Source of the DNA: Streptomyces sp. CB01635
GTDB lineage: Bacteria > Actinomycetota > Actinomycetes > Streptomycetales > Streptomycetaceae
Length of the DNA stretch: 64,000 bases
Assembly (NCBI RefSeq): GCF_002803065.1
Contig: NZ_NNBL01000003.1
Coordinates: 124,001-188,000, forward strand
Direction of reading: 5' to 3'
The notes under the pieces were generated by a model. It saw only the letters and a list, made by a program, of their open reading frames with translations, did not search any database and had not been told where the DNA came from. Within the stretch, counting starts at the first letter, position 1, and the number at the start of each line of letters is the position of its first letter. The position numbers were made by a program, and so were the translations under genes. Below, in pieces: positions 1 to 64,000 of the stretch.

Positions 1-288
1 CTCGCCGGGGATCTCGAAGAAGATCAGCGGCGTACGCCCGGGTGCGCGCAGGACCTCCACCCGCAGGCCCGGCAGTGGCACGTCCCGCAGCCACGCTGCC
101 GTCGCGTCGACGGCCCGGTCGAGGTGGCCGTGGGCCTCCCAGTCCGGGTCGTACGCGGGACTGACCGCCGGGATACGGATGTGCTCATGGATCAGGGGGA
201 GCACATCCGTGTCCCACTGCTTGTCGCAGAAGTCCCGTACGGGACCGGCGTCCGCCACGGCACCGGCCACGGCTCGCGGCTCAGGCAT
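1..288 (-). CDS. M20-family metallopeptidase, N-terminal part (runs off window edge)
   Basis: The 96 visible codons read as the N-terminus of an M20/M25/M40 metallo-hydrolase. The segment 'PLIHEHIRIPAVSPAYDPDW' is typical of the region before the zinc-binding core, which lies beyond base 1. The family hydrolyses dipeptides, N-acyl amino acids or carbamoyl amides in the cytoplasm with two metal ions. The ATG at 288 overlaps the stop of the upstream DUF917 gene by 8 bases, so the two are very likely translationally coupled and belong to one operon with the OPT transporter. I infer that it processes a compound brought in by that transporter. Substrate and catalytic residues cannot be judged from this fragment. 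Confidence 0.8.
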   Translation of the reverse strand, partial: MPEPRAVAGAVADAGPVRDFCDKQWDTDVLPLIHEHIRIPAVSPAYDPDWEAHGHLDRAVDATAAWLRDVPLPGLRVEVLRAPGRTPLIFFEIPGE

Positions 289-1345
289 CGGCGAGGATCT
301 TCGCCACCGGGGCGAACTCGATGCCGAGCAGTGCCTCCACCGGCGCGTACACCTCGGGCATGAACATCGTCGTGGAGAGCTGGAGGTTCTCGGCCGGGGC
401 GACGAGGACGCTGATCTGCTTGCCGACCTCGACATCGGCGGAGGCGAGTGGCTGCCCGGCCTCGTCGAACGTCGTGATCAGGTCGGGGAAGGACGCCTTG
501 CGCTCGCCGCCGGCCTCGAAGGCCATGTACTCGTTGACGAAGTGCAGCGTCGTTCCCTCCGCGTCGTCCAGCACCGCGACGCCGACGTCCAGGCCCTCGC
601 GCTGCTCGCAGCGGTACTCGCGCACCGTGCCGGTCACCGCTATCTCACCGCCCAGGTGCCCCGCGGCGCCCGCCGGGCCGTTCCCAAGGAAGCGGTGACC
701 GAGCTCGATGGCGAAGCTGATCGCGCCGGGTGCGCCGTTCTGCACGGCGTAGCCGACCTCGACCGGGTTGCGGGCCACGCCCACCCAGCCGCCCGCCTCG
801 ACCGAGGCGCGCCGGACGACGTTCGAGGTGGCGTCCAGGGTGCCGGAGACCGCGCCCTCGACGTACGCGTACGGCTTGCCGCCCGCGTAGCCCTGGTAGG
901 ACCGGTAGCCGTCCCGCGCGTGCAGGCCCATCGCGCCCATCTGACTGGACGGGTGAGCGCGGCCGTTGCAGGCCAGGTCGATGACGGGCAGGCCGGTCAT
1001 CGCCGAGTGGAACCAGCCGTTGATGGTGGTCTCGGCCCCGTTCTCGTTCGTGTGGATCGCGACGAGCTCGCGCGGCAGGTCGCGGCGGAGCAGTTCCAGG
1101 GCGCGCAACAGGTGGGTCGGCAGCACCTGCGGGTCGGGCGCGGCAGGGGCGCCCACCAGGGCCACGGTCGCGGTCAGGTCGTCGGCCGCGAACTCGTCGG
1201 CGGTCCACAGCTCGGGCGCGCCGACCTGGAGGGCCAGGTCGGCGGTGCGCAGGCCCCGCTCGACGAACCCGCCGCCGCCTCCGCCCAGTACGGCTCCGCC
1301 GTACACGGCCGCGCGGATGTCGTCGTGGGTCAACTGTCGCTTCAC
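281..1345 (-). CDS. DUF917 family protein (S-methyl-thiohydantoin desulfurase-type)
   Basis: This 354-residue protein starts at a GTG (VKRQLTHDDI). It has the family's glycine-rich N-terminus (GGAVLGGGGGGF) and the stretch 'AMTGLPVIDLACNGRAHPSS', characteristic of DUF917. As I recall, Pfam now splits the family into S-Me-THD N and C domains after an enzyme acting on S-methyl thiohydantoin; some members are annotated as hydantoinase-related. It is cytoplasmic, with no signal peptide or membrane segments. It sits between the OPT transporter (107-base gap) and the M20 peptidase (8-base overlap). DUF917, OPT and AroM-type genes occur together in other bacteria, which supports a role in catabolism of an imported peptide-like or hydantoin-like compound. 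The exact reaction is not known from sequence. The reading frame continues upstream of 1345, but similarity begins at this GTG. Confidence 0.85.
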   Translation of the reverse strand: MKRQLTHDDIRAAVYGGAVLGGGGGGFVERGLRTADLALQVGAPELWTADEFAADDLTATVALVGAPAAPDPQVLPTHLLRALELLRRDLPRELVAIHTNENGAETTINGWFHSAMTGLPVIDLACNGRAHPSSQMGAMGLHARDGYRSYQGYAGGKPYAYVEGAVSGTLDATSNVVRRASVEAGGWVGVARNPVEVGYAVQNGAPGAISFAIELGHRFLGNGPAGAAGHLGGEIAVTGTVREYRCEQREGLDVGVAVLDDAEGTTLHFVNEYMAFEAGGERKASFPDLITTFDEAGQPLASADVEVGKQISVLVAPAENLQLSTTMFMPEVYAPVEALLGIEFAPVAKILADA

Positions 1346-1376
1346 GGGGGTCTCCCAGGGTGGTTCTGTGCAGGAT

Positions 1377-1412
1377 GTGCGAGAGGACGGACGGGTGCGA
1401 GAGGACGGACGG
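1377..1412. repeat. perfect 18-bp tandem duplication
   Basis: The unit GTGCGAGAGGACGGACGG occurs twice back to back, with no mismatch, in the 107-base spacer between the OPT and DUF917 genes. It lies upstream of the DUF917 start on the transcribed strand and could be replication slippage. No function is evident. Confidence 0.9.
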
Positions 1413-1452
1413 GGGCGTCGTCCGGTCGTGGGTGTCCGGTTACGGCGTCCGG

Positions 1453-3099
1453 CTACTTGGCGGCCTTGAACACGCCGTTGCCGAACGAGTAGAGGGCGTC
1501 TCCGGCGATCGCGCCGCCCGCGAAGACCTCCAGGTCTTCCTTGGCCTTCGGGCCGAGCACGCGCGGGGCGAGGACACGGACGGCGATGCCGGCGGCGACC
1601 ATCCAGCCGGCCATCGGCGTGGTGATCAACAAGCCGGTCGCGAGCAGGATGCCGAGCTGGCGCCTTGAGCCACCGACGATCTGCACGATCGCGCCGGGGA
1701 TCGCCCACAGGGCGAGGTGCTGGGCGGTCTCCACGGACGGGCCCGCCTTGATCGCGGCGACGTACGCCGCGTCGATCGGGGCGGTCTGCCCGTTGTCGAA
1801 GAACATCCGGTACGAGACGAGGACGACGACGATGGCGACGCCGAAGCCGATCATCGCGGCGATCAGCTGCTGGCGGCGGCCCTCCAGCTCGAAGGCCGGG
1901 TCGGCGTTCTCGCCGCGCAACAGGTGGCCCGCCTTGAGGTCGTAGCCCATGTCGGCGAAGGCCGGACCGGTCGCGGCGGTGAAGCCGGACAGGACGACGA
2001 GCGCTTCGGGCGGGAATCCGATGAGGATGCCGAGCAGCAGCGTGATCAGGGCGATCGCGAAGGCCGGGAACCAGCCGGAGTGCATGGAGGCGATACCGAC
2101 GAGCAGCTCGTGCACGAACGCGGCGACGGTGGCGTACACGAGGAACCCGATCAGCATGCCGGGGCTCATGTGTGCCGCGGCGCCGGTGCCGAACGCGAGC
2201 AGGATCGAGATGACGAGGTAGGCGCCGAAACCCAGGCGCATCGAGCGGCCCAGGCGCTGCGCGCCGTCCCGGGTGCCTTCCGGCGCGCCGGCCGGTGCGG
2301 CCGCGCGGGCCTCGTCGGCCGCGGTGCGCCGGGCCTTGAGAATGGTGCGGCCGACCTGGACCAGGGCGACCACACCGGCGCCGATCATCATGCCGTGCGG
2401 CAGGTACATCGCGTTCAGATCGAGGCCGAACAGCGGCTCGGCGTACTGGGTGAACAGCAGGCCGACGCCGAAGGCGGCCATGGCCGCGAACCCGCCGATG
2501 AGCGCCACGCCGAACGCCGACATCGGCAGTGTGAACACGGCGCCGGCCAGTCCGGTCAGCAGGCCGAGGCCGAGCACCTTGGCGCGTCGGCCGCCCTCGT
2601 CGCCCGCCTTGATCGCCTCGGCGGCGGCGAGACCGGGCGGCCAGGGGTTCTTCGCGGGGAAGGCCGGGGTGTCGTACATGCGGTAGAGCAGCCAGGCGTC
2701 GACCAGCATCGCGGCGGCGACACCGATCAGCATCGGGATGATCATGTTGTCCATCCCGAACAGGAACGGGATGCCGATCGGCAGGAACAGGCTGTTCGCG
2801 GCGCCGAACGTGGCCGAGGAGATGCTGGTCTGCGCCAGGTTCTGGGCGTGCACCGAGCGGAATCCGCGCAACCGGACGAGCGGCACCCGGGCCAGGGTCA
2901 TCGCGGCCAGCGCGCCGATCAGCGAAGTGCTGGGGGTGACGCCGAGCGTGGCGAGCAGCTGTACGCCCACGACGGCGCCGAACACGCTGAGCACCACGGT
3001 GAGGATCAGGTTGCCGGGTGCGAGGGCGCGGGGGTGGTGTCGCCCCTGACTCGCGGTGTGCGAGGTCTCGGCCTGGGGCGCGGCGTCAGTGCGGCTCAT
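1453..3099 (-). CDS. OPT family oligopeptide transporter
   Basis: This 548-residue polytopic membrane protein has about a dozen hydrophobic segments. It carries OPT/YSL-family signatures such as 'FGAANSLFLPIGIPFLFGMDN' region residues and 'GLDLNAMYLPHGMMIGAG'. OPT proteins are proton-coupled importers of small peptides or metal chelates. The ATG at 3099 is preceded by a purine-rich GGGAG/GGAGA region. The gene is the first of a minus-strand operon with DUF917 and M20 peptidase, and is divergent from an IclR regulator. A repeated operator-like sequence lies upstream (3163-3189), and a 7-bp hairpin lies in the probable leader. I infer that it imports the compound consumed by the downstream enzymes. 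Peptide specificity is not readable from sequence. Confidence 0.88.
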   Translation of the reverse strand: MSRTDAAPQAETSHTASQGRHHPRALAPGNLILTVVLSVFGAVVGVQLLATLGVTPSTSLIGALAAMTLARVPLVRLRGFRSVHAQNLAQTSISSATFGAANSLFLPIGIPFLFGMDNMIIPMLIGVAAAMLVDAWLLYRMYDTPAFPAKNPWPPGLAAAEAIKAGDEGGRRAKVLGLGLLTGLAGAVFTLPMSAFGVALIGGFAAMAAFGVGLLFTQYAEPLFGLDLNAMYLPHGMMIGAGVVALVQVGRTILKARRTAADEARAAAPAGAPEGTRDGAQRLGRSMRLGFGAYLVISILLAFGTGAAAHMSPGMLIGFLVYATVAAFVHELLVGIASMHSGWFPAFAIALITLLLGILIGFPPEALVVLSGFTAATGPAFADMGYDLKAGHLLRGENADPAFELEGRRQQLIAAMIGFGVAIVVVLVSYRMFFDNGQTAPIDAAYVAAIKAGPSVETAQHLALWAIPGAIVQIVGGSRRQLGILLATGLLITTPMAGWMVAAGIAVRVLAPRVLGPKAKEDLEVFAGGAIAGDALYSFGNGVFKAAK

Positions 3100-3125
3100 G
3101 GGTCTCCGGTGCTCCCTTGCGGGTC

Positions 3126-3143
3126 GGCGGCTTGTCAGCCGCC
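3126..3143 (-). promoter_or_regulatory. 7-bp hairpin in leader of OPT gene
   Basis: GGCGGCT and AGCCGCC flank a four-base loop, 27 bases before the OPT start codon and downstream of the putative operator. It would form in the OPT transcript leader. No U-tract follows, so it is not an ordinary terminator. A role in mRNA stability or translation is only a possibility. Confidence 0.4.
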
Positions 3144-3162
3144 AGAGGAGGTTCTAAAATCT

Positions 3163-3189
3163 GGAACCAGGTCTTAATTTCTGGATTCC
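3163..3189. promoter_or_regulatory. putative IclR operator upstream of the OPT operon
   Basis: The sequence has the form GGAACCAGG-N8-TCTGGA. The same arrangement, with both blocks and the same spacing, occurs on the opposite strand upstream of aroM (4845-4871). A further TCTGGA begins at 3160, exactly 20 bases before the one at 3180, so half-sites lie on one face of the helix. The site lies in the divergent region between the IclR gene and the OPT operon, as expected for a local IclR regulator. Binding is inferred. Confidence 0.6.
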
Positions 3190-3352
3190 TTTGGATCATC
3201 CATACGGCGTACCGCGCCGTCAAGGGTGCGACCCGGGATCTCGGTATGTGGGCGGCCCGGAGGCGCGGGCGGGGTGCGGTCAGGGGTGCGCCCGGCCGCC
3301 CCTTACGATCGGACGAAACGACTCGGGGGAGCTCGGGGGAGGCGGGAGAACG

Positions 3353-4135
3353 GTGAGCACACTCGCCAACGCGCGCGATGTCCTGCGGTTGATGGCGCGC
3401 CTGCAGCGCGACCTGACCGTGACGGATGTGGCCGGCGCACTGGACCTGCCCAAGAGCTCCGTGTCGCGGACGCTGAGCATGATGGCCGACTACGGCTTCC
3501 TCGACCGGGACCCGGTGAGCCGCGCCTACCGCCCCGGCGAGCTCGTCATGGAGGCCTCGTACCACTTCCGTGCCTCGCGCAGCACGGCCTCCCTCCTGGA
3601 GGAGGAGCTGGCCAGGCTGGTCGCCGACATCGGATACACCGGGTACGTGGACGTGCTGGACGGCGCCGAGTCGCTCGTGCTCCACATGCGGATCGGCACG
3701 GTCGGCGCGCTCCAGGCGTACACCCCGGCCGGTACCCGGGCGCCCGCCTACGCCAGCTCCATGGGCCGCGCGCTGCTCGCCCGTCTGGACGACGCGCAGG
3801 TGCTGCGGCTCGTCGACGCCCGCCTCGAACAGAGCACGGGTTCGGCGCCTCGCACCCCCGGTGAACTGGTCTTCTGCCTGGCCCGGGTGCGCGCCAACGG
3901 CTGGGAGTCCTCGCGCGGCGAGTTCGTGCCGAACGTCGCTGGGATCTCCGCCGCCGTCCTCGACAGCGACACCGGCCAGGTCTTCGGTATCGGGATCGCG
4001 CTGCCCGCCCCCGAGGTTCGCGACGAGAACGAGGCGCGTTTCGGCCGGGCCGTACGCGACGCCGCTCTGCGCGTCGGCAAGCGCATCGGTGACCCGTACT
4101 GGCTGCGCTACGTGGAGTCCGGCGCCGCCCGCTGA
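3353..4135 (+). CDS. IclR family transcriptional regulator
   Basis: The 260-residue protein has an N-terminal winged helix (DVAGALDLPKSSVSRTLSMM, about residues 23-42) and a C-terminal IclR effector domain ending near 'GIGIALPAPE'. That is the normal length for the family, whose members are dimeric repressors or activators controlled by small molecules. I chose the GTG at 3353, preceded by a GGGGGAGGCGGGAG purine tract; the frame is open further upstream but has no better site. It is divergent from the OPT-DUF917-M20 operon and convergent with aroM (10-base gap). Both targets carry a matching operator-like sequence, so it probably controls both units in response to the imported substrate or a breakdown product. 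Confidence 0.9.
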   Translation: MSTLANARDVLRLMARLQRDLTVTDVAGALDLPKSSVSRTLSMMADYGFLDRDPVSRAYRPGELVMEASYHFRASRSTASLLEEELARLVADIGYTGYVDVLDGAESLVLHMRIGTVGALQAYTPAGTRAPAYASSMGRALLARLDDAQVLRLVDARLEQSTGSAPRTPGELVFCLARVRANGWESSRGEFVPNVAGISAAVLDSDTGQVFGIGIALPAPEVRDENEARFGRAVRDAALRVGKRIGDPYWLRYVESGAAR

Positions 4136-4145
4136 GTCCGCCCGG

Positions 4146-4826
4146 TCAGTTCAGCATCGGGCCGAGGGCCGCGCCGACCACAGCAGCCGGTGTCAGTACC
4201 GGCACGGTGACCCCGTCGGCGCGCAGCGCTTTGCGGTGTCGGGTCCCGAAGCCCATGCAGTCGAGCATCAGGGCGGTCGCACCCGCCTCCAGGTGGGTGC
4301 GAGCCGCCGCGCTCAGGGCCAGGTGGTCGTCGGCGTACGGCGAGGCTGTGGCGAAGGCGGGGGCCGGAATGATGTCCCGCCACTTCTCGCGGGCCTCGGT
4401 CACCTGCTCCGGCAGCGGCACGACGATCCCGACCTGACTGCCCCGCAGCACCGTGGCGACGTACCCCGTAACCAGCGCGTCCGGCTCGACGAGCCGTGCC
4501 CGCCGGGTCCGGAGGCCGGAAAACTCGCCCGTGCACAGAAGCACCACGACGTCGGCGCCCTCGTCCTCCACCTGGTCGACGCGGGTTTGCAGCCCGGCCC
4601 CGACGGCCTCGGCGTCCAGCGTCACGGAGCCGCCGTCGGCCAGTCGGCTGAGGAGTGTCGCGCGCCCGCGCGTGGCCGCGAAGCGTGCCTCGACCTCCGG
4701 TCGGGTCAGACCGTCGAGCACTCCGGCGTGCCGTACGCGCGCTGTCGCAGGCAGGTACGCCTCGATGGCCTGGGAAAGGTCCGGGCGTGGGGCCTGACCG
4801 ATGGTCAGAAAGGTCACCGCGTGCAT
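4146..4826 (-). CDS. aroM: AroM family protein
   Basis: This 226-residue protein carries the family hallmark 'TIGQAPRPDL' close to the N-terminus, followed by the 'LLCTGEFSGL' and 'LDCMGFG' segments, in which cysteines sit in racemase-like loops. AroM proteins are distant relatives of the aspartate/glutamate racemase superfamily with unproven reactions. The ATG at 4826 places the motif at the family's usual distance from the start and has GAGG four bases upstream; an in-frame ATG at 4841 is an alternative. It converges on the IclR gene. Its upstream region carries the same operator-like sequence as the OPT operon, linking it to that pathway. A racemase or isomerase step on the imported substrate is a reasonable guess only. 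Confidence 0.85.
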   Translation of the reverse strand: MHAVTFLTIGQAPRPDLSQAIEAYLPATARVRHAGVLDGLTRPEVEARFAATRGRATLLSRLADGGSVTLDAEAVGAGLQTRVDQVEDEGADVVVLLCTGEFSGLRTRRARLVEPDALVTGYVATVLRGSQVGIVVPLPEQVTEAREKWRDIIPAPAFATASPYADDHLALSAAARTHLEAGATALMLDCMGFGTRHRKALRADGVTVPVLTPAAVVGAALGPMLN

Positions 4827-4844
4827 GACGCCTCGCTTCATAAG

Positions 4845-4871
4845 GAGTTCCAGATAATGGATCCTGGTTCC
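4845..4871. promoter_or_regulatory. putative IclR operator upstream of aroM
   Basis: Read on the minus strand this is GGAACCAGG-N8-TCTGGA, the same two blocks at the same 17-base register as at 3163-3189. It lies 19-45 bases upstream of the aroM ATG at 4826, in the expected promoter zone. The shared sequence suggests one regulon for both transcription units. Confidence 0.6.
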
Positions 4872-4953
4872 GTATTAACGTATCCCCACTCGTCGGCTGC
4901 CGGTAGGTGTCTCCCGGTGGTACTCCTCCGGTCCCGGCCCAGGGCATCAATCG

Positions 4954-5046
4954 GCGCCCGCCGACCGGCTCGCCGCCGAGTGCGGTGTGTCCGCGGTGGT
5001 GGTTGTAGCGGTGGAGGAAGTCTTGCCAGGGCTGCGGTGCGTTGAG
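4954..5046 (-). pseudogene. IS481-type transposase C-terminal fragment
   Basis: Thirty-one codons read 'NAPQPWQDFLHRYNHHRGHT', the conserved end of the integrase core in IS481-like transposases, where the YNxHRxHxAL motif follows the catalytic glutamate. Nothing upstream or downstream restores the DDE domain, and no terminal repeats are visible. It is a decayed insertion sequence relic in the gap upstream of aroM. Confidence 0.7.
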
Positions 5047-5117
5047 GGTCGTTCATCGGACCGTCCAGCCGTTACGGCCGGCGAACCGAGTGGTGCGCCG
5101 CATGCCACCTCTGCTAG

Positions 5118-5258
5118 GAGGACGGTGACGGCTTCGTGCCGGACAACTGGCGGTCCCCCTACGACGTGCCCGAGGCGTACGAGATGAAGTTTGCTCCCAA
5201 CCGCGTCGAGGCTGCCCGCCAGGCACAGCTCAATGCAGGCCCGGAACGCGACGGCTGA
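5118..5258 (+). pseudogene. unidentified C-terminal gene fragment (46 codons)
   Basis: After an in-frame stop at 5115-5117 the plus strand reads 'DGFVPDNWRSPYDVPEAYEM' and continues to a TGA. The residue composition and codon use look like real coding sequence, but there is no start codon or ribosome binding site. I do not recognise the family. It looks like the C-terminal remnant of a gene truncated near the adjoining IS481 relic. Confidence 0.35.
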
Positions 5259-5274
5259 GGACGACGACGGTGAC

Positions 5275-5307
5275 GTGCCTCCCCGTCCTGACCGGCCGGG
5301 GAGGCAC
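5275..5307. terminator. intrinsic terminator-like inverted repeat
   Basis: GTGCCTCCCC and GGGGAGGCAC form a perfect 10-bp stem around a 13-base loop, 88 bases beyond the stop of the fucosidase gene. Streptomyces terminators often lack a U-tract. The site could end the fucosidase transcript or plus-strand transcription from the fragment beside it. Confidence 0.6.
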
Positions 5308-5394
5308 GGCTTGTCGATCACCCCGAATCGTGGAGACCCGTCCAGGCGGCCAGCCGCTCGTTGAGGCCGGCCCCGTAGTCGTGTTCGCTGCGGG

Positions 5395-6801
5395 TCAGTG
5401 CAGTTGGCCGATCTCCTTCAGGCGGTCGACGTACAGGTCGGGGATGCGCCCGCTGAGGTCAGGTGCGACGTTCAGCAGGAACAGGGCGTTGCCCTCGTTG
5501 GCCTTCTTGAGGTTGGTGACGATCTCGTCGGCCGGCCGTGGAGCGCCCGTCCCGGTGGTGTGGAACCACGTGCGGTTGGTGTCGAGTGTGTCGCTGGCGT
5601 CGGTGGGGCGGGGGTTGGAGGCCGGCGGCATGCCCTGGACCGGTACCTCGTACACGATGACGTCGGTGGTCCGGAGCGAGCCCTCGTGGTCGTTGTTCGC
5701 GACGACCGTGTGCGGCGAGGTCTTGCGGATCATGTCGCGGACCGGCTGGTAGGGGATCTTGGAGTACGGGATGTTCCAGCCCCAGCCGTCGAACCAGAGG
5801 TAGTCGATCTGCCCGTACTGGGTGAGCAGTTCACGCAACTGGTTCTCGATGAGCTCGGTGCTGTCGCCGTTGTGCCGGTCCCAGATGGAGAAGTAGAGGC
5901 CGACCTTGAGACCGTTGGCGTGCATCGCGTCGACGTATTCGCGGACGATGTCGCCCTTGCCGTTCTTGTACGGGCTGGCGGCGACGGAGTAGTCGGAGTA
6001 CTTCGTCGGCCACAGGGCGAAGCCGTCGTGGTGCTTGGCGGTGAGCACGCCGAACTGCATCCCGGCCGCCTTCATGGACTTCGCCCACTGGTCGGCGTCG
6101 AGGTTCGTCGGGTTGAAGTCCGCGGGGTTGCCGTTGGGGTCGGCCCACTGCTCGTCCTGGTACGTCGACATGTTGAAGTGCATGAACATGCCGAACGGGT
6201 TGTTGTCCACCCACTTCTGAGCGGCCCGGCTGGGCTTGAGGACGGACGTTCCGAAGACCTGGACCTCCGCGAGGGCCAGGTAGCCGCTCCCTTCGAGTTG
6301 TACCCGTACGTAACGGGCCGAGTGCTTCAGGGCGACCTCGGCCGAAGCGCCGTCGAGGGTCCCGAACCGCGTGGCGCTCACGCCGCTCTGCGCCTTTGCC
6401 TCTTCCAGGCCGGCCGAGCCGAAGGGCTTGTCGGAGGTCAGGACCCAGAAGTTCGACAGCCGGTCGGTGCAGCAGTCGGTGCGGTTCCACACGGTGACCT
6501 TGGTGACGTCCTGGCTGCTGCCGAGGTCCGTCTGCCACCACGGCTGTGCCTCCAGCGCGGTGTGCGAGACCGAGTCGGCGTAGTAGCTGCCGTTGTGCTC
6601 ACCGTCGACGGCGCGGGCTGCCGCGCCGTCGTAGGCGGTGCTGCTCTGTGTCGCCCTGGTGCCGATGGCCAGGTCCCGCAGCTCGCTGCCGGCCGGCGGC
6701 GTCGCGTTCGATGTCGCGGCGGAACCGCTCTGAACTCCCGCTGTCAGCAGGGTCAGTACGGCCAGTACGCCGATGAGATACGTCCTTGCGGAGCGTCTCA
6801 C
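5395..6801 (-). CDS. secreted GH29 alpha-L-fucosidase with N-terminal F5/8-type carbohydrate-binding domain
   Basis: The 468-residue precursor starts at a GTG with a strong GAGGAGG site five bases upstream. Residues 1-29 form a Sec signal peptide ending near SGSAA. A discoidin/F5-8-type C domain follows (about 40-190: 'QPWWQTDLGSSQDVTKVTVW'), then a GH29 barrel starting 'WVDNNPFGMFMHF' with the 'TAKHHDGFALWP' motif and the likely nucleophile Asp in 'YLWFDG'. GH29 enzymes release terminal L-fucose from glycans with retention of configuration. The gene is divergent from an ABC transporter operon with a mutarotase and an acid-sugar dehydratase, so the freed fucose is probably taken up and oxidised by the neighbouring proteins. 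An earlier in-frame start would destroy the signal peptide. Confidence 0.92.
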   Translation of the reverse strand: MRRSARTYLIGVLAVLTLLTAGVQSGSAATSNATPPAGSELRDLAIGTRATQSSTAYDGAAARAVDGEHNGSYYADSVSHTALEAQPWWQTDLGSSQDVTKVTVWNRTDCCTDRLSNFWVLTSDKPFGSAGLEEAKAQSGVSATRFGTLDGASAEVALKHSARYVRVQLEGSGYLALAEVQVFGTSVLKPSRAAQKWVDNNPFGMFMHFNMSTYQDEQWADPNGNPADFNPTNLDADQWAKSMKAAGMQFGVLTAKHHDGFALWPTKYSDYSVAASPYKNGKGDIVREYVDAMHANGLKVGLYFSIWDRHNGDSTELIENQLRELLTQYGQIDYLWFDGWGWNIPYSKIPYQPVRDMIRKTSPHTVVANNDHEGSLRTTDVIVYEVPVQGMPPASNPRPTDASDTLDTNRTWFHTTGTGAPRPADEIVTNLKKANEGNALFLLNVAPDLSGRIPDLYVDRLKEIGQLH

Positions 6802-7023
6802 GCCTACCTCCTCGTCGGAGAATTTTCCTATACGATTTCGGCGTGTAAGGGGGATGTCAAGGGGCGCGGCACCCCTCGCGGACACCTGCGTGCTTCGTAT
6901 CAATTGCCGCTATTGTTCCCGTATTTGGGTGGCAACTTCACCGCGCGGTCATGTCACACGTATTGACGCGGCCGCAGCGTCAGCGCACCATCACCCTGCA
7001 AAGATCCTATTGGATTGGGGTGG
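6802..7023. promoter_or_regulatory. divergent promoter region of the fucosidase and sugar ABC operon
   Basis: This 222-base AT-enriched spacer must contain both promoters. CGTAT occurs four times counting both strands (around 6830, 6896, 6920 and 6958), twice as TCGTAT. These might be half-sites for the GntR regulator encoded at the end of the operon. They do not form a clean palindrome, so I do not name an operator. Confidence 0.4.
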
Positions 7024-8130
7024 ATGGGCGTGAAGAACCAGCTCCTGCTGAGAACCGTGGCGCGGGCCGCCGTCGCCGGGACGCTCCTGGCGGCCGGTGC
7101 GGTGGGCTGCACGGTGAAGAACTCCGGGGATCCGGTGAACGCGGGCGCCGGAGCGTCGGCGAGTACGGGCGACGGAACGGCCGAGCTGGCCAACGGCTCG
7201 GGCGTGAAGGTCGCATTGGTCCCCGGCGGGGCGCACCCCTACTTCCAGCCCTGGAAGCAGGCCGGGCGGACAGCCAAGAGCACGTACAAGCTGGGAGGAG
7301 TCACTTTCGACGAGACCGCCGAGTGGGACCAGCAGAAGCAGAACGATCTGCTGTCCTCCCTCGCCGCCCGCGGCTACAACGCCTTCGGTGTCTTCGGTGT
7401 CTCGCCGACCGACATCAACAGCACGTTCGCCCGCCTCAAGTCCCAGGGGCTCCCCGTCGCTTCGCTCGGCTCCTGTCCCGCGGGCACGGTCGACAAGGCG
7501 GACTTCTGTCTGTCGACCGACGTCGAACTCGCCGCGTACAAAGCTGCCAAGGCCGCCATCGACCAGATGGGCGGCAAGGGCACCCTGGTCCATCTGACGG
7601 GCAACAACGTCGACGCCAACACCCAGTTGCGGATCAAGGGCGTGGCGAAGGCGGTCCGCGAGAGCGGCGGGAAGGTGAAACTGCTGCAGACCGTCACGGA
7701 CATCGACAAGGACCTTCAGACGGCGCAGAAGGCGGTCTCCGACCTGATGGCCGCCAAGGGCAAGTCGATCCAGGGCATCGTCGCCACCGCCTACAACCCG
7801 GCGGTCGCCGCCGCGGGCGCGGTGCGGAGTTCCGGGTCGAAGGCCAAGGTCATCGCGATCGACGACGACGCCAAGATCCTCAGCTCGATCAGGAACGGCT
7901 CCGTGAGCGCGACCGTCGTACAGAACCCGGTCGGCCAGGCCGACATCGGGTCCTGGGTGCTCGCCCTGCTGCAGACCAAGCAGTGCACGATGCGGACCCC
8001 CGGCGTCACGGTCGACTCGGGGTCGTTCGTGGTGACCAAGGAGAACGTCGCCGACTACGACACCGCCCGCAAGGCCAAGACCGCCGTGCTGAAGAAGAAG
8101 TTCGCCGACGAGCTGCTCAACTGCCGCTGA
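7024..8130 (+). CDS. sugar ABC transporter substrate-binding lipoprotein
   Basis: The 368-residue protein has a lipoprotein signal peptide with lipobox GAVGC (Cys about residue 28). A type I periplasmic-binding fold of the ribose-binding class follows (VALVPGGAHPYFQPW at the N-lobe; 'IVATAYNPAVAAAGAV' in the second lobe). It would be anchored outside the membrane and deliver a monosaccharide to the permeases encoded downstream. ATG 7024 follows GGGGTGG; a TTG at 7015 is possible but unlikely. The gene heads an operon with a dehydratase, two permeases, an ATPase, a mutarotase and GntR, and is divergent from a fucosidase. L-fucose, or a similar 6-deoxyhexose, is the inferred ligand. Confidence 0.88.
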   Translation: MGVKNQLLLRTVARAAVAGTLLAAGAVGCTVKNSGDPVNAGAGASASTGDGTAELANGSGVKVALVPGGAHPYFQPWKQAGRTAKSTYKLGGVTFDETAEWDQQKQNDLLSSLAARGYNAFGVFGVSPTDINSTFARLKSQGLPVASLGSCPAGTVDKADFCLSTDVELAAYKAAKAAIDQMGGKGTLVHLTGNNVDANTQLRIKGVAKAVRESGGKVKLLQTVTDIDKDLQTAQKAVSDLMAAKGKSIQGIVATAYNPAVAAAGAVRSSGSKAKVIAIDDDAKILSSIRNGSVSATVVQNPVGQADIGSWVLALLQTKQCTMRTPGVTVDSGSFVVTKENVADYDTARKAKTAVLKKKFADELLNCR

Positions 8131-8174
8131 CCGCCGGCCCCGTACCCCTGCACCTCCCGTACACCCGGAGTCCC

Positions 8175-9266
8175 ATGAGCATCGTCATCACCGCCGCCAC
8201 GGCCCATCTCGCCGACATCGAGGTCGAGACGGTACGGACCGACGCCGTCCAGTCCTTCGTCAAGCAAGAGACGATCTTCGTCGACCTCACCACGTCCGAA
8301 GGCCTCACCGGCACCGGATACGCGTACACCATCGGCACCGGCGGCTCGTCGGTCCTCGCCATGCTGCGCGACCACCTGCTGCCCAGGCTGATCGGGCAGG
8401 ACGCCCGCCGCGTCGAAGGACTGTGGCAGGAGCTGTTCTCCCTGACGCGCGCCACGGCCGTCGGGGCGATCACCTCACTCGCCCTCGCCGCGGTCGACAC
8501 CGCCCTGTGGGATCTGCGGTGCAAGCGGGCCGGCGAACCGCTGTGGCGGCTGGCCGGCGGGTTCCGCCAGGACGTTCCGCTGTACGACACCGAGGGCGGC
8601 TGGCTGCACCTCAGCACCGAGGACCTCGTCAAGGGCGCCCTGGATGCCCGGGACAAGGGCTGGTCCGGGGTGAAGATCAAGGTGGGCAAGGAGCACGTCT
8701 CCGAGGACGTCGAGCGGCTGCGCGCCGTACGGGAGGCCGTCGGGCCCGCCCTGCACATCATGACGGACGCCAACCAGTCCCAGACCGCGTCCTCCGCGCT
8801 GCGGCTCGCCGCGGCACTGGAGCCCTACGCTCCGTTCTGGCTGGAGGAGCCCCTGCCGGCCGACGACGTGAGCGGTCACGCACGGTTGGCGCGGGCCACC
8901 TCGATTCCTGTGGCCGTAGGTGAATCCCTGTACTCGTCCCTGCAGTTCAGGCAGTACCTGGAGTCGGGCGCCGCCTCCGTCGTCCAGGTCGACGTGGCCC
9001 GCGTCGGCGGCATCACGCCCTGGCTGAAGGTCGCCCATCTCGCCGAGACCTTCAACGTCATGGTCTGTCCGCACTTCCTGATGGAACTGCACATCAGCCT
9101 CGTCGCCGCCGTGCCCAACGGCCGGTTCGTCGAGTACATACCGCAGTTGAGGGCCGTCACCCGCTCGGAGCTCGCCGTGGACGGCGGACGCGCTCTCGCT
9201 CCGGACGTGCCGGGTATCGGCATCGACTGGGACCGGGACGCACTGGACGACCGGACGGTGGCATGA
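8175..9266 (+). CDS. enolase-superfamily acid-sugar dehydratase (mandelate racemase subgroup)
   Basis: The 363-residue protein has the two-domain enolase-superfamily fold. Visible active-site elements are the KIKVG lysine pair (strand 2), metal ligands in DANQ, EEPL and GESL, and the MR-subgroup Asp-His dyad in 'QVDVARVGG' and 'VCPHFLMELH'. MR-subgroup enzymes abstract the proton alpha to a sugar-acid carboxylate and dehydrate it. In this setting L-fuconate or L-rhamnonate is the likely substrate, but the protein is shorter than the roughly 430-residue L-fuconate dehydratases, so the sugar acid is uncertain. It lies 44 bases after the binding-protein gene and overlaps the first permease by ATGA. 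Confidence 0.85.
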   Translation: MSIVITAATAHLADIEVETVRTDAVQSFVKQETIFVDLTTSEGLTGTGYAYTIGTGGSSVLAMLRDHLLPRLIGQDARRVEGLWQELFSLTRATAVGAITSLALAAVDTALWDLRCKRAGEPLWRLAGGFRQDVPLYDTEGGWLHLSTEDLVKGALDARDKGWSGVKIKVGKEHVSEDVERLRAVREAVGPALHIMTDANQSQTASSALRLAAALEPYAPFWLEEPLPADDVSGHARLARATSIPVAVGESLYSSLQFRQYLESGAASVVQVDVARVGGITPWLKVAHLAETFNVMVCPHFLMELHISLVAAVPNGRFVEYIPQLRAVTRSELAVDGGRALAPDVPGIGIDWDRDALDDRTVA

Positions 9267-10339
9267 ACACCACGACCGCACCACCCGCGCCCGCGGCGGA
9301 GCCCGCCACCGACAAGCCCCGGTCCGCCGGTCGGCTGCCGTTCTGGGTCAACCAGCAACTCGGGCTCCTCGTCCTGGTCGTCGCGCTGGCCGCGCTGTTC
9401 GGGGCGCTGCGTCCCGCGTTCTTCAACGCTCAGTTCTCCCTCTTCCCCCTGCTCAGCGACATCTCCACACTGACCGTGGTGGCACTGGCGCAGATGGTCG
9501 TGCTGTCGGTCGGGCACATGAACCTTGCCGTCGGACGCATGGCCTCCTTCGGCGCCATGTTCGCCGGACTCGGCTACGACAGGCTCCATCTCCCGCTCGT
9601 CCTGGGCCTGTTGCTCTGCCTGATCGCCGGCACCGCGATCGGGGCGCTCGCCGGATGGGTGATCGCCCGGACCGGAGTGAGCTCCTTCGTCGTCACGCTG
9701 GCCATGGACTTCGCGCTCCTGGGACTCGTATCGCTGCTGTACGGGGCGCTGACCGACAATGCGGCCTTCACCTCGACCCCGGCGGGCATGGCGGAGCTGC
9801 GTAGTTACTCGCTCGCCGACATCTGTGCGGGCCCCGTCTGCGGCTCCAACGCAGTACCGCAGCTTGCCCAGTTCACGGTCCTGTCCCTGATCGGCCTCGG
9901 CTTCCTGTACCGCTACACCCGCACCGGCCGCGAACTGCTCCTCACCGGCGCGAACCCCGCCGCCGCGGAACTCTCCGGCATTCCGACCCGCCGGCGCATC
10001 GTCACGGCCCACGCCCTGTCCGGGCTGCTCGCCTCCCTCGCCGGATTCATGGCGGCCGTCAGCACCGGGTCGTTCCGGGCATCCATCGGCGGGGAGTTCA
10101 TGCTCCCCTCGTTCCTCGGGGCGGTGCTCGGCGGCACGCTGCTGACCGGCGGAGTCGTCTCCGTACTCGGTGCGCTCCTCGGCACCTCGCTGGTGGACGT
10201 GATCCGCAAGGGGCTCGATCTGCTCGGGGTCGGACTGGAGAGCCTGAACATCTATCTGGGCGGCGTCCTGCTGCTGGCCCTCTCGGCCGACCGGATCCGT
10301 AACGTCGTCTCCTACCGCAAGGTGGTGCGGTCCACATGA
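9263..10339 (+). CDS. sugar ABC transporter permease 1 (RbsC-like)
   Basis: The 358-residue inner-membrane protein belongs to the BPD_transp_2 family, with about ten hydrophobic segments after a Pro/Ala-rich cytoplasmic N-terminus. 'VALAQMVVLSVGHMNLAVG' and the later 'GANPAAAELSGIP' loop, the ATPase-contact region, are typical of ribose/xylose-class permeases. Its start overlaps the dehydratase stop (ATGA) and its stop overlaps permease 2 (ATGA), so the genes are translationally coupled. It probably forms a heterodimer with permease 2 for monosaccharide import. Confidence 0.9.
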   Translation: MNTTTAPPAPAAEPATDKPRSAGRLPFWVNQQLGLLVLVVALAALFGALRPAFFNAQFSLFPLLSDISTLTVVALAQMVVLSVGHMNLAVGRMASFGAMFAGLGYDRLHLPLVLGLLLCLIAGTAIGALAGWVIARTGVSSFVVTLAMDFALLGLVSLLYGALTDNAAFTSTPAGMAELRSYSLADICAGPVCGSNAVPQLAQFTVLSLIGLGFLYRYTRTGRELLLTGANPAAAELSGIPTRRRIVTAHALSGLLASLAGFMAAVSTGSFRASIGGEFMLPSFLGAVLGGTLLTGGVVSVLGALLGTSLVDVIRKGLDLLGVGLESLNIYLGGVLLLALSADRIRNVVSYRKVVRST

Positions 10340-11349
10340 GCCTGACCCGTGACGTCCTGACCACAGTCACCCCCGTGATCCGGCGGCACTCACGCTCCAC
10401 CGAGACGACGCTGCTGGCCGTCGTCGTCGTGGGCTGCGCCGGCCTCGCGATCGCCTCCTCGGGCGACTTCCTCGGCGGGAACTCCGTCCGGACCTTTCTG
10501 CAGTACCTCGCCACTCCGGTACTCATCGGGCTGGCCCAGATGGTGGCGCTCTGTGTGGGCCAGCTCAATCTGGCCGTCGGCGCCCTGGGTGGATTCACCG
10601 CCGCCGTGATGGCCGTTCTGATGGCCGACGCGCACTGGCCGATGGCGGTCGTGGTGGTGGCCGGAGTACTGATCGCCACCCTGATCGGGCTGCTGACCGG
10701 CGTGTTCATCGTGGCCACCCGGATCAACGGCTTCATCGTCACGCTGGCCACCATGACCATGCTGCTGGGCGCCCAGTACCGCGTGGTGGGCACCCGGACC
10801 GTGGACGGCTACTCCTCCTTCCTCAAGGACCTGGGGTCGGCCGCACCGCTGAACATCCCCCTGGTGTTCCTGACGGCCGTCGCCACGGCCGCGCTGCTCG
10901 CGCTGTTCATGCACCGCGGCATCGCCGGGCGCCGGCTGCTCGCGGCGGGCGGCAATCCCCTCGCCGCACGCCTGTCCGGCATTTCCACGGACCGGCAGAT
11001 CGTCCTCGCCCACACCCTGTCCGGACTGCTGATCGGTGTCGCCGCCGTCACCGCCACCGCATCCCTTCCCGGAGTCAACGCCAGCGTCGGCGGCGACTGG
11101 CTGCTGCCCAGTTTCGCGGCCCCCATCATCGGGGGAGTGGCGCTCACCGGCGGGTCGGTGGCCGTACTCGGCACCGTCCTCGCTGCCTTCCTCATGCGGC
11201 TCATCGACACCGCGCGGGCGCAGTTCTCGCTCGACCCGAGCTGGGTGAACTTCCTCATCGGCATCGTCGTCCTAGGCACCGTGATAGGCGGCCGTATCCG
11301 TCAGTCGAAGGACACAACACCACTCCCCGTCAACGGAGTTGCGTCATGA
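10336..11349 (+). CDS. sugar ABC transporter permease 2 (RbsC-like)
   Basis: This 337-residue membrane protein is a paralogue of the preceding permease. It shares the 'LAQMVALCVGQLNLAVGALG' segment and the 'GGNPLAARLSGIS' coupling loop. Two different permease genes beside one dual-domain ATPase indicate a heterodimeric channel. It is coupled by ATGA overlaps on both sides, to permease 1 and to the ATPase gene, and should sit in the cytoplasmic membrane. Confidence 0.9.
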   Translation: MSLTRDVLTTVTPVIRRHSRSTETTLLAVVVVGCAGLAIASSGDFLGGNSVRTFLQYLATPVLIGLAQMVALCVGQLNLAVGALGGFTAAVMAVLMADAHWPMAVVVVAGVLIATLIGLLTGVFIVATRINGFIVTLATMTMLLGAQYRVVGTRTVDGYSSFLKDLGSAAPLNIPLVFLTAVATAALLALFMHRGIAGRRLLAAGGNPLAARLSGISTDRQIVLAHTLSGLLIGVAAVTATASLPGVNASVGGDWLLPSFAAPIIGGVALTGGSVAVLGTVLAAFLMRLIDTARAQFSLDPSWVNFLIGIVVLGTVIGGRIRQSKDTTPLPVNGVAS

Positions 11350-12887
11350 GCGAGGTACTTCTCGAGGCCCGCGGCATCGTCAAGGTCTTCCCCGGCGTCC
11401 GTGCGCTGGACGGCGTGAGGCTGCGCCTGGAGGCCGGCACCGTACACGCCCTGCTCGGCGAGAACGGCGCGGGGAAATCCACCCTGATCAAGGTCCTCAC
11501 CGGGGTCCACCCGCCGGACGGCGGGCAACTGCTGCTGCACGGTGAGGGCGTACGGTTCCGGTCACCGCTCGAGGCCGCGCACGCCGGCATCGGGGTCGTG
11601 CACCAGGAGCGGAACCTCGTGCCCGCCTTCTCCGTCGCGGAGAACATCTGCCTCCAGGCCCCGCCGTCCCGACGCGGGATGATCGACCGCGAGGCGATGT
11701 CCGCCCCCGCCCTGAGGTGCCTGGCCGAGATCGGGGTGGAACTGGATCCGCAGACGCCGGTCTCCCGACTATCTGTCGCCCAGAAGCAGTTGGTGGAAAT
11801 CGCGAAGGCGCTGTTCACCGAGAGCAGGGTCCTGCTGCTCGACGAGCCGACCGCCTCCCTCTCGCCCCAGGAGACCGAGCGGCTCTTCGGGGTGATCCGC
11901 AGGCTCGCGGACCGGGGCACCTGCGTCGTCTTCGTCAGCCACAAGCTGGAGGAGGTGTTCGCGGTGTGCGACACGGTCACGGTGCTGCGCGACGGGCAGT
12001 CCGTACTGGGCTCCGCACCCCTCGCCGACCACACCCACGACGACGTGGTGAACCTGATGGTGGGCCGCGCCCACACGACGTCCGGCTTCACATCGCGGAC
12101 CGTCGACACCACCTCACCGCCCGCCCTCTCGCTCTCCGGATTCTCCACCGGCGCCGGGCACCGGGACATCACGCTCGATGTCCGGGTGGGCGAGATCGTG
12201 GGCCTGTACGGACTCGTCGGCGCGGGCCGCAGCGAACTGGCCAAGGCGATCCTGGGACTTGACCGCATCGAGTCCGGCGAGGTCCGGGTGCACGGTGCCC
12301 CGGTGCGCATCAACTCGCCCCGGCAGGCGCTGCACGAGCACGGCATCGGCTATGTGACGGAGAACCGCAAGGAGGAGGGCGTCTTCCTGGAGCAGCCGAT
12401 CGTGCGGAACATCACGGTCACCGTCTGGCGGAAGCTGGCCCGCGCCCTGGGGTACGTACCGGCCGACCGCGAACGCGCCACGGCGGCGGAACTGGTCGAG
12501 CAACTCGGCATCCGTATCTCGGGACTCGACCAGCCCGCCGGGGAACTCTCCGGGGGCAATCAGCAGAAGGTGAGCCTCGCGAAGTGGCTCGCCGCCGACA
12601 CCCGTCTGCTGGTCGTCGACGAGCCCACCGTGGGCGTCGACATCCGTACGAAGAGGGCCTTTCACGAACTGCTCTGGGAACTCGCGGGCAAGGGCCTGGC
12701 GATCCTGCTGATCAGCAGCGACCTCGGCGAGATGGTGACCCTGGCGGACCGCATCGTCGTCATGGGCGGCTACCGCACGCGTGGCGAAGTACAGAACGAT
12801 CACGACTACGAGGAGATGAGCGGCCGGATCATCCGTCTCATCCACGGCCGGTCCGAGGAGGCCGTACACGAGAGGAACACGGCATGA
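11346..12887 (+). CDS. sugar ABC transporter ATP-binding protein with two nucleotide-binding domains
   Basis: The 513 residues comprise two fused ABC ATPase domains, as in RbsA/XylG. Domain 1 has Walker A GENGAGKST, signature LSVAQKQ and Walker B VLLLDEPTASLS. Domain 2 has a degenerate Walker A (GLVGAGRSE), the signature LSGGNQQK and Walker B LLVVDEPTVGVD. The asymmetry is normal in this family, where only one site hydrolyses ATP efficiently. The protein would drive import through the two permeases encoded just before it. It overlaps permease 2 and the mutarotase gene by ATGA. Confidence 0.93.
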   Translation: MSEVLLEARGIVKVFPGVRALDGVRLRLEAGTVHALLGENGAGKSTLIKVLTGVHPPDGGQLLLHGEGVRFRSPLEAAHAGIGVVHQERNLVPAFSVAENICLQAPPSRRGMIDREAMSAPALRCLAEIGVELDPQTPVSRLSVAQKQLVEIAKALFTESRVLLLDEPTASLSPQETERLFGVIRRLADRGTCVVFVSHKLEEVFAVCDTVTVLRDGQSVLGSAPLADHTHDDVVNLMVGRAHTTSGFTSRTVDTTSPPALSLSGFSTGAGHRDITLDVRVGEIVGLYGLVGAGRSELAKAILGLDRIESGEVRVHGAPVRINSPRQALHEHGIGYVTENRKEEGVFLEQPIVRNITVTVWRKLARALGYVPADRERATAAELVEQLGIRISGLDQPAGELSGGNQQKVSLAKWLAADTRLLVVDEPTVGVDIRTKRAFHELLWELAGKGLAILLISSDLGEMVTLADRIVVMGGYRTRGEVQNDHDYEEMSGRIIRLIHGRSEEAVHERNTA

Positions 12888-13207
12888 AGCGCATGGCCCA
12901 GGTCATCAAGGTGCGGCCCGAGAAGCTCGCCGTGTACCGGGAGCTGCACCGCGACGTCCCGCAGCCGGTCCTCGATCGCCTGCGCCGTTCCCAGATCGCC
13001 AACTACTCGATCCACCTGCTGGGCGACCGGCTGTTCAGCTACTTCGAGTACCACGGCGACGACCTGGAAGCGGACCTGCGGGCCATGGCGGACGACGAGG
13101 CGACGCAGGCGTGGTGGGCGCTCACCGACCCCTGCCAGGAGCCGGTCGAGGAGGCGGCGCCAGGGGAGTGGTGGACCGGCCTTGAACAGGTGTTCCTCAT
13201 GGAGTAG
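12884..13207 (+). CDS. L-rhamnose/L-fucose mutarotase (RhaM family)
   Basis: The 107-residue protein matches the RhaM/DUF718 dimeric alpha-beta barrel family in length and pattern: 'AVYRELHRDVPQPVLDRLRR', then 'NYSIHLLGDRLFSYFEY', then a C-terminal Trp pair region and 'LEQVFLME'. RhaM enzymes interconvert the alpha and beta anomers of L-rhamnose and related 6-deoxyhexoses, feeding the anomer used by the next enzyme. The ATG at 12884 overlaps the ATPase stop. Its presence with a fucosidase, transporter and acid-sugar dehydratase argues that the cluster handles a 6-deoxy-L-hexose, most likely L-fucose. Confidence 0.85.
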   Translation: MKRMAQVIKVRPEKLAVYRELHRDVPQPVLDRLRRSQIANYSIHLLGDRLFSYFEYHGDDLEADLRAMADDEATQAWWALTDPCQEPVEEAAPGEWWTGLEQVFLME

Positions 13208-13268
13208 GGAACGGCCTCGATAGACTCGTCCCCACCGATCGATCCTTCGCTGCGCACCTGGAGGCCGG

Positions 13269-13976
13269 ATGCCGTCCCACGACCCCCCTGCCTCCGACCG
13301 CCTGAACGGCCCGGCCGCGAAGCCGCAGCGCCAGGTGCTGACGGACACCGTGTACGAGGCCATCAAGGCCATGGTGATGGACCACGAGATCGTCCCCGGC
13401 GCCCGCGTCGGGATCGAGTCCCTCTCGCGGTCCCTCCAGGTCTCGCCCACCCCGGTGCGCGAGGCCCTGGCCCGCCTGGAGTCCGACGGGCTGCTGGTCA
13501 AACGGTCGCTGGCGGGCTACCGCGCGACCGAACTGCTCACGCCGGAAGGGCTGGAGCAGCTCTTCGAGATGCGGCTGCTCCTGGAACCGCGGGCTGCGGC
13601 TCTCGCAGCGAGGTATGCCGACGAGGCGCAGCTGGACACCCTCGAGCAGCTGCTGGAGGACATGCAGACCCGCCCCGCAGTGGACGGCCGGTACGCCGCC
13701 TACCGCGATTTCGTGGCGTTGGACCAGCGCTTCCACGATGCCGTTGCGGCCGGCGCCGGGCGCCTGCTCCTCGCGGACGCCATCGAGCGCCTCCACTCCC
13801 ATCTGCACATCTTCCGGCTCCGCTCCATCCCCGGCGCGGGCGAGCCGACCCTCGCCGAGCACGAGCGCATCGTCCGTGCGGTGCTGCGCCGCAGTCCCGA
13901 GCGCGCATCGGAAGCGATGGCCGAGCACCTGCGGCTCAGCCTGGACCGGCAGCGCAACCGCGGGGACGCCGGGTAG
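13269..13976 (+). CDS. GntR (FadR subfamily) transcriptional regulator
   Basis: The 235-residue protein has an N-terminal winged helix ('LSRSLQVSPTPVREALARLE', about 56-75) and an FCD effector domain with its metal-coordinating helices ('DFVALDQRFHDAVAAG', 'HSHLHIFR', 'EHERIVRAV'). FCD regulators usually respond to acidic sugars or organic acids, which fits the adjoining acid-sugar dehydratase. It follows the mutarotase gene by 61 bases and is probably the operon's own regulator. The binding site may be the divergent promoter at 6802-7023. An ATG start with GGAGG just upstream is used. Confidence 0.9.
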   Translation: MPSHDPPASDRLNGPAAKPQRQVLTDTVYEAIKAMVMDHEIVPGARVGIESLSRSLQVSPTPVREALARLESDGLLVKRSLAGYRATELLTPEGLEQLFEMRLLLEPRAAALAARYADEAQLDTLEQLLEDMQTRPAVDGRYAAYRDFVALDQRFHDAVAAGAGRLLLADAIERLHSHLHIFRLRSIPGAGEPTLAEHERIVRAVLRRSPERASEAMAEHLRLSLDRQRNRGDAG

Positions 13977-14133
13977 CGGGCGGAGCCACTCTCACGGCGG
14001 CTGGTGCGCCGGACAAGCGTCGCGGCACGGCTCGCGGAGCCCTCGGCGCATTCCTGTGAACCGGCACAGATCGGCACGGCAAGGAGCGTTGGGGGTCACG
14101 CGGGAGGGGTGCGGCATGGCTCGCTGCAGGGTT

Positions 14134-14168
14134 GCCGGACGCCGGACGCCGGACGCCGGACGCCGGAC
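14134..14168. repeat. five tandem copies of a 7-bp unit (GCCGGAC)
   Basis: Five uninterrupted GCCGGAC units lie beside a truncated transposase. The unit is not a multiple of three and no coding sequence is seen there, so it is a simple slippage-prone repeat. Confidence 0.85.
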
Positions 14169-14218
14169 GTCGCGAGCACCGCGCTGGAGTGCCAAAGGGC
14201 TGCCCAAGTGGATTGAGC

Positions 14219-14347
14219 CCAGGCCTTCCACACGATGCCGTTGAGGACCGTCCGGTCATCCAGCCGCGGCTGCCCGAACGACGCCGGCGGCAACAACGGC
14301 TCCGACAACTCCCAGTTCACATCAGACAGTTCATGACGACGAACCAT
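14219..14347 (-). pseudogene. IS5-family transposase N-terminal fragment
   Basis: The first 43 codons read 'MVRRHELSDVNWELSEPLLP' and then 'LDDRTVLNGIVWK', the standard N-terminus of Streptomyces IS5-group transposases. After VWK the similarity stops abruptly, so the DDE domain is missing. It probably lost its 3' part by deletion. No inverted repeats were identified. Confidence 0.75.
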
Positions 14348-14389
14348 CACACTGTCGTCCACCAACCCGACCCGCTCTGACGACAACTC

Positions 14390-15358
14390 CTAGCCCGCAG
14401 GGGCCGGGTGCGGAGTGCCGAGGTAGGGGAACTCGGGCAGGAGGTCGGTGTGCGGGCCGATGCGGTCGCTGGTGATCTTTCCGCCGGACACCATCGCGAG
14501 ACGCGCCGAGGTCACATCGTCGGTGAGCGTGCGGCCGTTGGGGTAGGCGGCCGGCTGGTCACGGTCGAAGCGCAGAATGTCGGGGAGCACCGTGCGCAGG
14601 GCCTGCTCGGCGTCCTGGGGCTGGTAGTCGCCGGTGTGCTGGAGGACGGCGGTCCACGGTACGCGGTAGGTCTCCCAGTCCTGGGCGGGCTCGCCTTCGT
14701 TGTAGGCGGTCTTCGCGTCGTTCTCGGGGTTGAAGTACGCGGTCAGGGACGGATGGGCGCCCCGGTCCACGGACTTGAGCGCGCCGTTCTGCCTCAGGCT
14801 CACCCGAGCCCAAACTCCGAAGACCGGGTTCGAGCCGAGCTCGGTGTCGGGCATCTCGAGGACGATACCGAAGATGTTCTTGTCGGCTCCCCAGTCCATA
14901 CCCGTCCACTGGAAGTCGTGGATGATGCCGTCCAGATCTGCGAAGAACGGGTCGCTGCGCAGGCCCGCGGAGAAGAGGTAGGGACCTGCCTCGATCACGT
15001 TGGGTGCCGGTCCGAAGGAGACCGCTGCCTCGGTGACGATCACCTGCCCGGCGGCTTCGTGAGCACGTGCCTCGTCGCCGGTCGCCCGGTACACGGTGGC
15101 GGTCTGCTGCCCGTCCCGGGGCTCGGAGAAGACGAAACTGAACGCGATGTCGGCCTGCTGGTCGCCGTCGGTGTCGACGTTGACGCGGTAGACGGCGTCG
15201 GGGTGGAACGCCTGGCCGCCGGTGGGGGCGATGGGGTTCACGTTCATGATCAGCGCGGTGCGGCCGCCGGGGACGGTGAAGGCGAACAGGTCCGTCAGGT
15301 CCAGCCGGGCGTCGTTCATGGGAGACCGCAGGTCGGCTCCGCTGAGGTGATGAGACAT
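14390..15358 (-). CDS. DUF4331 family protein
   Basis: The 322-residue protein begins MSHHLSG and continues 'ARLDLTDLFAFTVPGGRTAL', the signature start of DUF4331. Later elements 'AFHPDAVYRVNVDTDGDQQA' and the C-terminal 'PYLGTPHP' also match. The family is abundant in actinobacteria and proteobacteria and has no assigned reaction; the pattern suggests a beta-propeller-like fold. No signal peptide is present in this copy. It lies alone between an IS5 relic and a divergent sensor gene. No strong Shine-Dalgarno sequence precedes the ATG. Confidence 0.85.
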   Translation of the reverse strand: MSHHLSGADLRSPMNDARLDLTDLFAFTVPGGRTALIMNVNPIAPTGGQAFHPDAVYRVNVDTDGDQQADIAFSFVFSEPRDGQQTATVYRATGDEARAHEAAGQVIVTEAAVSFGPAPNVIEAGPYLFSAGLRSDPFFADLDGIIHDFQWTGMDWGADKNIFGIVLEMPDTELGSNPVFGVWARVSLRQNGALKSVDRGAHPSLTAYFNPENDAKTAYNEGEPAQDWETYRVPWTAVLQHTGDYQPQDAEQALRTVLPDILRFDRDQPAAYPNGRTLTDDVTSARLAMVSGGKITSDRIGPHTDLLPEFPYLGTPHPAPAG

Positions 15359-15758
15359 GACCGTCAGCCTGCACCCGGGGGCCCCGTGCCACGGGCGGCG
15401 TCACCGGGCGGTGGCCCATGGATCACTCCTTTGGCCACCGCGTCGGTTCCGCCTGCTGAGGCGAGCGTGAGCCGCGTCGTTGTCAGTCGTACGGTCGGCG
15501 GAGGCCCGTGACCAGTGGCGTCTTCGGCACCCGCTCGAAGGTCCACGTGTGCGGAGCCGAGCCCACCGGAGATGCACAACGGAGTGCGGACTCGGTGGTT
15601 CATGCAGCGAGTTCTGGCCGGCTCGGCGTGTGCCGCCCTCACCTGTTCCCGGCCACTGACGCACGGCCCGGGACACATCACCGTCGGTACCCGACGCGCC
15701 TACGTCGGCGGTTCCGTGCAGGTGCCGGTACGTGGTAGGAGAGCAATAATTCTCACTG
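15359..15758. other. 400-base divergent intergenic region without a recognisable gene
   Basis: The spacer between DUF4331 and the divergent PAS-GAF protein must hold both promoters. I see no conserved protein in any frame, no insertion sequence and no strong hairpin. AGGAG at 15737 is about 20 bases from the ATG at 15759, farther than usual. Confidence 0.5.
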
Positions 15759-17858
15759 ATGAATACTTCGCCGGACATCCCGGGTGGTACTTCGCGCGAC
15801 GTGGATGACGCCACTCTCAGGGCGCTGTTCTCAGAGTCGCCGATCGGCCTGCACATACTGGACACGCAGCTGCGTCTGGTGCGTTTCAACGCGGCCGCGC
15901 GGTACATCCGGGCGTTCCCGGTCGAGGACCTGCTCGGACGCACGGTCGCCGAGGTGCTGCGCGAGTACGGCAAGGATCAGGCGGATGAGGTCGAGGCCAT
16001 GGTCCGCGAGGTGCTGGAGACCGGCCGTCCCAGGCGCGACGTGCTGCTGACGCTGCGCTCACTCCAGCCTCCGCATGCCGAGGTCGCCGTGCAGGCGTCC
16101 TGGTTCCGGCTCCAGGACCTGGAGGGGTGCCCCCTGGGGGTGGCGGCGGCCATCCTGGACGTCACGGACCGCAACCAGGCGCAGGCCCGGCTTGCTCTGC
16201 TGGACCGGGTCGGCAGCCGCATCGGCACCGCCCTCGACCTGTTCGACACCGCGCAGGAGCTGGCGGAAGGTACCGTCCCCGACTTCGCGGACTTCACCAC
16301 CGTCGACCTGTTCGACCCTGTACTGCGCGGTGAGGCACCCGAACCTGGACCTCATCTGGGGACTATCCCGCTGCGTCGTGCGGGCTGGTGCTCACACGGC
16401 AGTCCCGTGACGGCCGGGTGGCCCGTGGCAGGAGAGGTGAGCGGCTTCCCGTCGGGAACCCCGTACCGCGAGAGCCTCACCGACCTCCTTCCGCGATTGG
16501 TGGCCCGGCTCGTGCCGGACGCCGAGTGGCTCGACCGGGACCCCGTCCGCGGTCGGCTGCTGCGCCGGAACCTGGTCCACTCGATGATCGTGGTTCCGAT
16601 GTGCGCCCGCGGTGTGGTTCTCGGCCTGGCCTGCTTCTATCGCGGCCGACGTCCGGACCCGTATGTCGACGAGGACACCGCCCTCGCCGCCCAGCTCGTC
16701 GCCCGTACCGCGCTGTCCCTGGACAACATCCGGCTCTACAACCGGGAGCGGTCGGCCGCCCGCTTGCTCCAGCTCAGCCTCCGGCCCCCCGAGGTCCCTG
16801 TCCACGCCGCTGTCGAGACCGCGCACAGCTACCTGCCGTCCGGCTCCGGCGGGGACTGGTTCGATGTGATCCCGCTCTCCGGCGCTCGTGTCGCCCTGAT
16901 CGCCGGGGACACCGAGGGTCAGGGCCTCCACGCCGCGGCCGCCATGGGCGAGCTCCGCGCCGCGATCGGCGCCTTGGCCGACCTGGATGTGCCACCGGAC
17001 GAGCTTCTCGAACGCCTGCATGATTTGGTGACCCGGCTTGACGACGAGGTGACCTCCACCCCGCACGACGCCTCCCGCTACCGGGTCGTCGGGACCACGT
17101 GCCTGTACGTGGTCTACGACCCGGTGATCCGGCGGTGCACCATGTCCAGCGCCGGCCATCCGCCGCCCGTCATCATTCGCCCCGACGGAACGGCGGAGCT
17201 CGCCGACGTCCCGCAGGGCCCGCCCCTCGGCCAGGGCGTCGCCACCCATCGGATCACGGAACGCGAGCTGCCCGAGGGCAGCATCCTGCTCCTGTGCAAC
17301 ACCCCCTTGGTCCAGGACCGAGATCCCCAGCAAGCCGTGCAGCAGCTCGACCGCATCCGTGCCGCGCTCGCTCCGGAGTCACGCTGCCTCCAAGAGACAT
17401 GCGAGCGGGTGCTGCGCGTGCTCCCCGCCGACGGCCATCAGCACGACCCCGTCCTGCTGATGGCGCGAACCCGTGCCAAGGGCCCCGACCAGGTGGCCTC
17501 CTGGACGCTGCGCGGCGCGCCCGAGGCCGCGGCCGAGGCGCGCAGACTCACCGCCGACCGGCTGTCCGCATGGGGACTGGAGGACTTGGAGGACACCACC
17601 GAGCTGGTGGTCAGCGAACTGGTCACCAACGCCGTGCGTTACTCCGAGGGGCCGATCGGCCTGCGCCTGATCCGCGACCGTACGCTGATCTGCGAGGTCT
17701 CCGACACGAGCAGCACCGCCCCGCACCTGCGACATGCCGAGGCGGACGAGGAGTCCGGCCGCGGACTGTTCATCACCGCCCAGCTGACCCAGCGCTGGGG
17801 CACCCGCCCTGCCCGACGAGGCAAGACGATCTGGGCCGAGCTGAGCCTGTCCGCCTGA
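15759..17858 (+). CDS. PAS-GAF-SpoIIE-HATPase signalling protein with degenerate phosphatase site
   Basis: Domains in the 699 residues: PAS (about 20-150, 'LFSESPIGLHILDTQLRLVR'), GAF (about 165-330), SpoIIE/PP2C (about 345-555, starting 'GSGGDWFDVIPLSGARVALI') and an RsbW-like HATPase (about 570-695, 'ELVVSELVTNAVRYSEGPIG'). Such proteins usually dephosphorylate anti-sigma antagonists and phosphorylate them through the HATPase. Here the PP2C motifs have drifted: GDxxGHG is GDTEGQG, and the metal-binding TDG of 'LYTDGL' is CNTPL, losing an Asp ligand. The distal Asp survives in 'QHDPVLLMAR'. I infer weak or absent phosphatase activity. It is a soluble protein without membrane segments. The ATG lacks a close ribosome site. 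Confidence 0.88.
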   Translation: MNTSPDIPGGTSRDVDDATLRALFSESPIGLHILDTQLRLVRFNAAARYIRAFPVEDLLGRTVAEVLREYGKDQADEVEAMVREVLETGRPRRDVLLTLRSLQPPHAEVAVQASWFRLQDLEGCPLGVAAAILDVTDRNQAQARLALLDRVGSRIGTALDLFDTAQELAEGTVPDFADFTTVDLFDPVLRGEAPEPGPHLGTIPLRRAGWCSHGSPVTAGWPVAGEVSGFPSGTPYRESLTDLLPRLVARLVPDAEWLDRDPVRGRLLRRNLVHSMIVVPMCARGVVLGLACFYRGRRPDPYVDEDTALAAQLVARTALSLDNIRLYNRERSAARLLQLSLRPPEVPVHAAVETAHSYLPSGSGGDWFDVIPLSGARVALIAGDTEGQGLHAAAAMGELRAAIGALADLDVPPDELLERLHDLVTRLDDEVTSTPHDASRYRVVGTTCLYVVYDPVIRRCTMSSAGHPPPVIIRPDGTAELADVPQGPPLGQGVATHRITERELPEGSILLLCNTPLVQDRDPQQAVQQLDRIRAALAPESRCLQETCERVLRVLPADGHQHDPVLLMARTRAKGPDQVASWTLRGAPEAAAEARRLTADRLSAWGLEDLEDTTELVVSELVTNAVRYSEGPIGLRLIRDRTLICEVSDTSSTAPHLRHAEADEESGRGLFITAQLTQRWGTRPARRGKTIWAELSLSA

Positions 17859-17872
17859 CGGGATCGGCGTAG

Positions 17873-17912
17873 CAGGGCGGAAAGCGCGATGAACCGGAAC
17901 CGGTTCGCCCTG
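17873..17912. terminator. bidirectional terminator between convergent genes
   Basis: An outer stem CAGGGCG/CGCCCTG encloses an inner perfect stem GAACCGG-AA-CCGGTTC (17891-17906). It lies between the stop of the PAS-GAF protein and the convergent SDR stop, where transcription from both sides must end. Confidence 0.6.
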
Positions 17913-18674
17913 TTAGAAGCCTCTGCGCACGCCTCCGTCGATCGGCAGCATCACTCCTGTCAGATACGACGCGGCGGGCGACAGCAGGAAGGCGGCGCTC
18001 CGGCCGAACTCGTCCGGGGTTCCGTAGCGGCGCAGGGGTACGCCGGCGGTCTCACGCTCGCGGGCGGCGTTGGTGTCGCCACTCCCCTCGTAGAGTTCGC
18101 GTACCCGGTCGGTTTCGATGTGGGCGGGCACGAGGCCGACGACACGGATGCCCCTTGGGCCCAGCTCGTTCGCGAGACTCTTCGCGTAGCCGGCCAGGCC
18201 TGGCCGGAAGGCATTGGAGATCGCAAGGTCAGGGATCGGCTCGTACACGGAGGTGGAGAGGACGAAGCCGATGACACCTCCCTCGCCCAGCTCCGCCGCG
18301 ACGGTGCGGGACAGCCGCACCGCACCGAGGAAGACCGATTCGAATGCGGTGCGCCACTGGTCGTCGTCGATGGTGTCCGACGTACCTGTCGGCGGCCCGC
18401 CGACGCTGATGAGCACCCCGTCCAGCCGCTGGAAGGCATCGCGTGCCGCAGCGATCAGCCGGTCCGGAGTCCCGGTGTCGGCGTTGTCGGCCGCAACACC
18501 GATTGCCCGCCCCACGCCGCCGAGTTCCTCCGCAGCCGCGGCCACCGACTTCTCGCTGCGGCCGCTGACGACCACCCTCGCACCGTCCGCCACCAACTCG
18601 CGCGCGGCGGACCGGCCCAGCCCGCGGGTGCCACCGGTGACGATGTACACCCGGTCCTTCAGGCCGAGGTCCAT
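17913..18674 (-). CDS. short-chain dehydrogenase/reductase, atypical active site
   Basis: The 253-residue Rossmann protein has the cofactor motif 'TGGTRGLG' (residues about 13-20) and the C-terminal 'YLTGVMLPIDGG'. The usual catalytic YxxxK is not present: the expected position reads 'LAISNAFRPGLAGYAKSL', so the Tyr is replaced as in some SDR subfamilies with an N-x-x-R-P pattern. The reaction is therefore uncertain. The gene lies 39 bases downstream of a benzoylformate-decarboxylase-like gene on the same strand, so the two probably form an operon; the reductase could act on the aldehyde product. Confidence 0.82.
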   Translation of the reverse strand: MDLGLKDRVYIVTGGTRGLGRSAARELVADGARVVVSGRSEKSVAAAAEELGGVGRAIGVAADNADTGTPDRLIAAARDAFQRLDGVLISVGGPPTGTSDTIDDDQWRTAFESVFLGAVRLSRTVAAELGEGGVIGFVLSTSVYEPIPDLAISNAFRPGLAGYAKSLANELGPRGIRVVGLVPAHIETDRVRELYEGSGDTNAARERETAGVPLRRYGTPDEFGRSAAFLLSPAASYLTGVMLPIDGGVRRGF

Positions 18675-18713
18675 GGCTGCTCTCCCCTCTCCGATCCTGA
18701 GGGCCGCATGGCC

Positions 18714-20324
18714 TTACAACATCGCCTTCTGGGGTTGCGTGGGCACCACGATGACGGTGGTGGTGCCGGCGGCCAGGGCCGCCTTGAACTCCCGCTCGAG
18801 GTCCTGGGTGGTCTCTACGTCGACCGCGTTGCATCCGAAGCCACGCGCCACGGAGGCGATGTCGAGCCCGGGCAGGTCGAGTCCCGGAACGCCCGGAGTC
18901 TCCTCCAGCACCGCGAACGACTTGAGGATGGAGTACTCGTGGTTGTGCATGACCACGTACACGATCGGGAGGTTGTGCTGCGCCGCCGTCCAGATGGCCT
19001 GCACGGAGTACTGGAAGGAGCCGTCGCCGATCAGGCCGACCACCGGACGTCGGACACCTCTGTCCCGGTCGCCGAGCGCGACGCCCACCGCGGCCGGGGT
19101 ACCCCAGCCGATCCCGCCGCTGGCCGTGGCGAAGAACGATCCGGTCCGGGTGGTGGGGAGCCATTCGATCTGCTGCGCCATCGTGGAGGTCGATTCGTTG
19201 ACGATGACCGCGTCGGGCGGCCGAACTTCGCTCAGGGTGGCGTAGACCTCGGGCGGGGTGAGCGGGCTGTTCGGTTCCTGCGGCAGTTCGCGGGGCCGCG
19301 CCATCGGCTCCGGAGCCGTTCGCGTCGACCCCTCCGTGACCATGTCCAGGAGCAGCTCGATCGCGATCGCGGGATCGCCCAGGAGGCTGTCGCCCACACG
19401 TGCCGCCGCGGCAACCGCCGGATTGCCGGTGATCTGCAGGAGCTCCGTGCCGTCGGGGAGGTAGTCGCCTGGCACGTAGGGGTAGTAGCGGAACACCTCA
19501 GCGCCGATCACGACCACCAGGTCGTGCCCGGTCAGCCGGTCGCTGATGGTCTTCACCGACATGCCGAGCGGGCCCCGGAAGAGGGGGTGGTCTTCAGGGA
19601 AGGAGGCGCGGTCCAGCAGCGGGGCGCCATAGACGGAAGCACGCAGCTTCTCCGCCAGGGCGACGGCCGCCTCCCATCCGCCGGCGCGGTCGACCTCCGG
19701 CCCGAAGACCAGTGCGGGCCTGCTGCTGGCGGAGACGCGGTCGGCGAATGCCCGCAGCCGCTCGGTGCTGGGGGCGACGCGGTCACTCACTGTCCGCACC
19801 CGGGTGAAATCGGACAGGGGCTCCTTCCAGTCGCCCATGGGAATCGACAGGTAGACCGGACCTGTCGGAGGCTGCAACGCCTCCGCATAGGCGCGCATGA
19901 AGGCTTCTGGGACGTCCTCGGCGCGGGCCGGCTCATAGGACCACTTCACCCATGGCTTCGGCAGTGTGATGGCCTCACGGTTGCCGAGATACGGCTCCCC
20001 GATCAACAGGTCCCGATGCTGCTGTCCCGAGGTGATGATCAGGGGGGTGTTTCCGTGATACGCCGCAACCAGGTTGCCCACAGCGTTTCCCAGCCCGGCC
20101 GAGGAGTGCACGTTGACCAGTGCGGGGCGGCCGGTCACCTGGGCGAACGTATCGGCCATGGCGACGACGGACGCCTCCTGCAGCGCCAGGACGTACGTGA
20201 AGTCGTCGGGGAAATCCTGGAGGAAGGGCTGCTCGGTGGAGCCGGGATTACCGAAGACCGTGGTGAGTTTCAGGGCCCGCAGCAGGTCGTAGGTCACGCT
20301 ACGGACGGTGGATTGCTCGGTCAT
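18714..20324 (-). CDS. ThDP-dependent decarboxylase, benzoylformate decarboxylase-like
   Basis: The 536 residues align along their full length with benzoylformate decarboxylase. Visible are 'FGNPGSTEQPFLQDFPDDF' (Ser26 equivalent), 'ALQEASVVAMADTFAQ' with the ThDP-activating Glu, 'NVHSSAGLGNAVGNL' with the His70 equivalent, and 'IGDGSFQYSVQAIWTAAQHN' of the Mg-ThDP site. Two differences matter: the His281 segment (RYHQYDPG in Pseudomonas MdlC) is RYYPYVPG, and the metal loop NNGT is HNHE. I therefore call it BFD-like rather than MdlC. It would decarboxylate a 2-oxo acid in the cytoplasm. An SDR follows in the same operon, and an enoyl-CoA hydratase remnant precedes it. Confidence 0.85.
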   Translation of the reverse strand: MTEQSTVRSVTYDLLRALKLTTVFGNPGSTEQPFLQDFPDDFTYVLALQEASVVAMADTFAQVTGRPALVNVHSSAGLGNAVGNLVAAYHGNTPLIITSGQQHRDLLIGEPYLGNREAITLPKPWVKWSYEPARAEDVPEAFMRAYAEALQPPTGPVYLSIPMGDWKEPLSDFTRVRTVSDRVAPSTERLRAFADRVSASSRPALVFGPEVDRAGGWEAAVALAEKLRASVYGAPLLDRASFPEDHPLFRGPLGMSVKTISDRLTGHDLVVVIGAEVFRYYPYVPGDYLPDGTELLQITGNPAVAAAARVGDSLLGDPAIAIELLLDMVTEGSTRTAPEPMARPRELPQEPNSPLTPPEVYATLSEVRPPDAVIVNESTSTMAQQIEWLPTTRTGSFFATASGGIGWGTPAAVGVALGDRDRGVRRPVVGLIGDGSFQYSVQAIWTAAQHNLPIVYVVMHNHEYSILKSFAVLEETPGVPGLDLPGLDIASVARGFGCNAVDVETTQDLEREFKAALAAGTTTVIVVPTQPQKAML

Positions 20325-20358
20325 GGTGGCCGTCTACTTTCCTGCTGGGGCTGCGGGC

Positions 20359-20445
20359 TCAACGGGCCCGCCAGCGGGGTGAGGGTTTCTCGGGGAAGGC
20401 TCGAATGCCTTCCAGAGCGTCGTGGGGGCGCCAGAACTGGTGCGC
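20359..20445 (-). pseudogene. enoyl-CoA hydratase C-terminal remnant
   Basis: The last codons before a stop read 'HDALEGIRAFPEKPSPRWR', the standard C-terminus of crotonase-family enzymes. Sequence upstream (20446-20792) shows no crotonase fold and no other recognisable gene. The remnant lies 34 bases before the decarboxylase start on the same strand. It suggests that the operon once included an enoyl-CoA hydratase-type enzyme whose body was deleted. Confidence 0.6.
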
Positions 20446-20792
20446 CCATCTGATCCTGCTGGACAAGAAGGGGCTCGTCGCGAAATGTGGTCCGTTCGGT
20501 GACAGGCCTGTATGAGGGCATGGCCCGGTTCGCTGAGGGAGCGGGACGGCGCGAACCAATCGGTGGGCGCGGGATCGTCGGCGCATCTGGCGGGCTGGTT
20601 GGCGGGTGTCAGGTGAGGCGGTGGAGTGCGTCGGGAGTGAGGTCGGCGACGGAGAGCTAGCCGTCGACGGCCATGATCAGGTCTGCTTCGGCGAGCGGCG
20701 AGGGACCGCCGGGTGCGGTCCGGCAGGCGCGGCGTCGCAGCGCGCGAGCTTCAGCGTCGCGCCCTGCGGCAGGCTCTGTGACAGGGTGAGCG

Positions 20793-23700
20793 TCACTTCT
20801 CGTCTCGTTGAGTGGCGTCGGTCGCCAGTTCCCAGTCGAGGTGCCACAGTCGGATGCCGTCATCGCCCGCCGACACCAAGTTGCGTGAGTCGGGGGTGAG
20901 TTCGAGGTGCCGGATGTATCCCTGGTGCCCTTCGAGGACGTGCAGGCACCGACCGGTGGCGACCTCCCACAGTCGTATGGTCCGGTCGTGGGCCGCCGAG
21001 AACGCGAACCGGGCGTCGGGCGTGAACCGCACTGCGGAGGACCAGCCTTCGTGCCCCTCGAACGTGCGCAGACACCGCTCGGTCCCGGCGTCCCACAGGC
21101 GGATCGGCTCGTTCTGCCCGCCTGAGGACGTGACCATGTGCGTGGACAGGGCCAGGCGGCCGTCAGCGCTGAGGCACGCCGACAGGATCGGTTCCCGCGG
21201 GCCCGACCAGGTCCGCAGACACGTTCCGGTGTCGAGGTCCCACAGCCGGACCACGCCGTTGGAGTCGCCGACCGCCGCGAGCCGTCCGTCCGTGGACGTG
21301 GAGATCACGTTGACCGCGCCACGGGACCCGATCGTCGCGACGCAGCGGTCGTCGTTGAGGTCCCACCGGCGGATGACGCCGTCTCCGCCGCCGAACCAGG
21401 CATGCCTGCCGTCGCCGGTGAACAGGACGGTCCGCGTCATGTCCCAGTCCGGGGTCACCTGCCGGCGCTCGCCGTCAGCAAGGCGCCATCGGGTGATCGC
21501 GAGAGGTTTGGTGGCCTTGCACAGGACGTGCCGGCCGTCGTCGCTCAACGCCACCTCGCCCACCCTGCCCCGATGGTCGTCGAGGACCCGGGTGCACGTG
21601 CCGCGGTCCAGATCCCAGATCCGGATGGAGCCGTCACTCTGGCCGCTGACGGCGAGCCGGGCACCGGCGGCCACACCGATCGCGGTGATGCCGCCGAAGG
21701 GGAGAGGGCCGGCGTCCAGCGGCTGCGACCACGCCGCGCGCAGCCCCACGTGGCGGGCCGTGCGGCTCAGTTCGTGCCAGGCGGCCAGGGCTTGGGGCGC
21801 GCGCTCGTAGCCGGGGACCGCCCGTGCGCGGGTCAACAGGTCCAGGGCGGACCGGTGTCGACCGTTCGACAGTGCCTTTCGTGCGTCGGCGATCAGCTCC
21901 TCGGCCAGACCGCCGAGCCGGCTCACCTCGGCGTACTCGCGCGGTTTGCTGACGTGGGGCTCGGCGACGTACCCGGCGTCGGGCAGCTGCCAGTGATGCA
22001 GGGGCAGTTCGGGGTGCCCGCCGACGGAGCAGCCGAACCGGGCGTCGGTGTCGCGGAACCCGACGTGATGCATGCCGTACGCGTCGGCGGAGAAGGTCCG
22101 AAGGCACCGGCCGCTGTCCAGCTCCCAGAGCCGCACCGTGTGGTCTCCGGTCGTGCCGGAGAGGAGCCGGCGTCCGTCGTGGCTGAAGGCCAGGTGGCCG
22201 GCCGCGGCGGTGTCCCCGGTCAGCGTACGGACCTGCCGGCCGTCCTCCACATCCCACAACCGGATCACCCGGTCCTGGCCTGCGATCGCGGCCAGCCGTC
22301 CGTCGGGACTGAAGCACAGCGCATGCGTCCGCGAGCCGGCGGCCAGCACACGGCACAGGCCGTCGGCCACGCTCCACAGCCGCGCCCCGTCGTTCTCGGC
22401 GGTCAGCACGTGGCGTCCGTCGGCGCTCACCTCGTACAGCGAGCCGTCCAGGGCGCCGTCCTTGATCGCAGGACCGAGCAACCAGCGGCAGGTCCCGGTC
22501 CCCAGTTCCCAGACCTGGACGCGCCCGTCCGCGCCTTTCCACACGCCGATGCGCCCATCGGCACTCAAGCTGACCGGGCACCCCGTCGCATGCGCGACGG
22601 CGTGGATGGCCCGGGAACACCTGCCCGCCCTGAGATCCCAGAACTGCACCGTGCCGCCGCGGCTCGTCGACAGCGCGTACGAGCCGTCCGGGGTGAGATC
22701 GACGCCGAGTACCTGCGTGCGCTGTCCCTTGAGCGCCATCCGCTGTGCTCCGGTCGCCGTGTCCCACAGCCGGATCACGCCGTCCCAGTGGCCGCTGACC
22801 GCGAGGCGTCCGTCGGGAGTGAACCGGATCGGCAGGTAGCCCATCACCTCGTGCCGGGCGAGAAGCTTCACCGGTGCGCCCGGCAGCGCGAACGGCTCGC
22901 TGACCGGGCGTGTCCCGGTGTGGCGGGCATCGGTCACGCTCCCGGACGTCGCGACCCGCAGTGCCGCCCGCACGTCGGCGCCGTCGGGCCGTTCGCGCGC
23001 GAGGGCGCCGAGGAGGCCGTGTGCCGCCGCGAGGTCGCCGCGTTCGAGGTGGACGCGGGCCAGCAGCAGGTCTGTCTGCCGGGCGGACGCGCCGGATCCC
23101 TGCGGGATCGCCTCAAGCCGGGTGACGAGTTCCGCGTCGGTGATCGCCCCCGTACGCCACCGCAGCAGGCCGCCGTTGTACACCGCTCCGACGTGGTGCG
23201 GATCGACCGCGAGCGCCTGGTCGAAGGCCTGCTCGGCGTCGGAAGCCCGGTTCAGGTCCAGGAGCGAGAGGCCACGGTTGTTGAGTTCGTCCGCGCGGAG
23301 ATCGGCTTCCTGCGGCGTTGGACGCGGATACGTCGAGCCGGTCTGCTGCTCGTAGATCCCGGTCAGCACGTCCGCGATGTCCGCCATCGAGGGCGGCCGG
23401 TCGGCCGGGTGCTGCCGCAGGCAGCGGCGGAGCAGATGGGCGACTTCCGACGGCGCGGCGACCGGGTTGGCGGGGTCGACCAGGTACTCCTCCAGCGCCA
23501 GGCCGGCGACCGAACCGGCCGACCAGCGCACACCGCCGGTGAACATCTCCAGGACCGTGACCGCGAAACTGTAGACGTCGCTGCGCCGCCCGACGCGCTC
23601 TCCCGCGAGCTGCTCCGGGGACGCGTAGCCGACCGTCATACCGCCCCACGGCACCAGAACGCTGGCACCAGGCGCCGTCTCGCTCGTCGTCGAGGCCACG

Positions 23701-24230
23701 GCGGCCATGGACCGGGCCAGGCCGAAGTCGGTGATCTTCGCGGCGCCCGCGCCGTCGAGCAGGATGTTGGCCGGCTTCACGTCCTGGTGCACCAGGTCCC
23801 TGCGATGCGCGTGCTCGAGCCCGCGGGCCGCTTGGACGGCTGTGTCGAGTACGCGGGCGAGGATTTGGCGCGCGTCCCCGGCGTAGAGCCGGCCGTCGCC
23901 GATCCACTCCGCGAGGCTGCCGCCGTCGACGTACTCGGCGAACACACGGGGCACCCCGGCGATCACGCGCACGTAGTGGCAGGCGCAGATGTTCGGGTGC
24001 AGCCCCAGCGACACCCACGCCTCGGCCTCCCGGACGAACAGCTCCCGATCGCCAAGCTCGCGGAACACCTCCGGACGCGAACTCTTCACCGCCATGTCGA
24101 TGCCCCAAGCCAGGTGCCGGACCCGGTGCACCACGCCCATCCCACCCCGCCCGAGCTCGCCGAGCACCCGGTAGCGGCCGTCGACGGTCGTGCCGGTCGA
24201 CCAGACGGCGGACGGCGTAGGTGCGCCCAC
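20793..24230 (-). CDS. Ser/Thr protein kinase with TPRs and two WD40-repeat blocks
   Basis: The 1145 residues hold a kinase domain (about 15-290: 'LGELGRGGMGVVHRV', 'MAVK', 'DLVHQDVKPANILL' with HQD in place of HRD, 'ITDFGLARS', APE-like 'GYASPEQL'), a TPR segment (about 310-470), a first WD40 block (about 490-760), a helical spacer (about 780-850) and a second WD40 block (about 860-1140). No membrane segment is present, so the kinase is cytosolic, unlike PknB. The GTG at 24230 follows AGGGGGA at a good distance; an in-frame GTG at 24377 lacks a ribosome site. The gene stands alone. WD40 and TPR parts suggest a scaffold assembling partners or sensing ligands. Confidence 0.88.
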   Translation of the reverse strand: MGAPTPSAVWSTGTTVDGRYRVLGELGRGGMGVVHRVRHLAWGIDMAVKSSRPEVFRELGDRELFVREAEAWVSLGLHPNICACHYVRVIAGVPRVFAEYVDGGSLAEWIGDGRLYAGDARQILARVLDTAVQAARGLEHAHRRDLVHQDVKPANILLDGAGAAKITDFGLARSMAAVASTTSETAPGASVLVPWGGMTVGYASPEQLAGERVGRRSDVYSFAVTVLEMFTGGVRWSAGSVAGLALEEYLVDPANPVAAPSEVAHLLRRCLRQHPADRPPSMADIADVLTGIYEQQTGSTYPRPTPQEADLRADELNNRGLSLLDLNRASDAEQAFDQALAVDPHHVGAVYNGGLLRWRTGAITDAELVTRLEAIPQGSGASARQTDLLLARVHLERGDLAAAHGLLGALARERPDGADVRAALRVATSGSVTDARHTGTRPVSEPFALPGAPVKLLARHEVMGYLPIRFTPDGRLAVSGHWDGVIRLWDTATGAQRMALKGQRTQVLGVDLTPDGSYALSTSRGGTVQFWDLRAGRCSRAIHAVAHATGCPVSLSADGRIGVWKGADGRVQVWELGTGTCRWLLGPAIKDGALDGSLYEVSADGRHVLTAENDGARLWSVADGLCRVLAAGSRTHALCFSPDGRLAAIAGQDRVIRLWDVEDGRQVRTLTGDTAAAGHLAFSHDGRRLLSGTTGDHTVRLWELDSGRCLRTFSADAYGMHHVGFRDTDARFGCSVGGHPELPLHHWQLPDAGYVAEPHVSKPREYAEVSRLGGLAEELIADARKALSNGRHRSALDLLTRARAVPGYERAPQALAAWHELSRTARHVGLRAAWSQPLDAGPLPFGGITAIGVAAGARLAVSGQSDGSIRIWDLDRGTCTRVLDDHRGRVGEVALSDDGRHVLCKATKPLAITRWRLADGERRQVTPDWDMTRTVLFTGDGRHAWFGGGDGVIRRWDLNDDRCVATIGSRGAVNVISTSTDGRLAAVGDSNGVVRLWDLDTGTCLRTWSGPREPILSACLSADGRLALSTHMVTSSGGQNEPIRLWDAGTERCLRTFEGHEGWSSAVRFTPDARFAFSAAHDRTIRLWEVATGRCLHVLEGHQGYIRHLELTPDSRNLVSAGDDGIRLWHLDWELATDATQRDEK

Positions 24231-24624
24231 TGCGATTCCCCCTGCCCGTGACGCCCGGTGCCGGCGCCGAAGCCGGTCGGTGACTGCGTCAACTGCGTCT
24301 GAGGCGGAGGGTACTGCCGCTGCCTCCCGTGTTCTACGGGGCAGCGGCAGGATCGGGCCGACCTCGAAGCGGACCACCCGGCCGCCGGGGTGAGAGGGGT
24401 GGACGCGGAGGGCACGGGCCCACAGCAGGTCGGCGTCGACCGTGGACCTGGGCGCACCAACTCCCTTGCCGCGGTGCCGGGTTGCGGGGCGGCGTGCGTG
24501 GGACTCGTGAAGAGTTCGCGCACGATTCTCGAGATTCGGTCACGGGAGCGGAAAACTCGGAGGGCTCACTCGGCGCTTCCGAACAGGTCGGGCGCCGACC
24601 CATGCGATGGGAGACCGATCAACG

Positions 24625-25548
24625 ATGTTCACTCTGGTACGGAGCAGAGCACGGACGGCCGCGCTCGCGCTCTCGGCCGTCGCGGCCCTCGCCTTCGGTA
24701 CGGCCACCGTGACCGGCGCGGCAGCGGCCCCTGCACCCGCTCCCGCGAAACAGGGGCCGACCTCGGTGGCGTACGTCGAGGTGAACAACAACAGCATGCT
24801 GAACGTCGGCAAGTACACCCTCGCCAACGGCGGAGGCAACGTCTTCGACGTCGCCGTGATCTTCGCGGCGAACATCAACTACGACACGGGCACGAAGGCG
24901 GCGTACCTGTACTTCAACGACAACGTGCAGCGCGTCCTCGACAACGCCGCCACGGAGATACGGCCGTTGCAGCAGAAGGGCATCAAGGTCGTCCTCTCGG
25001 TTCTTGGCAACCACCAGGGCGCGGGCTTCGCCAACTTCCCGTCCCAGCAAGCGGCTTCGGCGTTCGCGAAGCAACTGTCGGACACCGTGACCAAGTACGG
25101 CCTCGACGGCATCGACTTCGACGACGAGTACGCCGAGTACGGCAACAACGGCACCGGCCAGCCCAACGACAGCTCGTTCGTGAACCTGGTGACGGCGCTG
25201 CGCGCGAACATGCCGGACAAGATCATCAGCCTCTACAACATCGGCCCGGCCGCGTCGCGCCTCTCCTACGGCGGCGTCGACGTCTCGTCCAAGTTCGACT
25301 ACGCCTGGAACCCGTACTACGGCAGCTGGCAGGTCCCCGGCATCGCACTGCCCAAGTCGAAGCTGTCACCGGCGGCCGTCGAGATCGGCGGGACCTCGCA
25401 GAGCACGGCCGCCGACCTCGCCCGCCGCACCGTCAGCGAGGGGTACGGCGTCTATCTGACGTACAACCTCGACGGCGCCGACCGCACCGCAGATGTCTCC
25501 GCGTTCACGAGGGAGTTGTACGGCAGTGACGCTGTCTACACGCCGTAA
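24625..25548 (+). CDS. secreted endo-beta-N-acetylglucosaminidase H (GH18)
   Basis: The 307-residue precursor closely resembles Streptomyces plicatus Endo H. It has a signal peptide from MFTLVRSRA to about residue 35, an Ala/Pro linker, then 'GPTSVAYVEVNNNSMLNVGK'. The GH18 catalytic motif is DGIDFDDEY, with the proton-donor Glu and assisting Asp intact. It cleaves the chitobiose core of high-mannose and hybrid N-glycans outside the cell. The ATG at 24625 matches the known precursor start and has GGGAG upstream; an ATG at 24607 is in frame. No cotranscribed neighbour is evident. Together with the fucosidase and sialidase in this window it suggests glycoprotein scavenging. Confidence 0.95.
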   Translation: MFTLVRSRARTAALALSAVAALAFGTATVTGAAAAPAPAPAKQGPTSVAYVEVNNNSMLNVGKYTLANGGGNVFDVAVIFAANINYDTGTKAAYLYFNDNVQRVLDNAATEIRPLQQKGIKVVLSVLGNHQGAGFANFPSQQAASAFAKQLSDTVTKYGLDGIDFDDEYAEYGNNGTGQPNDSSFVNLVTALRANMPDKIISLYNIGPAASRLSYGGVDVSSKFDYAWNPYYGSWQVPGIALPKSKLSPAAVEIGGTSQSTAADLARRTVSEGYGVYLTYNLDGADRTADVSAFTRELYGSDAVYTP

Positions 25549-25654
25549 GGCGACCGCAAGTCCTGGGGCGTGGCCCCTCGGGGCTTGCCACATCACGTAG
25601 GGCCGCGACCCGTGCAGCCGCGCCTTCGACAACGATGTCGGGGGCGCGGTGGCG

Positions 25655-25702
25655 CTGCGCTTGCCGAATACCTCATCCGAGCTGCTCAGGCCGCATGTTC
25701 GG
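25655..25702 (-). mobile_element. decayed end of an insertion sequence (same type as at 55707)
   Basis: About 48 bases match the terminal segment at 55707-55753 at most positions, including a shared CGGATGAGGT-N-TTCGGCA block on the minus strand and the GCCTGA transposase stop. The rest of the transposase is not readable here. The remaining 25549-26024 spacer holds no other recognisable gene. Confidence 0.55.
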
Positions 25703-26024
25703 ACGCGTGGGGGGCGCCACCGAGTCGCGCCTCGTGCGATACCGACGGTTCGAGCGGTCTCGACCAGCGTCGAAATCCTCCCGCCGGCATGGACGGGGTA
25801 TTCGGCAAGAGCAGGGTCGCCGTTTCGGGTTGGCTGGTCCACCTCGAAGTCGTGGCCAGCCATGCCGCTCCCGCTCTCCTCTTCAACGCCACGCACTGGT
25901 GGATCGCGGCAGGGACGTCGCGCCGAGACCGGATGTCGTTCGCGACGACCCCTACGTGCGTCCGTGACCTGGCACGACTGGGTAACGGTCGGCGGAGGGA
26001 TCTGGCCAAGGTCAGGAGCAGCGG

Positions 26025-27455
26025 GTGAAGGTGTCGCGCATGAGATGCCGTGCCGTGCTCGTGCTGGTCCTCGCCTCGTCGGTTCTGATGACCGGCTGCG
26101 GGGACGCCGACCGTACCCCGCAGGAGCGTAAGTCGGCGTCGGGCGGCGGCAGTTCACCCTCGGTCAGGGACGGCGCGGTGCCGAAGCCTGTGCCGGCGGA
26201 CGCCCGCCCGCCCGCCGCCGGAAAGGGCTCCAAGGACCCCGACGACATCAACGGGGACGGATACCGCGACCTGATGCTCTCGGTACCGGGACCGGCTCCC
26301 TCGAGCGGGCGCGTGGATCAGCGGTTCGGCGTGCTCTTCGGCTCGGCGCGCGGGCTCGACCTGACGACCCGGGCCGTGTACGGGCGCAGCGACCTGGGGC
26401 TGCCCGAACGGACGGACCCGGACGACGGGCAGGGCGACTACCTCGGTGTCGACTATGTACACACCGCGGATCTGGACGGGGACGGCTTCCCCGACTTCGT
26501 GACGACGGAGCGCGTCGCCACCGGCCGCTCTGTCACCTATGTGGCGTGGGGATCGGCGCACGGTCCGACCGGGCGGCCCGCGACGCCGCTCGTGCTGCCG
26601 CCGGGCGCCGTGGTGACGGCCGGCGATCCGCTGGCTCGGGGCGACTTCGACGGGGACGGCCACCACGACCTGGCGATCGGCGGCGGAAGCGCCGCGGGAC
26701 CCGACACGAGTCCGGGCCATGTGCGGATCCTGTTCGGGCCGTTCAGCCGCGCCGGGGCCGCGTCCCGCACCCGTACGCTCCCCGACTCCAGCGACATCGA
26801 CCTGCTCGCGGCCCCCGTCGACGCCTCCGGCGCGCACCGCGCGACCCCGCTGTATCTGCACCACGACGACGACGGCGAGCAGACCGCCGGGACGCTCTAC
26901 CTGAACGGCTGGGCCCGTGGCCGCGAGACCCACGTCGGCAACGCCGTCGAGTTCGGTGACTTCGACGGCGACGGCACCCAGGACCTGGCGGTCAGTGACA
27001 GCGGCAGCCGTAACAACGAGGTCGAACCCGGATACGAGGACGAGGCGTCGCACGCCTTCGACGGATGGTTCCTGTACCCGGGCTCGGGCGCCGCACCCGT
27101 CCGGCACGAGGAGAAGGCCCCGGGCGACACCCCGCGCCTCGCGATCGACCCCGACGGCGACGGCCGCGACGGATACGTGGCCGGTTCCGGGGCGACCCTC
27201 ACGTACGTGGACGGGGAGCGCCGCGCCCCTGTGGCGCATCGGATCCCTGCCCGGGTGGACGGCCAGAAGGTGTCGCAGTCCTCGCGGGTCGCGATGCCCG
27301 TCGCCGCGGCGGACTTCGACGGGGACGGCCGACAGGAGCTGGTCCTCAGCTGTTCCCCGGACTCGGCGAGCAGCGGGGTCACCTACTGGTGGGTGACTGA
27401 CGTCGCGACGCGACGCGACATGATGTCCTTCTCCACGCGCGACTTCGCCTCGTAG
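26025..27455 (+). CDS. FG-GAP/VCBS-repeat surface lipoprotein
   Basis: The 476-residue protein has a lipoprotein signal peptide ending at lipobox LMTGC (Cys about 25), a low-complexity Ser/Pro linker, and at least five calcium-binding-like loops of the FG-GAP type (DINGDGYRD, DLDGDGFPD, DFDGDGHHD, DFDGDGTQD, DFDGDGRQE). These resemble blades of an integrin-type seven-bladed propeller. It should be anchored on the outer face of the membrane and bind a ligand or polymer rather than catalyse. The GTG start has AGGAG seven bases upstream. It is isolated between an IS relic and a poly-C tract; function unknown. Confidence 0.85.
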   Translation: MKVSRMRCRAVLVLVLASSVLMTGCGDADRTPQERKSASGGGSSPSVRDGAVPKPVPADARPPAAGKGSKDPDDINGDGYRDLMLSVPGPAPSSGRVDQRFGVLFGSARGLDLTTRAVYGRSDLGLPERTDPDDGQGDYLGVDYVHTADLDGDGFPDFVTTERVATGRSVTYVAWGSAHGPTGRPATPLVLPPGAVVTAGDPLARGDFDGDGHHDLAIGGGSAAGPDTSPGHVRILFGPFSRAGAASRTRTLPDSSDIDLLAAPVDASGAHRATPLYLHHDDDGEQTAGTLYLNGWARGRETHVGNAVEFGDFDGDGTQDLAVSDSGSRNNEVEPGYEDEASHAFDGWFLYPGSGAAPVRHEEKAPGDTPRLAIDPDGDGRDGYVAGSGATLTYVDGERRAPVAHRIPARVDGQKVSQSSRVAMPVAAADFDGDGRQELVLSCSPDSASSGVTYWWVTDVATRRDMMSFSTRDFAS

Positions 27456-27617
27456 ATGCCGGACTCCGTACATGCCGGATCACAGCCCTGCGAGCCCGTC
27501 CAGCTCAGGGCGGGCCTGGCCCACCCCGCCCTTCTCATAAGCGCTTCGAGACCCGGGCGGCACGGCATGCTTTCGATGCCGTAGTGCGAACGGGACGCGG
27601 TCCACCGCTGGTTCTCT

Positions 27618-27629
27618 CCCCCCCCCCCC
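27618..27629. repeat. 12-base poly-C tract
   Basis: Twelve consecutive C residues occur in a 308-base intergenic spacer (27456-27763) that holds no recognisable gene. Such a run is prone to slippage and to sequencing error. No reading frame or promoter obviously depends on it. Confidence 0.85.
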
Positions 27630-27763
27630 GCGCTCTCGACAGGCCCAGCACGCTGAGAGCGTGGACGTGGCTTCGAAGAACGCCTCCGCTCGCCGGAGAC
27701 ACGCGGCCGGGACCTGTCCGAGGTCCTGGCGTCCCGGCGCTGACCCACCGTCGGCCGGGGCCG

Positions 27764-28834
27764 TCATGGGCCTCGCGAGGGGTCCGGAACCGGCAGCATC
27801 TCAAGATGGGCGATGTCCGCGGGCGGAGGCGTGGAGATGGACCACAGCGGGGGCGCGCATCCGTCAGCGACGGCGGCCGGGGCGTCGGTCAGGTTCATCC
27901 GCTTGCGGAGGCGGCCGTAGAAGTCCATCGGTGCCAGACGCACGGCCCGCAGGCGGCGAGGGGCGGCATACACGGCGATCCAGTCCCCCGGATCCAGCAC
28001 ACCTCGGAGCTGTCCGTCGATGCTGACTGCCGCCTGCCCGGACCGTTCGAGGACTCGCAGGGCGACGGGTTCGTCGGCGGCGGCGACGATGGACCGGTTG
28101 AACGCCATGTGCGGGGCCACCGGCGTGAAGACGAGGGCGTCGGCGCGGGGTGACACCACTGGGCCGCCGGCGGCGAAGCTGTAGGCGGTCGAGCCGGTCG
28201 GGGTGGCCACCAGAAGCGCGTCAGCGGAGTAGGACGCCAGCAGTCGGCCGCAGATGTAGACGCCGACCGACACTTGGCGGTCCCTGGTGAGCTTTTCCAC
28301 GACGATGTCGTTGAGCGCGGTGACGTTCAAGGGGGTACCCCACTCGCCGTCGCCCTTGAGGTCCGGGTGTACCGGGGGCGGCGGCATCATGCGCCCACGG
28401 CCGTACTCCATCCAGTCCTCCACGTCCTTGGGAACCTCCAGGCGGCGGGAGGCCCGCAGGGCGAGCAGCATGCGACTGTCGACCTTGAACCGTCCTTCGT
28501 GTACCGCGTTCAGTGCCGAACGCACGTCATCGGCCGACACGTCCGTCAGGAATCCCACGCGCCCCAGGTCGACTCCCAGAACCAGCGCGTCGTCCTCCAC
28601 GGCGAGCCGGGCACCCCGCAGGAAGGTGCCGTCTCCGCCCAGTGTGACGATGAGATCGGGATGGCCGGCTGCCTCCAGTTCCGTACGGTCGTCACGCGGC
28701 CCATCGTTGTGCCACACGTCGATGTCCGTGCACCGCACGGCGTGTTCCTCGCACCAAGCACGGACCACTCGGGCCACTTCCACGGCCTCCGCGCGCCCAC
28801 CGTGAACGACCAGGCCGACTCGGTTCACCGACAT
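27764..28834 (-). CDS. nadK: NAD(+)/NADH kinase, divergent copy with an insertion
   Basis: The 356-residue protein has the NAD kinase signatures 'LIVTLGGDGTFLRGARLAVE' (GGDG catalytic loop), 'ALNDIVVEK' and the glycine-rich 'TPTGSTAYSFAAGGPVVSP'. It phosphorylates NAD to NADP in the cytoplasm. It is longer than the roughly 300-residue housekeeping NadK because of a Pro-rich insert between domains (PKDVEDWMEYGRGRMMPPPP, about residues 137-156) and a C-terminal tail. The ATG at 28834 has a perfect GGAGG site; an ATG at 28852 is possible but less likely. No operon partner is seen. Streptomyces often has more than one NadK, and this is probably an accessory one. Confidence 0.9.
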   Translation of the reverse strand: MSVNRVGLVVHGGRAEAVEVARVVRAWCEEHAVRCTDIDVWHNDGPRDDRTELEAAGHPDLIVTLGGDGTFLRGARLAVEDDALVLGVDLGRVGFLTDVSADDVRSALNAVHEGRFKVDSRMLLALRASRRLEVPKDVEDWMEYGRGRMMPPPPVHPDLKGDGEWGTPLNVTALNDIVVEKLTRDRQVSVGVYICGRLLASYSADALLVATPTGSTAYSFAAGGPVVSPRADALVFTPVAPHMAFNRSIVAAADEPVALRVLERSGQAAVSIDGQLRGVLDPGDWIAVYAAPRRLRAVRLAPMDFYGRLRKRMNLTDAPAAVADGCAPPLWSISTPPPADIAHLEMLPVPDPSRGP

Positions 28835-28940
28835 TTTCGCCTCCAAGGTCATCGCGCGCCTCGACCGATCCGGCCGACCGCATCTCGCACGGTCCCCCGC
28901 TCGGAGTGCGAGTCACCGCCGTGCAATTTAGCGACAAACC

Positions 28941-29048
28941 ATGACAAATAATGAGCTTACGCCGAACAACGGGGTCGAAATCCCTTGCGCCGGCCTGGGC
29001 GTCTTCCAGGGCCCGCCCGAGGGCCTGGTGAGCTCGCTGCAGGTTGTA
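28941..29048 (+). pseudogene. aldo/keto reductase N-terminal fragment
   Basis: The start reads 'LTPNNGVEIPCAGLGVFQGP' followed by PEGLVSSLQ, the usual N-terminus of 2,5-didehydrogluconate reductase-type aldo/keto reductases. Similarity stops after about 36 codons and the NADPH-binding and catalytic parts are absent. The rest of 29049-29317 has no recognisable gene. It is a truncated relic. Confidence 0.65.
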
Positions 29049-29317
29049 GTGCGCCTCGCACGAGGGGGCATCCGGACGCCGGTCCCCATGCGACGGCATC
29101 AGGCACATTCATACGCCGCCGTGACCTTCCCGAGTGGCGCAACGGTGACGGCCCACAGCCCGCACCCCTTCGAGGTGGGGCGCGTCACCATTACTGTCGC
29201 CGACCGGCCGGACGTAACGTCCCCGTAACTCCCGGGACGTGTGCCGCTGTTCGGTGCCGGCCGGCCAGGGCCGGGGGTTGTCCCTCTCCCCATCCATCGC
29301 GATCACCTGGTGGCACG

Positions 29318-30823
29318 ATGCATCCTGCTTCCCCTCAATCCTCGCGGCGCCGCTTCCGACGCGGGCGGCGGTCCGCCGGCCGAGGATGGCGGCCGCGCTC
29401 CGGGTCCGCCGTCGCACTGGTGCTGTCCGTCATCGCACTCACCCTGGGGCTGCTGTCCCCGGTACCGGCGCAGGCCGCGTCCCTGCAAGAGGTGACGAGC
29501 TTCGGCTCCAACCCCGGTAGCCTGCAGATGTTCCGCTATGTCCCCGACGGACTGCCGTCCGGGCGCCCGCTGGTTGTCGCCATGCACGGCTGTACCCAGT
29601 CGGCCTCGGCGTTCGACGGCGAGACCGGCTGGACCAAGTGGGCCGATGTCTGGGGCTTCGCGCTGGTGCTGCCCCAGCAGAAGAGCGCCAACAACGCCAA
29701 CTCGTGCTTCAACTGGTTCCAGTCGTCCGACTTCTCGCGCGGCCAGGGCGAGGCCCTGTCCATCAAGCAGATGGTCGACAAGATGGCGGCCGACTACGGG
29801 ACCGACCCCTCACGTGTCTACGTCACCGGCCTGTCCGCAGGCGGGGCGATGACTGCGGTCATGGCGGCCTCCTACCCGGACGTCTTCTCCGGCGCCGCGG
29901 TGGCCGCCGGTCTCCCCTTCGACTGCGCCCGCACCGTCACCGACGGCCTGACCTGTATGAACCCCGGCACCAACCTCACCCCGCAGCAGTGGGGCGACAA
30001 GGTCCGCGCGGCCTACCCCGGCTACGGCGGCCCCTATCCGACGGTGGCGGTGTGGCAGGGTTCCCAGGACACCACTGTGGCGCCGATGAACATGACCGAG
30101 CTCGTGGAGCAGTGGGCCAACGTCCATGGCACCGACGCCACGGCCGACGTCAGCGACACCGTGCAGGGTTACCCGCACAAGGTCTACCGGGACACCTCCG
30201 GCCGCGGCGTCGTCGAGTCGTACAGCATTACGGGCATGTCGCACGGGCAGGCCGTCGACCCCGGCGCCGGGGCCACCCAGTGCGGCACGGCCAGCCAGTA
30301 CCTGCCGGACACGAACATCTGCGCCTCGTACTGGATCGGGCACTCCTGGGGCCTCGACGCCACCGACGGTGGTGGCTCCTTGCCCGCGCCGTCCGGACTC
30401 GGCGTCACCGCCACCACCGACACCTCGGCGTCCTTGTCCTGGACCGCCGTCGACGGAGCAGCTTCCTACCGGGTCTACCGCGGCGGCAGCCAGGTCGGCT
30501 CGCCTTCCTCGACCTCGTACACCGACACCGGGCTCGCCCCCGGCACGACGTACAGCTACACCGTGGCCGCCGTGGACGCCTCCGGGGCCGTAGGCGCGTC
30601 CTCCACGTCGGCGCAGGCGACCACGACCGGTGCCACCCACCAGTGCTACACGGACAACAACTACAACCAGGTCGCTGCCGGACGCGCCCACCAGAGCCTC
30701 GGCTACGTCTATGCCAACGGCTCCAACCAGAACATGGGCCTGTACAACGTCTACGCCACCCACACCCTGCAAGAAACCTCGCCCGGCACCTTCGTGATCG
30801 CCGACTCCGGCTGCCCGTCCTGA
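29318..30823 (+). CDS. secreted PHB depolymerase-family esterase with fibronectin III domain
   Basis: The 501-residue precursor has an Arg-rich signal peptide (about 1-53, ending AQAAS) and a LpqC-like alpha/beta hydrolase with 'VVAMHGCTQSASAF' (oxyanion hole), nucleophile motif 'TGLSAGGAM' and a late catalytic His in 'SITGMSHGQ'. A fibronectin type III domain (about 352-440, 'PSGLGVTATTDTSASLSW') and a C-terminal PHB-depolymerase substrate-binding module follow. It should hydrolyse polyester or acyl-ester polymers outside the cell. The twin-arginine-like RRRFRRGRR stretch may direct Tat export. A strong terminator follows 17 bases after the stop. Confidence 0.88.
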   Translation: MHPASPQSSRRRFRRGRRSAGRGWRPRSGSAVALVLSVIALTLGLLSPVPAQAASLQEVTSFGSNPGSLQMFRYVPDGLPSGRPLVVAMHGCTQSASAFDGETGWTKWADVWGFALVLPQQKSANNANSCFNWFQSSDFSRGQGEALSIKQMVDKMAADYGTDPSRVYVTGLSAGGAMTAVMAASYPDVFSGAAVAAGLPFDCARTVTDGLTCMNPGTNLTPQQWGDKVRAAYPGYGGPYPTVAVWQGSQDTTVAPMNMTELVEQWANVHGTDATADVSDTVQGYPHKVYRDTSGRGVVESYSITGMSHGQAVDPGAGATQCGTASQYLPDTNICASYWIGHSWGLDATDGGGSLPAPSGLGVTATTDTSASLSWTAVDGAASYRVYRGGSQVGSPSSTSYTDTGLAPGTTYSYTVAAVDASGAVGASSTSAQATTTGATHQCYTDNNYNQVAAGRAHQSLGYVYANGSNQNMGLYNVYATHTLQETSPGTFVIADSGCPS

Positions 30824-30839
30824 CGGACTCAACGGCGCG

Positions 30840-30874
30840 GCGGCGGCTTCACCTTCACCCGGTGAAGCCGCCGC
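30840..30874. terminator. strong intrinsic terminator hairpin
   Basis: GCGGCGGCTTCACC and GGTGAAGCCGCCGC form a perfect 14-bp stem with a seven-base loop, directly downstream of the esterase stop. It can act on both strands and overlaps the end of a possible small gene on the minus strand. Confidence 0.8.
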
Positions 30875-31124
30875 CGCACGCCATGACCTGCACCGTGACG
30901 CGGTCGAACTCCGGTGTGCACAGCAGGCAGAAGGATCCCTCCGCCCCCTGCCGGTGGCGTGTGAGGGCTTGCGGAACGGGCAGCGCGGCCGCCGTGTGTT
31001 GCACCTCGGTGGAGCATGGGTTGCCCCTGGGGGCGCCGCGCGCAGCGCTGCCGTGCGGCACATGTGCCGGCTGGGCGGGAGTGTCGGCCGGCTCCGAGTC
31101 GGCTGCTCTCAACTCCAGCGCCAC
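30855..31124 (-). CDS. hypothetical small protein (89 aa)
   Basis: This reading frame has a high G/C share at third positions, as expected for a Streptomyces gene. It ends with a Cys-containing stretch 'EGSFCLLCTPEFDRVTVQVM' before ACGGG. The proposed GTG at 31124 follows GGCGGGG at short distance; the frame stays open to an ATG at 31340. I do not recognise a family. Its last codons lie inside the terminator stem of the convergent esterase. The C-x-x-C pair could bind metal. It could also be a chance open frame. The remaining gap to 31396 holds the MHYT gene's promoter region. Confidence 0.35.
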   Translation of the reverse strand: MALELRAADSEPADTPAQPAHVPHGSAARGAPRGNPCSTEVQHTAAALPVPQALTRHRQGAEGSFCLLCTPEFDRVTVQVMACGGGFTG

Positions 31125-31396
31125 GAGCCCCGCCTTGAGTTGAACGGGTATGTCCCAGACGTCCGGAACTGAGCGTCTCGTCCAGGGTGTCTGAAGCGCT
31201 TCGATGTGCGGCGTGACAAGAGTCGCACCAATGTGGGCGAGATATGAAGAGCCGATGCGCGAAAGGCCGTTGAACCAGGGCTTTACCGTCCAGTAACCCG
31301 CCTGCAGGCGCATTTCTGGTCCCCATGGACAGAGATCCACTGCGTGCTAGCGTCCCGGTCGCCGGGGGGCCGACACAGCACAGTGAGAGGAAACCC

Positions 31397-32179
31397 GTGG
31401 GTCACATGCACCACATGGCCGGAGGCTGGGCCACGCCGGTCCTGTCGTACGCCATGGCCGTCGTCGGATCCGCGCTGGGATTGCGCTGCACGGTGCGCGC
31501 CCTGACAGCTGAGGGACGGTCCAAAAGGAACTGGCTGGTCAGCGCGTCGATCGCGATCGGTGCCGGAATCTGGACCATGCACTTCATCGCGATGCTCGGC
31601 TACGCCGTCGACGGCACCGCGATCCGCTACGACATCCCGCTCACCCTGCTCAGCCTCCTCGTCGCCATCGCTGTCGTCGGCGCCGGAGTCTTCACCGCCG
31701 GATATGGCAAGTCCCGCGTGCGCTCCATCCTGTTCGGTGGCGTCGGCACCGGACTGGGTGTGGCCGCGATGCACTACATCGGCATGGCCGCCGTAGAGCT
31801 CAACGGCACGATTTCGTACAGCCCGGCTGTCGTCTCCGCCTCCGTCGTCATCGCGATCGCTGCGGCATCCGCCGCGCTGTGGGCCGCGCTTTCCGTGCGG
31901 GGCCCGGCCGTTGCCGCCGTCGCCGCCCTCGTGATGGGGCTCGCGGTGAGCAGCATGCACTACACCGGCATGGCCGCGGTCACCGTGGACGTGCATGCGA
32001 GCAACGCACCTCTGCCGGGCGCGAGCGCTACCGCGTTCATCCTGCCGCTCGCCGTGGTCCTCGGTTCCTTCCTCTTCCTCACCTGCGCCTTCGTGGCTCT
32101 GTCCCCGACGGCGCGAGAGCGCGCCGAGGGCGAGGCCGCGGCCCGGCCGCTGCACGAGGTCGAGCTTCCGGTCGCCTGA
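31397..32179 (+). CDS. MHYT-domain integral membrane sensor
   Basis: The 260-residue protein has seven predicted membrane helices and three copies of the family motif: 'TMHFIAML', 'AMHYIGMAAVEL' and 'SMHYTGMAAVTV'. MHYT domains are proposed to coordinate copper through Met/His residues and to sense oxygen, CO or NO. Here there is no fused output domain, so the sensor must signal through another protein. The GTG at 31397 follows GAGAGG; an ATG at 31325 in frame lacks a site. It lies 134 bases upstream of the conservon operon on the same strand and may feed into it. This link is inferred from position only. Confidence 0.88.
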   Translation: MGHMHHMAGGWATPVLSYAMAVVGSALGLRCTVRALTAEGRSKRNWLVSASIAIGAGIWTMHFIAMLGYAVDGTAIRYDIPLTLLSLLVAIAVVGAGVFTAGYGKSRVRSILFGGVGTGLGVAAMHYIGMAAVELNGTISYSPAVVSASVVIAIAAASAALWAALSVRGPAVAAVAALVMGLAVSSMHYTGMAAVTVDVHASNAPLPGASATAFILPLAVVLGSFLFLTCAFVALSPTARERAEGEAAARPLHEVELPVA

Positions 32180-32313
32180 TCCGGACTCCCTGAGCCGCCT
32201 GAGTCATCTCCGTGGCGCATTTCTCGCCACGTCGCACGCGGCCACCGTTCCCCGGGCCGAACGCCACTTCGCGCGCCCTCAACACTCCTGCACCGCCAAG
32301 GAGATCCCTGGTC

Positions 32314-34752
32314 ATGCCCGCACGCCTTCCGCTGCCCGAACGGTGGCGCCCCAAGTCGATCCGAGCGAAGGTCGTCACCCTGCTGACGGTGCCGGTCCTC
32401 TCGCTGATGGCCCTGTGGGGGCACGCTGCCGTCACCACCGCGTCGCAGGTCTCGTCCACCGAGCAGTTGCGGCAGATCAACTCGGCCCTGGTGCAGCCGA
32501 TCGCGGACTTCACCACCACGGTCCAGGACGAGCGTGCCGCCGCCCTGAAGTTCCGGGCCGCTCCCGGCCCATCTGCCCGCCGTGACTTCGATGCTGCCCA
32601 GTCCCGCACGGACAGGGCCGTCGCTGCTCTGCGCGCGGGCATCCGCTCCAGCAGCACCGATCTTGCGGCCCTCGACGCCCAGCTGCCCGACCGGATCAGT
32701 GCTCTGGTCAAGAGCGCGGGGTCTCTCCCCGAGCAGCGAGAGACTCCCCACGACGCCGCCGCCGTGTTCTCCGGCTACAGCACGTCCGTCGACCGGGCCT
32801 TTGCGGTGCGCGCCGGGCTCGCGGGCGCCGACCGCCCCGACCGTGCCTCCGACACCCGCACCGTCCTCGAACTGGCCCGTGCCCGCGAGGCGTTGAGCCG
32901 CCAGGATGCCGTGCTCGGTGCTGCGCAGGCGAGAGGCACCATGTCCGCCGGCCAGTACCGCGCGTTCATCGGCGACGTCGCCCAGCAGCGCGGGCTCACC
33001 AAGGCAGCGGTGCCCGACCTGCGGGCCGAGGGTGCCGCCCGCTACCGCACCGTTCTCGCCTCTCGCAGCGCCACCGAACTCGCCACCGCTCAGGACGCCG
33101 TCCTCGACGCCGGTGAGGAAGGGGCCGTGTCCGCCGTGCCGGCGGGGGAGTGGCACTCCCTCGCGGGACACACCCTGGCCGGGCTTGCCGCAGCGGAGCG
33201 GGGCGCCGTCGACACGGGCGCCGACGCGGAGCCGTACTCCCTTGCGACTCTGGGAAGCTCGGGCCTGGCGGTGGCCCTCGGCCTGCTCGGTGTGGTCCTC
33301 TCGCTGCTGCTCTCCGTACGTATCGGGCGCGGCCTGGTCGACGACCTCACCGGACTGCGGAACTCCGCTCTGGAGCTCGCCGCCAGCCGGCTGCCGGCCG
33401 CGATCCGCCGCATCCACGGTGGCGACGACCTCGACCTCGACGCCGAGGCCCCGCTCGCCCGCACCCCCATCCGGGACGAGATCGGCCAGGTCGGCGCGGC
33501 GCTGACCACCGTGCAGCGGGCCGCCCTGCGCGCCGTCGCGGGCCGCGCCGCCGTCCTCACCGGAGTCTCCGGCGTCTACGTCAGCCTCGCCCGCCGCAGC
33601 CAGGTGCTGCTCCACCGCCAGCTGGAGCTCCTCGACGCGATGGAGCGCCGTACCGAGAACCCCTCGGACCTGGAAGACCTGTTCCGTCTGGACCACCTGA
33701 CGACCAGGATGCGCCGCCACGCCGAGTCCCTGCTCATCCTGTCCGGCTCCGCGCCCGGCCGCTCCTGGCGCAACCCGGTCCCGCTGATCGACGCCGTACG
33801 CTCGGGCATCGCGGAGACCGCCGACATCGACCGCGTCCAACTGCACGACATCCCCGATCTGCGTCTGGCAGGCACGGCGGTGGCCGACCTTGTCCACCTG
33901 ATCGCCGAACTCACGGAGAACGCCGCCGCGTTCTCGCCCCCGCACACCCCCGTGGTGGTGCGCGGAGAGGAGGTCGGGGCCGGTGCCGTGCTGGAGATCG
34001 AGGACCGCGGTCTCGGCATGGGCGACGAGGCGCTCGCCGCGGCCAACGAGAAGATCCGGACCGCGGACATCGACCTCCTCGACTCGCGTCGGCTCGGCCT
34101 GTTCGTCGTCAACCGCCTCGCCGAGCGCCAGCACGTGGACGTCACCCTGCGCCGCTCGGTCTACGGCGGCGTCACCGCCGTCGTCTTCGTTCCGCAGCAG
34201 CTTCTGGAGGCACCGCACCCAGGCTTGCGGCCCCTGCCGGAGCCGGAGCCTCGGGCGTCCGGTCACGTACCGGCCTCTGATCCGGTCGCCCTTCCCCTAC
34301 CGGCACAGCAGCGCCCCGAACAGGAACCGATCCCCCGACCGGAGCATGAGCCCGAGCCACCGCTCACTCACCCTGCGCCCCTCCAACTCCCCACTCGGGC
34401 CCGCCACGCGGCCCCCCAGCCGACGCAGCCCTCGCTCGCCGTCACCGCGGAAGCCACCTCGAGCGATGACTCCGAGGACGGTCTGCCGCGCCGGGTGCGC
34501 CAGGCCAGCCTCGCCCCCGAACTGCGCGGCGACGAGAACGCGGGCGCTGGTCCGCGGCCGGCCCAGGGCCCGGCCGTCCGATCCCCGGAGGCCGCGCGCG
34601 CCACGATGGCGTCCCTGCGCTCCGGTCGGCGCCGCGCGTCCGCGACTCGGAGCGAGCCGGGCCCACCGTCCGCCCCCGGGAGCCCGTCCGGCGCCCCACA
34701 TGCCGCGCCCCACCCTCACACCGCGACCGAAGAAGGATTCCGAAACCGATGA
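32314..34752 (+). CDS. cvnA: conservon sensor kinase CvnA (nitrate/nitrite-sensing domain histidine kinase-like)
   Basis: The 812-residue protein has an N-terminal membrane helix (about 20-40), an extracytoplasmic NIT-type helical sensor (about 45-300), a second membrane helix (about 315-335), a HAMP-like linker, and an HATPase_c domain ('LIAELTENAAAFSPPHTPVV', 'IEDRGLGMGDEAL') without a clear phosphorylatable H-box. A long Pro-rich tail follows. AAGGAG precedes the ATG. It is the first of four overlapping genes (kinase-like, roadblock, DUF742, GTPase), the classical Streptomyces conservon, thought to work as a membrane complex resembling a eukaryotic G-protein receptor system. The ligand is unknown. 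Confidence 0.9.
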   Translation: MPARLPLPERWRPKSIRAKVVTLLTVPVLSLMALWGHAAVTTASQVSSTEQLRQINSALVQPIADFTTTVQDERAAALKFRAAPGPSARRDFDAAQSRTDRAVAALRAGIRSSSTDLAALDAQLPDRISALVKSAGSLPEQRETPHDAAAVFSGYSTSVDRAFAVRAGLAGADRPDRASDTRTVLELARAREALSRQDAVLGAAQARGTMSAGQYRAFIGDVAQQRGLTKAAVPDLRAEGAARYRTVLASRSATELATAQDAVLDAGEEGAVSAVPAGEWHSLAGHTLAGLAAAERGAVDTGADAEPYSLATLGSSGLAVALGLLGVVLSLLLSVRIGRGLVDDLTGLRNSALELAASRLPAAIRRIHGGDDLDLDAEAPLARTPIRDEIGQVGAALTTVQRAALRAVAGRAAVLTGVSGVYVSLARRSQVLLHRQLELLDAMERRTENPSDLEDLFRLDHLTTRMRRHAESLLILSGSAPGRSWRNPVPLIDAVRSGIAETADIDRVQLHDIPDLRLAGTAVADLVHLIAELTENAAAFSPPHTPVVVRGEEVGAGAVLEIEDRGLGMGDEALAAANEKIRTADIDLLDSRRLGLFVVNRLAERQHVDVTLRRSVYGGVTAVVFVPQQLLEAPHPGLRPLPEPEPRASGHVPASDPVALPLPAQQRPEQEPIPRPEHEPEPPLTHPAPLQLPTRARHAAPQPTQPSLAVTAEATSSDDSEDGLPRRVRQASLAPELRGDENAGAGPRPAQGPAVRSPEAARATMASLRSGRRRASATRSEPGPPSAPGSPSGAPHAAPHPHTATEEGFRNR

Positions 34753-35222
34753 CCCCGACCTTCACCGTCACGAACCTGGGTGACAACCCCGACGACCATG
34801 GCACGGGTGGCGCGGGCGCTGTCGACTGGCTCCTCGACGACCTGGTCGACCGTGTCGCGGAGGTCCGGTACGTGGTCATGCTTTCCACCGACGGCCTGTG
34901 CGTCGGCGCCTCCCACGGCCTGGGGCGTGACGAGTCCGAGCGATTCGCCGCCATCGCCTCCGGGTTCCACTCCCTCGCCAAGGGCGCGGGCCGCCATTTC
35001 GACGCGGGCGGCGTCGTCCAGACGATGGTCGAGCTGCACGGTGGCTTCCTCTTCGTGGTCGCCGCGGGCGACGGGTCCTGCATCGCGGTGTTCACAGACG
35101 GGCACGCCGATATCGGCCTCGTGGCCTACGAGATGGCCCTGCTGGTCGAGCGTGTGCGTGAGCACCTCGCCGTACCCGCGAGGACGGACGGCGCCCCGAC
35201 GCCGGACGGCGGGACGTCGTGA
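34749..35222 (+). CDS. cvnB: conservon roadblock/LC7 protein CvnB
   Basis: The 157-residue protein has a roadblock/LC7 fold ('LLDDLVDRVAEVRYVVMLST', 'GRHFDAGGVVQTMVELHGGF'). In conservons the roadblock protein is thought to regulate the GTPase (CvnD), like MglB with MglA. The ATG overlaps the cvnA stop (ATGA) and its end overlaps cvnC (GTGA), showing tight coupling. The C-terminal tail is Pro/Thr-rich. No anomaly seen. Confidence 0.92.
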   Translation: MTPTFTVTNLGDNPDDHGTGGAGAVDWLLDDLVDRVAEVRYVVMLSTDGLCVGASHGLGRDESERFAAIASGFHSLAKGAGRHFDAGGVVQTMVELHGGFLFVVAAGDGSCIAVFTDGHADIGLVAYEMALLVERVREHLAVPARTDGAPTPDGGTS

Positions 35223-35656
35223 CCGACCTGCCATCCGGCCGCCGACCGACGCCCGACGCCGCCGACCGGGACCCCGACCCCTGGACCGACCGCTATGACG
35301 CGGAGGCCGGCCCTCTGGTCCGCCTCTACGCCATGACCGCGGGCCGCGCGCGTACGGACAACGGCGCGGAACACGTCGACCTGATGGCGATCGTCCGCTC
35401 CACGACCGCCACCCCGCGCGGCCCGATCCCGCCCGAGCAGCGCAGCCTGCTGGCTCAGTGCGCCCAAAAGCCGCGCCCGGTAGCGGACTTGGCGTCGGAC
35501 TCGGGCCTGCCGCTCGGCGTCGTACGCGTCCTGCTCGGCGACCTCACCGCCCAAGGACTGATCCGCATCACCCCGCCCGAGTCCACCGCCGCCGGGAAAG
35601 AACCTGTCTCCGCCCACCTCCTGCGAGAAGTGATCAATGGCCTCCGTGCACTCTGA
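35219..35656 (+). CDS. cvnC: conservon DUF742 protein CvnC
   Basis: The 145-residue protein is a DUF742 member with a winged-helix-like C-terminal half ('SDSGLPLGVVRVLLGDLTAQ', ending [12 protein letters not shown], the typical DUF742 tail) and 'GPLVRLYAMTAGRAR' at the N-terminus. It starts at a GTG overlapping the cvnB stop and extends 20 bases into cvnD. It is probably an adaptor between the sensor and the GTPase; whether it binds DNA is not established. Confidence 0.92.
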   Translation: MTDLPSGRRPTPDAADRDPDPWTDRYDAEAGPLVRLYAMTAGRARTDNGAEHVDLMAIVRSTTATPRGPIPPEQRSLLAQCAQKPRPVADLASDSGLPLGVVRVLLGDLTAQGLIRITPPESTAAGKEPVSAHLLREVINGLRAL

Positions 35657-36233
35657 CCGCGCCGCGCACCCGGCGCCCGCCGACTTCACCGCTCTCAAGC
35701 TGTTGATCGCCGGCGGCTTCGGCGTGGGGAAGACCACGCTGGTGGAGTCGGTCAGTGAGATCCGCCCGCTGCGCACCGAGGAACCCCTCACCGAGGCCTC
35801 ACGCCCGGTGGACAGCCTGGAGGGCGTGGCCACGAAGTCCACGACGACGGTCGCCATGGACTTCGGCCGGATCACCCTGCGCGACACACTGGCCCTCTAC
35901 CTCTTCGGCACCCCGGGCCAGGACCGCTTCTGGTTCGTCTGGGACGAGTTGGCCACGGGCTGCCTGGGCGCGGTCGTCCTCGCCGACACCCGCCGTCTCG
36001 CGGACTGCTTCCCCGCCATCGACTACTTCGAGAGCCGCGGCATCCCCTTCATCGTCGCTGTGAACTGCTTCGACGGCATCCGAACGCACAGCCAAGATGC
36101 GGTGGCGCGCGCCCTCGACCTGACCGCCGACACCCCGGTGCTGCTGTGCGACGTACGCGACCGGGAGTCCGGCAAGGAGGTCCTGATCTCCTTGGTCGAG
36201 CACGTCCTGGCCTTGGACCCGACCCCCAACTGA
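35637..36233 (+). CDS. cvnD: conservon Ras-like GTPase CvnD
   Basis: The 198-residue small GTPase has the P-loop GGFGVGKTT, a G3-type '[10 protein letters not shown]' and an altered G4 (NCFD where NKxD is canonical, common in CvnD proteins). It would switch between GDP- and GTP-bound forms under control of CvnB and CvnA. The ATG lies 20 bases inside cvnC. It closes the conservon; truncated gene fragments follow immediately. Confidence 0.93.
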
Positions 36234-36289
36234 CCCTCCGCATACGGCACCTGCTCGCGGGGCCATGTACTTCTTGTCGGTCCGGATCC

Positions 36290-36381
36290 ACGTACAGCCC
36301 GACTCGGCCGCCGAACTCGGCAGAAGGGTGGCCGCCGAGCATCCCTCGCCGGGGCTGCTCGTGAACAACGCGGGCGTGGGC
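36290..36381 (+). pseudogene. short-chain dehydrogenase fragment
   Basis: The frame reads '[20 protein letters not shown]' and then GVG, like the strand 3 to strand 4 part of an SDR with the NNAG motif. No start, TGGxxGxG motif or active site accompanies it. It ends where an oppositely oriented aldo/keto reductase fragment begins. Confidence 0.45.
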
Positions 36382-36390
36382 GCGGGGCGG

Positions 36391-36549
36391 GACGCGGTCG
36401 CGGTGCCCGCCGGCCAGGGCGCGGCCGACGATCTCCTCGCTCAGGCCCGCGCCGTACATGTCGGCGGTGTCGAGGAAGTTCATGCCCCGGTCCAGCGCGC
36501 CGTGGATGGTGCGGATCGACTCGGCCTCAGACCTGACCGGCGACGCCAA
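36391..36549 (-). pseudogene. aldo/keto reductase internal fragment
   Basis: The frame reads '[20 protein letters not shown]' followed by DTADMYG and '[11 protein letters not shown]', the first half of an aldo/keto reductase barrel including the catalytic Asp-Tyr segment. Both ends are truncated. It abuts the SDR fragment on one side and the next sensor gene on the other. Confidence 0.65.
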
Positions 36550-36552
36550 CTT

Positions 36553-38877
36553 CTATGCCGGCTGGGGGAGTTCTTGCTCGGTCCAGATGGTCTTGCTGCC
36601 GTCGCTGAAGCGTACGCCCCAGCTCCGTGCGAGTTCCGCACAGATGAACAGGCCGCGGCCGCCTTCGTCACTGGTCTGCGCATGACGCAGGTGCGGTGAG
36701 ACGGGGCTGGAGTCGCTGACCTCGACGGTGAGCGTACGGCCCTTGATCAGGCGGAGCGTGATGGGCGGGGCGCCGTAACGGACGGCGTTGGTGGCCAGTT
36801 CACTGACGATCAGTTCCGTGGTGAGTGCGAGCTCGTCGAGGTTCCATTCGGCCAGCTGACGCCGGGTGCGCGCTCGGAGGGTGGCGACGGCCGCAGGGTC
36901 GACCTGCAGCTCCCAGGTGGCGACGAGGCCGGGATCGAGTGTGTGCGTCCGCACGAGGAGCAATACGGCGTCGGTGCCGGGAGAGGGAGCCGGCACGGTG
37001 CGTACCGCTTCGTCGCGGAGGTCGCCCAGCGGCCGTCCGCTGTCGGCGAGGATCTGCCGCAGACGGTACTGGCCGGCCTTCGTCCCGGCCTCGCCCATGG
37101 ACAGAAACGCGTCGGTGCACAGCGCGATGACGCTCCCCTCGGGTAGGTCGAGACGGGTACCGGCAAACGGTGCTTTCTCGCCGGAACCCAGTGGGGGAGC
37201 GACGGGAATGTCGGCTGTCTCGGTTGTTCCGTCGGGGTATGCGATGACGGGTTGCGGGCCTCCGGCAAGGGCGATGACGCAGCTCTTGCTCAACGGGTCG
37301 TAGACCCCGTAGAGGCAGTCGGCGGTCAGTTTTTGGCTCCGCAGGTGGTCGCCGGGTGGCAGGCCGGTGCGTTCGTCGGCGAGTCGGACCACCGTGTCGT
37401 CGAGGCGGGCGAGGAGTTCGTCGGGTTCCAGGTCGAGCGCGCCCAGGGTGTGGATGGCGGTGCGCAACTGGCCCATCGCCATGGCAGCTTGGATGCCGGT
37501 ACCCGAGACGCGGCCGACGGTGAGGGCGGTGCGCGCGCCGGAGAGCGGGAAGAGGTCGAACCAGCCGCCGCCGGCATCGACCGACTGGTGGAACTGGACG
37601 CTCTCCACGGCTGCCAGCGGCTCTGGGCGCTGGGGAAGGAGACGGCGCTGCAGGGCCAGGGCGACGGTGTGTTCTCGGGTGTAGCGGCGTGCATTGTCGA
37701 TATGCAGTGAGGTACGGGAGGCGACCTCCAGTGCGAGGTCGAGGTCCTCGTCCACGAACAGGTCGCGGTCAGGGGCACGGTAGAGGCTCAGCGTCCCGTA
37801 TACGCGGTCCCGGAGGGTGAGCGGGGTGACGATGGCGGAATGCGAGGCTGGTGCGCGCGTGGACCTCGAGCTCCGCGGATCGGTGGCGGGGGCGTCGTCA
37901 GGCTGGTACGTGATCAGTTGGGGCCGCAGGTCGGTCAGGGACTGGAGCCACGCTGCCGGAAAGCGGAATGGGGCTGTACCGGCCCCCGTCGAGCTCTGTT
38001 CACGGTCCGCCGACGCGACGGACATCCGTCGCAGGGGCACGTCGGGTCCCACCGGCGCCGACGGGGGGTCGTCGCCCCGGACGACCGGGTCCAGCAGGTC
38101 CACCACCGCGGCGTCGGCGAAGGCAGGTACGAGCACGTCGACGAGTTCGGTGCAGGTGGCGTCCAGCGCCAGCGACGTTCCCACGTGATTCCGTACGTCG
38201 TTGAGGACCCGTGTGCGGGCGAGGGCACGCTCGCGCACGGTGACGTCCACTTCTGCCGCGGAGAGGCCCAGGACGCGGCCGTCGGCATCCTGGAGCCGGA
38301 ACACGGAGACGGAGTACACATGCTCATGGTCCGGGTCGCTGGGCGGGCGGACGCGCACGAGCCTGTCCAGTGCAGGTTCGCCGGTGGCAAGCACACGGCG
38401 CACCATTGCCAGGGACTCTTCGGGGTCGGACAGCCGGAACACGTCAATGAGTCGGCGACCGAGGGTGTACGCGTGGTCGAAACCGGCCATCCCTGACGCT
38501 GCAGTGTTCACTCGCAGGACTCGCAGATCGGGATCCAGCACCTGCATGCCGATAGGCGATTGCGTGAACAACGCCTTCAGGAGAGCATGCTCGCGCGCAT
38601 CCCCGCCCTCCTCCGACTGGAGCAGGTTGAAAGCCCAGCCCAAGCCACCGTCGCTCAGCGTCACGGGCCGCATCACGAGGCCTGGGTCCGCCCCTGGACT
38701 GTCGGAACGACGGTCGGGGTCGGCGCCGGCCGGAGCCCACGGTCCGGGCAGGAGCTCTATGACGGGACGGCCGAGTGCCTCGGATGCTGTGTGGTCGAAA
38801 AGGGACTTGGCCTCCTGGCTCCACGCCACCACGACACCCGCTGCGTCGATCTTGAGCAGCTCGTCGTCCGGTGCCAT
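36553..38877 (-). CDS. PAS-GAF-SpoIIE-HATPase signalling protein with degraded phosphatase site
   Basis: The 774 residues carry an N-terminal PAS-like segment (about 5-60), a second PAS ('ALFTQSPIGMQVLDPDLRVL', about 105-220), GAF (about 240-405), SpoIIE-like domain (about 425-625) and HATPase (about 645-770, 'ELIVSELATNAVRYGAPPIT'). It is a paralogue of the protein at 15759-17858. Phosphatase motifs are badly altered: GGDWFD is GGGWFD, GDxxGHG is GRVSGTG (first metal Asp lost) and TDG is TDAF. I infer a non-catalytic phosphatase-like domain with a possibly functional HATPase. The ATG at 38877 follows GGAGG by ten bases. The frame runs on upstream to 39297 without convincing coding signal. 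Confidence 0.87.
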   Translation of the reverse strand: MAPDDELLKIDAAGVVVAWSQEAKSLFDHTASEALGRPVIELLPGPWAPAGADPDRRSDSPGADPGLVMRPVTLSDGGLGWAFNLLQSEEGGDAREHALLKALFTQSPIGMQVLDPDLRVLRVNTAASGMAGFDHAYTLGRRLIDVFRLSDPEESLAMVRRVLATGEPALDRLVRVRPPSDPDHEHVYSVSVFRLQDADGRVLGLSAAEVDVTVRERALARTRVLNDVRNHVGTSLALDATCTELVDVLVPAFADAAVVDLLDPVVRGDDPPSAPVGPDVPLRRMSVASADREQSSTGAGTAPFRFPAAWLQSLTDLRPQLITYQPDDAPATDPRSSRSTRAPASHSAIVTPLTLRDRVYGTLSLYRAPDRDLFVDEDLDLALEVASRTSLHIDNARRYTREHTVALALQRRLLPQRPEPLAAVESVQFHQSVDAGGGWFDLFPLSGARTALTVGRVSGTGIQAAMAMGQLRTAIHTLGALDLEPDELLARLDDTVVRLADERTGLPPGDHLRSQKLTADCLYGVYDPLSKSCVIALAGGPQPVIAYPDGTTETADIPVAPPLGSGEKAPFAGTRLDLPEGSVIALCTDAFLSMGEAGTKAGQYRLRQILADSGRPLGDLRDEAVRTVPAPSPGTDAVLLLVRTHTLDPGLVATWELQVDPAAVATLRARTRRQLAEWNLDELALTTELIVSELATNAVRYGAPPITLRLIKGRTLTVEVSDSSPVSPHLRHAQTSDEGGRGLFICAELARSWGVRFSDGSKTIWTEQELPQPA

Positions 38878-39060
38878 GGGCCGATCGCCTCCATGCGTCG
38901 CTCCCCGACGACGGGCAGCAACCCGGCAGGCCGGGAGCCTGCGTCCGGTCAGATCACTTTCCAGAGTGCCTCGCGGCGTCGGGCGCCGCACATCGGCGAG
39001 GCAGCATGCGGCACAGACGTCTGACGAGCCCGGCCTCCCGCGTCTCAGCAGCCGGGGACG

Positions 39061-39350
39061 TTCCTGTGGCCCGTCTACAGCCGCACGAACCGCACCATGC
39101 GGCAGCTCGCGCCGATGTTCGGCTGCTCGTCGGCAACGGTGTGCCGGGTCATCCAGCGGCTGCGCCCGCTCCTGGCCGTTGAGCAGGCGGTGGGACCCGC
39201 TGGCGTAGTCGAGGGGCCCGGATCGTCGACGGCACCCTGACCCCGGTCCGCGACCAGAAGGTCGGTGCTTCCACGCGCAACTACCGGTTCTCGGCAAACG
39301 TGCAGGTCAGGCCGGGATTTTGGTCCCGGACCATGACGTATCTGGCATGA
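39061..39350 (+). pseudogene. frameshifted IS5-like transposase fragment
   Basis: One frame reads 'RTNRTMRQLAPMFGCSSATV' (HTH_Tnp_4 domain) and ends after about 60 codons. The neighbouring frame continues 'RIVDGTLTPVRDQKVGASTR' and 'NYRFSANVQV', the first catalytic Asp region of DDE_Tnp_4. A frameshift near 39220-39235 separates the halves and the C-terminus is gone. The element is inactive. It occupies the gap between the sensor gene and the end of fruA. Confidence 0.7.
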
Positions 39351-39371
39351 GCGGGCAGTTCAGAACTGTCG

Positions 39372-39467
39372 GGTGGCCACCGGTATCTGCTGTCAGGCGG
39401 CCACCGGAACCTCCTGTAAGGCGGCCACCGGAACCTCCTGTCAGGCGGCCACCGGTATCTTCGGCTC
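39372..39467. repeat. four 24-bp tandem units across the fruA stop codon
   Basis: Units begin at 39372, 39396, 39420 and 39444. The middle two differ at one base, and the outer two differ at a few. The fruA stop (39441-39443) lies inside the third unit. Because 24 is a multiple of three, the frame beyond the stop repeats the C-terminal (E/K)(V/I)PVAA sequence before a second TGA. Confidence 0.85.
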
Positions 39468-41474
39468 CTCCCCCTTCTGCGCCGTCGCGTCGCCAGCCCC
39501 GTCCGCCCCGCCCTCGGGCGCGGACTTCCGCATACCCTTCAGGATCACGACCAAGGCCGTCGACACACAGACACCGGCGGCGATCGCGATGAGGTACAGG
39601 AACGGGTTGCCGATCAGCGGGACCACGAAGATGCCGCCGTGCGGGGCGCGCAGGGTGCAGCCGAAGGCCATCGACAGGGCGCCGGTGACCGCGCCGCCCG
39701 CCATCGAGGCGGGGATGACGCGCAGCGGGTCCGCCGCCGCGAACGGGATCGCGCCCTCCGTGATGAACGAGGCGCCGAGCACCCAGGCCGCCTTGCCGTT
39801 CTCGCGCTCGGTCCTGGTGAAGAGCCGGCCGCGCACGGTCGTCGCGAGGGCCATGGCCAGCGGCGGGACCATGCCGGCGGCCATCACCGCGGCCATGACC
39901 TTGAGCGAACCCTCGGTGGGGTTCGCGAGGCCGCCGACCGCGAAGGCGTAGGCGACCTTGTTCAGCGGGCCGCCCAGGTCGAAGCACATCATCAGGCCGA
40001 GGACGACTCCGAGGATGATCGCGTTGGCGCCGGACAGGGAGTTCAGCCAGTCCGTCAGGGCGCGCTGGAGGGAGGCGATGGGCTTGCCGATGACGAGGAA
40101 CATCAGGAAGCCGACCACTGCGGAGGAGATCAGCGGGATGACGACCACCGGCATGATCCCCCGCAGCACGGGGGGCACGTGCACCTTCTGGATCGCCATC
40201 ACGACGCCGCCCGCGATGAGACCGGCGGCGAGGCCGCCGAGGAAGCCGGCGTTGATGGTGAGCGCGATCGAACCGCCGACGAACCCGGGCACGAGCCCCG
40301 GCCGGTCGGCCATCCCGTACGCGATGAAGCCCGCGAGGACCGGGACGAGGAACGCGAAGGCGACGGAGCCGACCTGGAAGAGCAGCGCGGCCCAGCTGTC
40401 GGTCTGGGTCCACACGAAGTGCTCGGCGACGGACGGCGCCTTGTTGATGGTGTAGCCGCCGATCGCGAAGCCGAGGGCGATGAGGAGACCGCCGGCCGCG
40501 ACGAAGGGGACCATGTAACTGACGCCGCTCATCAGCCACTTGCGCAGCTTGGTGCCGTAGCCGTCGCCGGCGTCACCGGCCCGGTCCACGGGGGTCGCGG
40601 ACGCGGCGCCCGAGGTCGTCTCGCCGCGCGCGGCCTTCTCGCGTACCTCGCCGATGAGTGCGGCGGGCCGGTTGATGCCGGCCTTCACGCCGACGTCGAC
40701 GGTGGGCTTCCCGGCGAAGCGGTCCTTCTCCCGTACGGGCACGTCGTGCGCGAAGATCACGCCATCCGCGGCGGCGATCACCTCCGGGGCGAGACGGGTG
40801 AACCCGGCCGAGCCCTGCGTCTCGACCACCACCTCCACGTCCCCCGCCTCCAGGCCGGCCTTCTCCAGGGACTCGGCCGCCATGTAGGTGTGGGCGATGC
40901 CGGTCGGGCAGGAGGTGACTGCCACGATCTTGAACTTCGAGGCGGGGGCCGTGGGAGCGGTCTCGGGCTCGGGCGTGGGCTCCATCTCGGTAGTGGGCTC
41001 GGGCGTGGGCTCCGGCTCGGGCGCGGGCTCGGGTTCGTCCCCGCGGATCAGCGCCGCCGTGGCCCCCGTGTCGGTCGCCGTGCGCAGCGCCGCCTTGAAG
41101 TCCTCGTCCATCAACTGCCGTGCCAGCGAAGACAGGATGGTGAGGTGGGCGTCGTCCGCTCCGGCGGGCGCGGCGATGAGGAAGATCAGGTCGGCCGGGC
41201 CGTCCGGCGCCCCGAAGTCGATCCCGTCGGCGCTGCGGCCGAAGGCGAGGGTCGGCTCGGTGACGTGCTCGCTACGGCAGTGCGGGATGCCGATGCCGCC
41301 GTCGAGGCCGGTCGGCATCTGCGCCTCGCGGGCCGCGACGTCGGCCAGGAAGCCGTCCAGGTCGGTCACCCGGCCCCGGGCGGCCATCCGTTCGGCGAGG
41401 GCGCGGGCCGCCGCCTCTTTGGTGTCGGCGGACAGGTCGAGATCGACCAGGTCCGCGGTGATCATCTCGCTCAT
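39441..41474 (-). CDS. fruA: fructose PTS transporter, fused EIIA-EIIB-EIIC
   Basis: The 677 residues are in order EIIA (about 1-145, phosphorylated His in 'GIGIPHCRSEHV'), a Pro/Glu-rich linker (PEPEPTPEPTTEMEPTPEPE), EIIB (about 187-285, phosphorylated Cys in 'VAVTSCPTGIAHTYMAAESL') and EIIC (about 305-655, multiple membrane helices). It imports fructose and releases fructose 1-phosphate, using HPr from elsewhere. AAGGAG precedes the ATG at 41474. The start overlaps a small coupled frame that itself overlaps fruK. A 24-bp tandem repeat spans the C-terminus. Confidence 0.95.
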   Translation of the reverse strand: MSEMITADLVDLDLSADTKEAAARALAERMAARGRVTDLDGFLADVAAREAQMPTGLDGGIGIPHCRSEHVTEPTLAFGRSADGIDFGAPDGPADLIFLIAAPAGADDAHLTILSSLARQLMDEDFKAALRTATDTGATAALIRGDEPEPAPEPEPTPEPTTEMEPTPEPETAPTAPASKFKIVAVTSCPTGIAHTYMAAESLEKAGLEAGDVEVVVETQGSAGFTRLAPEVIAAADGVIFAHDVPVREKDRFAGKPTVDVGVKAGINRPAALIGEVREKAARGETTSGAASATPVDRAGDAGDGYGTKLRKWLMSGVSYMVPFVAAGGLLIALGFAIGGYTINKAPSVAEHFVWTQTDSWAALLFQVGSVAFAFLVPVLAGFIAYGMADRPGLVPGFVGGSIALTINAGFLGGLAAGLIAGGVVMAIQKVHVPPVLRGIMPVVVIPLISSAVVGFLMFLVIGKPIASLQRALTDWLNSLSGANAIILGVVLGLMMCFDLGGPLNKVAYAFAVGGLANPTEGSLKVMAAVMAAGMVPPLAMALATTVRGRLFTRTERENGKAAWVLGASFITEGAIPFAAADPLRVIPASMAGGAVTGALSMAFGCTLRAPHGGIFVVPLIGNPFLYLIAIAAGVCVSTALVVILKGMRKSAPEGGADGAGDATAQKGEEPKIPVAA

Positions 41475-41656
41475 CGCGGGCTCCTTCGCACGCGTATCGC
41501 CTTGGCGGCGGGGGTGGGGACGGGGGTTTCGCCGCGGGGACGGCGGCTCCGGAACGGAGCGGGGGAGGTGATCAGGACGGAAGCGACCGGGTGGAGAGTG
41601 ATCAGGCCGGAAGCGACCGGACGGGGCGTAGTCAGGGGCGGGGTGCAGGCCGTCAT
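41471..41656 (-). CDS. possible 61-aa coupled small protein between fruK and fruA
   Basis: The frame starts with an ATG overlapping the fruK stop (ATGA) and ends with a TGA overlapping the fruA start (ATGA). It exactly fills the fruK-fruA spacer. Third codon positions are mostly G or C. The protein is Pro/Thr/Arg-rich and contains two imperfect copies of 'RPVASGLIT'/'HPVASVLIT', reflecting a 30-bp direct repeat. I know no family. It may be a real small protein or only a bridging frame that keeps ribosomes moving from fruK to fruA. Confidence 0.4.
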   Translation of the reverse strand: MTACTPPLTTPRPVASGLITLHPVASVLITSPAPFRSRRPRGETPVPTPAAKAIRVRRSPR

Positions 41657-42714
41657 GGCGCAGGCTCCTTCAGTGCGCGGTCCAGCGGGACGTCCGACGT
41701 GAGAGTCACCGCGTCCGGGTCCAGGTCGGCCGGGGTCGGCATCGCGCTGCCCGGGAGCTGGACCGCCGCGGCGCCGTGGGCGACGGCCGAGGCCAGCGCC
41801 CGCGGACCGGTGCCGCCCGCGATGAGGAAGCCGGCCAGGGAGGAGTCACCCGCTCCGACGTTGCTGCGGACGGTGTCGACCGGGGCGGTGGCGAACCAGG
41901 CGCCCGTGCCGTCCACGAGCAGCTGCCCGTCCGAGCCGAGGGAGGCGAGTACGGCGCGCGCTCCGAGGTCCCGCAGCTCCTCGGCCGCCTTGAGGGCGTC
42001 GCCGACGGTGGCGAGCGGACGTCCGACCGCCTCGGCGAGCTCCTCCCCGTTCGGCTTGACGACGTCAGGCCGTTCGCGCAGGGCCGCGAGGAGGGCCGGG
42101 CCCGAGGTGTCGAGAGCGATACGGGCGCCGGCCGCGTGGGCGCGGGCGACCAGCTCGGCGTACCAGGACGGGGCGAGGCCACGCGGGAGGCTGCCGCAGC
42201 AGGCGATCCAGTCGGCGCCCGCGGAGCGCTCGCCGACGACGGTCAGTAGCGACTCGGCTTCTTCCGGAGTGAGCTCGGGCCCCGACGCGTTGATCTTCGT
42301 CAGGGTTCCGTCCGGCTCGGCGAGCGCGATGTTGGACCGTGTCTGTCCGGCTACGGGTACGGGGTCGACGCTGATCCCCTGGGCGTCGAGGAGTTCGGCG
42401 ACCAGGGCGCCGGGCGCGCCGCCCAGCGGGAGCACGGCGAGTGTGGGGGCGCCGGCGGCGGCGACGGCCCGCGAGACGTTGACGCCCTTGCCGCCCGGGT
42501 CCATGCGCTCGTCGGTGGCGCGCAGGACCTCGCCCCGGTCGAGTGCGGGGACTTCGTAGGTGCGGTCCAGGGACGGGTTGGGAGTGACGGTGAGGATCAT
42601 GCCGCGTGTGTCTTCCGTGGTGGCTTGCGTGGGGGGTGCCGGAGCCGATGCCGGTGTGGGGGCCGATGCCGATGCCCCGGTGTCTGGAGCCGGTTCCGGA
42701 GTCGGGGGGCTCAT
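41653..42714 (-). CDS. fruK: 1-phosphofructokinase with N-terminal extension
   Basis: The conserved enzyme begins 'MILTVTPNPSLDRTYEVPAL' and has the PfkB signatures 'MDPGGKGVNVSRAVAAAG' and a C-terminal 'VGAGDSSLAGFL' with the catalytic Asp. It phosphorylates fructose 1-phosphate to fructose 1,6-bisphosphate. The upstream ATG at 42714 has an excellent GGAGGT site and overlaps the fruR stop. It adds a 38-residue Pro/Ala/Thr-rich extension that other FruK proteins lack. An internal start at the canonical Met (42600) has only a weak site, so the extended form is probably made. Encoded between fruR and fruA. Confidence 0.93.
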   Translation of the reverse strand: MSPPTPEPAPDTGASASAPTPASAPAPPTQATTEDTRGMILTVTPNPSLDRTYEVPALDRGEVLRATDERMDPGGKGVNVSRAVAAAGAPTLAVLPLGGAPGALVAELLDAQGISVDPVPVAGQTRSNIALAEPDGTLTKINASGPELTPEEAESLLTVVGERSAGADWIACCGSLPRGLAPSWYAELVARAHAAGARIALDTSGPALLAALRERPDVVKPNGEELAEAVGRPLATVGDALKAAEELRDLGARAVLASLGSDGQLLVDGTGAWFATAPVDTVRSNVGAGDSSLAGFLIAGGTGPRALASAVAHGAAAVQLPGSAMPTPADLDPDAVTLTSDVPLDRALKEPAP

Positions 42715-43472
42715 GCGCGGACCACCTCCGTGCCGCCCTTCTCGATGGCGGCGGCGTCCGCGTCACTGAGGCCGCTGTCGGTGATCAGCACGTCCACGTC
42801 GCCCAGGTCGCCGAAGCGGGCGAAGTGCTCCTGCCCGTACTTGGCGGCGTCGGCGAGCAGCACGACCCTGCGGGCGGCGGAGACGGCCGCGCGCTTCACG
42901 GCGGCCTCGGCGAGGTCGGGCGTGGTCAGGCCGTGTTCGGCGGAGAACCCGTTGGCCGCGAGGAAGAGGACGTCGGCACGGATTTCCCCGTACGCCCGCA
43001 GGGCCCAGGCGTCGACGGCGGCGCGGGTGCGGTGGCGGACGCGGCCTCCGACGAGGTGCAGCTGGATGCCGGGGTGGTCGGCGAGGCGGGCCGCGACGGG
43101 CAGGCCGTGGGTGACGACGGTGAGCGTCGACTCCAGGGGCAGGGCCGCGGCGAGGCGGGCGACGGTGGTTCCCGCGTCGAGGATCACCGTGCCGTCCTCA
43201 GGCAGCTCAGCGAGCGCGAGCCGGGCGATGCGGTCCTTCTCGTCGGCCGCGGTGCCCTCGCGCTCGGCGACGTCGGGCTCGAAGTCGAGCCGCCCGGCCG
43301 GTATGGCACCGCCGTGCACACGCCGTACGAGACCGGCCCTGTCCAAGGTCTTCAGGTCACGGCGGATGGTCTCCGCGGTGACTTGGAACTCCTCGGCGAG
43401 TGACAGCACGTCCACGCGTCCACCGTCACGCGCGAGACGGAGGATCTCCTGCTGCCGCTCCGGTGCGTACAT
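42711..43472 (-). CDS. fruR: DeoR family regulator of fructose utilisation
   Basis: The 253-residue protein has a DeoR helix-turn-helix ('SLAEEFQVTAETIRRDLKTL', about 23-42, followed by RVHGG) and the sugar-phosphate-binding DeoR C-terminal domain ('DAGTTVARLAAALP', 'GGRVRHRT'). It is probably a repressor released by fructose 1-phosphate. GGAGG lies seven bases before the ATG. It is the first gene of fruR-fruK-fruA, so it likely autoregulates. An AT-richer stretch upstream (around 43530-43560) is the likely promoter/operator region. Confidence 0.92.
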   Translation of the reverse strand: MYAPERQQEILRLARDGGRVDVLSLAEEFQVTAETIRRDLKTLDRAGLVRRVHGGAIPAGRLDFEPDVAEREGTAADEKDRIARLALAELPEDGTVILDAGTTVARLAAALPLESTLTVVTHGLPVAARLADHPGIQLHLVGGRVRHRTRAAVDAWALRAYGEIRADVLFLAANGFSAEHGLTTPDLAEAAVKRAAVSAARRVVLLADAAKYGQEHFARFGDLGDVDVLITDSGLSDADAAAIEKGGTEVVRA

Positions 43473-43652
43473 GTCCGTCTGCCTCCGACGTCTCGCCCGG
43501 ATGTGCCCGAGTCTGTGGTTTCGATCTGAGGCTACGGCTTGATTTCTGGAAAGTAAACAGGTTCGGGCATGTTGCAGACACAATCGGACTTTGATCAGTC
43601 GACCCTGTTCGTCAGAGCGCCATGCCCTCATTACGTAGATATTCTGGGAAAT

Positions 43653-44744
43653 GTGATCGAGTCCGGACGGCCGCGGCTCCGTAGGCGCCCCGGCCCAGGA
43701 AGGCTTGTACGGCTGTCGCCGGTCATCCTGACCGTCGTCATCGCCAGCCTGGCATACGCCACTCCGCCGGAAATGGCCTTCAGCCGCCTCCTGCCTGCGG
43801 CGCCGGCCCTGGCCGCCGCCATGTGGCCGGTCCTCCCCACCGTCCTGCTCGGGACGGTCTGCCTCTTTCTGATGATCGGCCTCAGTCTCGTCTTCCCTGG
43901 TCTGGGAACGTGGTGGACGGCCGCGGGGATCATCGCGGTCACCGTGGCCGCCGCGTACGGAAGCCATGTCCGGCTCCAGCGGGAGCGCACCCTCCTTCAG
44001 GTACGGCTCGTCGCCGACGCGGCGCAGCAGGTGGTGCTGAGCCCTATGCCACGCCGCTTCGGCAGCATCGAGGTCGAGTCGCTGTATCTCGCGGCCGCGG
44101 CGGAGGCCCGCATCGGCGGGGATTTCTACGAGGTGGTCGACACGCCGTACGGGGTCAGGCTGCTCATCGGTGACGTGCGGGGCAAGGGTCTGCCTGCAGT
44201 GGGGGCGGCCGCGGCGATCGTCAACGCCTTCCGGGAGGCGGCCTACGGCGAGCCCGACATGGTCAACGTCGCACGCAGGCTGGACGCCAGCAGCACCCGT
44301 TACAACGCCGCCTTTCCGCCCGAGGGGCCGATGGAGCGCTTCGCCACCGCCCTTCTCGTCGAGATCCCGCACGACGGCAGACGTATCGGCATCCTCAACT
44401 GCGGACACCCCCCGCCACTGCTCCTGAACCGCGGGAGACTCCGTGCCCTCGAGTCGGCCACCCCCTCGCCGCTGCTCAGCCTCTCGGAGCTGATCGGCGA
44501 TCAGTACAACGTCGACACCTTCGACTTCACCCCCGGCGACCTGCTCCTTCTCTATACCGACGGGATCGCCGAGGCCCGCGCCCGCGACGGCGAGTTCTTC
44601 CCGCTGGCAGCTTGGATGCGTCGACAGCCCCCGACGCCGCCCCGCGAACTGCTCACGGCTCTTCACCGTGATCTCCTGCGCCACAGCAGAGAACGCCTTG
44701 ACGACGACGTCGCCGCCCTCGCCGTACGCCTGAGTGAGCCCTGA
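43653..44744 (+). CDS. membrane-bound PP2C (SpoIIE/RsbU) Ser/Thr phosphatase
   Basis: The 363-residue protein has three or four N-terminal membrane helices (about 20-110), then a complete SpoIIE phosphatase domain. Its metal motifs are intact: 'IGGDFYEVVDT', 'GDVRGKGLPAVGAAA', 'LYTDGIAEAR' and 'DDDVAALAVRL'. It should dephosphorylate an anti-sigma-factor antagonist at the membrane. This contrasts with the two degenerate SpoIIE domains elsewhere in the window. The GTG at 43653 is chosen because the family starts there; an ATG at 43569 in frame would add 28 unlike residues. It is divergent from fruR, with no obvious partner genes. Confidence 0.88.
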   Translation: MIESGRPRLRRRPGPGRLVRLSPVILTVVIASLAYATPPEMAFSRLLPAAPALAAAMWPVLPTVLLGTVCLFLMIGLSLVFPGLGTWWTAAGIIAVTVAAAYGSHVRLQRERTLLQVRLVADAAQQVVLSPMPRRFGSIEVESLYLAAAAEARIGGDFYEVVDTPYGVRLLIGDVRGKGLPAVGAAAAIVNAFREAAYGEPDMVNVARRLDASSTRYNAAFPPEGPMERFATALLVEIPHDGRRIGILNCGHPPPLLLNRGRLRALESATPSPLLSLSELIGDQYNVDTFDFTPGDLLLLYTDGIAEARARDGEFFPLAAWMRRQPPTPPRELLTALHRDLLRHSRERLDDDVAALAVRLSEP

Positions 44745-45389
44745 CGATGCCGGCCTCGTGCCGCTGCTCGCGATGACGACGGGATGCCTGTGACGTTCGC
44801 CCGCTGGTACACCGAGTGGCTTGTGCGGCCGATTCACGTGGTTGCTGCGAGGTGTCGTGAGGGCCGGAGCCCCGGCGCGTCGCTGCCCCGGGTGGCTCCC
44901 GTCATGCGAGCGCGCGTTGGAGAGCGGTGATCCGCGACAAACGGAGCCTGCACCACCGGCGGCACGGCGAGGCCGGCGCACTCGTCGTCCCGTGACATCA
45001 GCCACACAGACTTTTGGCTCTCAGGTCGTCGCATAGTAGATCGAGGCTTGACGGCATAGTGCGTTTTATCGGTCTTGTTGCAGAAATACTCCCAGCCGGA
45101 TCGAGCGGTATTCGACCCGCTCAACGCTTTCGCCCGTTCGTGCGGCGAGCAACGGCTTCTGACGGACCAACAGACCTCGTCGCCACCTCGAGAGCCGGAC
45201 CAGCACGCCTGCGCGCCTGTTTCAAGAGCCATCCATCTCTACGGGCCGAGGTAGTACTGCCGCCTGTTGCCGCACCCCGACAGCAGTTCCAAGAATGTCG
45301 GCCGCAAGGCGTCTCCGCGGCCCTGGTGCAGGAACTGGGCAGGGCCGGACCCCCTGGGGGCGCTCCGCGATCACCGAGCGAGGTCACGC
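44745..45389. other. 645-base intergenic region with no complete gene
   Basis: Near 44782-44832 the plus strand reads 'GMPVTFARWYTEWL', like the C-terminal end of SMI1/KNR4-type proteins, but this is too short to be sure. The remainder shows no conserved frame, hairpin or insertion sequence. The last 100 bases should hold the promoter of the CAP-domain gene. Confidence 0.35.
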
Positions 45390-46160
45390 ATGAGGAAGCA
45401 CCGCAAGAAGTCGTACCGCCGGCCGATAGCCATCGCTGTCATAGCCGTAGGAGCCGTGGGTGTGCCCTCCGTCGCCATGGCCTGCCTGGATACTCAGGGT
45501 GATACGGGCGGTCGCCCCTCCGGCCACTGGGAGAAGGCGAGCTCCCACCATCGGTGGACGGGTTCGTCCTGGGGTCACGAGCCGACTGCGGGAGCGTCGA
45601 AGAGCCCCACTGCGACTCCCAGCGCACCGCGGTCCACGGCGTCTCCCAGCGCACGGCAGACCACCGCGTCTCCCAGCGCTCCGCGGTCCACGGCGTCTCC
45701 CAGCGCACGGCAGACCACCGCGTCTCCCAGCGCTCCGCGGACCACCGCGTCTCCCAGCGCACCTGCTACGGCCGCACCGGCATCCGGGGACACGGCCCGC
45801 GTGCTGACGCTCGTCAACAACGAGCGCAGCAAGGCCGGATGCTCCCCGCTGACCATGAACGCGAAGCTGACCAAGGCCGCTCAGGACCACAGCAAGGACA
45901 TGGCATCCCACCGGAACATGTCCCACACGGGCTCCGACGGGTCGTCGCCCGATGACCGGATCACGCGCGCCGGTTACAGCTGGAGCTCCTACGGCGAGAA
46001 CGTCGCCTACGGCTACTCCACGCCCGAGAAGGTCATGGCGGGCTGGATGTCCAGCCCGGGCCACAAGCGCAACATCCTCGACTGCTCGTTCAAGGAGATC
46101 GGCATCGGCCTCGCGCAGCCCGGCAGCTACTGGACCCAGGACTTCGGCACGGCCCGATAG
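45390..46160 (+). CDS. secreted CAP (SCP/PR-1-like) domain protein with Ser/Pro/Thr-rich repeats
   Basis: The 256-residue precursor has a Lys/Arg-rich signal peptide (RKHRKKSYRRP, hydrophobic to about residue 31), a linker with six 9-residue repeats, and a CAP domain from about 132: 'ARVLTLVNNERSKAGCSPLT', 'AAQDHSKDMASHRNMSHTGS' and 'GENVAYGYSTPEKVMAGWMS' with the conserved His/Glu cavity residues. Bacterial CAP proteins are extracellular, sometimes Ca2+-binding, with uncertain biochemical roles. GAGG precedes the ATG at 45390. A terminator lies 37 bases downstream. It is monocistronic. Confidence 0.9.
   Translation: MRKHRKKSYRRPIAIAVIAVGAVGVPSVAMACLDTQGDTGGRPSGHWEKASSHHRWTGSSWGHEPTAGASKSPTATPSAPRSTASPSARQTTASPSAPRSTASPSARQTTASPSAPRTTASPSAPATAAPASGDTARVLTLVNNERSKAGCSPLTMNAKLTKAAQDHSKDMASHRNMSHTGSDGSSPDDRITRAGYSWSSYGENVAYGYSTPEKVMAGWMSSPGHKRNILDCSFKEIGIGLAQPGSYWTQDFGTAR
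45612..45773 (+). repeat. six 27-bp in-frame repeats (SPSAPRSTA / SPSARQTTA)
   Basis: Six units of nine codons alternate between an SAPRST and an SARQTT version, forming a 54-bp higher-order repeat. They encode the extended linker between signal peptide and CAP domain. Copy number is expected to vary between strains. Confidence 0.9.
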
Positions 46161-46196
46161 GGACATTGCGGGGAGGGTGCGCATCCTCCATCGGGT

Positions 46197-46230
46197 GAAG
46201 GCCCCGACCGGCTCGCAGGCCGGGGCCTTC
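46197..46230 (+). terminator. intrinsic terminator after the CAP-domain gene
   Basis: GAAGGCCCCG and CGGGGCCTTC form a perfect 10-bp stem with a 14-base loop, 37 bases after the stop. The sequence ATCATTG follows. It is a typical high-GC terminator. Confidence 0.75.
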
Positions 46231-46376
46231 ATCATTGGTGCATTTCCATGCGGGTGGGCGACCGTCGCCGCGTGTCATGGCGCAGATGGGGCGGGCACCC
46301 CGCCTAGGCGCACAGCGGCTTCCTGGTGGCCACAGGGCCCTGCGCTGGCGCTTCCCCTTGAAGGCGGGGACTCCCG

Positions 46377-46571
46377 TCAGGTGTACATGCCCCCGCGAGG
46401 GTTGTCGAAGAGCTCGACCCACTCGCTGTTCTCGTGGGCGAAGGGAAGAGGGTCGACTTCGCGGATGCCGGCCATCAGCGCTTCCACCTCTTGCTGGCCC
46501 TGGCTGTTGCGGGTCGTACGTTGTTGACAGGGCGCTGGCGGTGTCCTCGGCCGGCGACCCGCCTGTGACAT
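46377..46571 (-). CDS. hypothetical small protein or gene fragment (64 aa)
   Basis: The C-terminal half, 'VEALMAGIREVDPLPFAHEN' then SEWVELFDN, has amino acid and codon composition like a real acidic protein. The N-terminal half is basic and low-complexity. There is no clear ribosome site at the start. I do not recognise a family. It could be the 3' end of a truncated gene. It follows the SDR gene on the same strand. Confidence 0.3.
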   Translation of the reverse strand: MSQAGRRPRTPPAPCQQRTTRNSQGQQEVEALMAGIREVDPLPFAHENSEWVELFDNPRGGMYT

Positions 46572-46613
46572 GAGCGCGAGGCGGTAGCGGACAGCTTTGG
46601 GGGCGGTCCCAGC

Positions 46614-47513
46614 TCATGGGATGGCACGCTCGGCCTGCGGCGGCAGGTCTACGGGGTACGGCTCGACGAAGTCGGCCGAGCGGCTCACCTGTTCCCAGGC
46701 GCCCGCCTCGGCCAGTTGGCGGCGGGAGTAGTCGAGTGCCATGGTCACCGCGTTCACCCCGAGCAGCAGATGGCCCGGGACCCGACCGTGCCGCACCGTA
46801 CGCACGATGATCGCGGCGGCCCGCTCCGGGTCGCCGGCGCCGCCGGCCGTGCCCTGGCGCACCCGCCGGTTCATCGCGCCCACGGTCTCGTCGTAGGCGT
46901 CGGGAACAGGGTGGACGGTCATGGACGAGCCGGCCCAGTCGGTGGCGAAGCCGCTCGGCTCGACGACCATGACCTGCACCCCGAACGGCGCGGCCTCCGC
47001 GGCCAGCACCCGGCTGAAGCCGTCGACCGCGAACTTGGCCGCCTGATACGAGGCGATGCCCGGGGACCCGCCGACGCGCCCGCCGACCGAGGAGAACTGC
47101 ACCACGGTGCCGGCCCCCTGCCGACGCAGGGTGGGCAGTGCCGCCTTGGTCACGTTGTAGACACCCCAGAAGTTGGTCTCGAACTGGGCGCGGAAGTCGT
47201 CGTCGTCCGACGTCTCGACCGGAGACACGTTCGCGTACCCCGCGTTGTTCACCAGTACGTCGATGCGGCCGAAGCGGGCGAGCGCGGCCTCGACCGCCGC
47301 GCGTGCCGCGTCGGGGCTGGTGACGTCCAGCGGCAGGGCGAGGACGCGGTCGCCGTACTCCGCCAGGTCCTTCGCGAGGGCCTCGGGGCGACGGGCGGTG
47401 GCCACGACGAGATCACCCGCGTCGAGGACGGCAGTGACCAGAGCGCGGCCGAATCCGCGGGACGAACCGGTGATGAACCAGACCCGCTGCGTAGTGCGTA
47501 CGTCTTCACTCAT
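46614..47513 (-). CDS. classical short-chain dehydrogenase/reductase
   Basis: The 299-residue SDR has the cofactor motif 'TGSSRGFG', 'NNAG' and an intact Ser-Tyr-Lys active site ('FSSVGGRVGGSPGIASYQAA' followed by KFA). The Arg after Gly-Ser suggests NADP preference. Substrate unknown; it resembles oxidoreductases of the DHRS type. It is divergent from a TetR regulator with a palindromic operator in the 68-base gap, so it is probably that regulator's target. No ribosome site precedes the ATG, so translation may be leaderless. Confidence 0.9.
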   Translation of the reverse strand: MSEDVRTTQRVWFITGSSRGFGRALVTAVLDAGDLVVATARRPEALAKDLAEYGDRVLALPLDVTSPDAARAAVEAALARFGRIDVLVNNAGYANVSPVETSDDDDFRAQFETNFWGVYNVTKAALPTLRRQGAGTVVQFSSVGGRVGGSPGIASYQAAKFAVDGFSRVLAAEAAPFGVQVMVVEPSGFATDWAGSSMTVHPVPDAYDETVGAMNRRVRQGTAGGAGDPERAAAIIVRTVRHGRVPGHLLLGVNAVTMALDYSRRQLAEAGAWEQVSRSADFVEPYPVDLPPQAERAIP

Positions 47514-47540
47514 GCATGTAGTGCAACACTGTTCTCTAAA

Positions 47541-47561
47541 TAACGCAACGTCGTTCCGTTA
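47541..47561. promoter_or_regulatory. TetR operator palindrome
   Basis: TAACGCAACG-T-CGTTCCGTTA is a 21-bp inverted repeat with one mismatch per arm, midway between the divergent SDR and TetR genes. An outer AACACT/AGTGTT pair flanks it. Position and symmetry fit a TetR-family repressor controlling both genes. Confidence 0.65.
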
Positions 47562-47569
47562 AGTGTTCC

Positions 47570-47582
47570 TATGATGGCCCCA
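47570..47582 (+). promoter_or_regulatory. -10 element of a probably leaderless tetR promoter
   Basis: TATGAT (47570-47575) ends six bases before the tetR ATG at 47582, and there is no Shine-Dalgarno sequence. Transcription would begin at or next to the start codon. The -35 region would overlap the palindromic operator, which suits repression. Confidence 0.45.
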
Positions 47583-48241
47583 TGAGTCAGCCAGCCTTCC
47601 AGCGGGCGCGCAGCGCCGAGGCCAAGCAAGCGCGTGAAGGGGCGATCCTGGACGCGGCCCGGACGCTCGGCCGGGGACGCGGCATCCGCGACGTCACCCT
47701 CACCGACATCGCCACCGAAGTGGGCATGCACAAGTCGGCCCTGCTGCGCTACTTCGAGACGAGGGAGCAGATCTTTCTCGAGCTCACCGCGGAGGGCTGG
47801 CGGGAATGGTCAGCCTCGCTCCGCGCCGACTTGGCGGCGCGGAGCGAGGCGACCCCCACGGACGTCGCCGAGGTCTTCGCCGCAACGCTGGCGGCGCGCC
47901 CCATGTTCTGCGATCTGCTCGCGCAGGCGCCGCTCAACCTGGAGCGCAACGTGTCGCTGGAGGCAGTACGCACGTTCAAGCTCGTCACGCTGCACGAAGT
48001 CGACCTGATCGGCAGCGAGTTGAGCCGCCTGCTGGGTCTCACCGAAGAGCAGGTCCTCGACATGATCTCCACCGCCACGGGCATGGCCGGTGCGTTGTGG
48101 CAGATGGCCAGCCCGGGCCCGCGCCTGCGGGAACTCTACGGCGACGACCCCCGGCTCGGGCACGCGATCGTCGAGGTGGAGCCCCGACTGCGCCGTATCC
48201 TCGCCGCGTTCCTGACGGGAGTCCGGGTTCCGGCCTGTTGA
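47582..48241 (+). CDS. TetR family transcriptional regulator
   Basis: The 219-residue protein has a TetR N-terminal helix-turn-helix ('VTLTDIATEVGMHKSALLRY' followed by FETREQIFLEL, about 38-68) and a helical C-terminal ligand domain of the TetR_C_17-like type. It is divergent from an SDR gene, with a strong palindromic operator between them, so it probably represses the SDR and itself. The ligand may be the SDR substrate. The translation start appears leaderless. Confidence 0.92.
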   Translation: MSQPAFQRARSAEAKQAREGAILDAARTLGRGRGIRDVTLTDIATEVGMHKSALLRYFETREQIFLELTAEGWREWSASLRADLAARSEATPTDVAEVFAATLAARPMFCDLLAQAPLNLERNVSLEAVRTFKLVTLHEVDLIGSELSRLLGLTEEQVLDMISTATGMAGALWQMASPGPRLRELYGDDPRLGHAIVEVEPRLRRILAAFLTGVRVPAC

Positions 48242-48635
48242 GGCTCTTGAGACCCCTGGGAGTGAACGACGGTTCGGCTAAAGGTTGTTGAAGAAGGCTG
48301 TGGACCGGTCCTTGGATGCGTGGGGCGCGGGACGAGGCGGCTGCGAGTCAGACCTCTTCTGTGAAGGTGAAGAACAGCGGGCGTGATGGGTAGATCACGC
48401 CGTATCGGCGGGCGGACTGGTTGGAGGCGCCGCTGTGTTCTCGTACCGCTGGACCAGCACTTCGGCCTCCATCGACGTCTCACTGCCGGAGCAGCAGCTG
48501 TGGCAGTGATGGCAGTCCCTGAACCGCGCGGTACACCAGCGAACCGATCGCTGCCACAGCGTCGCAGACTACTGATCCGCACTTACCTCAGGTGCAGCGA
48601 TGACTTCTTGGCCCCCCAGGGTCGGCTGTGGGAAG
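48242..48635. other. 394-base intergenic region with uncertain coding debris
   Basis: On the minus strand, just before a stop at about 48350, codons read 'GVIYPSRPLFFTFTEEV', which looks like the end of a lost gene; a neighbouring frame reads MEAEVLVQRYE. No family could be named. I see no hairpin or insertion sequence end. Confidence 0.3.
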
Positions 48636-51600
48636 TCACTGATCGAGATCCTCGTCCTCCTTCGTGGGCACGCCGATGTCCGAGAAAATGTCCCATGCCT
48701 GTTGTCTCATCAACTCAGCGGCAGGGCCGTCGGTCTTCCGGTGGGCGCGGGCGAGCGCCAAGAGGGTGCGGGCCTCGCCGGGGCGGTGGCCGGTCTCTCG
48801 ATGGATGGTCAGGGCCTCCCGGCCCAACTCGACTGCTGTGGCGTGTGCTTCTTCGGACGCTGCAATGTCGCACAGGGCGGTCAGTGCCTGGCCCTCGACG
48901 ACGCGGAAGGAGCGGGCGCGTGCCAGGGCCAGGGCCTGCTCGGCGTGGGCGCGGGCCTCGTCAATACGGCCCAACTTCTTGAGGGTGAGGGAGAGGTCCA
49001 GGAGACCGTCCGCCTCGAGGCGGACGTATCTCGACTCGCGGGCCAGGGCGAGTGCCTGCGAGCCGACCTGCATTGCTCGGTTGAAATGCGTCATTTCTCG
49101 GTGGGCAGCGGCCACGGTGTTGAGAATGCTGGCCTGAATCCAGCGCCGTCCTGTGTCCTGGGCCTTGGCAAGGGCGCGCATGGCCTGTTCCAGTGCCTCG
49201 TCGTGCCGGCCGAGCGTGATGTTGATCTTGGCGACGGCGTTGAGCACCGTGGCGCGGGCGTTGCGGCTCCCGTCCGTCTCGCCGGCGGCCCCCTTGGGGG
49301 CAAGGGCGTCGAGGCCGTCGGCCAGGCGGCCGAGCTCCCAGTACACCCAGCCCAGATTTTCCAGGGCCAGGCTGTCGTCCCACCAGCTGATCCATTTGCT
49401 TCGGCTGATGGCCAGCTCGAACTGCTCGGCCGCCTCGTGCAATCGGCCCAGATCCCGACAGGCCAGACCGGTGACCATCAACCCCAAGGTTTCAAGGTAG
49501 AGATTTCCGGCTTCCCGGGCGATCCGCATGCCGGTGGTGACATGTTCGTGCGCACTGTGCAGACGCGCCATGTACCACTCCGCCTGACCTTGGCCGCCGA
49601 TGGCCACTGCCTCGCCCGTCGCCCAGCCGAGTTCCCGGCTGATGTCCCGTGCGCGGGTGTGATGCTCCAGCGCTTGGTCGGGATCCCCCTGGTCCGCCTG
49701 GACCAGTCCGAGGCTGACGTGCATGGCTGCCTGGCCGAACAGGTTGTCTTCGGCCGTGGCCGCGTCGAGTGCCGCCTGCGTGGTGGCCTGCCACGCTGCG
49801 CGCGGTAGCCGAAGCAAGAAGTATCCGAACAGTGCGTTGACCATGTGCCACGCGACCGGGCGGGGACCATGGTGGGCGGCATGGCGGATGACGGCGAGCA
49901 GATTGGCCTGTTCCGCCTCCAGCCATGGGGAGGATCCGGTGGCGGTTGGCAGGCCCGGTTGACCGCCGTGGCCGAGGCCGGGGGGCAGTTCCGGGAAGAG
50001 CCAGGTTCCCCCGACAGCGCGCGCCGCGTGCAGGTACCAGAGCAGGAGCCGTTCCAGCGCGGCGTCGCGATCCGCCGCAGTCTCCTCCGCCTGCGCGCAC
50101 TCGTGCGCGTAAGCGCGAAGGAGATCGTGGAACCGGTACCGGCCCACCGTTGTGGGCTCGATCAAGTGGGCGGCGGCCAACGTGCTGAGCAGGCGTCGGG
50201 CCTGCTGTGGTGGCGCGTCAGCGAGCGCCCCCGTGGCCTCGGCGGTGAACTCTGCCCCGGGGAACAGGCCAAGCAGGCGGAAGAGCCGGCGCGCGGGCGG
50301 TGCCAGGACCCGGTATGACACGGAAAAGGCGGTGCGCAAAGGAGAGCCGGCGTCGTCGTCCGGCTCCAGGGCCGCCAGCCGATTGCCCGCGGTCATCTCG
50401 GCGACCAGGTCGGCCAGGCGCAGGCCCGGATCCCCCGCCAGCCGGGCGGCGGCCACCCGCAAGGCCAGGGGCAGGCTGCCGCACAGCCGGATCAGCTCGC
50501 CCACCGCGTGCTCGTCGGCGGCCACCCGGTCCGCGCCGAGAGTCCGGCCCAACAGCGCGCGGGCCTCGTCCGGCTGGAGGAGATCCAGTGGCAGGGCGTG
50601 GGCCCCGTCGTGGGCGACGAGGCCGCCGAGGCGGTTGCGGCTGGTGACGATGACGCAGCAGGTCGGGCTGCCTGGGAGCAGCGGGCGCACCTGCTCGGCC
50701 GAGGCCGCGTTGTCGAGCAGGACGAGCAGGCGCCGGTCGGCAAGCAGGGTCCGGAACACACGGCCCTGGGCCTCGGCGCGCGCTGGGATCTCCGACGCCG
50801 CGAGGCCGAGGCTGCGCAGCAGCAGTTCGAGGGCCTCGCGGGGTTCGAGGGGCTGCCGGTCGTGGTCGAAGCCGTGCAGGTTGACGTAGAGCTGACCGTC
50901 CGGGAAGCGGTCGCGCGCCTGGTGCGCCCAGTGCACGGCCAACGCGGTCTTGCCGATGCCGGCAGCGCCGCCGATGGCGGAGATGACGACAGTGTTTGCC
51001 GGTCCTTGCTCCTGCGCGGGCGGGAACAGCGCGTGGAGCCGGATGAGTTCGCCGGTGCGGCCGACGAATCCGGCGGCATTGTGGGGGAGCTCGGCGGGCA
51101 CGGCGCTCTCGCGCGGTGGGGAGGTCGTCGGCGGGCGCTGGAGGAAGGTGCTGTCCTGGTGCAGCACCGCTTCGTGGACCCGGCGCAGTTCCTCACCGGG
51201 ATCGGCGCCGAGCTCGTCCCGCAGCCGTACGCGCAAGTCCTCGAAGGCGTTCAGCGCCTCCGCTTGCCGGCCGCAGCCGTACAGGGCCCGCATGCGCAGG
51301 GCCGTCAGTGACTCGTCGTAGCGGTCAGAGGCGGACGCCACCCCGCTGAGGCCGTCCAGGGCCTCCCCGTAACGGCCCAGCAGAACCAGGCACTTGAGCC
51401 ACTCCAGCCGGAGCGTCCGCCGCCGCTCCTCCCATCGCCGCCGTTCCTCCTGCGCGAACGGTCCCGGTAAGCCGGCCAGTGGCTCGCCCCGGAACAGCCC
51501 GATGACAGCGGACAGTTGATCTGCGGCGGTGGCCAAGTCTCCGGCCGCTACGGACCGCATCGCCTCGCCGCCCCGATCCTCCAGATCCGTCGTGTCGAGC

Positions 51601-51923
51601 CGGACCCCCTCGACGGCGAAGCGGTACCAGCCCCTGCCGCTGCGGATCACCGACTCCGCGGGCGGGGTGCCGTCCGGATCAAGCGTCCTGCGCAGCGAGT
51701 TGACGTGCGTGGGCAGCACCTTGCGACCGCCGGCGGGTAACCCCAGCCCCCACACCGCGTCGAGCAGCCGCTCATGACTCACCATGGCGCCCTGGCTCAG
51801 CAGAAGCGCGGACAGCACGGCCTGCCCCTTGACCGGCCCCAGATCCAGTGGCATCCCGCCCCGCCATGCTCGCAACGGCCCGAGCACCTCGAACCGAAGC
51901 ACTTGAGGAGATCCACCGTCCAC
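48636..51923 (-). CDS. SARP-type regulator with NB-ARC and TPR domains (AfsR-like)
   Basis: The 1095 residues contain a Trans_reg_C winged helix (about 10-95, 'LRFEVLGPLRAWRGGMPLDL'), a bacterial transcriptional activator domain (about 100-245, 'VRLDTTDLEDRGGEAMRSVA'), NB-ARC ATPase (about 280-560, Walker A 'GGAAGIGKTALAVHW', Walker B 'RRLLVLLDNA') and TPRs (about 680-1060). SARPs activate antibiotic or developmental genes by binding direct repeats at target promoters; the ATPase and TPR parts set activity. The GTG at 51923 has GGAGG at a good distance; an ATG at 51953 is less well placed. No biosynthetic gene cluster flanks it, so it is either orphan or pleiotropic. Confidence 0.92.
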   Translation of the reverse strand: MDGGSPQVLRFEVLGPLRAWRGGMPLDLGPVKGQAVLSALLLSQGAMVSHERLLDAVWGLGLPAGGRKVLPTHVNSLRRTLDPDGTPPAESVIRSGRGWYRFAVEGVRLDTTDLEDRGGEAMRSVAAGDLATAADQLSAVIGLFRGEPLAGLPGPFAQEERRRWEERRRTLRLEWLKCLVLLGRYGEALDGLSGVASASDRYDESLTALRMRALYGCGRQAEALNAFEDLRVRLRDELGADPGEELRRVHEAVLHQDSTFLQRPPTTSPPRESAVPAELPHNAAGFVGRTGELIRLHALFPPAQEQGPANTVVISAIGGAAGIGKTALAVHWAHQARDRFPDGQLYVNLHGFDHDRQPLEPREALELLLRSLGLAASEIPARAEAQGRVFRTLLADRRLLVLLDNAASAEQVRPLLPGSPTCCVIVTSRNRLGGLVAHDGAHALPLDLLQPDEARALLGRTLGADRVAADEHAVGELIRLCGSLPLALRVAAARLAGDPGLRLADLVAEMTAGNRLAALEPDDDAGSPLRTAFSVSYRVLAPPARRLFRLLGLFPGAEFTAEATGALADAPPQQARRLLSTLAAAHLIEPTTVGRYRFHDLLRAYAHECAQAEETAADRDAALERLLLWYLHAARAVGGTWLFPELPPGLGHGGQPGLPTATGSSPWLEAEQANLLAVIRHAAHHGPRPVAWHMVNALFGYFLLRLPRAAWQATTQAALDAATAEDNLFGQAAMHVSLGLVQADQGDPDQALEHHTRARDISRELGWATGEAVAIGGQGQAEWYMARLHSAHEHVTTGMRIAREAGNLYLETLGLMVTGLACRDLGRLHEAAEQFELAISRSKWISWWDDSLALENLGWVYWELGRLADGLDALAPKGAAGETDGSRNARATVLNAVAKINITLGRHDEALEQAMRALAKAQDTGRRWIQASILNTVAAAHREMTHFNRAMQVGSQALALARESRYVRLEADGLLDLSLTLKKLGRIDEARAHAEQALALARARSFRVVEGQALTALCDIAASEEAHATAVELGREALTIHRETGHRPGEARTLLALARAHRKTDGPAAELMRQQAWDIFSDIGVPTKEDEDLDQ

Positions 51924-52462
51924 CGCGAGGCCTCCACTTCCTACGCCGCCCACGTCATCGAAAAATCATTGGCATTGCAGCACGCCGGGCCACGGTGGTG
52001 GTCACGACATTACGCAACCCGCACAACCGAAGGGAATGCCGAGTGCCCGAAGTGGAGTTGGCAGCCACCGCTGGTCGCAGGGGCGGCGGCCGCACTCGGA
52101 GATGCCCCCGCAACTATGGTCGACGCCATGCTTCGCAGGCGCCGCTGGATCGTCTACGTGGCGGTGGGGTGCCCAGTCCTTGTCCTCGACGTCGGCCGGT
52201 TTGCCTGACGGCCGCCCACAGTTCCTCAGGGCTGGCGTGCCGCGGTCGCGGCAAATCACACACTGACCTACACCTTCGTGTGCAGGGGACCGGCCCGGCG
52301 GGACGCTGGGCCGTCCGATCCGAGCACCTGGTCGGCCGGACGGGCCGGCTACCGCGCTTCGCACAGTCGTAGTTACTCAGTGCGACCGCTCCCTGTGGTG
52401 CCCAGGACGAGCGGGGGAGAGGATGCGACGCTGGAGTGAGGGGCCCGCGAGTGGAGGTCCGA

Positions 52463-52561
52463 GTGCGTCTCATTCGGTCCGGGGCCATCTCCTTCGGCCT
52501 GGTGACCATGTCCCGGTGCGGCTCAATGGCTGCAACGCAGAACCGTGCGGTCAGTCTGTGA
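52463..52561 (+). pseudogene. Ku-protein N-terminal fragment with frameshift
   Basis: A GTG with an intact GGAGGT site starts 'VRLIRSGAISFGLVTM', the conserved N-terminus of bacterial Ku, the DNA end-joining protein. In the adjacent frame the sequence continues PVRLNG, matching Ku's usual PV(K/R)LY, so a frameshift lies right after VTM. The original frame stops at 52561. Nothing else of Ku remains. Other parts of 51924-52672 show no recognisable gene. Confidence 0.65.
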
Positions 52562-52672
52562 GCCCGCCGGCCAGGCGCACCACTCACCGAGCGTCGCCAG
52601 GCGGCGTTACCGCGCGGATCCGGCCCGCCGGGACCAGGACCGCGCGACCGACCCGGAAGGCAGGTGCGTCCC

Positions 52673-52948
52673 ATGCACACGTCGACCCGTATCGCCGGTG
52701 TCCTCACCGGCCTGACCCTCACCCTCGGCGGTGCGGTCCTCGCCGCCCCCGCAGTCCAGGCGGACATCCCTGCCTGCACACAGATGGCCGGACAGGCCGG
52801 TGGCACCGCCTCCGACTCCGTCACAGCGGCCTGCAGCCGTGGCGTGGTCGGAGACATGCAGAGTTGTGTGACCGGGCTGACCGAGGCCGGAGTGGCGGGC
52901 GGCGCCGCGAACGGTGCCTGCCGGGCGGCGGCCCACGAACCGCGTTAG
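52673..52948 (+). CDS. small secreted protein with four cysteines
   Basis: The 91-residue precursor has a Sec signal peptide (MHTSTRIAGVLTGLTLTLGG to about residue 31, cleavage after VQA) and a mature region of about 60 residues with four cysteines (PACTQ, AACSRG, QSCVTG, GACRA), enough for two disulfides. The ATG follows GGAAGGCAGG; an in-frame GTG at 52664 is also possible. I do not recognise a family. Comparable small exoproteins in streptomycetes are often hydrophobic or inhibitory, but there is no evidence for function here. Confidence 0.6.
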   Translation: MHTSTRIAGVLTGLTLTLGGAVLAAPAVQADIPACTQMAGQAGGTASDSVTAACSRGVVGDMQSCVTGLTEAGVAGGAANGACRAAAHEPR

Positions 52949-53047
52949 AGGACCGCGCGCGGCAGCCGGCCGCTGGTACCGATCGGAGGCAGGGCACGGC
53001 CCGTCTCCTCCCCAACCCCCGGCCTGCCTGGACACAACGCGGCCTCG

Positions 53048-53314
53048 GTGGGCAACCTCGACGCCAAGGACATCGACGTCGCCCAGCTCCTTACCGACGT
53101 GCGCGGCGTACCGATGCGGCCGGTCGAGGGCGGTGACGCCATGCCTCTCCGGGGCCGGGCCGCCACCGCCCAGCCTCGCCTCGCGGGCCTCAGGATTCCT
53201 CGGATGCGCATGACTTCCTCCTCCTCTCAGGCGCCTTCGTTCGGTTTCGGCAAGGACAAGTCTCAGGACGACGGCGCCCTCCTACTCAGCACGGGCGCCC
53301 CGCACGAGGCCTAG
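53048..53314 (+). CDS. hypothetical small protein (88 aa)
   Basis: The first half, 'NLDAKDIDVAQLLTDVRGVP' then MRPVEGGDAM, has strongly G/C-biased third positions and looks coding. The second half is low-complexity. The start is a GTG without a strong ribosome site. No family recognised. I considered a peptide natural-product precursor but found no modifying enzymes nearby. Confidence 0.3.
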   Translation: MGNLDAKDIDVAQLLTDVRGVPMRPVEGGDAMPLRGRAATAQPRLAGLRIPRMRMTSSSSQAPSFGFGKDKSQDDGALLLSTGAPHEA

Positions 53315-53340
53315 CCCTGGCTGCGGCAACCCTTGCCGGC

Positions 53341-53493
53341 ATGAGCGCCGTCGGCGCTGTCAGCGCCGAGGCCGCCTCGTTTCCGAGCATCACCAGAGAC
53401 GAGTGCACGGCCGTCTGCGGACAGAACACATCACGCCCCTACGCCGACTACGCCTGCACGCTGCCTGACGGGACCACGCAGCCGATCACTTGA
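53341..53493 (+). pseudogene. probable remnant of a small secreted Cys-containing protein
   Basis: The sequence 'LALAAATLAGMSAVGAVSAE' followed by AASFPS looks like a signal peptide running through the ATG at 53341. It leads into a short mature part with three cysteines (DECTAVCGQ, YACTL). No in-frame start codon exists upstream of the hydrophobic stretch, so the 5' end seems lost or frameshifted. Function unknown. Confidence 0.35.
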
Positions 53494-53946
53494 TCAATCG
53501 GCGCACGGCTGGGCAACCAGTCCGGCCGGTGCACCCGGCGCGGTGCCTACGGGGTGACGGCAGCACCGGTCCACCGGTGGGTGGCTCGCCCGCGCCCGTC
53601 TCGACACCGCGGCACTCGCGATGGTGGAGCCGACCGACTCGAAGCCAGGGGCGTCACCGCTTCGAGGTCCGCGACGTCATGAACACCGAGCTCGCCGCCG
53701 TCCTGAACGGCCGCGAGCCTGGATGTGCCGGCGGTGATGGAGTCTTCCTTCTGGGCGGGCGATGATCGTGCCGCTGTCCGCGTCGAGGTTGTCCGTGCCG
53801 ATGCCCTGACTCATCCCCACCGTGGAAGAGGTCCAGCAGGTCATCCCGCTCTACCATCCCGTCTGAGCCATGGCCGACCCCGCCGACATCGTCAACTGCC
53901 ACACGGCCCACGGCCCTTCCGGCGCTCTGCGAGACGGCGCCGTAAC

Positions 53947-54004
53947 AGCACGGCCAAGGAGCCGACCGGCACGGTACACCGCCGGTCGGCTCCTTGGCCG
54001 TGCT
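53947..54004. terminator. very strong hairpin: perfect 24-bp stem, 10-base loop
   Basis: The arms 53947-53970 and 53981-54004 are perfectly complementary over 24 bases, G/C-rich, around the loop ACGGTACACC. It stands 176 bases upstream of the sialidase-like gene with no intact gene before it. It may be the terminator of a lost gene, shielding the sialidase gene from read-through. The region 53494-53946 otherwise holds only short fragments, one resembling the start of a CBS domain (VRDVMNTELAAV). Confidence 0.65.
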
Positions 54005-54179
54005 CCTCTACGACCCCGGGGAACTCCGCCGTTCGGCCCATCAAGGGCACCGGCAACAACGCCGAAAAGGATCAAGCGGAGTCGCCTCCACCCTCGCGTT
54101 CCGGTACGCCTCCGCGCTCCAGGCCGCCGCGATGACGGCGGTCCCGTACCCCGGCCGACAGGCCCGGAGGAGATCCCTC

Positions 54180-55652
54180 ATGCGCGTCTTCCTGCCCCTG
54201 ACCGCCGTCACCACCGCCGCGCTCCTGCTCGTCACGGTCACCGGCGCGACTCCCGCCGCAGCAGACCGGAACCCCGACGGCACACCACTGGTCAAGGTGT
54301 CCCACGGCGACCCGTACGCAGACTGCACCATCGGCGCGAGGTCCCCCGACAGCATCGTCTACCCGGCCACCGAGGTGGAGCCGTACCTGTCCGTCGATCC
54401 GCGTGACCCCAAGCGCGTGGTCACCGTGTTCCAGCAGGACCGTTGGAACGACGGCGGCGCCCGTGGCCTGGCGGCCGGCTGGACCAAGGACGGCCACACC
54501 TTCCACCGGAGCACGCTGCCGTTCAGCCTGTGCGCCCCCGGCGGCGCGGACTTCGAACGGGCCTCCGACCCCTGGGTGAGCACCGGACCGGACGGCACCG
54601 TCTACGCCAGCGGCGAGGGTGTCGACTTCACGAAGAGCACGCGCAGCGCCCTCCTGGCCGCCACGTCTCGCGACGGCGGCCGCACCTGGCGGAACCTCAC
54701 CACCACGCACGTCGACAAGCAGCCGTTCTTCAACGACAAGCCCTCACTCACCGCCGACCCGATCCGCAAGGGCACCGCCTACCAGGTCTGGAACCGCCTC
54801 GACAACAACCCACCCGGCTCCAGCTCCCTCGACGGTCCCGGCTACATCTCCCTCACCCGCGACGGCGGCCGCACCTGGAGCAAGGCCCGGCCGTTCGTCG
54901 ACACCAGCACCGTGCCCAACACCCAGACCATCGGCCATGTGATCGTCGCCGACCGGCGCACCGGCACCCTGTACGACTTCTTCGACCGGATCACGTACTC
55001 CGACGACCTGAGCACCGTCATCGAAGCCCACTACGAGATGGTCACCTCGACCGACGCCGGAGAGACCTGGAGCGCCCCGGCCACCGTGGCCCGGGACACC
55101 TCCGTACCGGAGGTCGACCCGAACGACCCCACCAAACTGCTGCGCGCCGCCGCCACCCTGCCCAGCCCGGCCGTCGACCCCAAGACAGGCAGGCTGTACA
55201 TGGCCTACGAGGGCTCGGACTTCTCCGGCGGCAGGTTCGACTCCGTCCAGCTCGTGCGCTCCACCGACGGTGGACGCACCTGGGGGACCCCCGAGCTGAT
55301 CAGCCCGGAAGGCGTGCCCGCCTTCTCACCGTCGATCGCGGTCGCCGAGCGGGGCACGGTCGCGCTCACCTACTACGACCTGCGCTTCCTCAAGCCGGGC
55401 GACACCACCACCCTGCCTACCGCCTACCAGCTGGCCACACTGCCGCACGGAGACCCGAAGCTCCAGACCGAACGACGGATCTCGCGGGTCTTCGACTGGC
55501 TCCAGGCGCCGTTCGCCGGGGGCTACTTCCTCGGCGACTACCAAGGCCTGGTGGCAGCCGGCAAGGGAGTACGGGCGGTGCTCACCGAGACCCACTCCGG
55601 CGCACCACGGAACCGTACGGACGTGTACACCAGCAGTCTCCGCACCCGCTGA
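54180..55652 (+). CDS. secreted sialidase-like (BNR/Asp-box) exoenzyme
   Basis: The 490-residue precursor has a signal peptide (MRVFLPLTAVTTAALLLVTV to about residue 28, ending PAAA) and a six-bladed-propeller pattern with four Asp boxes: SRDGGRTW, TRDGGRTW, STDAGETW and STDGGRTW. This architecture is found in sialidases and related exo-glycosidases; the sialidase Arg triad and FRIP motif are not clearly visible, so the substrate is uncertain. GGAGGAG lies eight bases before the ATG. It is monocistronic, following a strong hairpin and followed by an IS relic. It could contribute to the glycan-harvesting set of this window. Confidence 0.85.
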   Translation: MRVFLPLTAVTTAALLLVTVTGATPAAADRNPDGTPLVKVSHGDPYADCTIGARSPDSIVYPATEVEPYLSVDPRDPKRVVTVFQQDRWNDGGARGLAAGWTKDGHTFHRSTLPFSLCAPGGADFERASDPWVSTGPDGTVYASGEGVDFTKSTRSALLAATSRDGGRTWRNLTTTHVDKQPFFNDKPSLTADPIRKGTAYQVWNRLDNNPPGSSSLDGPGYISLTRDGGRTWSKARPFVDTSTVPNTQTIGHVIVADRRTGTLYDFFDRITYSDDLSTVIEAHYEMVTSTDAGETWSAPATVARDTSVPEVDPNDPTKLLRAAATLPSPAVDPKTGRLYMAYEGSDFSGGRFDSVQLVRSTDGGRTWGTPELISPEGVPAFSPSIAVAERGTVALTYYDLRFLKPGDTTTLPTAYQLATLPHGDPKLQTERRISRVFDWLQAPFAGGYFLGDYQGLVAAGKGVRAVLTETHSGAPRNRTDVYTSSLRTR

Positions 55653-55737
55653 GCGACGCGGACGCCGCCGGCCCGACCGCCGACGGCTGCATGCAGGCCT
55701 CGGACCCTGCGCCTGCCGAAAACCTCATCCGTGCATC

Positions 55738-55946
55738 TCAGGCGGTATGTCGGTACTCGTGGATCACTCCGCCGAGGCGGTGTGCCGAGGTTTGTCGAGG
55801 CGGGCGATCCGGCCTGGATCGGCAATCGCTTCGGGGAGGGTGCGTAGCGGTGCTGCCTGTTTCATGGCCTGGTGAGCGTGGTGCGAGTTGTAGTTCGGCT
55901 CGTATTCATGCAGGACGTGGCGCAGGCGGGTTTCGATGTCGGCACC
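55738..55946 (-). pseudogene. frameshifted integrase-core transposase C-terminus (IS relic)
   Basis: The frame reads 'HEYEPNYNSHHAHQAMKQAA' and 'PDPGRIARLDK'-like sequence, the end of a retroviral-type integrase core. It then stops after TASAE*. One frame over, the expected ending GGVIHEYRHTA* is present, so a small indel disrupts the C-terminus. The following 55707-55737 matches the IS end at 25655. The rest of the gap to 56208 has no recognisable gene. Confidence 0.7.
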
Positions 55947-56208
55947 CCGCCGTTCTCCGGGGCGTCGCTGGACTACGACCCGGACAATGCGCCCCGAGCC
56001 TGTGGAGCAGCGAACGGCGTGGGGGCCCGCACACCAGCCGCGTGCGGGCCTCTCGTCGCGGCTGGCAGTGTGTCTACAGGACACCGAGCCCCACGCCGAC
56101 GGCCGCTGCAACGGGCGGGGGCTTTCTTTGCTTGCGCGGAAGTTGGCCCCTCGCCGACGCCGATTACAGCGTGCTGCAGCCTGCCGGGCGTCGAGCCGGC
56201 CCGTGCCT

Positions 56209-57693
56209 CTACCGAGTGGCGAGTTCGCGCACCGTCGCCATGTCGCTGAACGGGAGCAGTTCTTCGTTGACGATCTGGTAGGGCTCGCTGCCCTTGCCCG
56301 CGATCAGGACGATGTCGCCGTGCCCGGCGGCAGACAGGGCGAAGGAGATCGCGCGGCGGCGGTCGGCGAACCGCTCGAAGGTGACGCCGCTTGCCATCAG
56401 ACCCGGGACGATCTGGTCCATGATCTCCCGGGGGTCTTCGTTCCTGGGGTTGTCCGAGGTCAGGACGCACAGATCGGAGTAGGTGCCGGCGATCTCCCCC
56501 ATCGGGGCGCGCTTGGTGACGTCCCGGTCCCCGCCACAGCCGAAGACGGTGACGACCCGGCCCGAGGCGAAGCCGCGGATGGTGGTCAGCACCTTCTCCA
56601 GCGAGTCCGGGGAGTGTGCGTAGTCCACGATGACGGACGTGCCGTCCGGGGTCTCGTAGCGTTCGAACCTTCCCGGGATCGGGGGCATCTGCTCGAGTGC
56701 GTCGACCAGTCCGCCCAGGTTGTGTCCGACGAGGTGGCAGGCGGCGACAGCGGCCAGTGCGTTGGAGACGGAGAACCGTCCGGGAAGGGGGATCGCGGCC
56801 GGATACTTGTGGCCGGCGTGGTGCAGGGTGAAGCGGGTGCCGACGGCGTCCATGGTGAGGTCGGTCGCCCGGTAGTCCGCCTCCGCGTCGATGCCGTACG
56901 TGGCGACCGCGCCGGGCATCATCGCCCCGATGCCCGCTCCGAGCGGATCGTCGGCGTTGACCACCGCACGCCGGCACAGCCCCTGGAACAGGCGCAGTTT
57001 GGCGTCCCGGTAGTTCTCCATGGTGCCGTGGTCGTCCAGGTGATCCTGCGTCAGGTTGGTGAACACCCCTACGTCGATGAATGAGTGGTCCAGGCGGTGC
57101 GTCAGCAGACCCATCGACGTGGCTTCCAGCACGACGGTGGCGACACCGCGGTCGCGCATGCACCCGAGCAGGTACTGGAAGTCCGGCGACTCCGGGGTGG
57201 TCAGTACCGACCTCGGCATCGGAATCAGCTCGTCGCCGATCCGGCTGCCCGCCGTCCCGATGACCCCCACCTTGGCGCGCTCGGCGATCCTCAGCACCGA
57301 CTCGACCATGTACGAAACCGACGTCTTCCCGTTGGTGCCGGTGACGGCCACCATGTCCATCTGCCGTCCGGGCTCGCCGTGGTACCGGGAGGCGACGACC
57401 GCAGCGGTTTTGCGCGTATCCGCCACCGCCACGACGCACACGCCCGCGTCCGACGCCCAGGTCGCGGCAGGAAGCTTCGGTGCCGCGGAGTCGACGAGGA
57501 TCGCCACCGCGCCGCGTGCGATAGCCGGTCCGACGGACTCGAGGCCACCCTCGCGGTGACCGGGCACCGCGATGAAGAGGGATCCCGGAGCGGCGCGGTG
57601 AGCGTCGAAGCACGCGCCCGCGGTGATCCTCGTCTCCGGATCGCCCGCAAGGACTTCATGGTTGTGCCCGGCGAGCAGCTCGCTCAACTTCAC
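56209..57693 (-). CDS. murE: UDP-MurNAc-tripeptide synthetase-type Mur ligase (MurE-like), stand-alone copy
   Basis: The 494-residue protein has the three Mur ligase domains: N-terminal UDP-binding part, central ATPase ('VAVTGTNGKTSVSYMVESVL', 'LEATSMGL', 'NLTQDHLDDHGTMENYRDAK' with the carbamylated Lys region) and C-terminal domain with 'FGCGGDRDVTKRAPMGEIAG' and 'TSDNPRNEDP'. DNPR is the motif that selects meso-diaminopimelate in MurE. The enzyme would add a diamino acid to UDP-MurNAc-L-Ala-D-Glu. The copy lies outside a dcw cluster, with no division or wall genes nearby, so it is probably a paralogue. The GTG start has GAGAGG six bases upstream. Its leader contains a hairpin and a possible Cys-rich peptide frame. 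Confidence 0.88.
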   Translation of the reverse strand: MKLSELLAGHNHEVLAGDPETRITAGACFDAHRAAPGSLFIAVPGHREGGLESVGPAIARGAVAILVDSAAPKLPAATWASDAGVCVVAVADTRKTAAVVASRYHGEPGRQMDMVAVTGTNGKTSVSYMVESVLRIAERAKVGVIGTAGSRIGDELIPMPRSVLTTPESPDFQYLLGCMRDRGVATVVLEATSMGLLTHRLDHSFIDVGVFTNLTQDHLDDHGTMENYRDAKLRLFQGLCRRAVVNADDPLGAGIGAMMPGAVATYGIDAEADYRATDLTMDAVGTRFTLHHAGHKYPAAIPLPGRFSVSNALAAVAACHLVGHNLGGLVDALEQMPPIPGRFERYETPDGTSVIVDYAHSPDSLEKVLTTIRGFASGRVVTVFGCGGDRDVTKRAPMGEIAGTYSDLCVLTSDNPRNEDPREIMDQIVPGLMASGVTFERFADRRRAISFALSAAGHGDIVLIAGKGSEPYQIVNEELLPFSDMATVRELATR

Positions 57694-57748
57694 AGGGGTC
57701 CTCTCGGAGATGCACCGGCTGCCGGTCGTCCGGCGGTCGGCGCGCAGG

Positions 57749-57765
57749 TGGCGCCCAGGGCGCCA
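57749..57765 (-). promoter_or_regulatory. 7-bp hairpin in the leader of the MurE-type gene
   Basis: TGGCGCC and GGCGCCA pair across a three-base loop, 56-72 bases upstream of the MurE-type GTG on its transcribed strand. It lies between that start and a possible leader-peptide frame. It could serve as an attenuation element, but no competing structure was worked out. Confidence 0.35.
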
Positions 57766-57899
57766 AGGAGTGACAGAGCAGGAGAGTTTGTGGCGAGGAC
57801 AGCCACAGTGCGGTTGCAGAGGAGAAGAAGACGGCGGCGCGGAAAGGGTTCCGCCGACAGAGAGACGGAATGATCAGGGTCGAGAACTGCCCGGAATCG

Positions 57900-58034
57900 C
57901 TAACCGTGGCCGTGCAGCGCGCGGCAGCAGGCCGCCGGCATGTTCACCAGATTGACGCGGGCACGTGCGGCGGACGGACACAGGGCATGAGTGGCCTGGA
58001 ACAGGCACTCCCTCATTGCACATGTGCGACCCAT
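57900..58034 (-). CDS. possible leader peptide (44 aa, Cys-Cys) upstream of the MurE-type gene
   Basis: The frame ends 'ARVNLVNMPAACCRALHGHG' before TAG. It resembles actinobacterial leader peptides of the form HVDLxRxSSAxC(C), which occur upstream of sulfur or Cys-linked genes and are thought to act by ribosome attenuation. It lies about 206 bases upstream of the MurE-type start on the same strand. The start codon is uncertain (ATG 58034 or an internal ATG). It may equally be a chance frame. Confidence 0.3.
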   Translation of the reverse strand: MGRTCAMRECLFQATHALCPSAARARVNLVNMPAACCRALHGHG

Positions 58035-58240
58035 GTGTGGAGTGTACGTCCGGCCACGGGAGCGATCTCCCGGAGTTCCTGCCTGATCTTGGACGGCGGG
58101 TGTGCCGTCTCGGCGGAACTGGCGTCGTGATCGGTGGTCGGTCGCGCGTGTGACCTGCAAGCCTTCCAAGGGTGAGGGGGGCTTGATCCGCTTTGACGGA
58201 CGTCTGAGATCAGGGGTTCTGCCCCTGAAGGATGTCCGTG

Positions 58241-58395
58241 ATGGAGAGCACGGGGAAGCAGAGGCCACGCCGTCGCCGTTCGTTCACGACCCGAGTTCAA
58301 GGCCGAGATCGTTGAGTTGTGCCGGCGCGGTGACCGCTCGGTCGGTCAGATCGCGAACGACTTCGACCTGACCGAGACCGCGGTGCGGTTGCACC
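58241..58395 (+). pseudogene. IS3-family OrfA fragment with frameshift
   Basis: An ATG frame reads MESTGKQRPRRRRSFT. After one extra base the next frame reads 'PEFKAEIVELCRRGDRSVGQ' and IANDFDLTETAVR, the helix-turn-helix of IS3 OrfA. The sequence then changes within a few bases into an SDR fragment. OrfB is absent. Confidence 0.65.
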
Positions 58396-58399
58396 TCGG

Positions 58400-58590
58400 G
58401 CGCGGGACCTGAAGCGCGGACAGGATGTAGCCCAGGAGATCGGCGCCCGCGCGGTTCAGCTCGACGTCGCCGAGGAGGACTCGGTACAGGCGGCCGCACG
58501 CCTGATCCAGGAGGAAGTCGGATCACTCGACGTACTCATCAACAACGCGGCAGTTTCCGGTACTTGGAACCCGCCCGGTGACGTCACCGC
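58400..58590 (+). pseudogene. short-chain dehydrogenase internal fragment
   Basis: The frame reads 'GQDVAQEIGARAVQLDVAEE' and then 'EEVGSLDVLINNAAVSGTW', the strand 2 to strand 4 part of an SDR with its NNA motif. The cofactor-binding N-terminus is replaced by IS3 sequence. The C-terminus is cut at an opposite-strand DUF5994 fragment. Confidence 0.65.
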
Positions 58591-58698
58591 GGGCAGCTCT
58601 GCCGTGACATCACGGGAACGTGGCCACCAGGCGTCGTCGAGGACGCCTTCGCGGGAGTGCGTCGTCTGCAGCCGGAGCGGTGTCCTGCCGGGTTTCAC
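58590..58698 (-). pseudogene. DUF5994 N-terminal fragment
   Basis: The minus strand reads 'TPLRLQTTHSREGVLDDAWW' and PRSRDVTAELPA. This corresponds to 'TRFSLTPKTTLAGQLDGAWW' PYSRDLSTELPP of the complete DUF5994 gene at 59038. It is a second, truncated family member cut at the SDR junction. Confidence 0.6.
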
Positions 58699-58998
58699 CG
58701 CCCGATGGATCTCGTCCGGAAGGAGCTGCCGGGGGTGGGGGTGTCAGATTCAGCCATGGTGGTCCGCGTGCCTGCGCGGGGCCGCCGAATCCTCATGTCC
58801 GACGAGATACCGCCGTGGTCTCCCGCTACTCCGCGTGCCTGCGATCGTGCCCGCGAGCATCAGCCGGGCGGTGTCCCCGGTGGGAAATCACCTGGTCAGA
58901 ACGGCTCGTCGGACCGCGGCGCGGAGTACCCTGAAGGTACCGGGAGTAACCCGAACACCCGCTCCCACGCGGACGTCGTTTCCGGCGATCAAGACACT

Positions 58999-59020
58999 GG
59001 GCCGCCCTGCAGGGCGGCCC
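58999..59020. promoter_or_regulatory. 22-bp perfect palindrome upstream of the DUF5994 gene
   Basis: The two 11-base arms GGGCCGCCCTG and CAGGGCGGCCC meet without a spacer, 17 bases before the ATG at 59038. It could be a regulator site or, in RNA, a structure close to the ribosome site (GGAGACG follows it). Function unknown. Confidence 0.45.
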
Positions 59021-59037
59021 GGAGACGAGTCCGCATC

Positions 59038-59616
59038 ATGACGACGACCGTCGAACGCGGAGTGGCACGGGCGCTTCTGCCCCCGCACCCGACACGCTTT
59101 TCCCTGACGCCGAAGACCACCCTCGCCGGCCAGTTGGACGGTGCCTGGTGGCCCTACTCGCGCGACCTGTCCACCGAGCTGCCACCCCTGGTCGAAGCAC
59201 TGGAAGGGCGTTTGGGGCGCATTACGCGCGCCATGGTGAATCCCACCCGCTGGCCCGTCGTCCCGCACAAGGTTCCCGTCACCGGGCACACGCTGCACGT
59301 GGGCTGGTTCACCGAACTGGATCCCGACAAGATGATCCTTCTCTCCTACACCGTCGGCCGCTTCGACCTGCTGGTGATCCCGCCCGGGACCGAACCGGCA
59401 GCAGCCGCCCGGCTCCTGACCGCCGCCGCAATCCCCGGCGGTGTCCTCACTGCCGGTGTGCTGATGTCCGACGAAGCCGCGACCGGCCGCCGTATGAGGG
59501 ACGCCCGAAGCAGCGAGGACACCTGGGAGAATGACGGCGGGTCCGCCCTGCCGCCCCTCCGGCACCCGGTCGTGGGCGCGCGGATGATCCCCCTGCCGGG
59601 GAACATGCGGAGATGA
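59038..59616 (+). CDS. DUF5994 family protein
   Basis: The 192-residue soluble protein contains the family core 'LDGAWWPYSRDLSTELPPLV' (about 33-52), 'WPVVPHKVPVTGHTLHVGWF' and 'LLVIPPGTEPAAAARLL'. DUF5994 is an actinobacterial family of unknown function. The ATG at 59038 is preceded by GGAGACG. A small membrane protein gene starts four bases after the stop, and two further short genes follow on the same strand, so it probably heads an operon. A truncated relative lies 340 bases upstream on the other strand. Confidence 0.82.
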   Translation: MTTTVERGVARALLPPHPTRFSLTPKTTLAGQLDGAWWPYSRDLSTELPPLVEALEGRLGRITRAMVNPTRWPVVPHKVPVTGHTLHVGWFTELDPDKMILLSYTVGRFDLLVIPPGTEPAAAARLLTAAAIPGGVLTAGVLMSDEAATGRRMRDARSSEDTWENDGGSALPPLRHPVVGARMIPLPGNMRR

Positions 59617-59620
59617 CGAC

Positions 59621-59830
59621 ATGGAGACCCCGATCGCGCTCGCGGCAGGCGCCTTCCTGGTCGCGCTCGGCCTGAGCCTGATCCACCGACTCAACGCCCA
59701 GCACGACGCACGCATCGCGGCCTACGACTTCAGCGACCCCTTCCCGGCCATCAGCCGGGCACCCGGCCGCAGCCACCACAGGTCGACAGGGCAAGCCCTC
59801 AGCCAGGGGCTCACGGGCGCTTGGCCCTGA
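59621..59830 (+). CDS. small single-pass membrane protein (69 aa)
   Basis: One hydrophobic helix at the N-terminus (PIALAAGAFLVALGLSLIH, about residues 4-22) is followed by a short polar tail with a His/Arg/Ser-rich end. GGAGATGAC precedes the ATG, four bases after the DUF5994 stop, so it is probably cotranscribed. No family recognised. Confidence 0.55.
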   Translation: METPIALAAGAFLVALGLSLIHRLNAQHDARIAAYDFSDPFPAISRAPGRSHHRSTGQALSQGLTGAWP

Positions 59831-59931
59831 CTTCAGACCACTCCTCCGACCGAAGGCCGTGGGTGGGACGCCCGGCACCCGGGACAACCCACACACCGGC
59901 CCCCCGCTCGCCCCTGAAGGGAGCAGGCACC

Positions 59932-60198
59932 GTGTATCCCACCGACACCGCGGCTCTGCCCTCGGCCGGACACGCCGAGATCCGCATCGTTGCCGCCACC
60001 CCCGAAGCCGCCCGTACGGTCGCCGAATTGCTCCGCCATGCCTTCGCCGGTACGGAACAGCGCAGCTACCCCGTTCCCGACGGCGGTACCCGGCTCCACC
60101 TCACCGTTGACACCGAAGCCGCCGCAGCACCGGCCCTCGGCTGGCTCACCACCAGCAGACCGTCCACGTGCACCGGCGCCTACGGCGACGAAGTCTGA
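59932..60198 (+). CDS. conserved hypothetical small protein (88 aa)
   Basis: The sequence 'AEIRIVAATPEAARTVAELL' followed by 'FAGTEQRSYP' and 'GTRLHLTVDTE' gives an alternating strand-helix-strand pattern of a small ferredoxin-like fold seen in short streptomycete proteins of unknown function. The GTG at 59932 has GGGAG eight bases upstream. It follows the small membrane protein and precedes a frameshifted winged-helix gene on the same strand. Confidence 0.6.
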   Translation: MYPTDTAALPSAGHAEIRIVAATPEAARTVAELLRHAFAGTEQRSYPVPDGGTRLHLTVDTEAAAAPALGWLTTSRPSTCTGAYGDEV

Positions 60199-60237
60199 GA
60201 AGCATCGGACCTTCACATGAACGAAAGGACTCGGTCA

Positions 60238-60508
60238 TGGCGACCCTCCGCGAGCGGCAGGTCTACCGCGGTCGGGTCCTGACCGCCCTCTACGAAGCCA
60301 CCGAAGGCAACCGTCTCCTCGGAGCCCCGGGGCGGCGCTGCGGGACGACCTGCGCATCCCGGAGGAGGACCTGGCCGCCGCCTGCACCTACCTGGCCGGC
60401 GAGGGCCTGATCACAGTCGACTGGGAATCGGGCAACACACCCGCGATGGTCTCCCTCACCCACCAGGGAATCCGACGCATGGAGGCCGAAGAAGAAGAGC
60501 GCGGCTGA
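60238..60508 (+). pseudogene. winged-helix-like small protein gene with a one-base frameshift
   Basis: The gene starts 'MATLRERQVYRGRVLTALYE' and ends, in another frame, 'LRIPEEDLAAACTYLAGEGL' through 'LTHQGIRRMEAEEEERG'. The total span of 271 bases is one base over a multiple of three. The break lies in the CCCCGGGG run at about 60328-60335. Without it the protein would be about 89 residues and resemble small winged-helix regulators. It is either a recent mutation or a sequencing error. Confidence 0.65.
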
Positions 60509-61197
60509 GCCGGAGTGCCTGAGGGCCGCCCCGTCCACCGCTCAGCCCGGCACTTACGGCCTGCACGGCCCCGCTTGCACACAAGAACGAGAGGGGACGG
60601 GGCCGGCCCGCTCGCGGGCCCCGGCCCATGCGGCCCGCAGCCGTACAATTGAAACTGGATCGAGCACTCTCACGTGCGACGATCCGGAAGGGCGGCCCTG
60701 GCGGAGCGAATGCGCCGGGGCCGTTGCGACGAATCGCCACCATAGGGACCACGACCACGTGACCGACGACCATGCGGAACCGTCCTATTCGTGGCGGTCA
60801 TCCTTCTCGCTGAGGGCTGGTTCGTCACGCGTGCGGTAGGCGCGTGGCTAGAGATCTTGACCGGTCCGGCGCTCTCCCAGCACGGGTGAGCGGTCGAGAC
60901 TCGCTTCGGGAGTTCGATCGACGTACGCCCCGGCCGTAGCTGTCGGCGGCGGCTCGGTCCCCACAGCGACCTACAAGTGTGCTGCCGTCCGGCGCCGTTG
61001 ATGTCCCTCGTGGATGTCAGACCGGCCTGCGCCTGACGCCGGTCATGCCGAGCGAGAGGCGCGTCCGGAAAGCGTTCGGTACCGATCGCCGAATGGCGGC
61101 CCGGGAGGCCCGACTCAGTTCTCCCGTAGGCCGAATGGGACCATGGATGCTGGACTCACCGCATTGCTCGGTGCCGCCGTAGACTCACTCGCCGGCC
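60509..61197. other. 690-base region without a recognisable gene
   Basis: I found no conserved frame, start with ribosome site, or insertion sequence end here. A G/C-rich imperfect inverted repeat around 60598-60625 may terminate the DUF5994 operon. Confidence 0.4.
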
Positions 61198-61437
61198 TGG
61201 CAGAAGCTTTCGGCCGGACGCGGCGCGCAGGGACAGCGGTTCTGCGACTGGGCCGTCATCGACCTCGTCGAGGTGACACTGGGTCACCACCAGCTCCTGG
61301 TCAGTCGCAACCACACCACCGATGAACTCGCCTATTATCGCCGTCACTCCACCACGTCGGCATCCCTGGCCACCCTGATCAAGGTCGCAGGTTCCAGATG
61401 GCGAGTGGAGTTGGTCACCCCGAGCCAAAGGCTGAGG
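61198..61437 (+). pseudogene. IS701-family transposase internal fragment
   Basis: The frame reads 'WQKLSAGRGAQGQRFCDWAV' and 'RNHTTDELAYYRRHSTTSAS' then LATLIKVAGSRWRVE, the central DDE_5 region of IS701 transposases. The N-terminus and the last catalytic part are absent and the frame degrades after RWRVE. Only a relic. Confidence 0.7.
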
Positions 61438-61471
61438 GGTTCATCGGTCGCTGGGAGTAGGTCCTGCGCCT

Positions 61472-61490
61472 CAGGCGCGCTTCGCGCCTG
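61472..61490. terminator. 8-bp hairpin between IS701 relic and oxidase-like gene
   Basis: CAGGCGCG and CGCGCCTG pair around a CTT loop, 20 bases before the ATG at 61511. It may be a terminator-like remnant or a leader structure. TAGGGT at 61496-61501 could be a -10 box of a leaderless promoter for the next gene. Confidence 0.45.
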
Positions 61491-61510
61491 CTTGGCTAGG
61501 GTCGGTCCTC

Positions 61511-61972
61511 ATGGAGACCACAGGAATCGTTCGCCGGCAGACGGCGGAGCGTATGCGCGACGCTCTGGAGCGGCTCGTTACCGAGCGGGACGTATGGGTG
61601 TCGACGGCTCACCCTGATCACGGGCCGCACCAGGTGCCGCTGTGGTTCTTGTGGGATGGGGGAGCAGTGTGGATGTGCACCAGCGCCACTTCCGTGACTG
61701 CGCGGAACGTCCGCAAGGAACCGCGCGTGCGCCTGTCACTACCGGACACCTTCGATGTGGTGCTCCTCCAAGGTGAGGCGGAGTGCTTCCCGGACCAAGA
61801 CGTGCCCGTAGGCGCAGCGGAGTCATTCGCCGACAAGTTCGGGTGGGATCCACGCGGGGAAGAGGGTTCCTTTCTGTATGTACGAGTGGTCCCGAGGACG
61901 GTGCGCGCTTGGCGCGGCGAGCCGGAACTACGCGGGAGAGTCATCATGCGCGACGGGATGTGGCTGGAATAA
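61511..61972 (+). CDS. pyridoxamine 5'-phosphate oxidase-family / F420-type oxidoreductase
   Basis: The 153-residue split-barrel protein resembles the Rv3369-like group of the PNPOx/FDOR superfamily: 'RDVWVSTAHPDHGPHQVPLW' (strand 1 to 2), 'MCTSATSVTARNVRKEPRVR' (phosphate-binding region) and a C-terminal strand 'RTVRAWRGEPEL'. Such proteins bind FMN or F420 and act in redox or detoxification chemistry; this group usually prefers F420 in actinobacteria. No ribosome site precedes the ATG, so it may be leaderless. No operon partner; it stands between IS701 and Tn3 relics. Confidence 0.82.
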   Translation: METTGIVRRQTAERMRDALERLVTERDVWVSTAHPDHGPHQVPLWFLWDGGAVWMCTSATSVTARNVRKEPRVRLSLPDTFDVVLLQGEAECFPDQDVPVGAAESFADKFGWDPRGEEGSFLYVRVVPRTVRAWRGEPELRGRVIMRDGMWLE

Positions 61973-62125
61973 CGGCCGTCCCTCGCCGACGCGCATCCAC
62001 GCTGGATTCGCGCTGCCAACGAGCCTCGGAAAGTCCGGGTTCATGGGCGTCCCCGGCGCCAACCCGGCGTCATGCGAGACTCGTCTCGCCGGCACGATTC
62101 CCCGGGGCCCGCACACCAGCCGCAT

Positions 62126-62305
62126 CTACCTGCAGTGCTCGTCCTCGTCCAGGACGTCGTGCTCGTGCTCCTCGGCCGGCAGCGCCCGCAACTCCTCGAC
62201 GGCGGCGTCCAGGTAAGGGGTCGTCCACAGCACGGCGGTATTCAGCACGAGCCCGAGCGCGCCGAGCTGGTCCTCCTGCCCCGTCCGGCCGGCCAAGGTG
62301 CGCCC
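62126..62305 (-). pseudogene. Tn3-family transposase C-terminal fragment
   Basis: The frame reads 'GQEDQLGALGLVLNTAVLWT' TPYLDAAVEEL, the highly conserved tail region of Tn3 TnpA. It then ends after a Glu/His-rich stretch unlike the usual ending. Catalytic domains are missing. No 38-bp terminal repeat was recognised in 61973-62458, which holds nothing else. Confidence 0.65.
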
Positions 62306-62458
62306 CAAAGCCGCCCATCCCCTGCTCCCGGCGCCCCGGGCCGAGGTAACAGGCCCCCTGCGCGCCCACCGTTCGGACATATGAACCGTGCCCCGGGGTG
62401 TTGCTGCTCGTTGTCGATGTTCGATGACCGTTCACCATTGAAGGCAGGGAGTTTCCCC

Positions 62459-62914
62459 GTGACCACTATCGACTGGGACCACCCGACCGACCCCAAGCCG
62501 GGCACCTGGCAGCTGGACCACGTCAAGCAGTACGTGGCCAACGGGGCCGAGGGCCAGTACTGGAACGGCACTCAAACCTTGCTGCTGACCACCATCGGTC
62601 GCAAGTCGGGTGATCCCGTGCGTACGCCGCTCATCTACGGTGAGGCGGACGGCGCTTACCTGATCGTTGCGTCCAAGGGCGGTGACCCCGCGCACCCGCT
62701 CTGGTACCGCAACCTGCAGGAGCACCCCGAGGTGCGGATCCAGGTCGGGCCCATCATCCTGCAGGGCACGGCCCGTACCGCGACCGCCGAGGAGCGGGCC
62801 GCTTACTGGCCGCTGATGGTCAAGCACTGGCCCGCGTACGACGAGTACCAGGCGAAGACGGACCGCGAGATCCCGATCGTCGTCATCGAACCGACCACCG
62901 CCCCCGGGGACTGA
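62459..62914 (+). CDS. deazaflavin (F420)-dependent nitroreductase family protein (Ddn-like)
   Basis: The 151-residue protein carries the Ddn-family pattern 'LLLTTIGRKSGDPVRTPLIY' (F420 phosphate loop), 'LIVASKGGDPAHPLWYRNLQ' and 'HPEVRIQVG', ending 'REIPIVVIEP'. Family members use reduced F420 to reduce quinones, nitro compounds or other xenobiotics. F420 is made by streptomycetes. The GTG at 62459 has AGGGAG about eight bases upstream. It is monocistronic, with relics on both sides. Confidence 0.9.
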   Translation: MTTIDWDHPTDPKPGTWQLDHVKQYVANGAEGQYWNGTQTLLLTTIGRKSGDPVRTPLIYGEADGAYLIVASKGGDPAHPLWYRNLQEHPEVRIQVGPIILQGTARTATAEERAAYWPLMVKHWPAYDEYQAKTDREIPIVVIEPTTAPGD

Positions 62915-63347
62915 GCCCGGACGCCCGCTTTGGGCCCGCTGTTCGTCTTGCAGCCGCGACGACTGTTCTGGCGATTCGGCGGTCGCACGCACCGTGATCA
63001 CGGATTGCCGCCGAACCCATGTCGGGTCCAGCCAAAGTGAGTCTAGGGTCGGCGCGTCAGCGGCCCCGTGGGTATCGCCATGGGGCCGCTCGGGGTGGGG
63101 CGTTCAGGATGCCCGGGGCCGCTTCTGGGGGGATTCCGCGGATGCCTTTGGCGACTTGTGCCGGTGCGCCGTAGACGGGCCGAGTAGTGGGCGGTCGCCG
63201 CGTCGTCGACGTGCTGCGGTTCCAGACCGGTGGCCTCGCCGATCTCCGTCACGAGTGCGACGGTCTCCAGCAGGACGCCCACGTTCGTCATGAGGCGGGT
63301 CGGCCCGGCGGGGCGGCCGCGTTTGCGGGGCGGGAGGCCCCGGCTGT
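62915..63347. other. 433-base region with unidentified minus-strand debris
   Basis: On the minus strand from 63291 the codons read 'MTNVGVLLETVALVTEIGEA' TGLEPQHVDDAATAHYSARL, which looks like real coding sequence but dissolves after about 45 codons. I cannot name its family. No promoter or hairpin stands out. Confidence 0.35.
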
Positions 63348-63713
63348 TTGCGCCTCGCCCACACCCTCGCGGCCGATCTGCCCCCTCTCGATGCCCTGCG
63401 GCGCTGGTTCGAGGAAGTCGCCCGATACGGGAGACTCAAGTACGGCGTCTCCGAGGTCATCCACGCGGCGACCAACGGGGGCCTCGACGACAAGAACTAT
63501 GAACCCTTCCTCGGAGCCATCGCCGTCCTCCTCGACGCCGGCAGCGCCTCCGGCGACCTCAAACCGGGCACCGACCCGCAGGACGTACTCCTTCAGCTCC
63601 GCGTCCTGCGGCGTATCCCGCCCGGCGAGGACTGCGAGGACTGCGAGGCCGGCGCCGCCCGCATCCTGGACCTCATCCTCGACGGACTGAGAACCCGGCC
63701 CGCCGACTCCTGA
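63348..63713 (+). pseudogene. TetR-family regulator lacking its DNA-binding domain
   Basis: The frame reads 'LAADLPPLDALRRWFEEVAR' YGRLKYGVSEVIHAATN and 'LLDAGSASGDLKPGTDPQDV' LLQL, the ligand-binding part of a common streptomycete TetR subgroup (SBP-like TetR C-terminal domain). The helix-turn-helix that should precede it is absent. A direct duplication GGACTGCGA-GGACTGCGA (codons EDCEDCE) lies near the C-terminus. It is probably a truncated gene; an ATG at 63348 could still start a free effector domain. Confidence 0.6.
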
Positions 63714-64000
63714 CCCCGCCGGTCGCAAGGGCCGCACGTGCAAGGGGCCGTGATCAGCTGCACCACGGGCGCCCTGCCGGCACGGCCTGTGGACCTGAAC
63801 TCCGCGAGTGCGTCCAGGTGTTGGGGCGAGAGGGCCACGTCATGGGTGGGTTGTGCCGCTTGGGCGCGGACCGCTGCCGTCCGGCTGTCCACGGTGAGTG
63901 CTCACCTGGGCCTTACGAGGCTACGGGCCGCTCCGGAAGGCTGGTGCTGCCGCAGGCCGTCCCGGCCCTGGGTGCGGAACTGGCATGTGCGGATCCGGCG
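63714..64000. other. 287 bases at window end, no gene recognised
   Basis: No conserved frame or structural signal can be supported in this terminal stretch. A gene beginning beyond the window cannot be excluded. Confidence 0.4.

Follow-up and report, generated by a model that had tools for sequence, protein, structure and literature searches.

The gene at 36553-38877 (minus strand) of the 64,000-nucleotide stretch analysed here, hereafter the window, encodes a 774-residue PAS-GAF-pseudo-SpoIIE(PP2C)-HATPase protein that has lost three of four metal-ligand aspartates and whose phosphatase, judging from the motifs, is almost certainly dead. Because many relatives are built in the same way, with ligands lost and switch helices and HATPase kept, the protein probably acts as a conserved, non-enzymatic relay rather than coming from a gene in decay, and we regard a conserved non-catalytic role as very probable.

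Domain layout and metal ligands

The reading frame, identified as an ORF and by Pfam, is real: it starts at an ATG at 38877, with GGAGG 10 nt upstream, and the N-termini of the orthologues line up with this start. A scan confined to the sigma-70 consensus found no promoter- or terminator-like site in 36200-39500. Two PAS_4/PAS stretches were counted in the Pfam scan. The N-terminal segment (residues 1-90, 38608-38877) is tentatively PAS-like, based on the model's secondary structure and pLDDT and partly at low confidence, and is followed by a PAS_4 domain (residues 104-217, 38227-38568; PF08448, 2.3e-20) and a GAF domain assigned from Pfam (PF13185/PF01590) and the model (residues about 238-393, 37699-38166), for which the profile match spans residues 302-392. 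DSSP on the model gives a long, alpha0-like linker helix that joins GAF to PP2C (residues 376-413, 37639-37752), which is conserved in degenerate and canonical groups alike. The degenerate SpoIIE/PP2C domain, delimited by PF07228 and structure matches (residues 420-646, 36940-37620), belongs to the SpoIIE family, with a match of 108.2 bits over residues 447-644 against a curated cut-off of 25. It contains the switch helices alpha1 and alpha2 (residues 461-504, 37366-37497), their helicity taken from the model and their conservation from alignments. An RsbW-like HATPase_c_2 domain follows (residues 659-763, 36589-36903; Pfam). All these features lie on the minus strand. The model has a mean pLDDT of 88.5 and a PP2C fold predicted to be intact, and structure comparison (VIA) gave Z scores of 21.2-24.5 to PP2C structures of SiaA, P. 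aeruginosa RssB, RsbX and SpoIIE.

The metal ligands of B. subtilis SpoIIE are Asp610, Asp628, Asp746 and Asp795, according to passages of PMC3517971; the equivalent residues in the window protein are G, R, D and T, so that three of the four aspartates (at G438, R456 and T635) are gone and the four-Asp set of an active PP2C/SpoIIE phosphatase is incomplete. In the motif alignment, the GG[D] motif reads GGGWFD (37555-37572, minus strand) and the G[D] motif GRVSGTG (37495-37515, minus strand), the Asp628 equivalent being replaced by Arg456. Both of these losses had been named in the preliminary description and are borne out. Its third, TDAF (37105-37116, minus strand), is not a ligand loss, since the Asp746 equivalent is kept and only the next residue has changed from Gly to Ala. 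The list was also incomplete: in an alignment that includes Rv1364c, the [D]D motif reads GTD within GTDAV (36964-36978, minus strand), and the Asp at 36975 is lost as well. With the ligand sets given in the same passages of PMC3517971, Mn2 is left without any side-chain ligand and Mn1 with one of three.

By contrast, the HATPase retains its ATP-site residues, namely the N-box Glu and Asn (E693 and N697), D722, and the glycines of GxG (G740 and G742), and would thus be an active kinase, the roles of Glu and Asn being, we assume, those in SpoIIAB. The NCBIfam RsbA model matches only partially (2.5e-9), below its cut-off. A membrane PP2C elsewhere in the window (43569-44744, plus strand) has all four ligand motifs by eye (GGDFYE, GDVRGKG, YTDG and DDDVAAL) and a SpoIIE match of 135 bits, and does serve as the intact internal contrast for which it had been proposed.

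Orthologues and the degenerate clade

The preliminary description would have been undermined had the close orthologues all kept canonical motifs. They do not: the eight other orthologue sequences are 57-95% identical, and none of them has the canonical residue at GG[D] or at G[D]. All nine orthologue rows, the window's included, have Gly at GG[D] and Arg at G[D], and the recurrence of these substitutions in orthologues only 57-73% identical is more than expected by chance. An orthologue is present in 8 of 392 Streptomyces genomes, including the window's own. The nine loci are open without stops down to 57% identity, and dN/dS of the SpoIIE domain is below 1 (NG86 median 0.37, 36/36 pairs); NG86 was used on all pairs, as YN00 gave values for just 7 to 16 of the 36 and is not main evidence. 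The ratio of SpoIIE to GAF dN spans 1.00-1.63 in four degenerate groups; in five other groups, four of them intact and one mixed, it spans 0.49-1.01. The PP2C domain thus evolves somewhat faster in degenerate than in canonical groups, indicating partly relaxed constraint.

The genes flanking the window gene stand in the same order in a genome of the same species (G161, locus L148), but not in the seven remaining orthologue stretches analysed (L149-L155). Some neighbours are common to G065, G087 and G170. Beside 30 core-clade loci (the focal gene being uncalled in L156), neighbours were clustered by sequence and judged by eye, and none of them stood out as a recurring sigma, STAS or anti-sigma partner. 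The largest cluster (44 genes, 30 loci) mixes the focal proteins with other SpoIIE/HATPase genes, meaning that such genes occur nearby in some loci. With order lost outside the species and no recurrent partner beside the core loci, the neighbourhood was rejected as a clue to the partner.

A family tree with motif loss mapped onto it had been proposed as a check, and it does reveal a clade with conserved non-catalytic features. When the motif and switch columns are left out, the window protein falls within a 106-row clade without a single canonical member. In a 78-row tree, an author-chosen subset of a 125-row tree, the core clade (30 core rows) has support of 100/99. Core membership was defined by tree position, a GG[D] motif without Asp, no more than two acidic ligands and a minimum of five of seven signature residues (described below); the window protein, with ligands GRDT, a signature of 7/7 and a place within the clade, belongs to it. 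The core set comprises 69 sequences, i.e., the degenerate rows minus seven basal rows, 12 duplicates, and L117 and L069, which are degenerate singletons outside the clade in the 125-row tree; 20 of the 69 were placed only on a later tree, after the 125- and 78-row trees. Asp is found at GG[D] in 0/69 and is absent from G[D] in 65/69, where Glu replaces it in 27/69; 67/69 have no more than one ligand Asp. The clade is highly varied in its ligand letters; the ENDGG residues of the HATPase are kept in 69/69. By parsimony and by a two-state model alike, Asp stood at GG[D] in the ancestor of the degenerate assemblage. At the other three ligand columns both methods are split or uncertain because acidic letters come and go, and we give no number of origins.

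The first paralogue in the window (15759-17858, plus strand), assigned from motif alignment and trees, is also a PAS-GAF-SpoIIE-HATPase protein, with ligands D, D, T and H. As had been claimed, its losses differ from those of the window protein, the two having a loss in common at the [D]D column only. Both fall in one degenerate assemblage in the 125-row tree (SH-aLRT 96). The first paralogue retains both the GG[D] and the G[D] aspartate, has none of Q470, A490, T495, A500 and R503, and is not a core-clade member; it branches outside that clade, but the placing branches are weak (92/41, 78-row tree). The proposal that the two degraded independently therefore receives moderate support: independent loss is likely, although weakly resolved, and one early loss at [D]D common to both is still conceivable.

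Conservation of the switch helices

The core clade carries a signature on the switch, Q470 A490 R491 T495 L499 A500 R503, in which 491, 495, 499 and 503 form a stripe of fixed residues on alpha2 at i, i+4, i+8 and i+12. A signature score of 5-7 out of 7 is seen in 69/69 core members versus 1/104 others. At positions 470, 491, 495 and 503, 32 canonical sequences have mostly Arg, His, Leu and a variable residue, respectively, versus Gln, Arg, Thr and Arg in the clade.

To compare conservation, canonical and degenerate proteins were placed in three bins matched on HATPase identity. From canonical to degenerate, identity in the catalytic motifs falls from 76 to 40%, 82 to 45% and 82 to 50%. The first comparison included loci found by a pattern within the switch, LDLE[PC]DEL, and was repeated without those loci or columns. 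With the pattern-scan loci left out, as they also were for the motif figures, switch identity goes from 50 to 61%, 66 to 66% and 70 to 68% in the same bins; with the eight pattern-scan columns removed, it goes from 47 to 58%, 67 to 64% and 72 to 67%, up in one bin and slightly down in two. Elsewhere in the PP2C domain, degenerate proteins are less conserved than canonical ones (39 vs 45%, 43 vs 54% and 50 vs 61%). Newly fixed columns number 16/158 in GAF, 6/44 in the switch (Fisher p = 0.053) and 0/38 in the catalytic motifs; fixation has thus also taken place outside the switch.

The association of signature and ligand loss was also examined in proteins picked by switch score alone. The set started from 96 loci, 40 of which we picked from score lists, across the score range, before ligands were read. 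Four had no usable ORF (L233, L250, L280 and L308), and a further 26 were dropped as repeats or as known from before, which left 66 unseen proteins, of which a 90% identity cut removed 20. In the remaining 46, ligand loss accompanies the signature in 26/28, and retention accompanies its absence in 17/18. Since signature and ligand loss largely reflect the common ancestry of one clade, this correlation does not represent many independent events. Of 199 Streptomyces genomes, at least 50 have the switch profile at the level typical of the clade, and it also occurs in other genera. The preliminary description had argued from two losses with domains retained, which taken alone do not imply selection; its conclusion, selection for a non-catalytic role, is nonetheless well supported by the conserved orthologues and the switch.

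Possible roles and known relatives

The mechanism we favour, at about even confidence, is a sensor-controlled RsbW-like HATPase in which the dead PP2C serves as a dimerising relay. Signals sensed by PAS and GAF would pass through the long linker helix to alpha1 and alpha2, which would no longer gate metal binding and would instead set the dimer state and, through it, the conformation or accessibility of the HATPase at the C-terminus. In canonical relatives the device would work both ways, as kinase and as phosphatase on an anti-anti-sigma STAS protein, whereas the degenerate clade would retain the kinase/anti-sigma function only, leaving the opposing dephosphorylation to other PP2Cs in the cell. 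A bolder version is speculative and, on balance, unlikely: metal-free PP2C relays would be family-wide in Streptomycetaceae, with R456 at the Asp628 (M2-metal) site mimicking metal occupancy and biasing or locking alpha1/alpha2, dimerisation being the PAS/GAF output, and a two-way kinase/phosphatase having become a one-way, sensor-gated anti-sigma kinase. The metal-mimic reading is confined to the window protein's own subclade (R456 in 9/9 orthologue rows). If true, PP2C evolution would have reached in such relays the natural state proposed for it, namely a pseudoenzyme whose allosteric switch outlives its chemistry.

Known systems offer partial parallels. Rv1364c of Mycobacterium tuberculosis (PDB 3ke6) is the only PDB sequence match at an E threshold of 0.01 (E 1.1e-8), and 3ke6_A is the best structure match (Z 26.6 over residues 411-770). 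Its order, PAS - PP2C/RsbU - HATPase/RsbW - STAS, has PAS-PP2C-HATPase in common with the window protein, which has an extra GAF; however, Rv1364c keeps GGDWFD, GDVVGHG, TDG and DD, where the window protein has lost three ligands. Rv1364c also carries a STAS domain (passages of PMC9138534 and PMC12143880), whereas the window protein ends after the HATPase, with no Pfam STAS match up to E 1. Bacillus RsbU and SpoIIE, in which the linker helix and/or the alpha1/alpha2 switch controls the dimer (excerpts of PMC12143880 and PMC8080068), are active enzymes and use the switch to control metal binding, unlike a protein without three of its four metal ligands. The PP2C allosteric switch has been proposed to survive the loss of catalysis, with RssB as an example (excerpt of PMC5468089). 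In RssB, the PP2C fold has no need of phosphatase activity, and switch helices and a helical linker are kept for regulation (excerpts of PMC5468089 and PMC12143880); at the level of sequence, the window protein is likewise a dead PP2C with its switch helices kept. RssB has a receiver domain and hands sigma-S to ClpXP, whereas the window protein has PAS/GAF before and an RsbW-like HATPase after the PP2C, and belongs to a multi-gene family.

RssB also inspires a different reading, possible though doubtful, in which the dead PP2C would still bind a STAS protein in its phosphorylated form (or a sigma factor) with no turnover, either sequestering this partner or offering it to the HATPase, and the switch would couple sensing to binding. 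The switch of RssB, a pseudo-PP2C, is proposed to control substrate binding (excerpt of PMC5468089), SpoIIE and RsbU recognise substrates via switch-coupled loops (excerpt of PMC11418112), and the structural matches include RssB of both P. aeruginosa (Z 21-23) and E. coli (8t85, Z 17). However, the Pfam scan of the window protein contains no receiver domain, the PP2C outside the switch is less conserved than in canonical relatives, and a small STAS-like ORF, matching no Pfam or NCBIfam family, was recognised beside one orthologue only (G041), with one weak match in the window's genome.

It is decidedly unlikely that the PP2C is a mere structural spacer and that PAS and GAF act directly on the HATPase: the predicted intact fold and the fixed columns gained by GAF suit this idea, but a switch held while the catalytic motifs fall, together with the alpha2 stripe, is more than a spacer needs. 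Very unlikely is ordinary decay of a copy under relaxed selection and with no non-catalytic role. The partly relaxed SpoIIE dN, the varied ligand letters and the gene order lost outside the species would fit decay; the open orthologue frames with dN/dS below 1, switch helices that are little or not relaxed and have newly fixed residues, the invariant HATPase residues and the spread of the switch profile over genomes and genera would not. That phosphatase activity persists in the protein, through other metal ligands or by a mechanism that needs no metal, is highly improbable, given that against the one Asp kept in TDAF and the Glu at G[D] in some core members stand the emptied Mn2 and depleted Mn1 sites, the positive charge of R456 at a ligand place in every orthologue, and the lack of newly fixed residues in the catalytic motifs.

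Among the listed results of our search of open-licence PMC literature, judged by title or beginning of the abstract, there was no paper on a pseudo-SpoIIE clade in Streptomyces. Work by Zhang and Shi in 2004 on the evolution of PPM proteins in Streptomyces may already mention inactive members. The clade described here adds many more natural cases of a switch without catalysis, mostly in one genus. Canonical PAS-GAF-SpoIIE-HATPase relatives occur in the same cells: those of the window's genome (for example L006-L009 and L014) are related in architecture, with 40-46% identity over the matched part, and have all four ligand aspartates where the window protein has one. As canonical and degenerate members exist side by side and the sequence signature tells them apart, the role of the switch without the enzyme is directly testable. 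The distinction also bears on annotation: two plasmid-borne members, WP_328777662.1 and WP_143626569.1 (ligands QGTG and ADAG), are both labelled 'SpoIIE family protein phosphatase', and phosphatase counts based on that label would take in dead members.

Metal ligands and orthologues of the window protein

The gene at 36553-38877 (-) is a single open frame encoding 774 aa, with its ATG 10 nt after GGAGG, and Pfam gives its product (L001, the window protein) the domain order PAS_4, GAF, SpoIIE (PP2C) and HATPase_c_2. The host genome (10.06 Mb) has 60 matches to the SpoIIE profile, fragments among them. For B. subtilis SpoIIE, PMC3517971 lists Asp628, Asp746 and Asp795 as Mn1 ligands and Asp628, Gly629 and Asp610 as putative Mn2 ligands. 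At columns 610, 628, 746 and 795, the window protein has G, R, D and T (residues 438, 456, 589 and 635), the last column, [D]D, being set by alignment with Rv1364c. The three altered motifs named in the preliminary description (GGGWFD, GRVSGTG and TDAF) are all present where it placed them. Given the ligand readings, however, TDAF retains the Asp746 equivalent and is therefore not a ligand loss, and a loss that had been missed, D to T at 36975, has to be added. With these residues, Mn2 would be without any side-chain ligand, and Mn1 would have one of three.

A clear orthologue (above 1200 bits; next best match 860) was found in 8 of the 392 Streptomyces genomes searched, counting the host and a same-species genome, with nine loci in total. 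G437 G438 W F D, G455 R456 V S G and the boxes of the HATPase do not vary across six aligned rows, the window's included (57-73% identity to the window protein). Across all nine, G438 and R456 are present in every row, D589 in seven and Asp at 635 in one; thus, no canonical (four-Asp) orthologue was found among them, and the earlier suggestion that the gene is more than a decaying copy is not contradicted by them. Median NG86 dN/dS over all 36 pairs was 0.37 for SpoIIE, 0.34 for GAF and 0.21 for HATPase, values that are rough because median dS is 0.65-0.81. Four degenerate groups gave SpoIIE/GAF dN ratios of 1.00, 1.10, 1.63 and 1.35, against 1.01, 0.55, 0.49 and 0.55 for four intact groups and 0.88 for one mixed group. 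Together, these ratios argue that constraint on the SpoIIE domain is partly relaxed while purifying selection persists.

The gene is flanked by two clusters that we take, from the translations, to be of conservon-like and fructose-PTS type. The conservon-like one, at 32212-36233 (+) just past the 3' end, has four genes (by the same reading sensor-like ATPase, roadblock-like, DUF742-like and small GTPase-like). Directly downstream, a stub at 36049-36549 (-) matches only positions 17-64 of the 291 in an aldo/keto reductase family profile and looks like a truncated gene of that family. Upstream, a frame at about 39020-39240 (+), which we take to be similar to the N-terminal region of an IS5-like transposase, soon reaches a stop; IS-like ORFs, judged by eye, also lie upstream of an orthologue in genome G024 (L150 6921-7730), and such ORFs may bear on changing neighbourhoods. 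About 300 bp after the orthologue in genome G041, a 104-aa ORF (L151:8459-8770 (-)) looks by eye like a STAS anti-anti-sigma protein; searches of Pfam and NCBIfam gave no match for it.

A degenerate assemblage in the family

Our sample of 125 proteins with the PAS-GAF-SpoIIE-HATPase architecture comprised 48 with four ligand Asp, 56 with at most two acidic ligands and 21 in between. Trees were built from the GAF, SpoIIE and HATPase domains after the motif columns had been taken out. In the 125-row tree, a single branch (SH-aLRT 96) has on one side 54 of the 56 degenerate rows together with 2 intermediate ones, the other two degenerate rows (L117 and L069) being placed elsewhere. A 78-row tree, rooted with L013/L018 and including 37 selected assemblage rows, recovers these 37 at 87/96 (in 88% of bootstrap trees); support is 100/99 for a core of 30 and 100/100 for the clade to which the window protein itself belongs. 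In a third tree of 239 rows, with the switch columns (helices alpha1 and alpha2, residues 461-504) also removed, all 69 core sequences studied in detail fall inside one 106-row group without canonical members (SH-like 96), the kind of clade that the preliminary description had proposed to look for by mapping motif loss; this is a FastTree, which among the three methods deserves the least trust, and several of its long branches are flagged. The other 37 rows of the group are degenerate proteins from the out-of-sample search described below, and one more degenerate row, L294, lies outside.

The window's genome has six assemblage members (L001, L002, L003, L004, L005 and L010), among which L003 reads EEDD at the four ligand columns, so four acidic residues are still present. 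The first paralogue, L004 (15759-17858 (+)), is outside the core and retains GG[D] and G[D]; its sole loss in common with L001 is [D]D. The proposal that the two paralogues lost their ligands independently is the simpler reading for columns besides [D]D, although the L004 branch is weakly placed.

Two side observations concern other members. In genomes G131 and G193, the degenerate gene has a same-strand neighbour no more than about 110 bp away, a membrane PP2C in which all four ligand motifs are present (GGDIYE, GDVQGKG, SDGV and DDIT; L157:7562-8695 (-) and L156:11517-12722 (+)). This neighbour shares about 38% identity with the membrane PP2C of the window at 43569-44744 (+); a division of labour between the adjoining genes is possible. 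Separately, relatives that are canonical in other respects (rows such as L059, L065, L068, L076, L080, L083 and L098) often have TNG in place of TDG. Outside the degenerate assemblage, only 52 of 69 rows retain the Asp746 equivalent, against 65-67 at the other three ligands, and the column takes 18 parsimony changes across the whole tree, a recurrent Asp-to-Asn change at one Mn1 ligand.

Conservation of the switch helices

Conservation was compared in pairs matched on HATPase identity in three bins (51 degenerate and 32 canonical sequences, pattern-scan finds left out), with helix limits from an AlphaFold2 model. From canonical to degenerate, identity fell from 76 to 40, 82 to 45 and 82 to 50% in the catalytic motifs, and went from 50 to 61, 66 to 66 and 70 to 68% in the switch. 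The rest of the SpoIIE domain dropped modestly (45 to 39, 54 to 43 and 61 to 50%), as did, to some extent, the linker helix between GAF and PP2C (57 to 50, 66 to 58 and 68 to 63%). In the degenerate group (49 versus 32 canonical sequences), new fixation affected 6 of 44 switch columns, 0 of 38 catalytic-motif columns, 5 of 134 elsewhere in SpoIIE, 16 of 158 GAF columns, 2 of 38 linker columns and 5 of 116 HATPase columns; the excess in the switch is suggestive only (Fisher p = 0.053). Columns fixed in canonical proteins and lost in degenerate ones numbered 6 in the switch and 10 of 38 in the catalytic motifs. Within alpha2, R491 (49/51), T495 (45/51), L499 (50/51) and R503 (47/51) are spaced i, i+4, i+8 and i+12, forming a single face.

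A seven-residue signature (Q470, A490, R491, T495, L499, A500 and R503) scores 5-7 in all 69 core proteins; among 104 non-core proteins one scores 5 and all others at most 4. Every core protein lacks Asp at GG[D], and the number of ligand Asp is at most one in 67 of them and two in the other two. Since this enlarged set also helped define the signature, a separate search was made with a switch-only profile (A3, 45 columns) against 199 Streptomyces and 121 family genomes, and ligands were read in 66 unseen proteins, counting only Asp. Of 40 proteins with a signature of at least 5, 38 had no more than one ligand Asp, and of 26 with a signature of at most 4, 25 had three or four; removal at 90% identity or above left 46 proteins, with 26/28 and 17/18 for the same pairings and no exceptions among the 21 scoring 6 or 7. 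The exceptions are L282 (DDDD) and L274 (DDND), both scoring 5, and L287 (DGEE), scoring 4; L294 (AEDE, score 5) counts as a loss despite three acidic residues. Much of this correlation is due to shared ancestry. The test establishes a real and recognisable clade, and is not evidence for many separate origins of the changes.

Switch-profile matches of at least 78.5 bits occur in 50 of the 199 Streptomyces genomes, with degenerate status deduced from score for unread matches; the top canonical protein among those read, L282, scores 78.1 bits, so the cut is close. The degenerate sample was collected by similarity and so is not a census. Named core members include proteins of Streptomyces hygroscopicus (L040), S. 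atroolivaceus (L045) and Streptacidiphilus anmyonensis (L073), and degenerate members were read in three other genera of the family (L260 in g3, L252 in g7 and L251 in g11). Plasmid-borne examples are L316 of S. goshikiensis (QGTG, signature 7/7) and L317 (ADAG, 5/7), both annotated as SpoIIE family protein phosphatases; a third, L318 (DHLE, 1/7), is degenerate without the signature. Switch-profile matches at E 1e-15 number 14, 9 and 13 in genomes G411, G464 and G481 of genus g7, where the protein family may have expanded.

Predicted fold and a possible relay

The HATPase residues E693, N697, D722, G740 and G742 are invariant in an 85-row alignment and likewise in all 69 core members. In out-of-sample proteins with a signature of at least 5, ENDGG is kept in 38 of 40; the remaining two ('---G-' and 'ENGGR') may reflect truncation or misalignment. 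The AlphaFold2 model of the window protein (mean pLDDT 88.5, pTM 0.71; SpoIIE region mostly above 90) predicts that the PP2C fold is intact despite the lost metal site, although such a model does not speak to stability or activity. Its top structural match by Foldseek and VIA-align is the RsbU-RsbW protein Rv1364c (Z 26.6; the rmsd of 11.6 across 323 residues shows that the two domains fail to overlay as a single body), and the PP2C domains of SiaA and RssB are the next VIA-align matches (Z 21.4-24.5).

In RsbU and RssB, according to PMC12143880, control runs through a helical linker and alpha1/alpha2 at the phosphatase-like domain; PMC8080068 describes the switch in SpoIIE and RsbU as linking signals and substrate to metal binding, and PMC5468089 proposes that a pseudoenzyme can retain the switch, naming RssB. 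The window protein has the sensors, linker helix, switch and RsbW-like HATPase, but lacks a usable metal site. We infer that signals sensed by PAS and GAF would be relayed through the switch to the HATPase domain.
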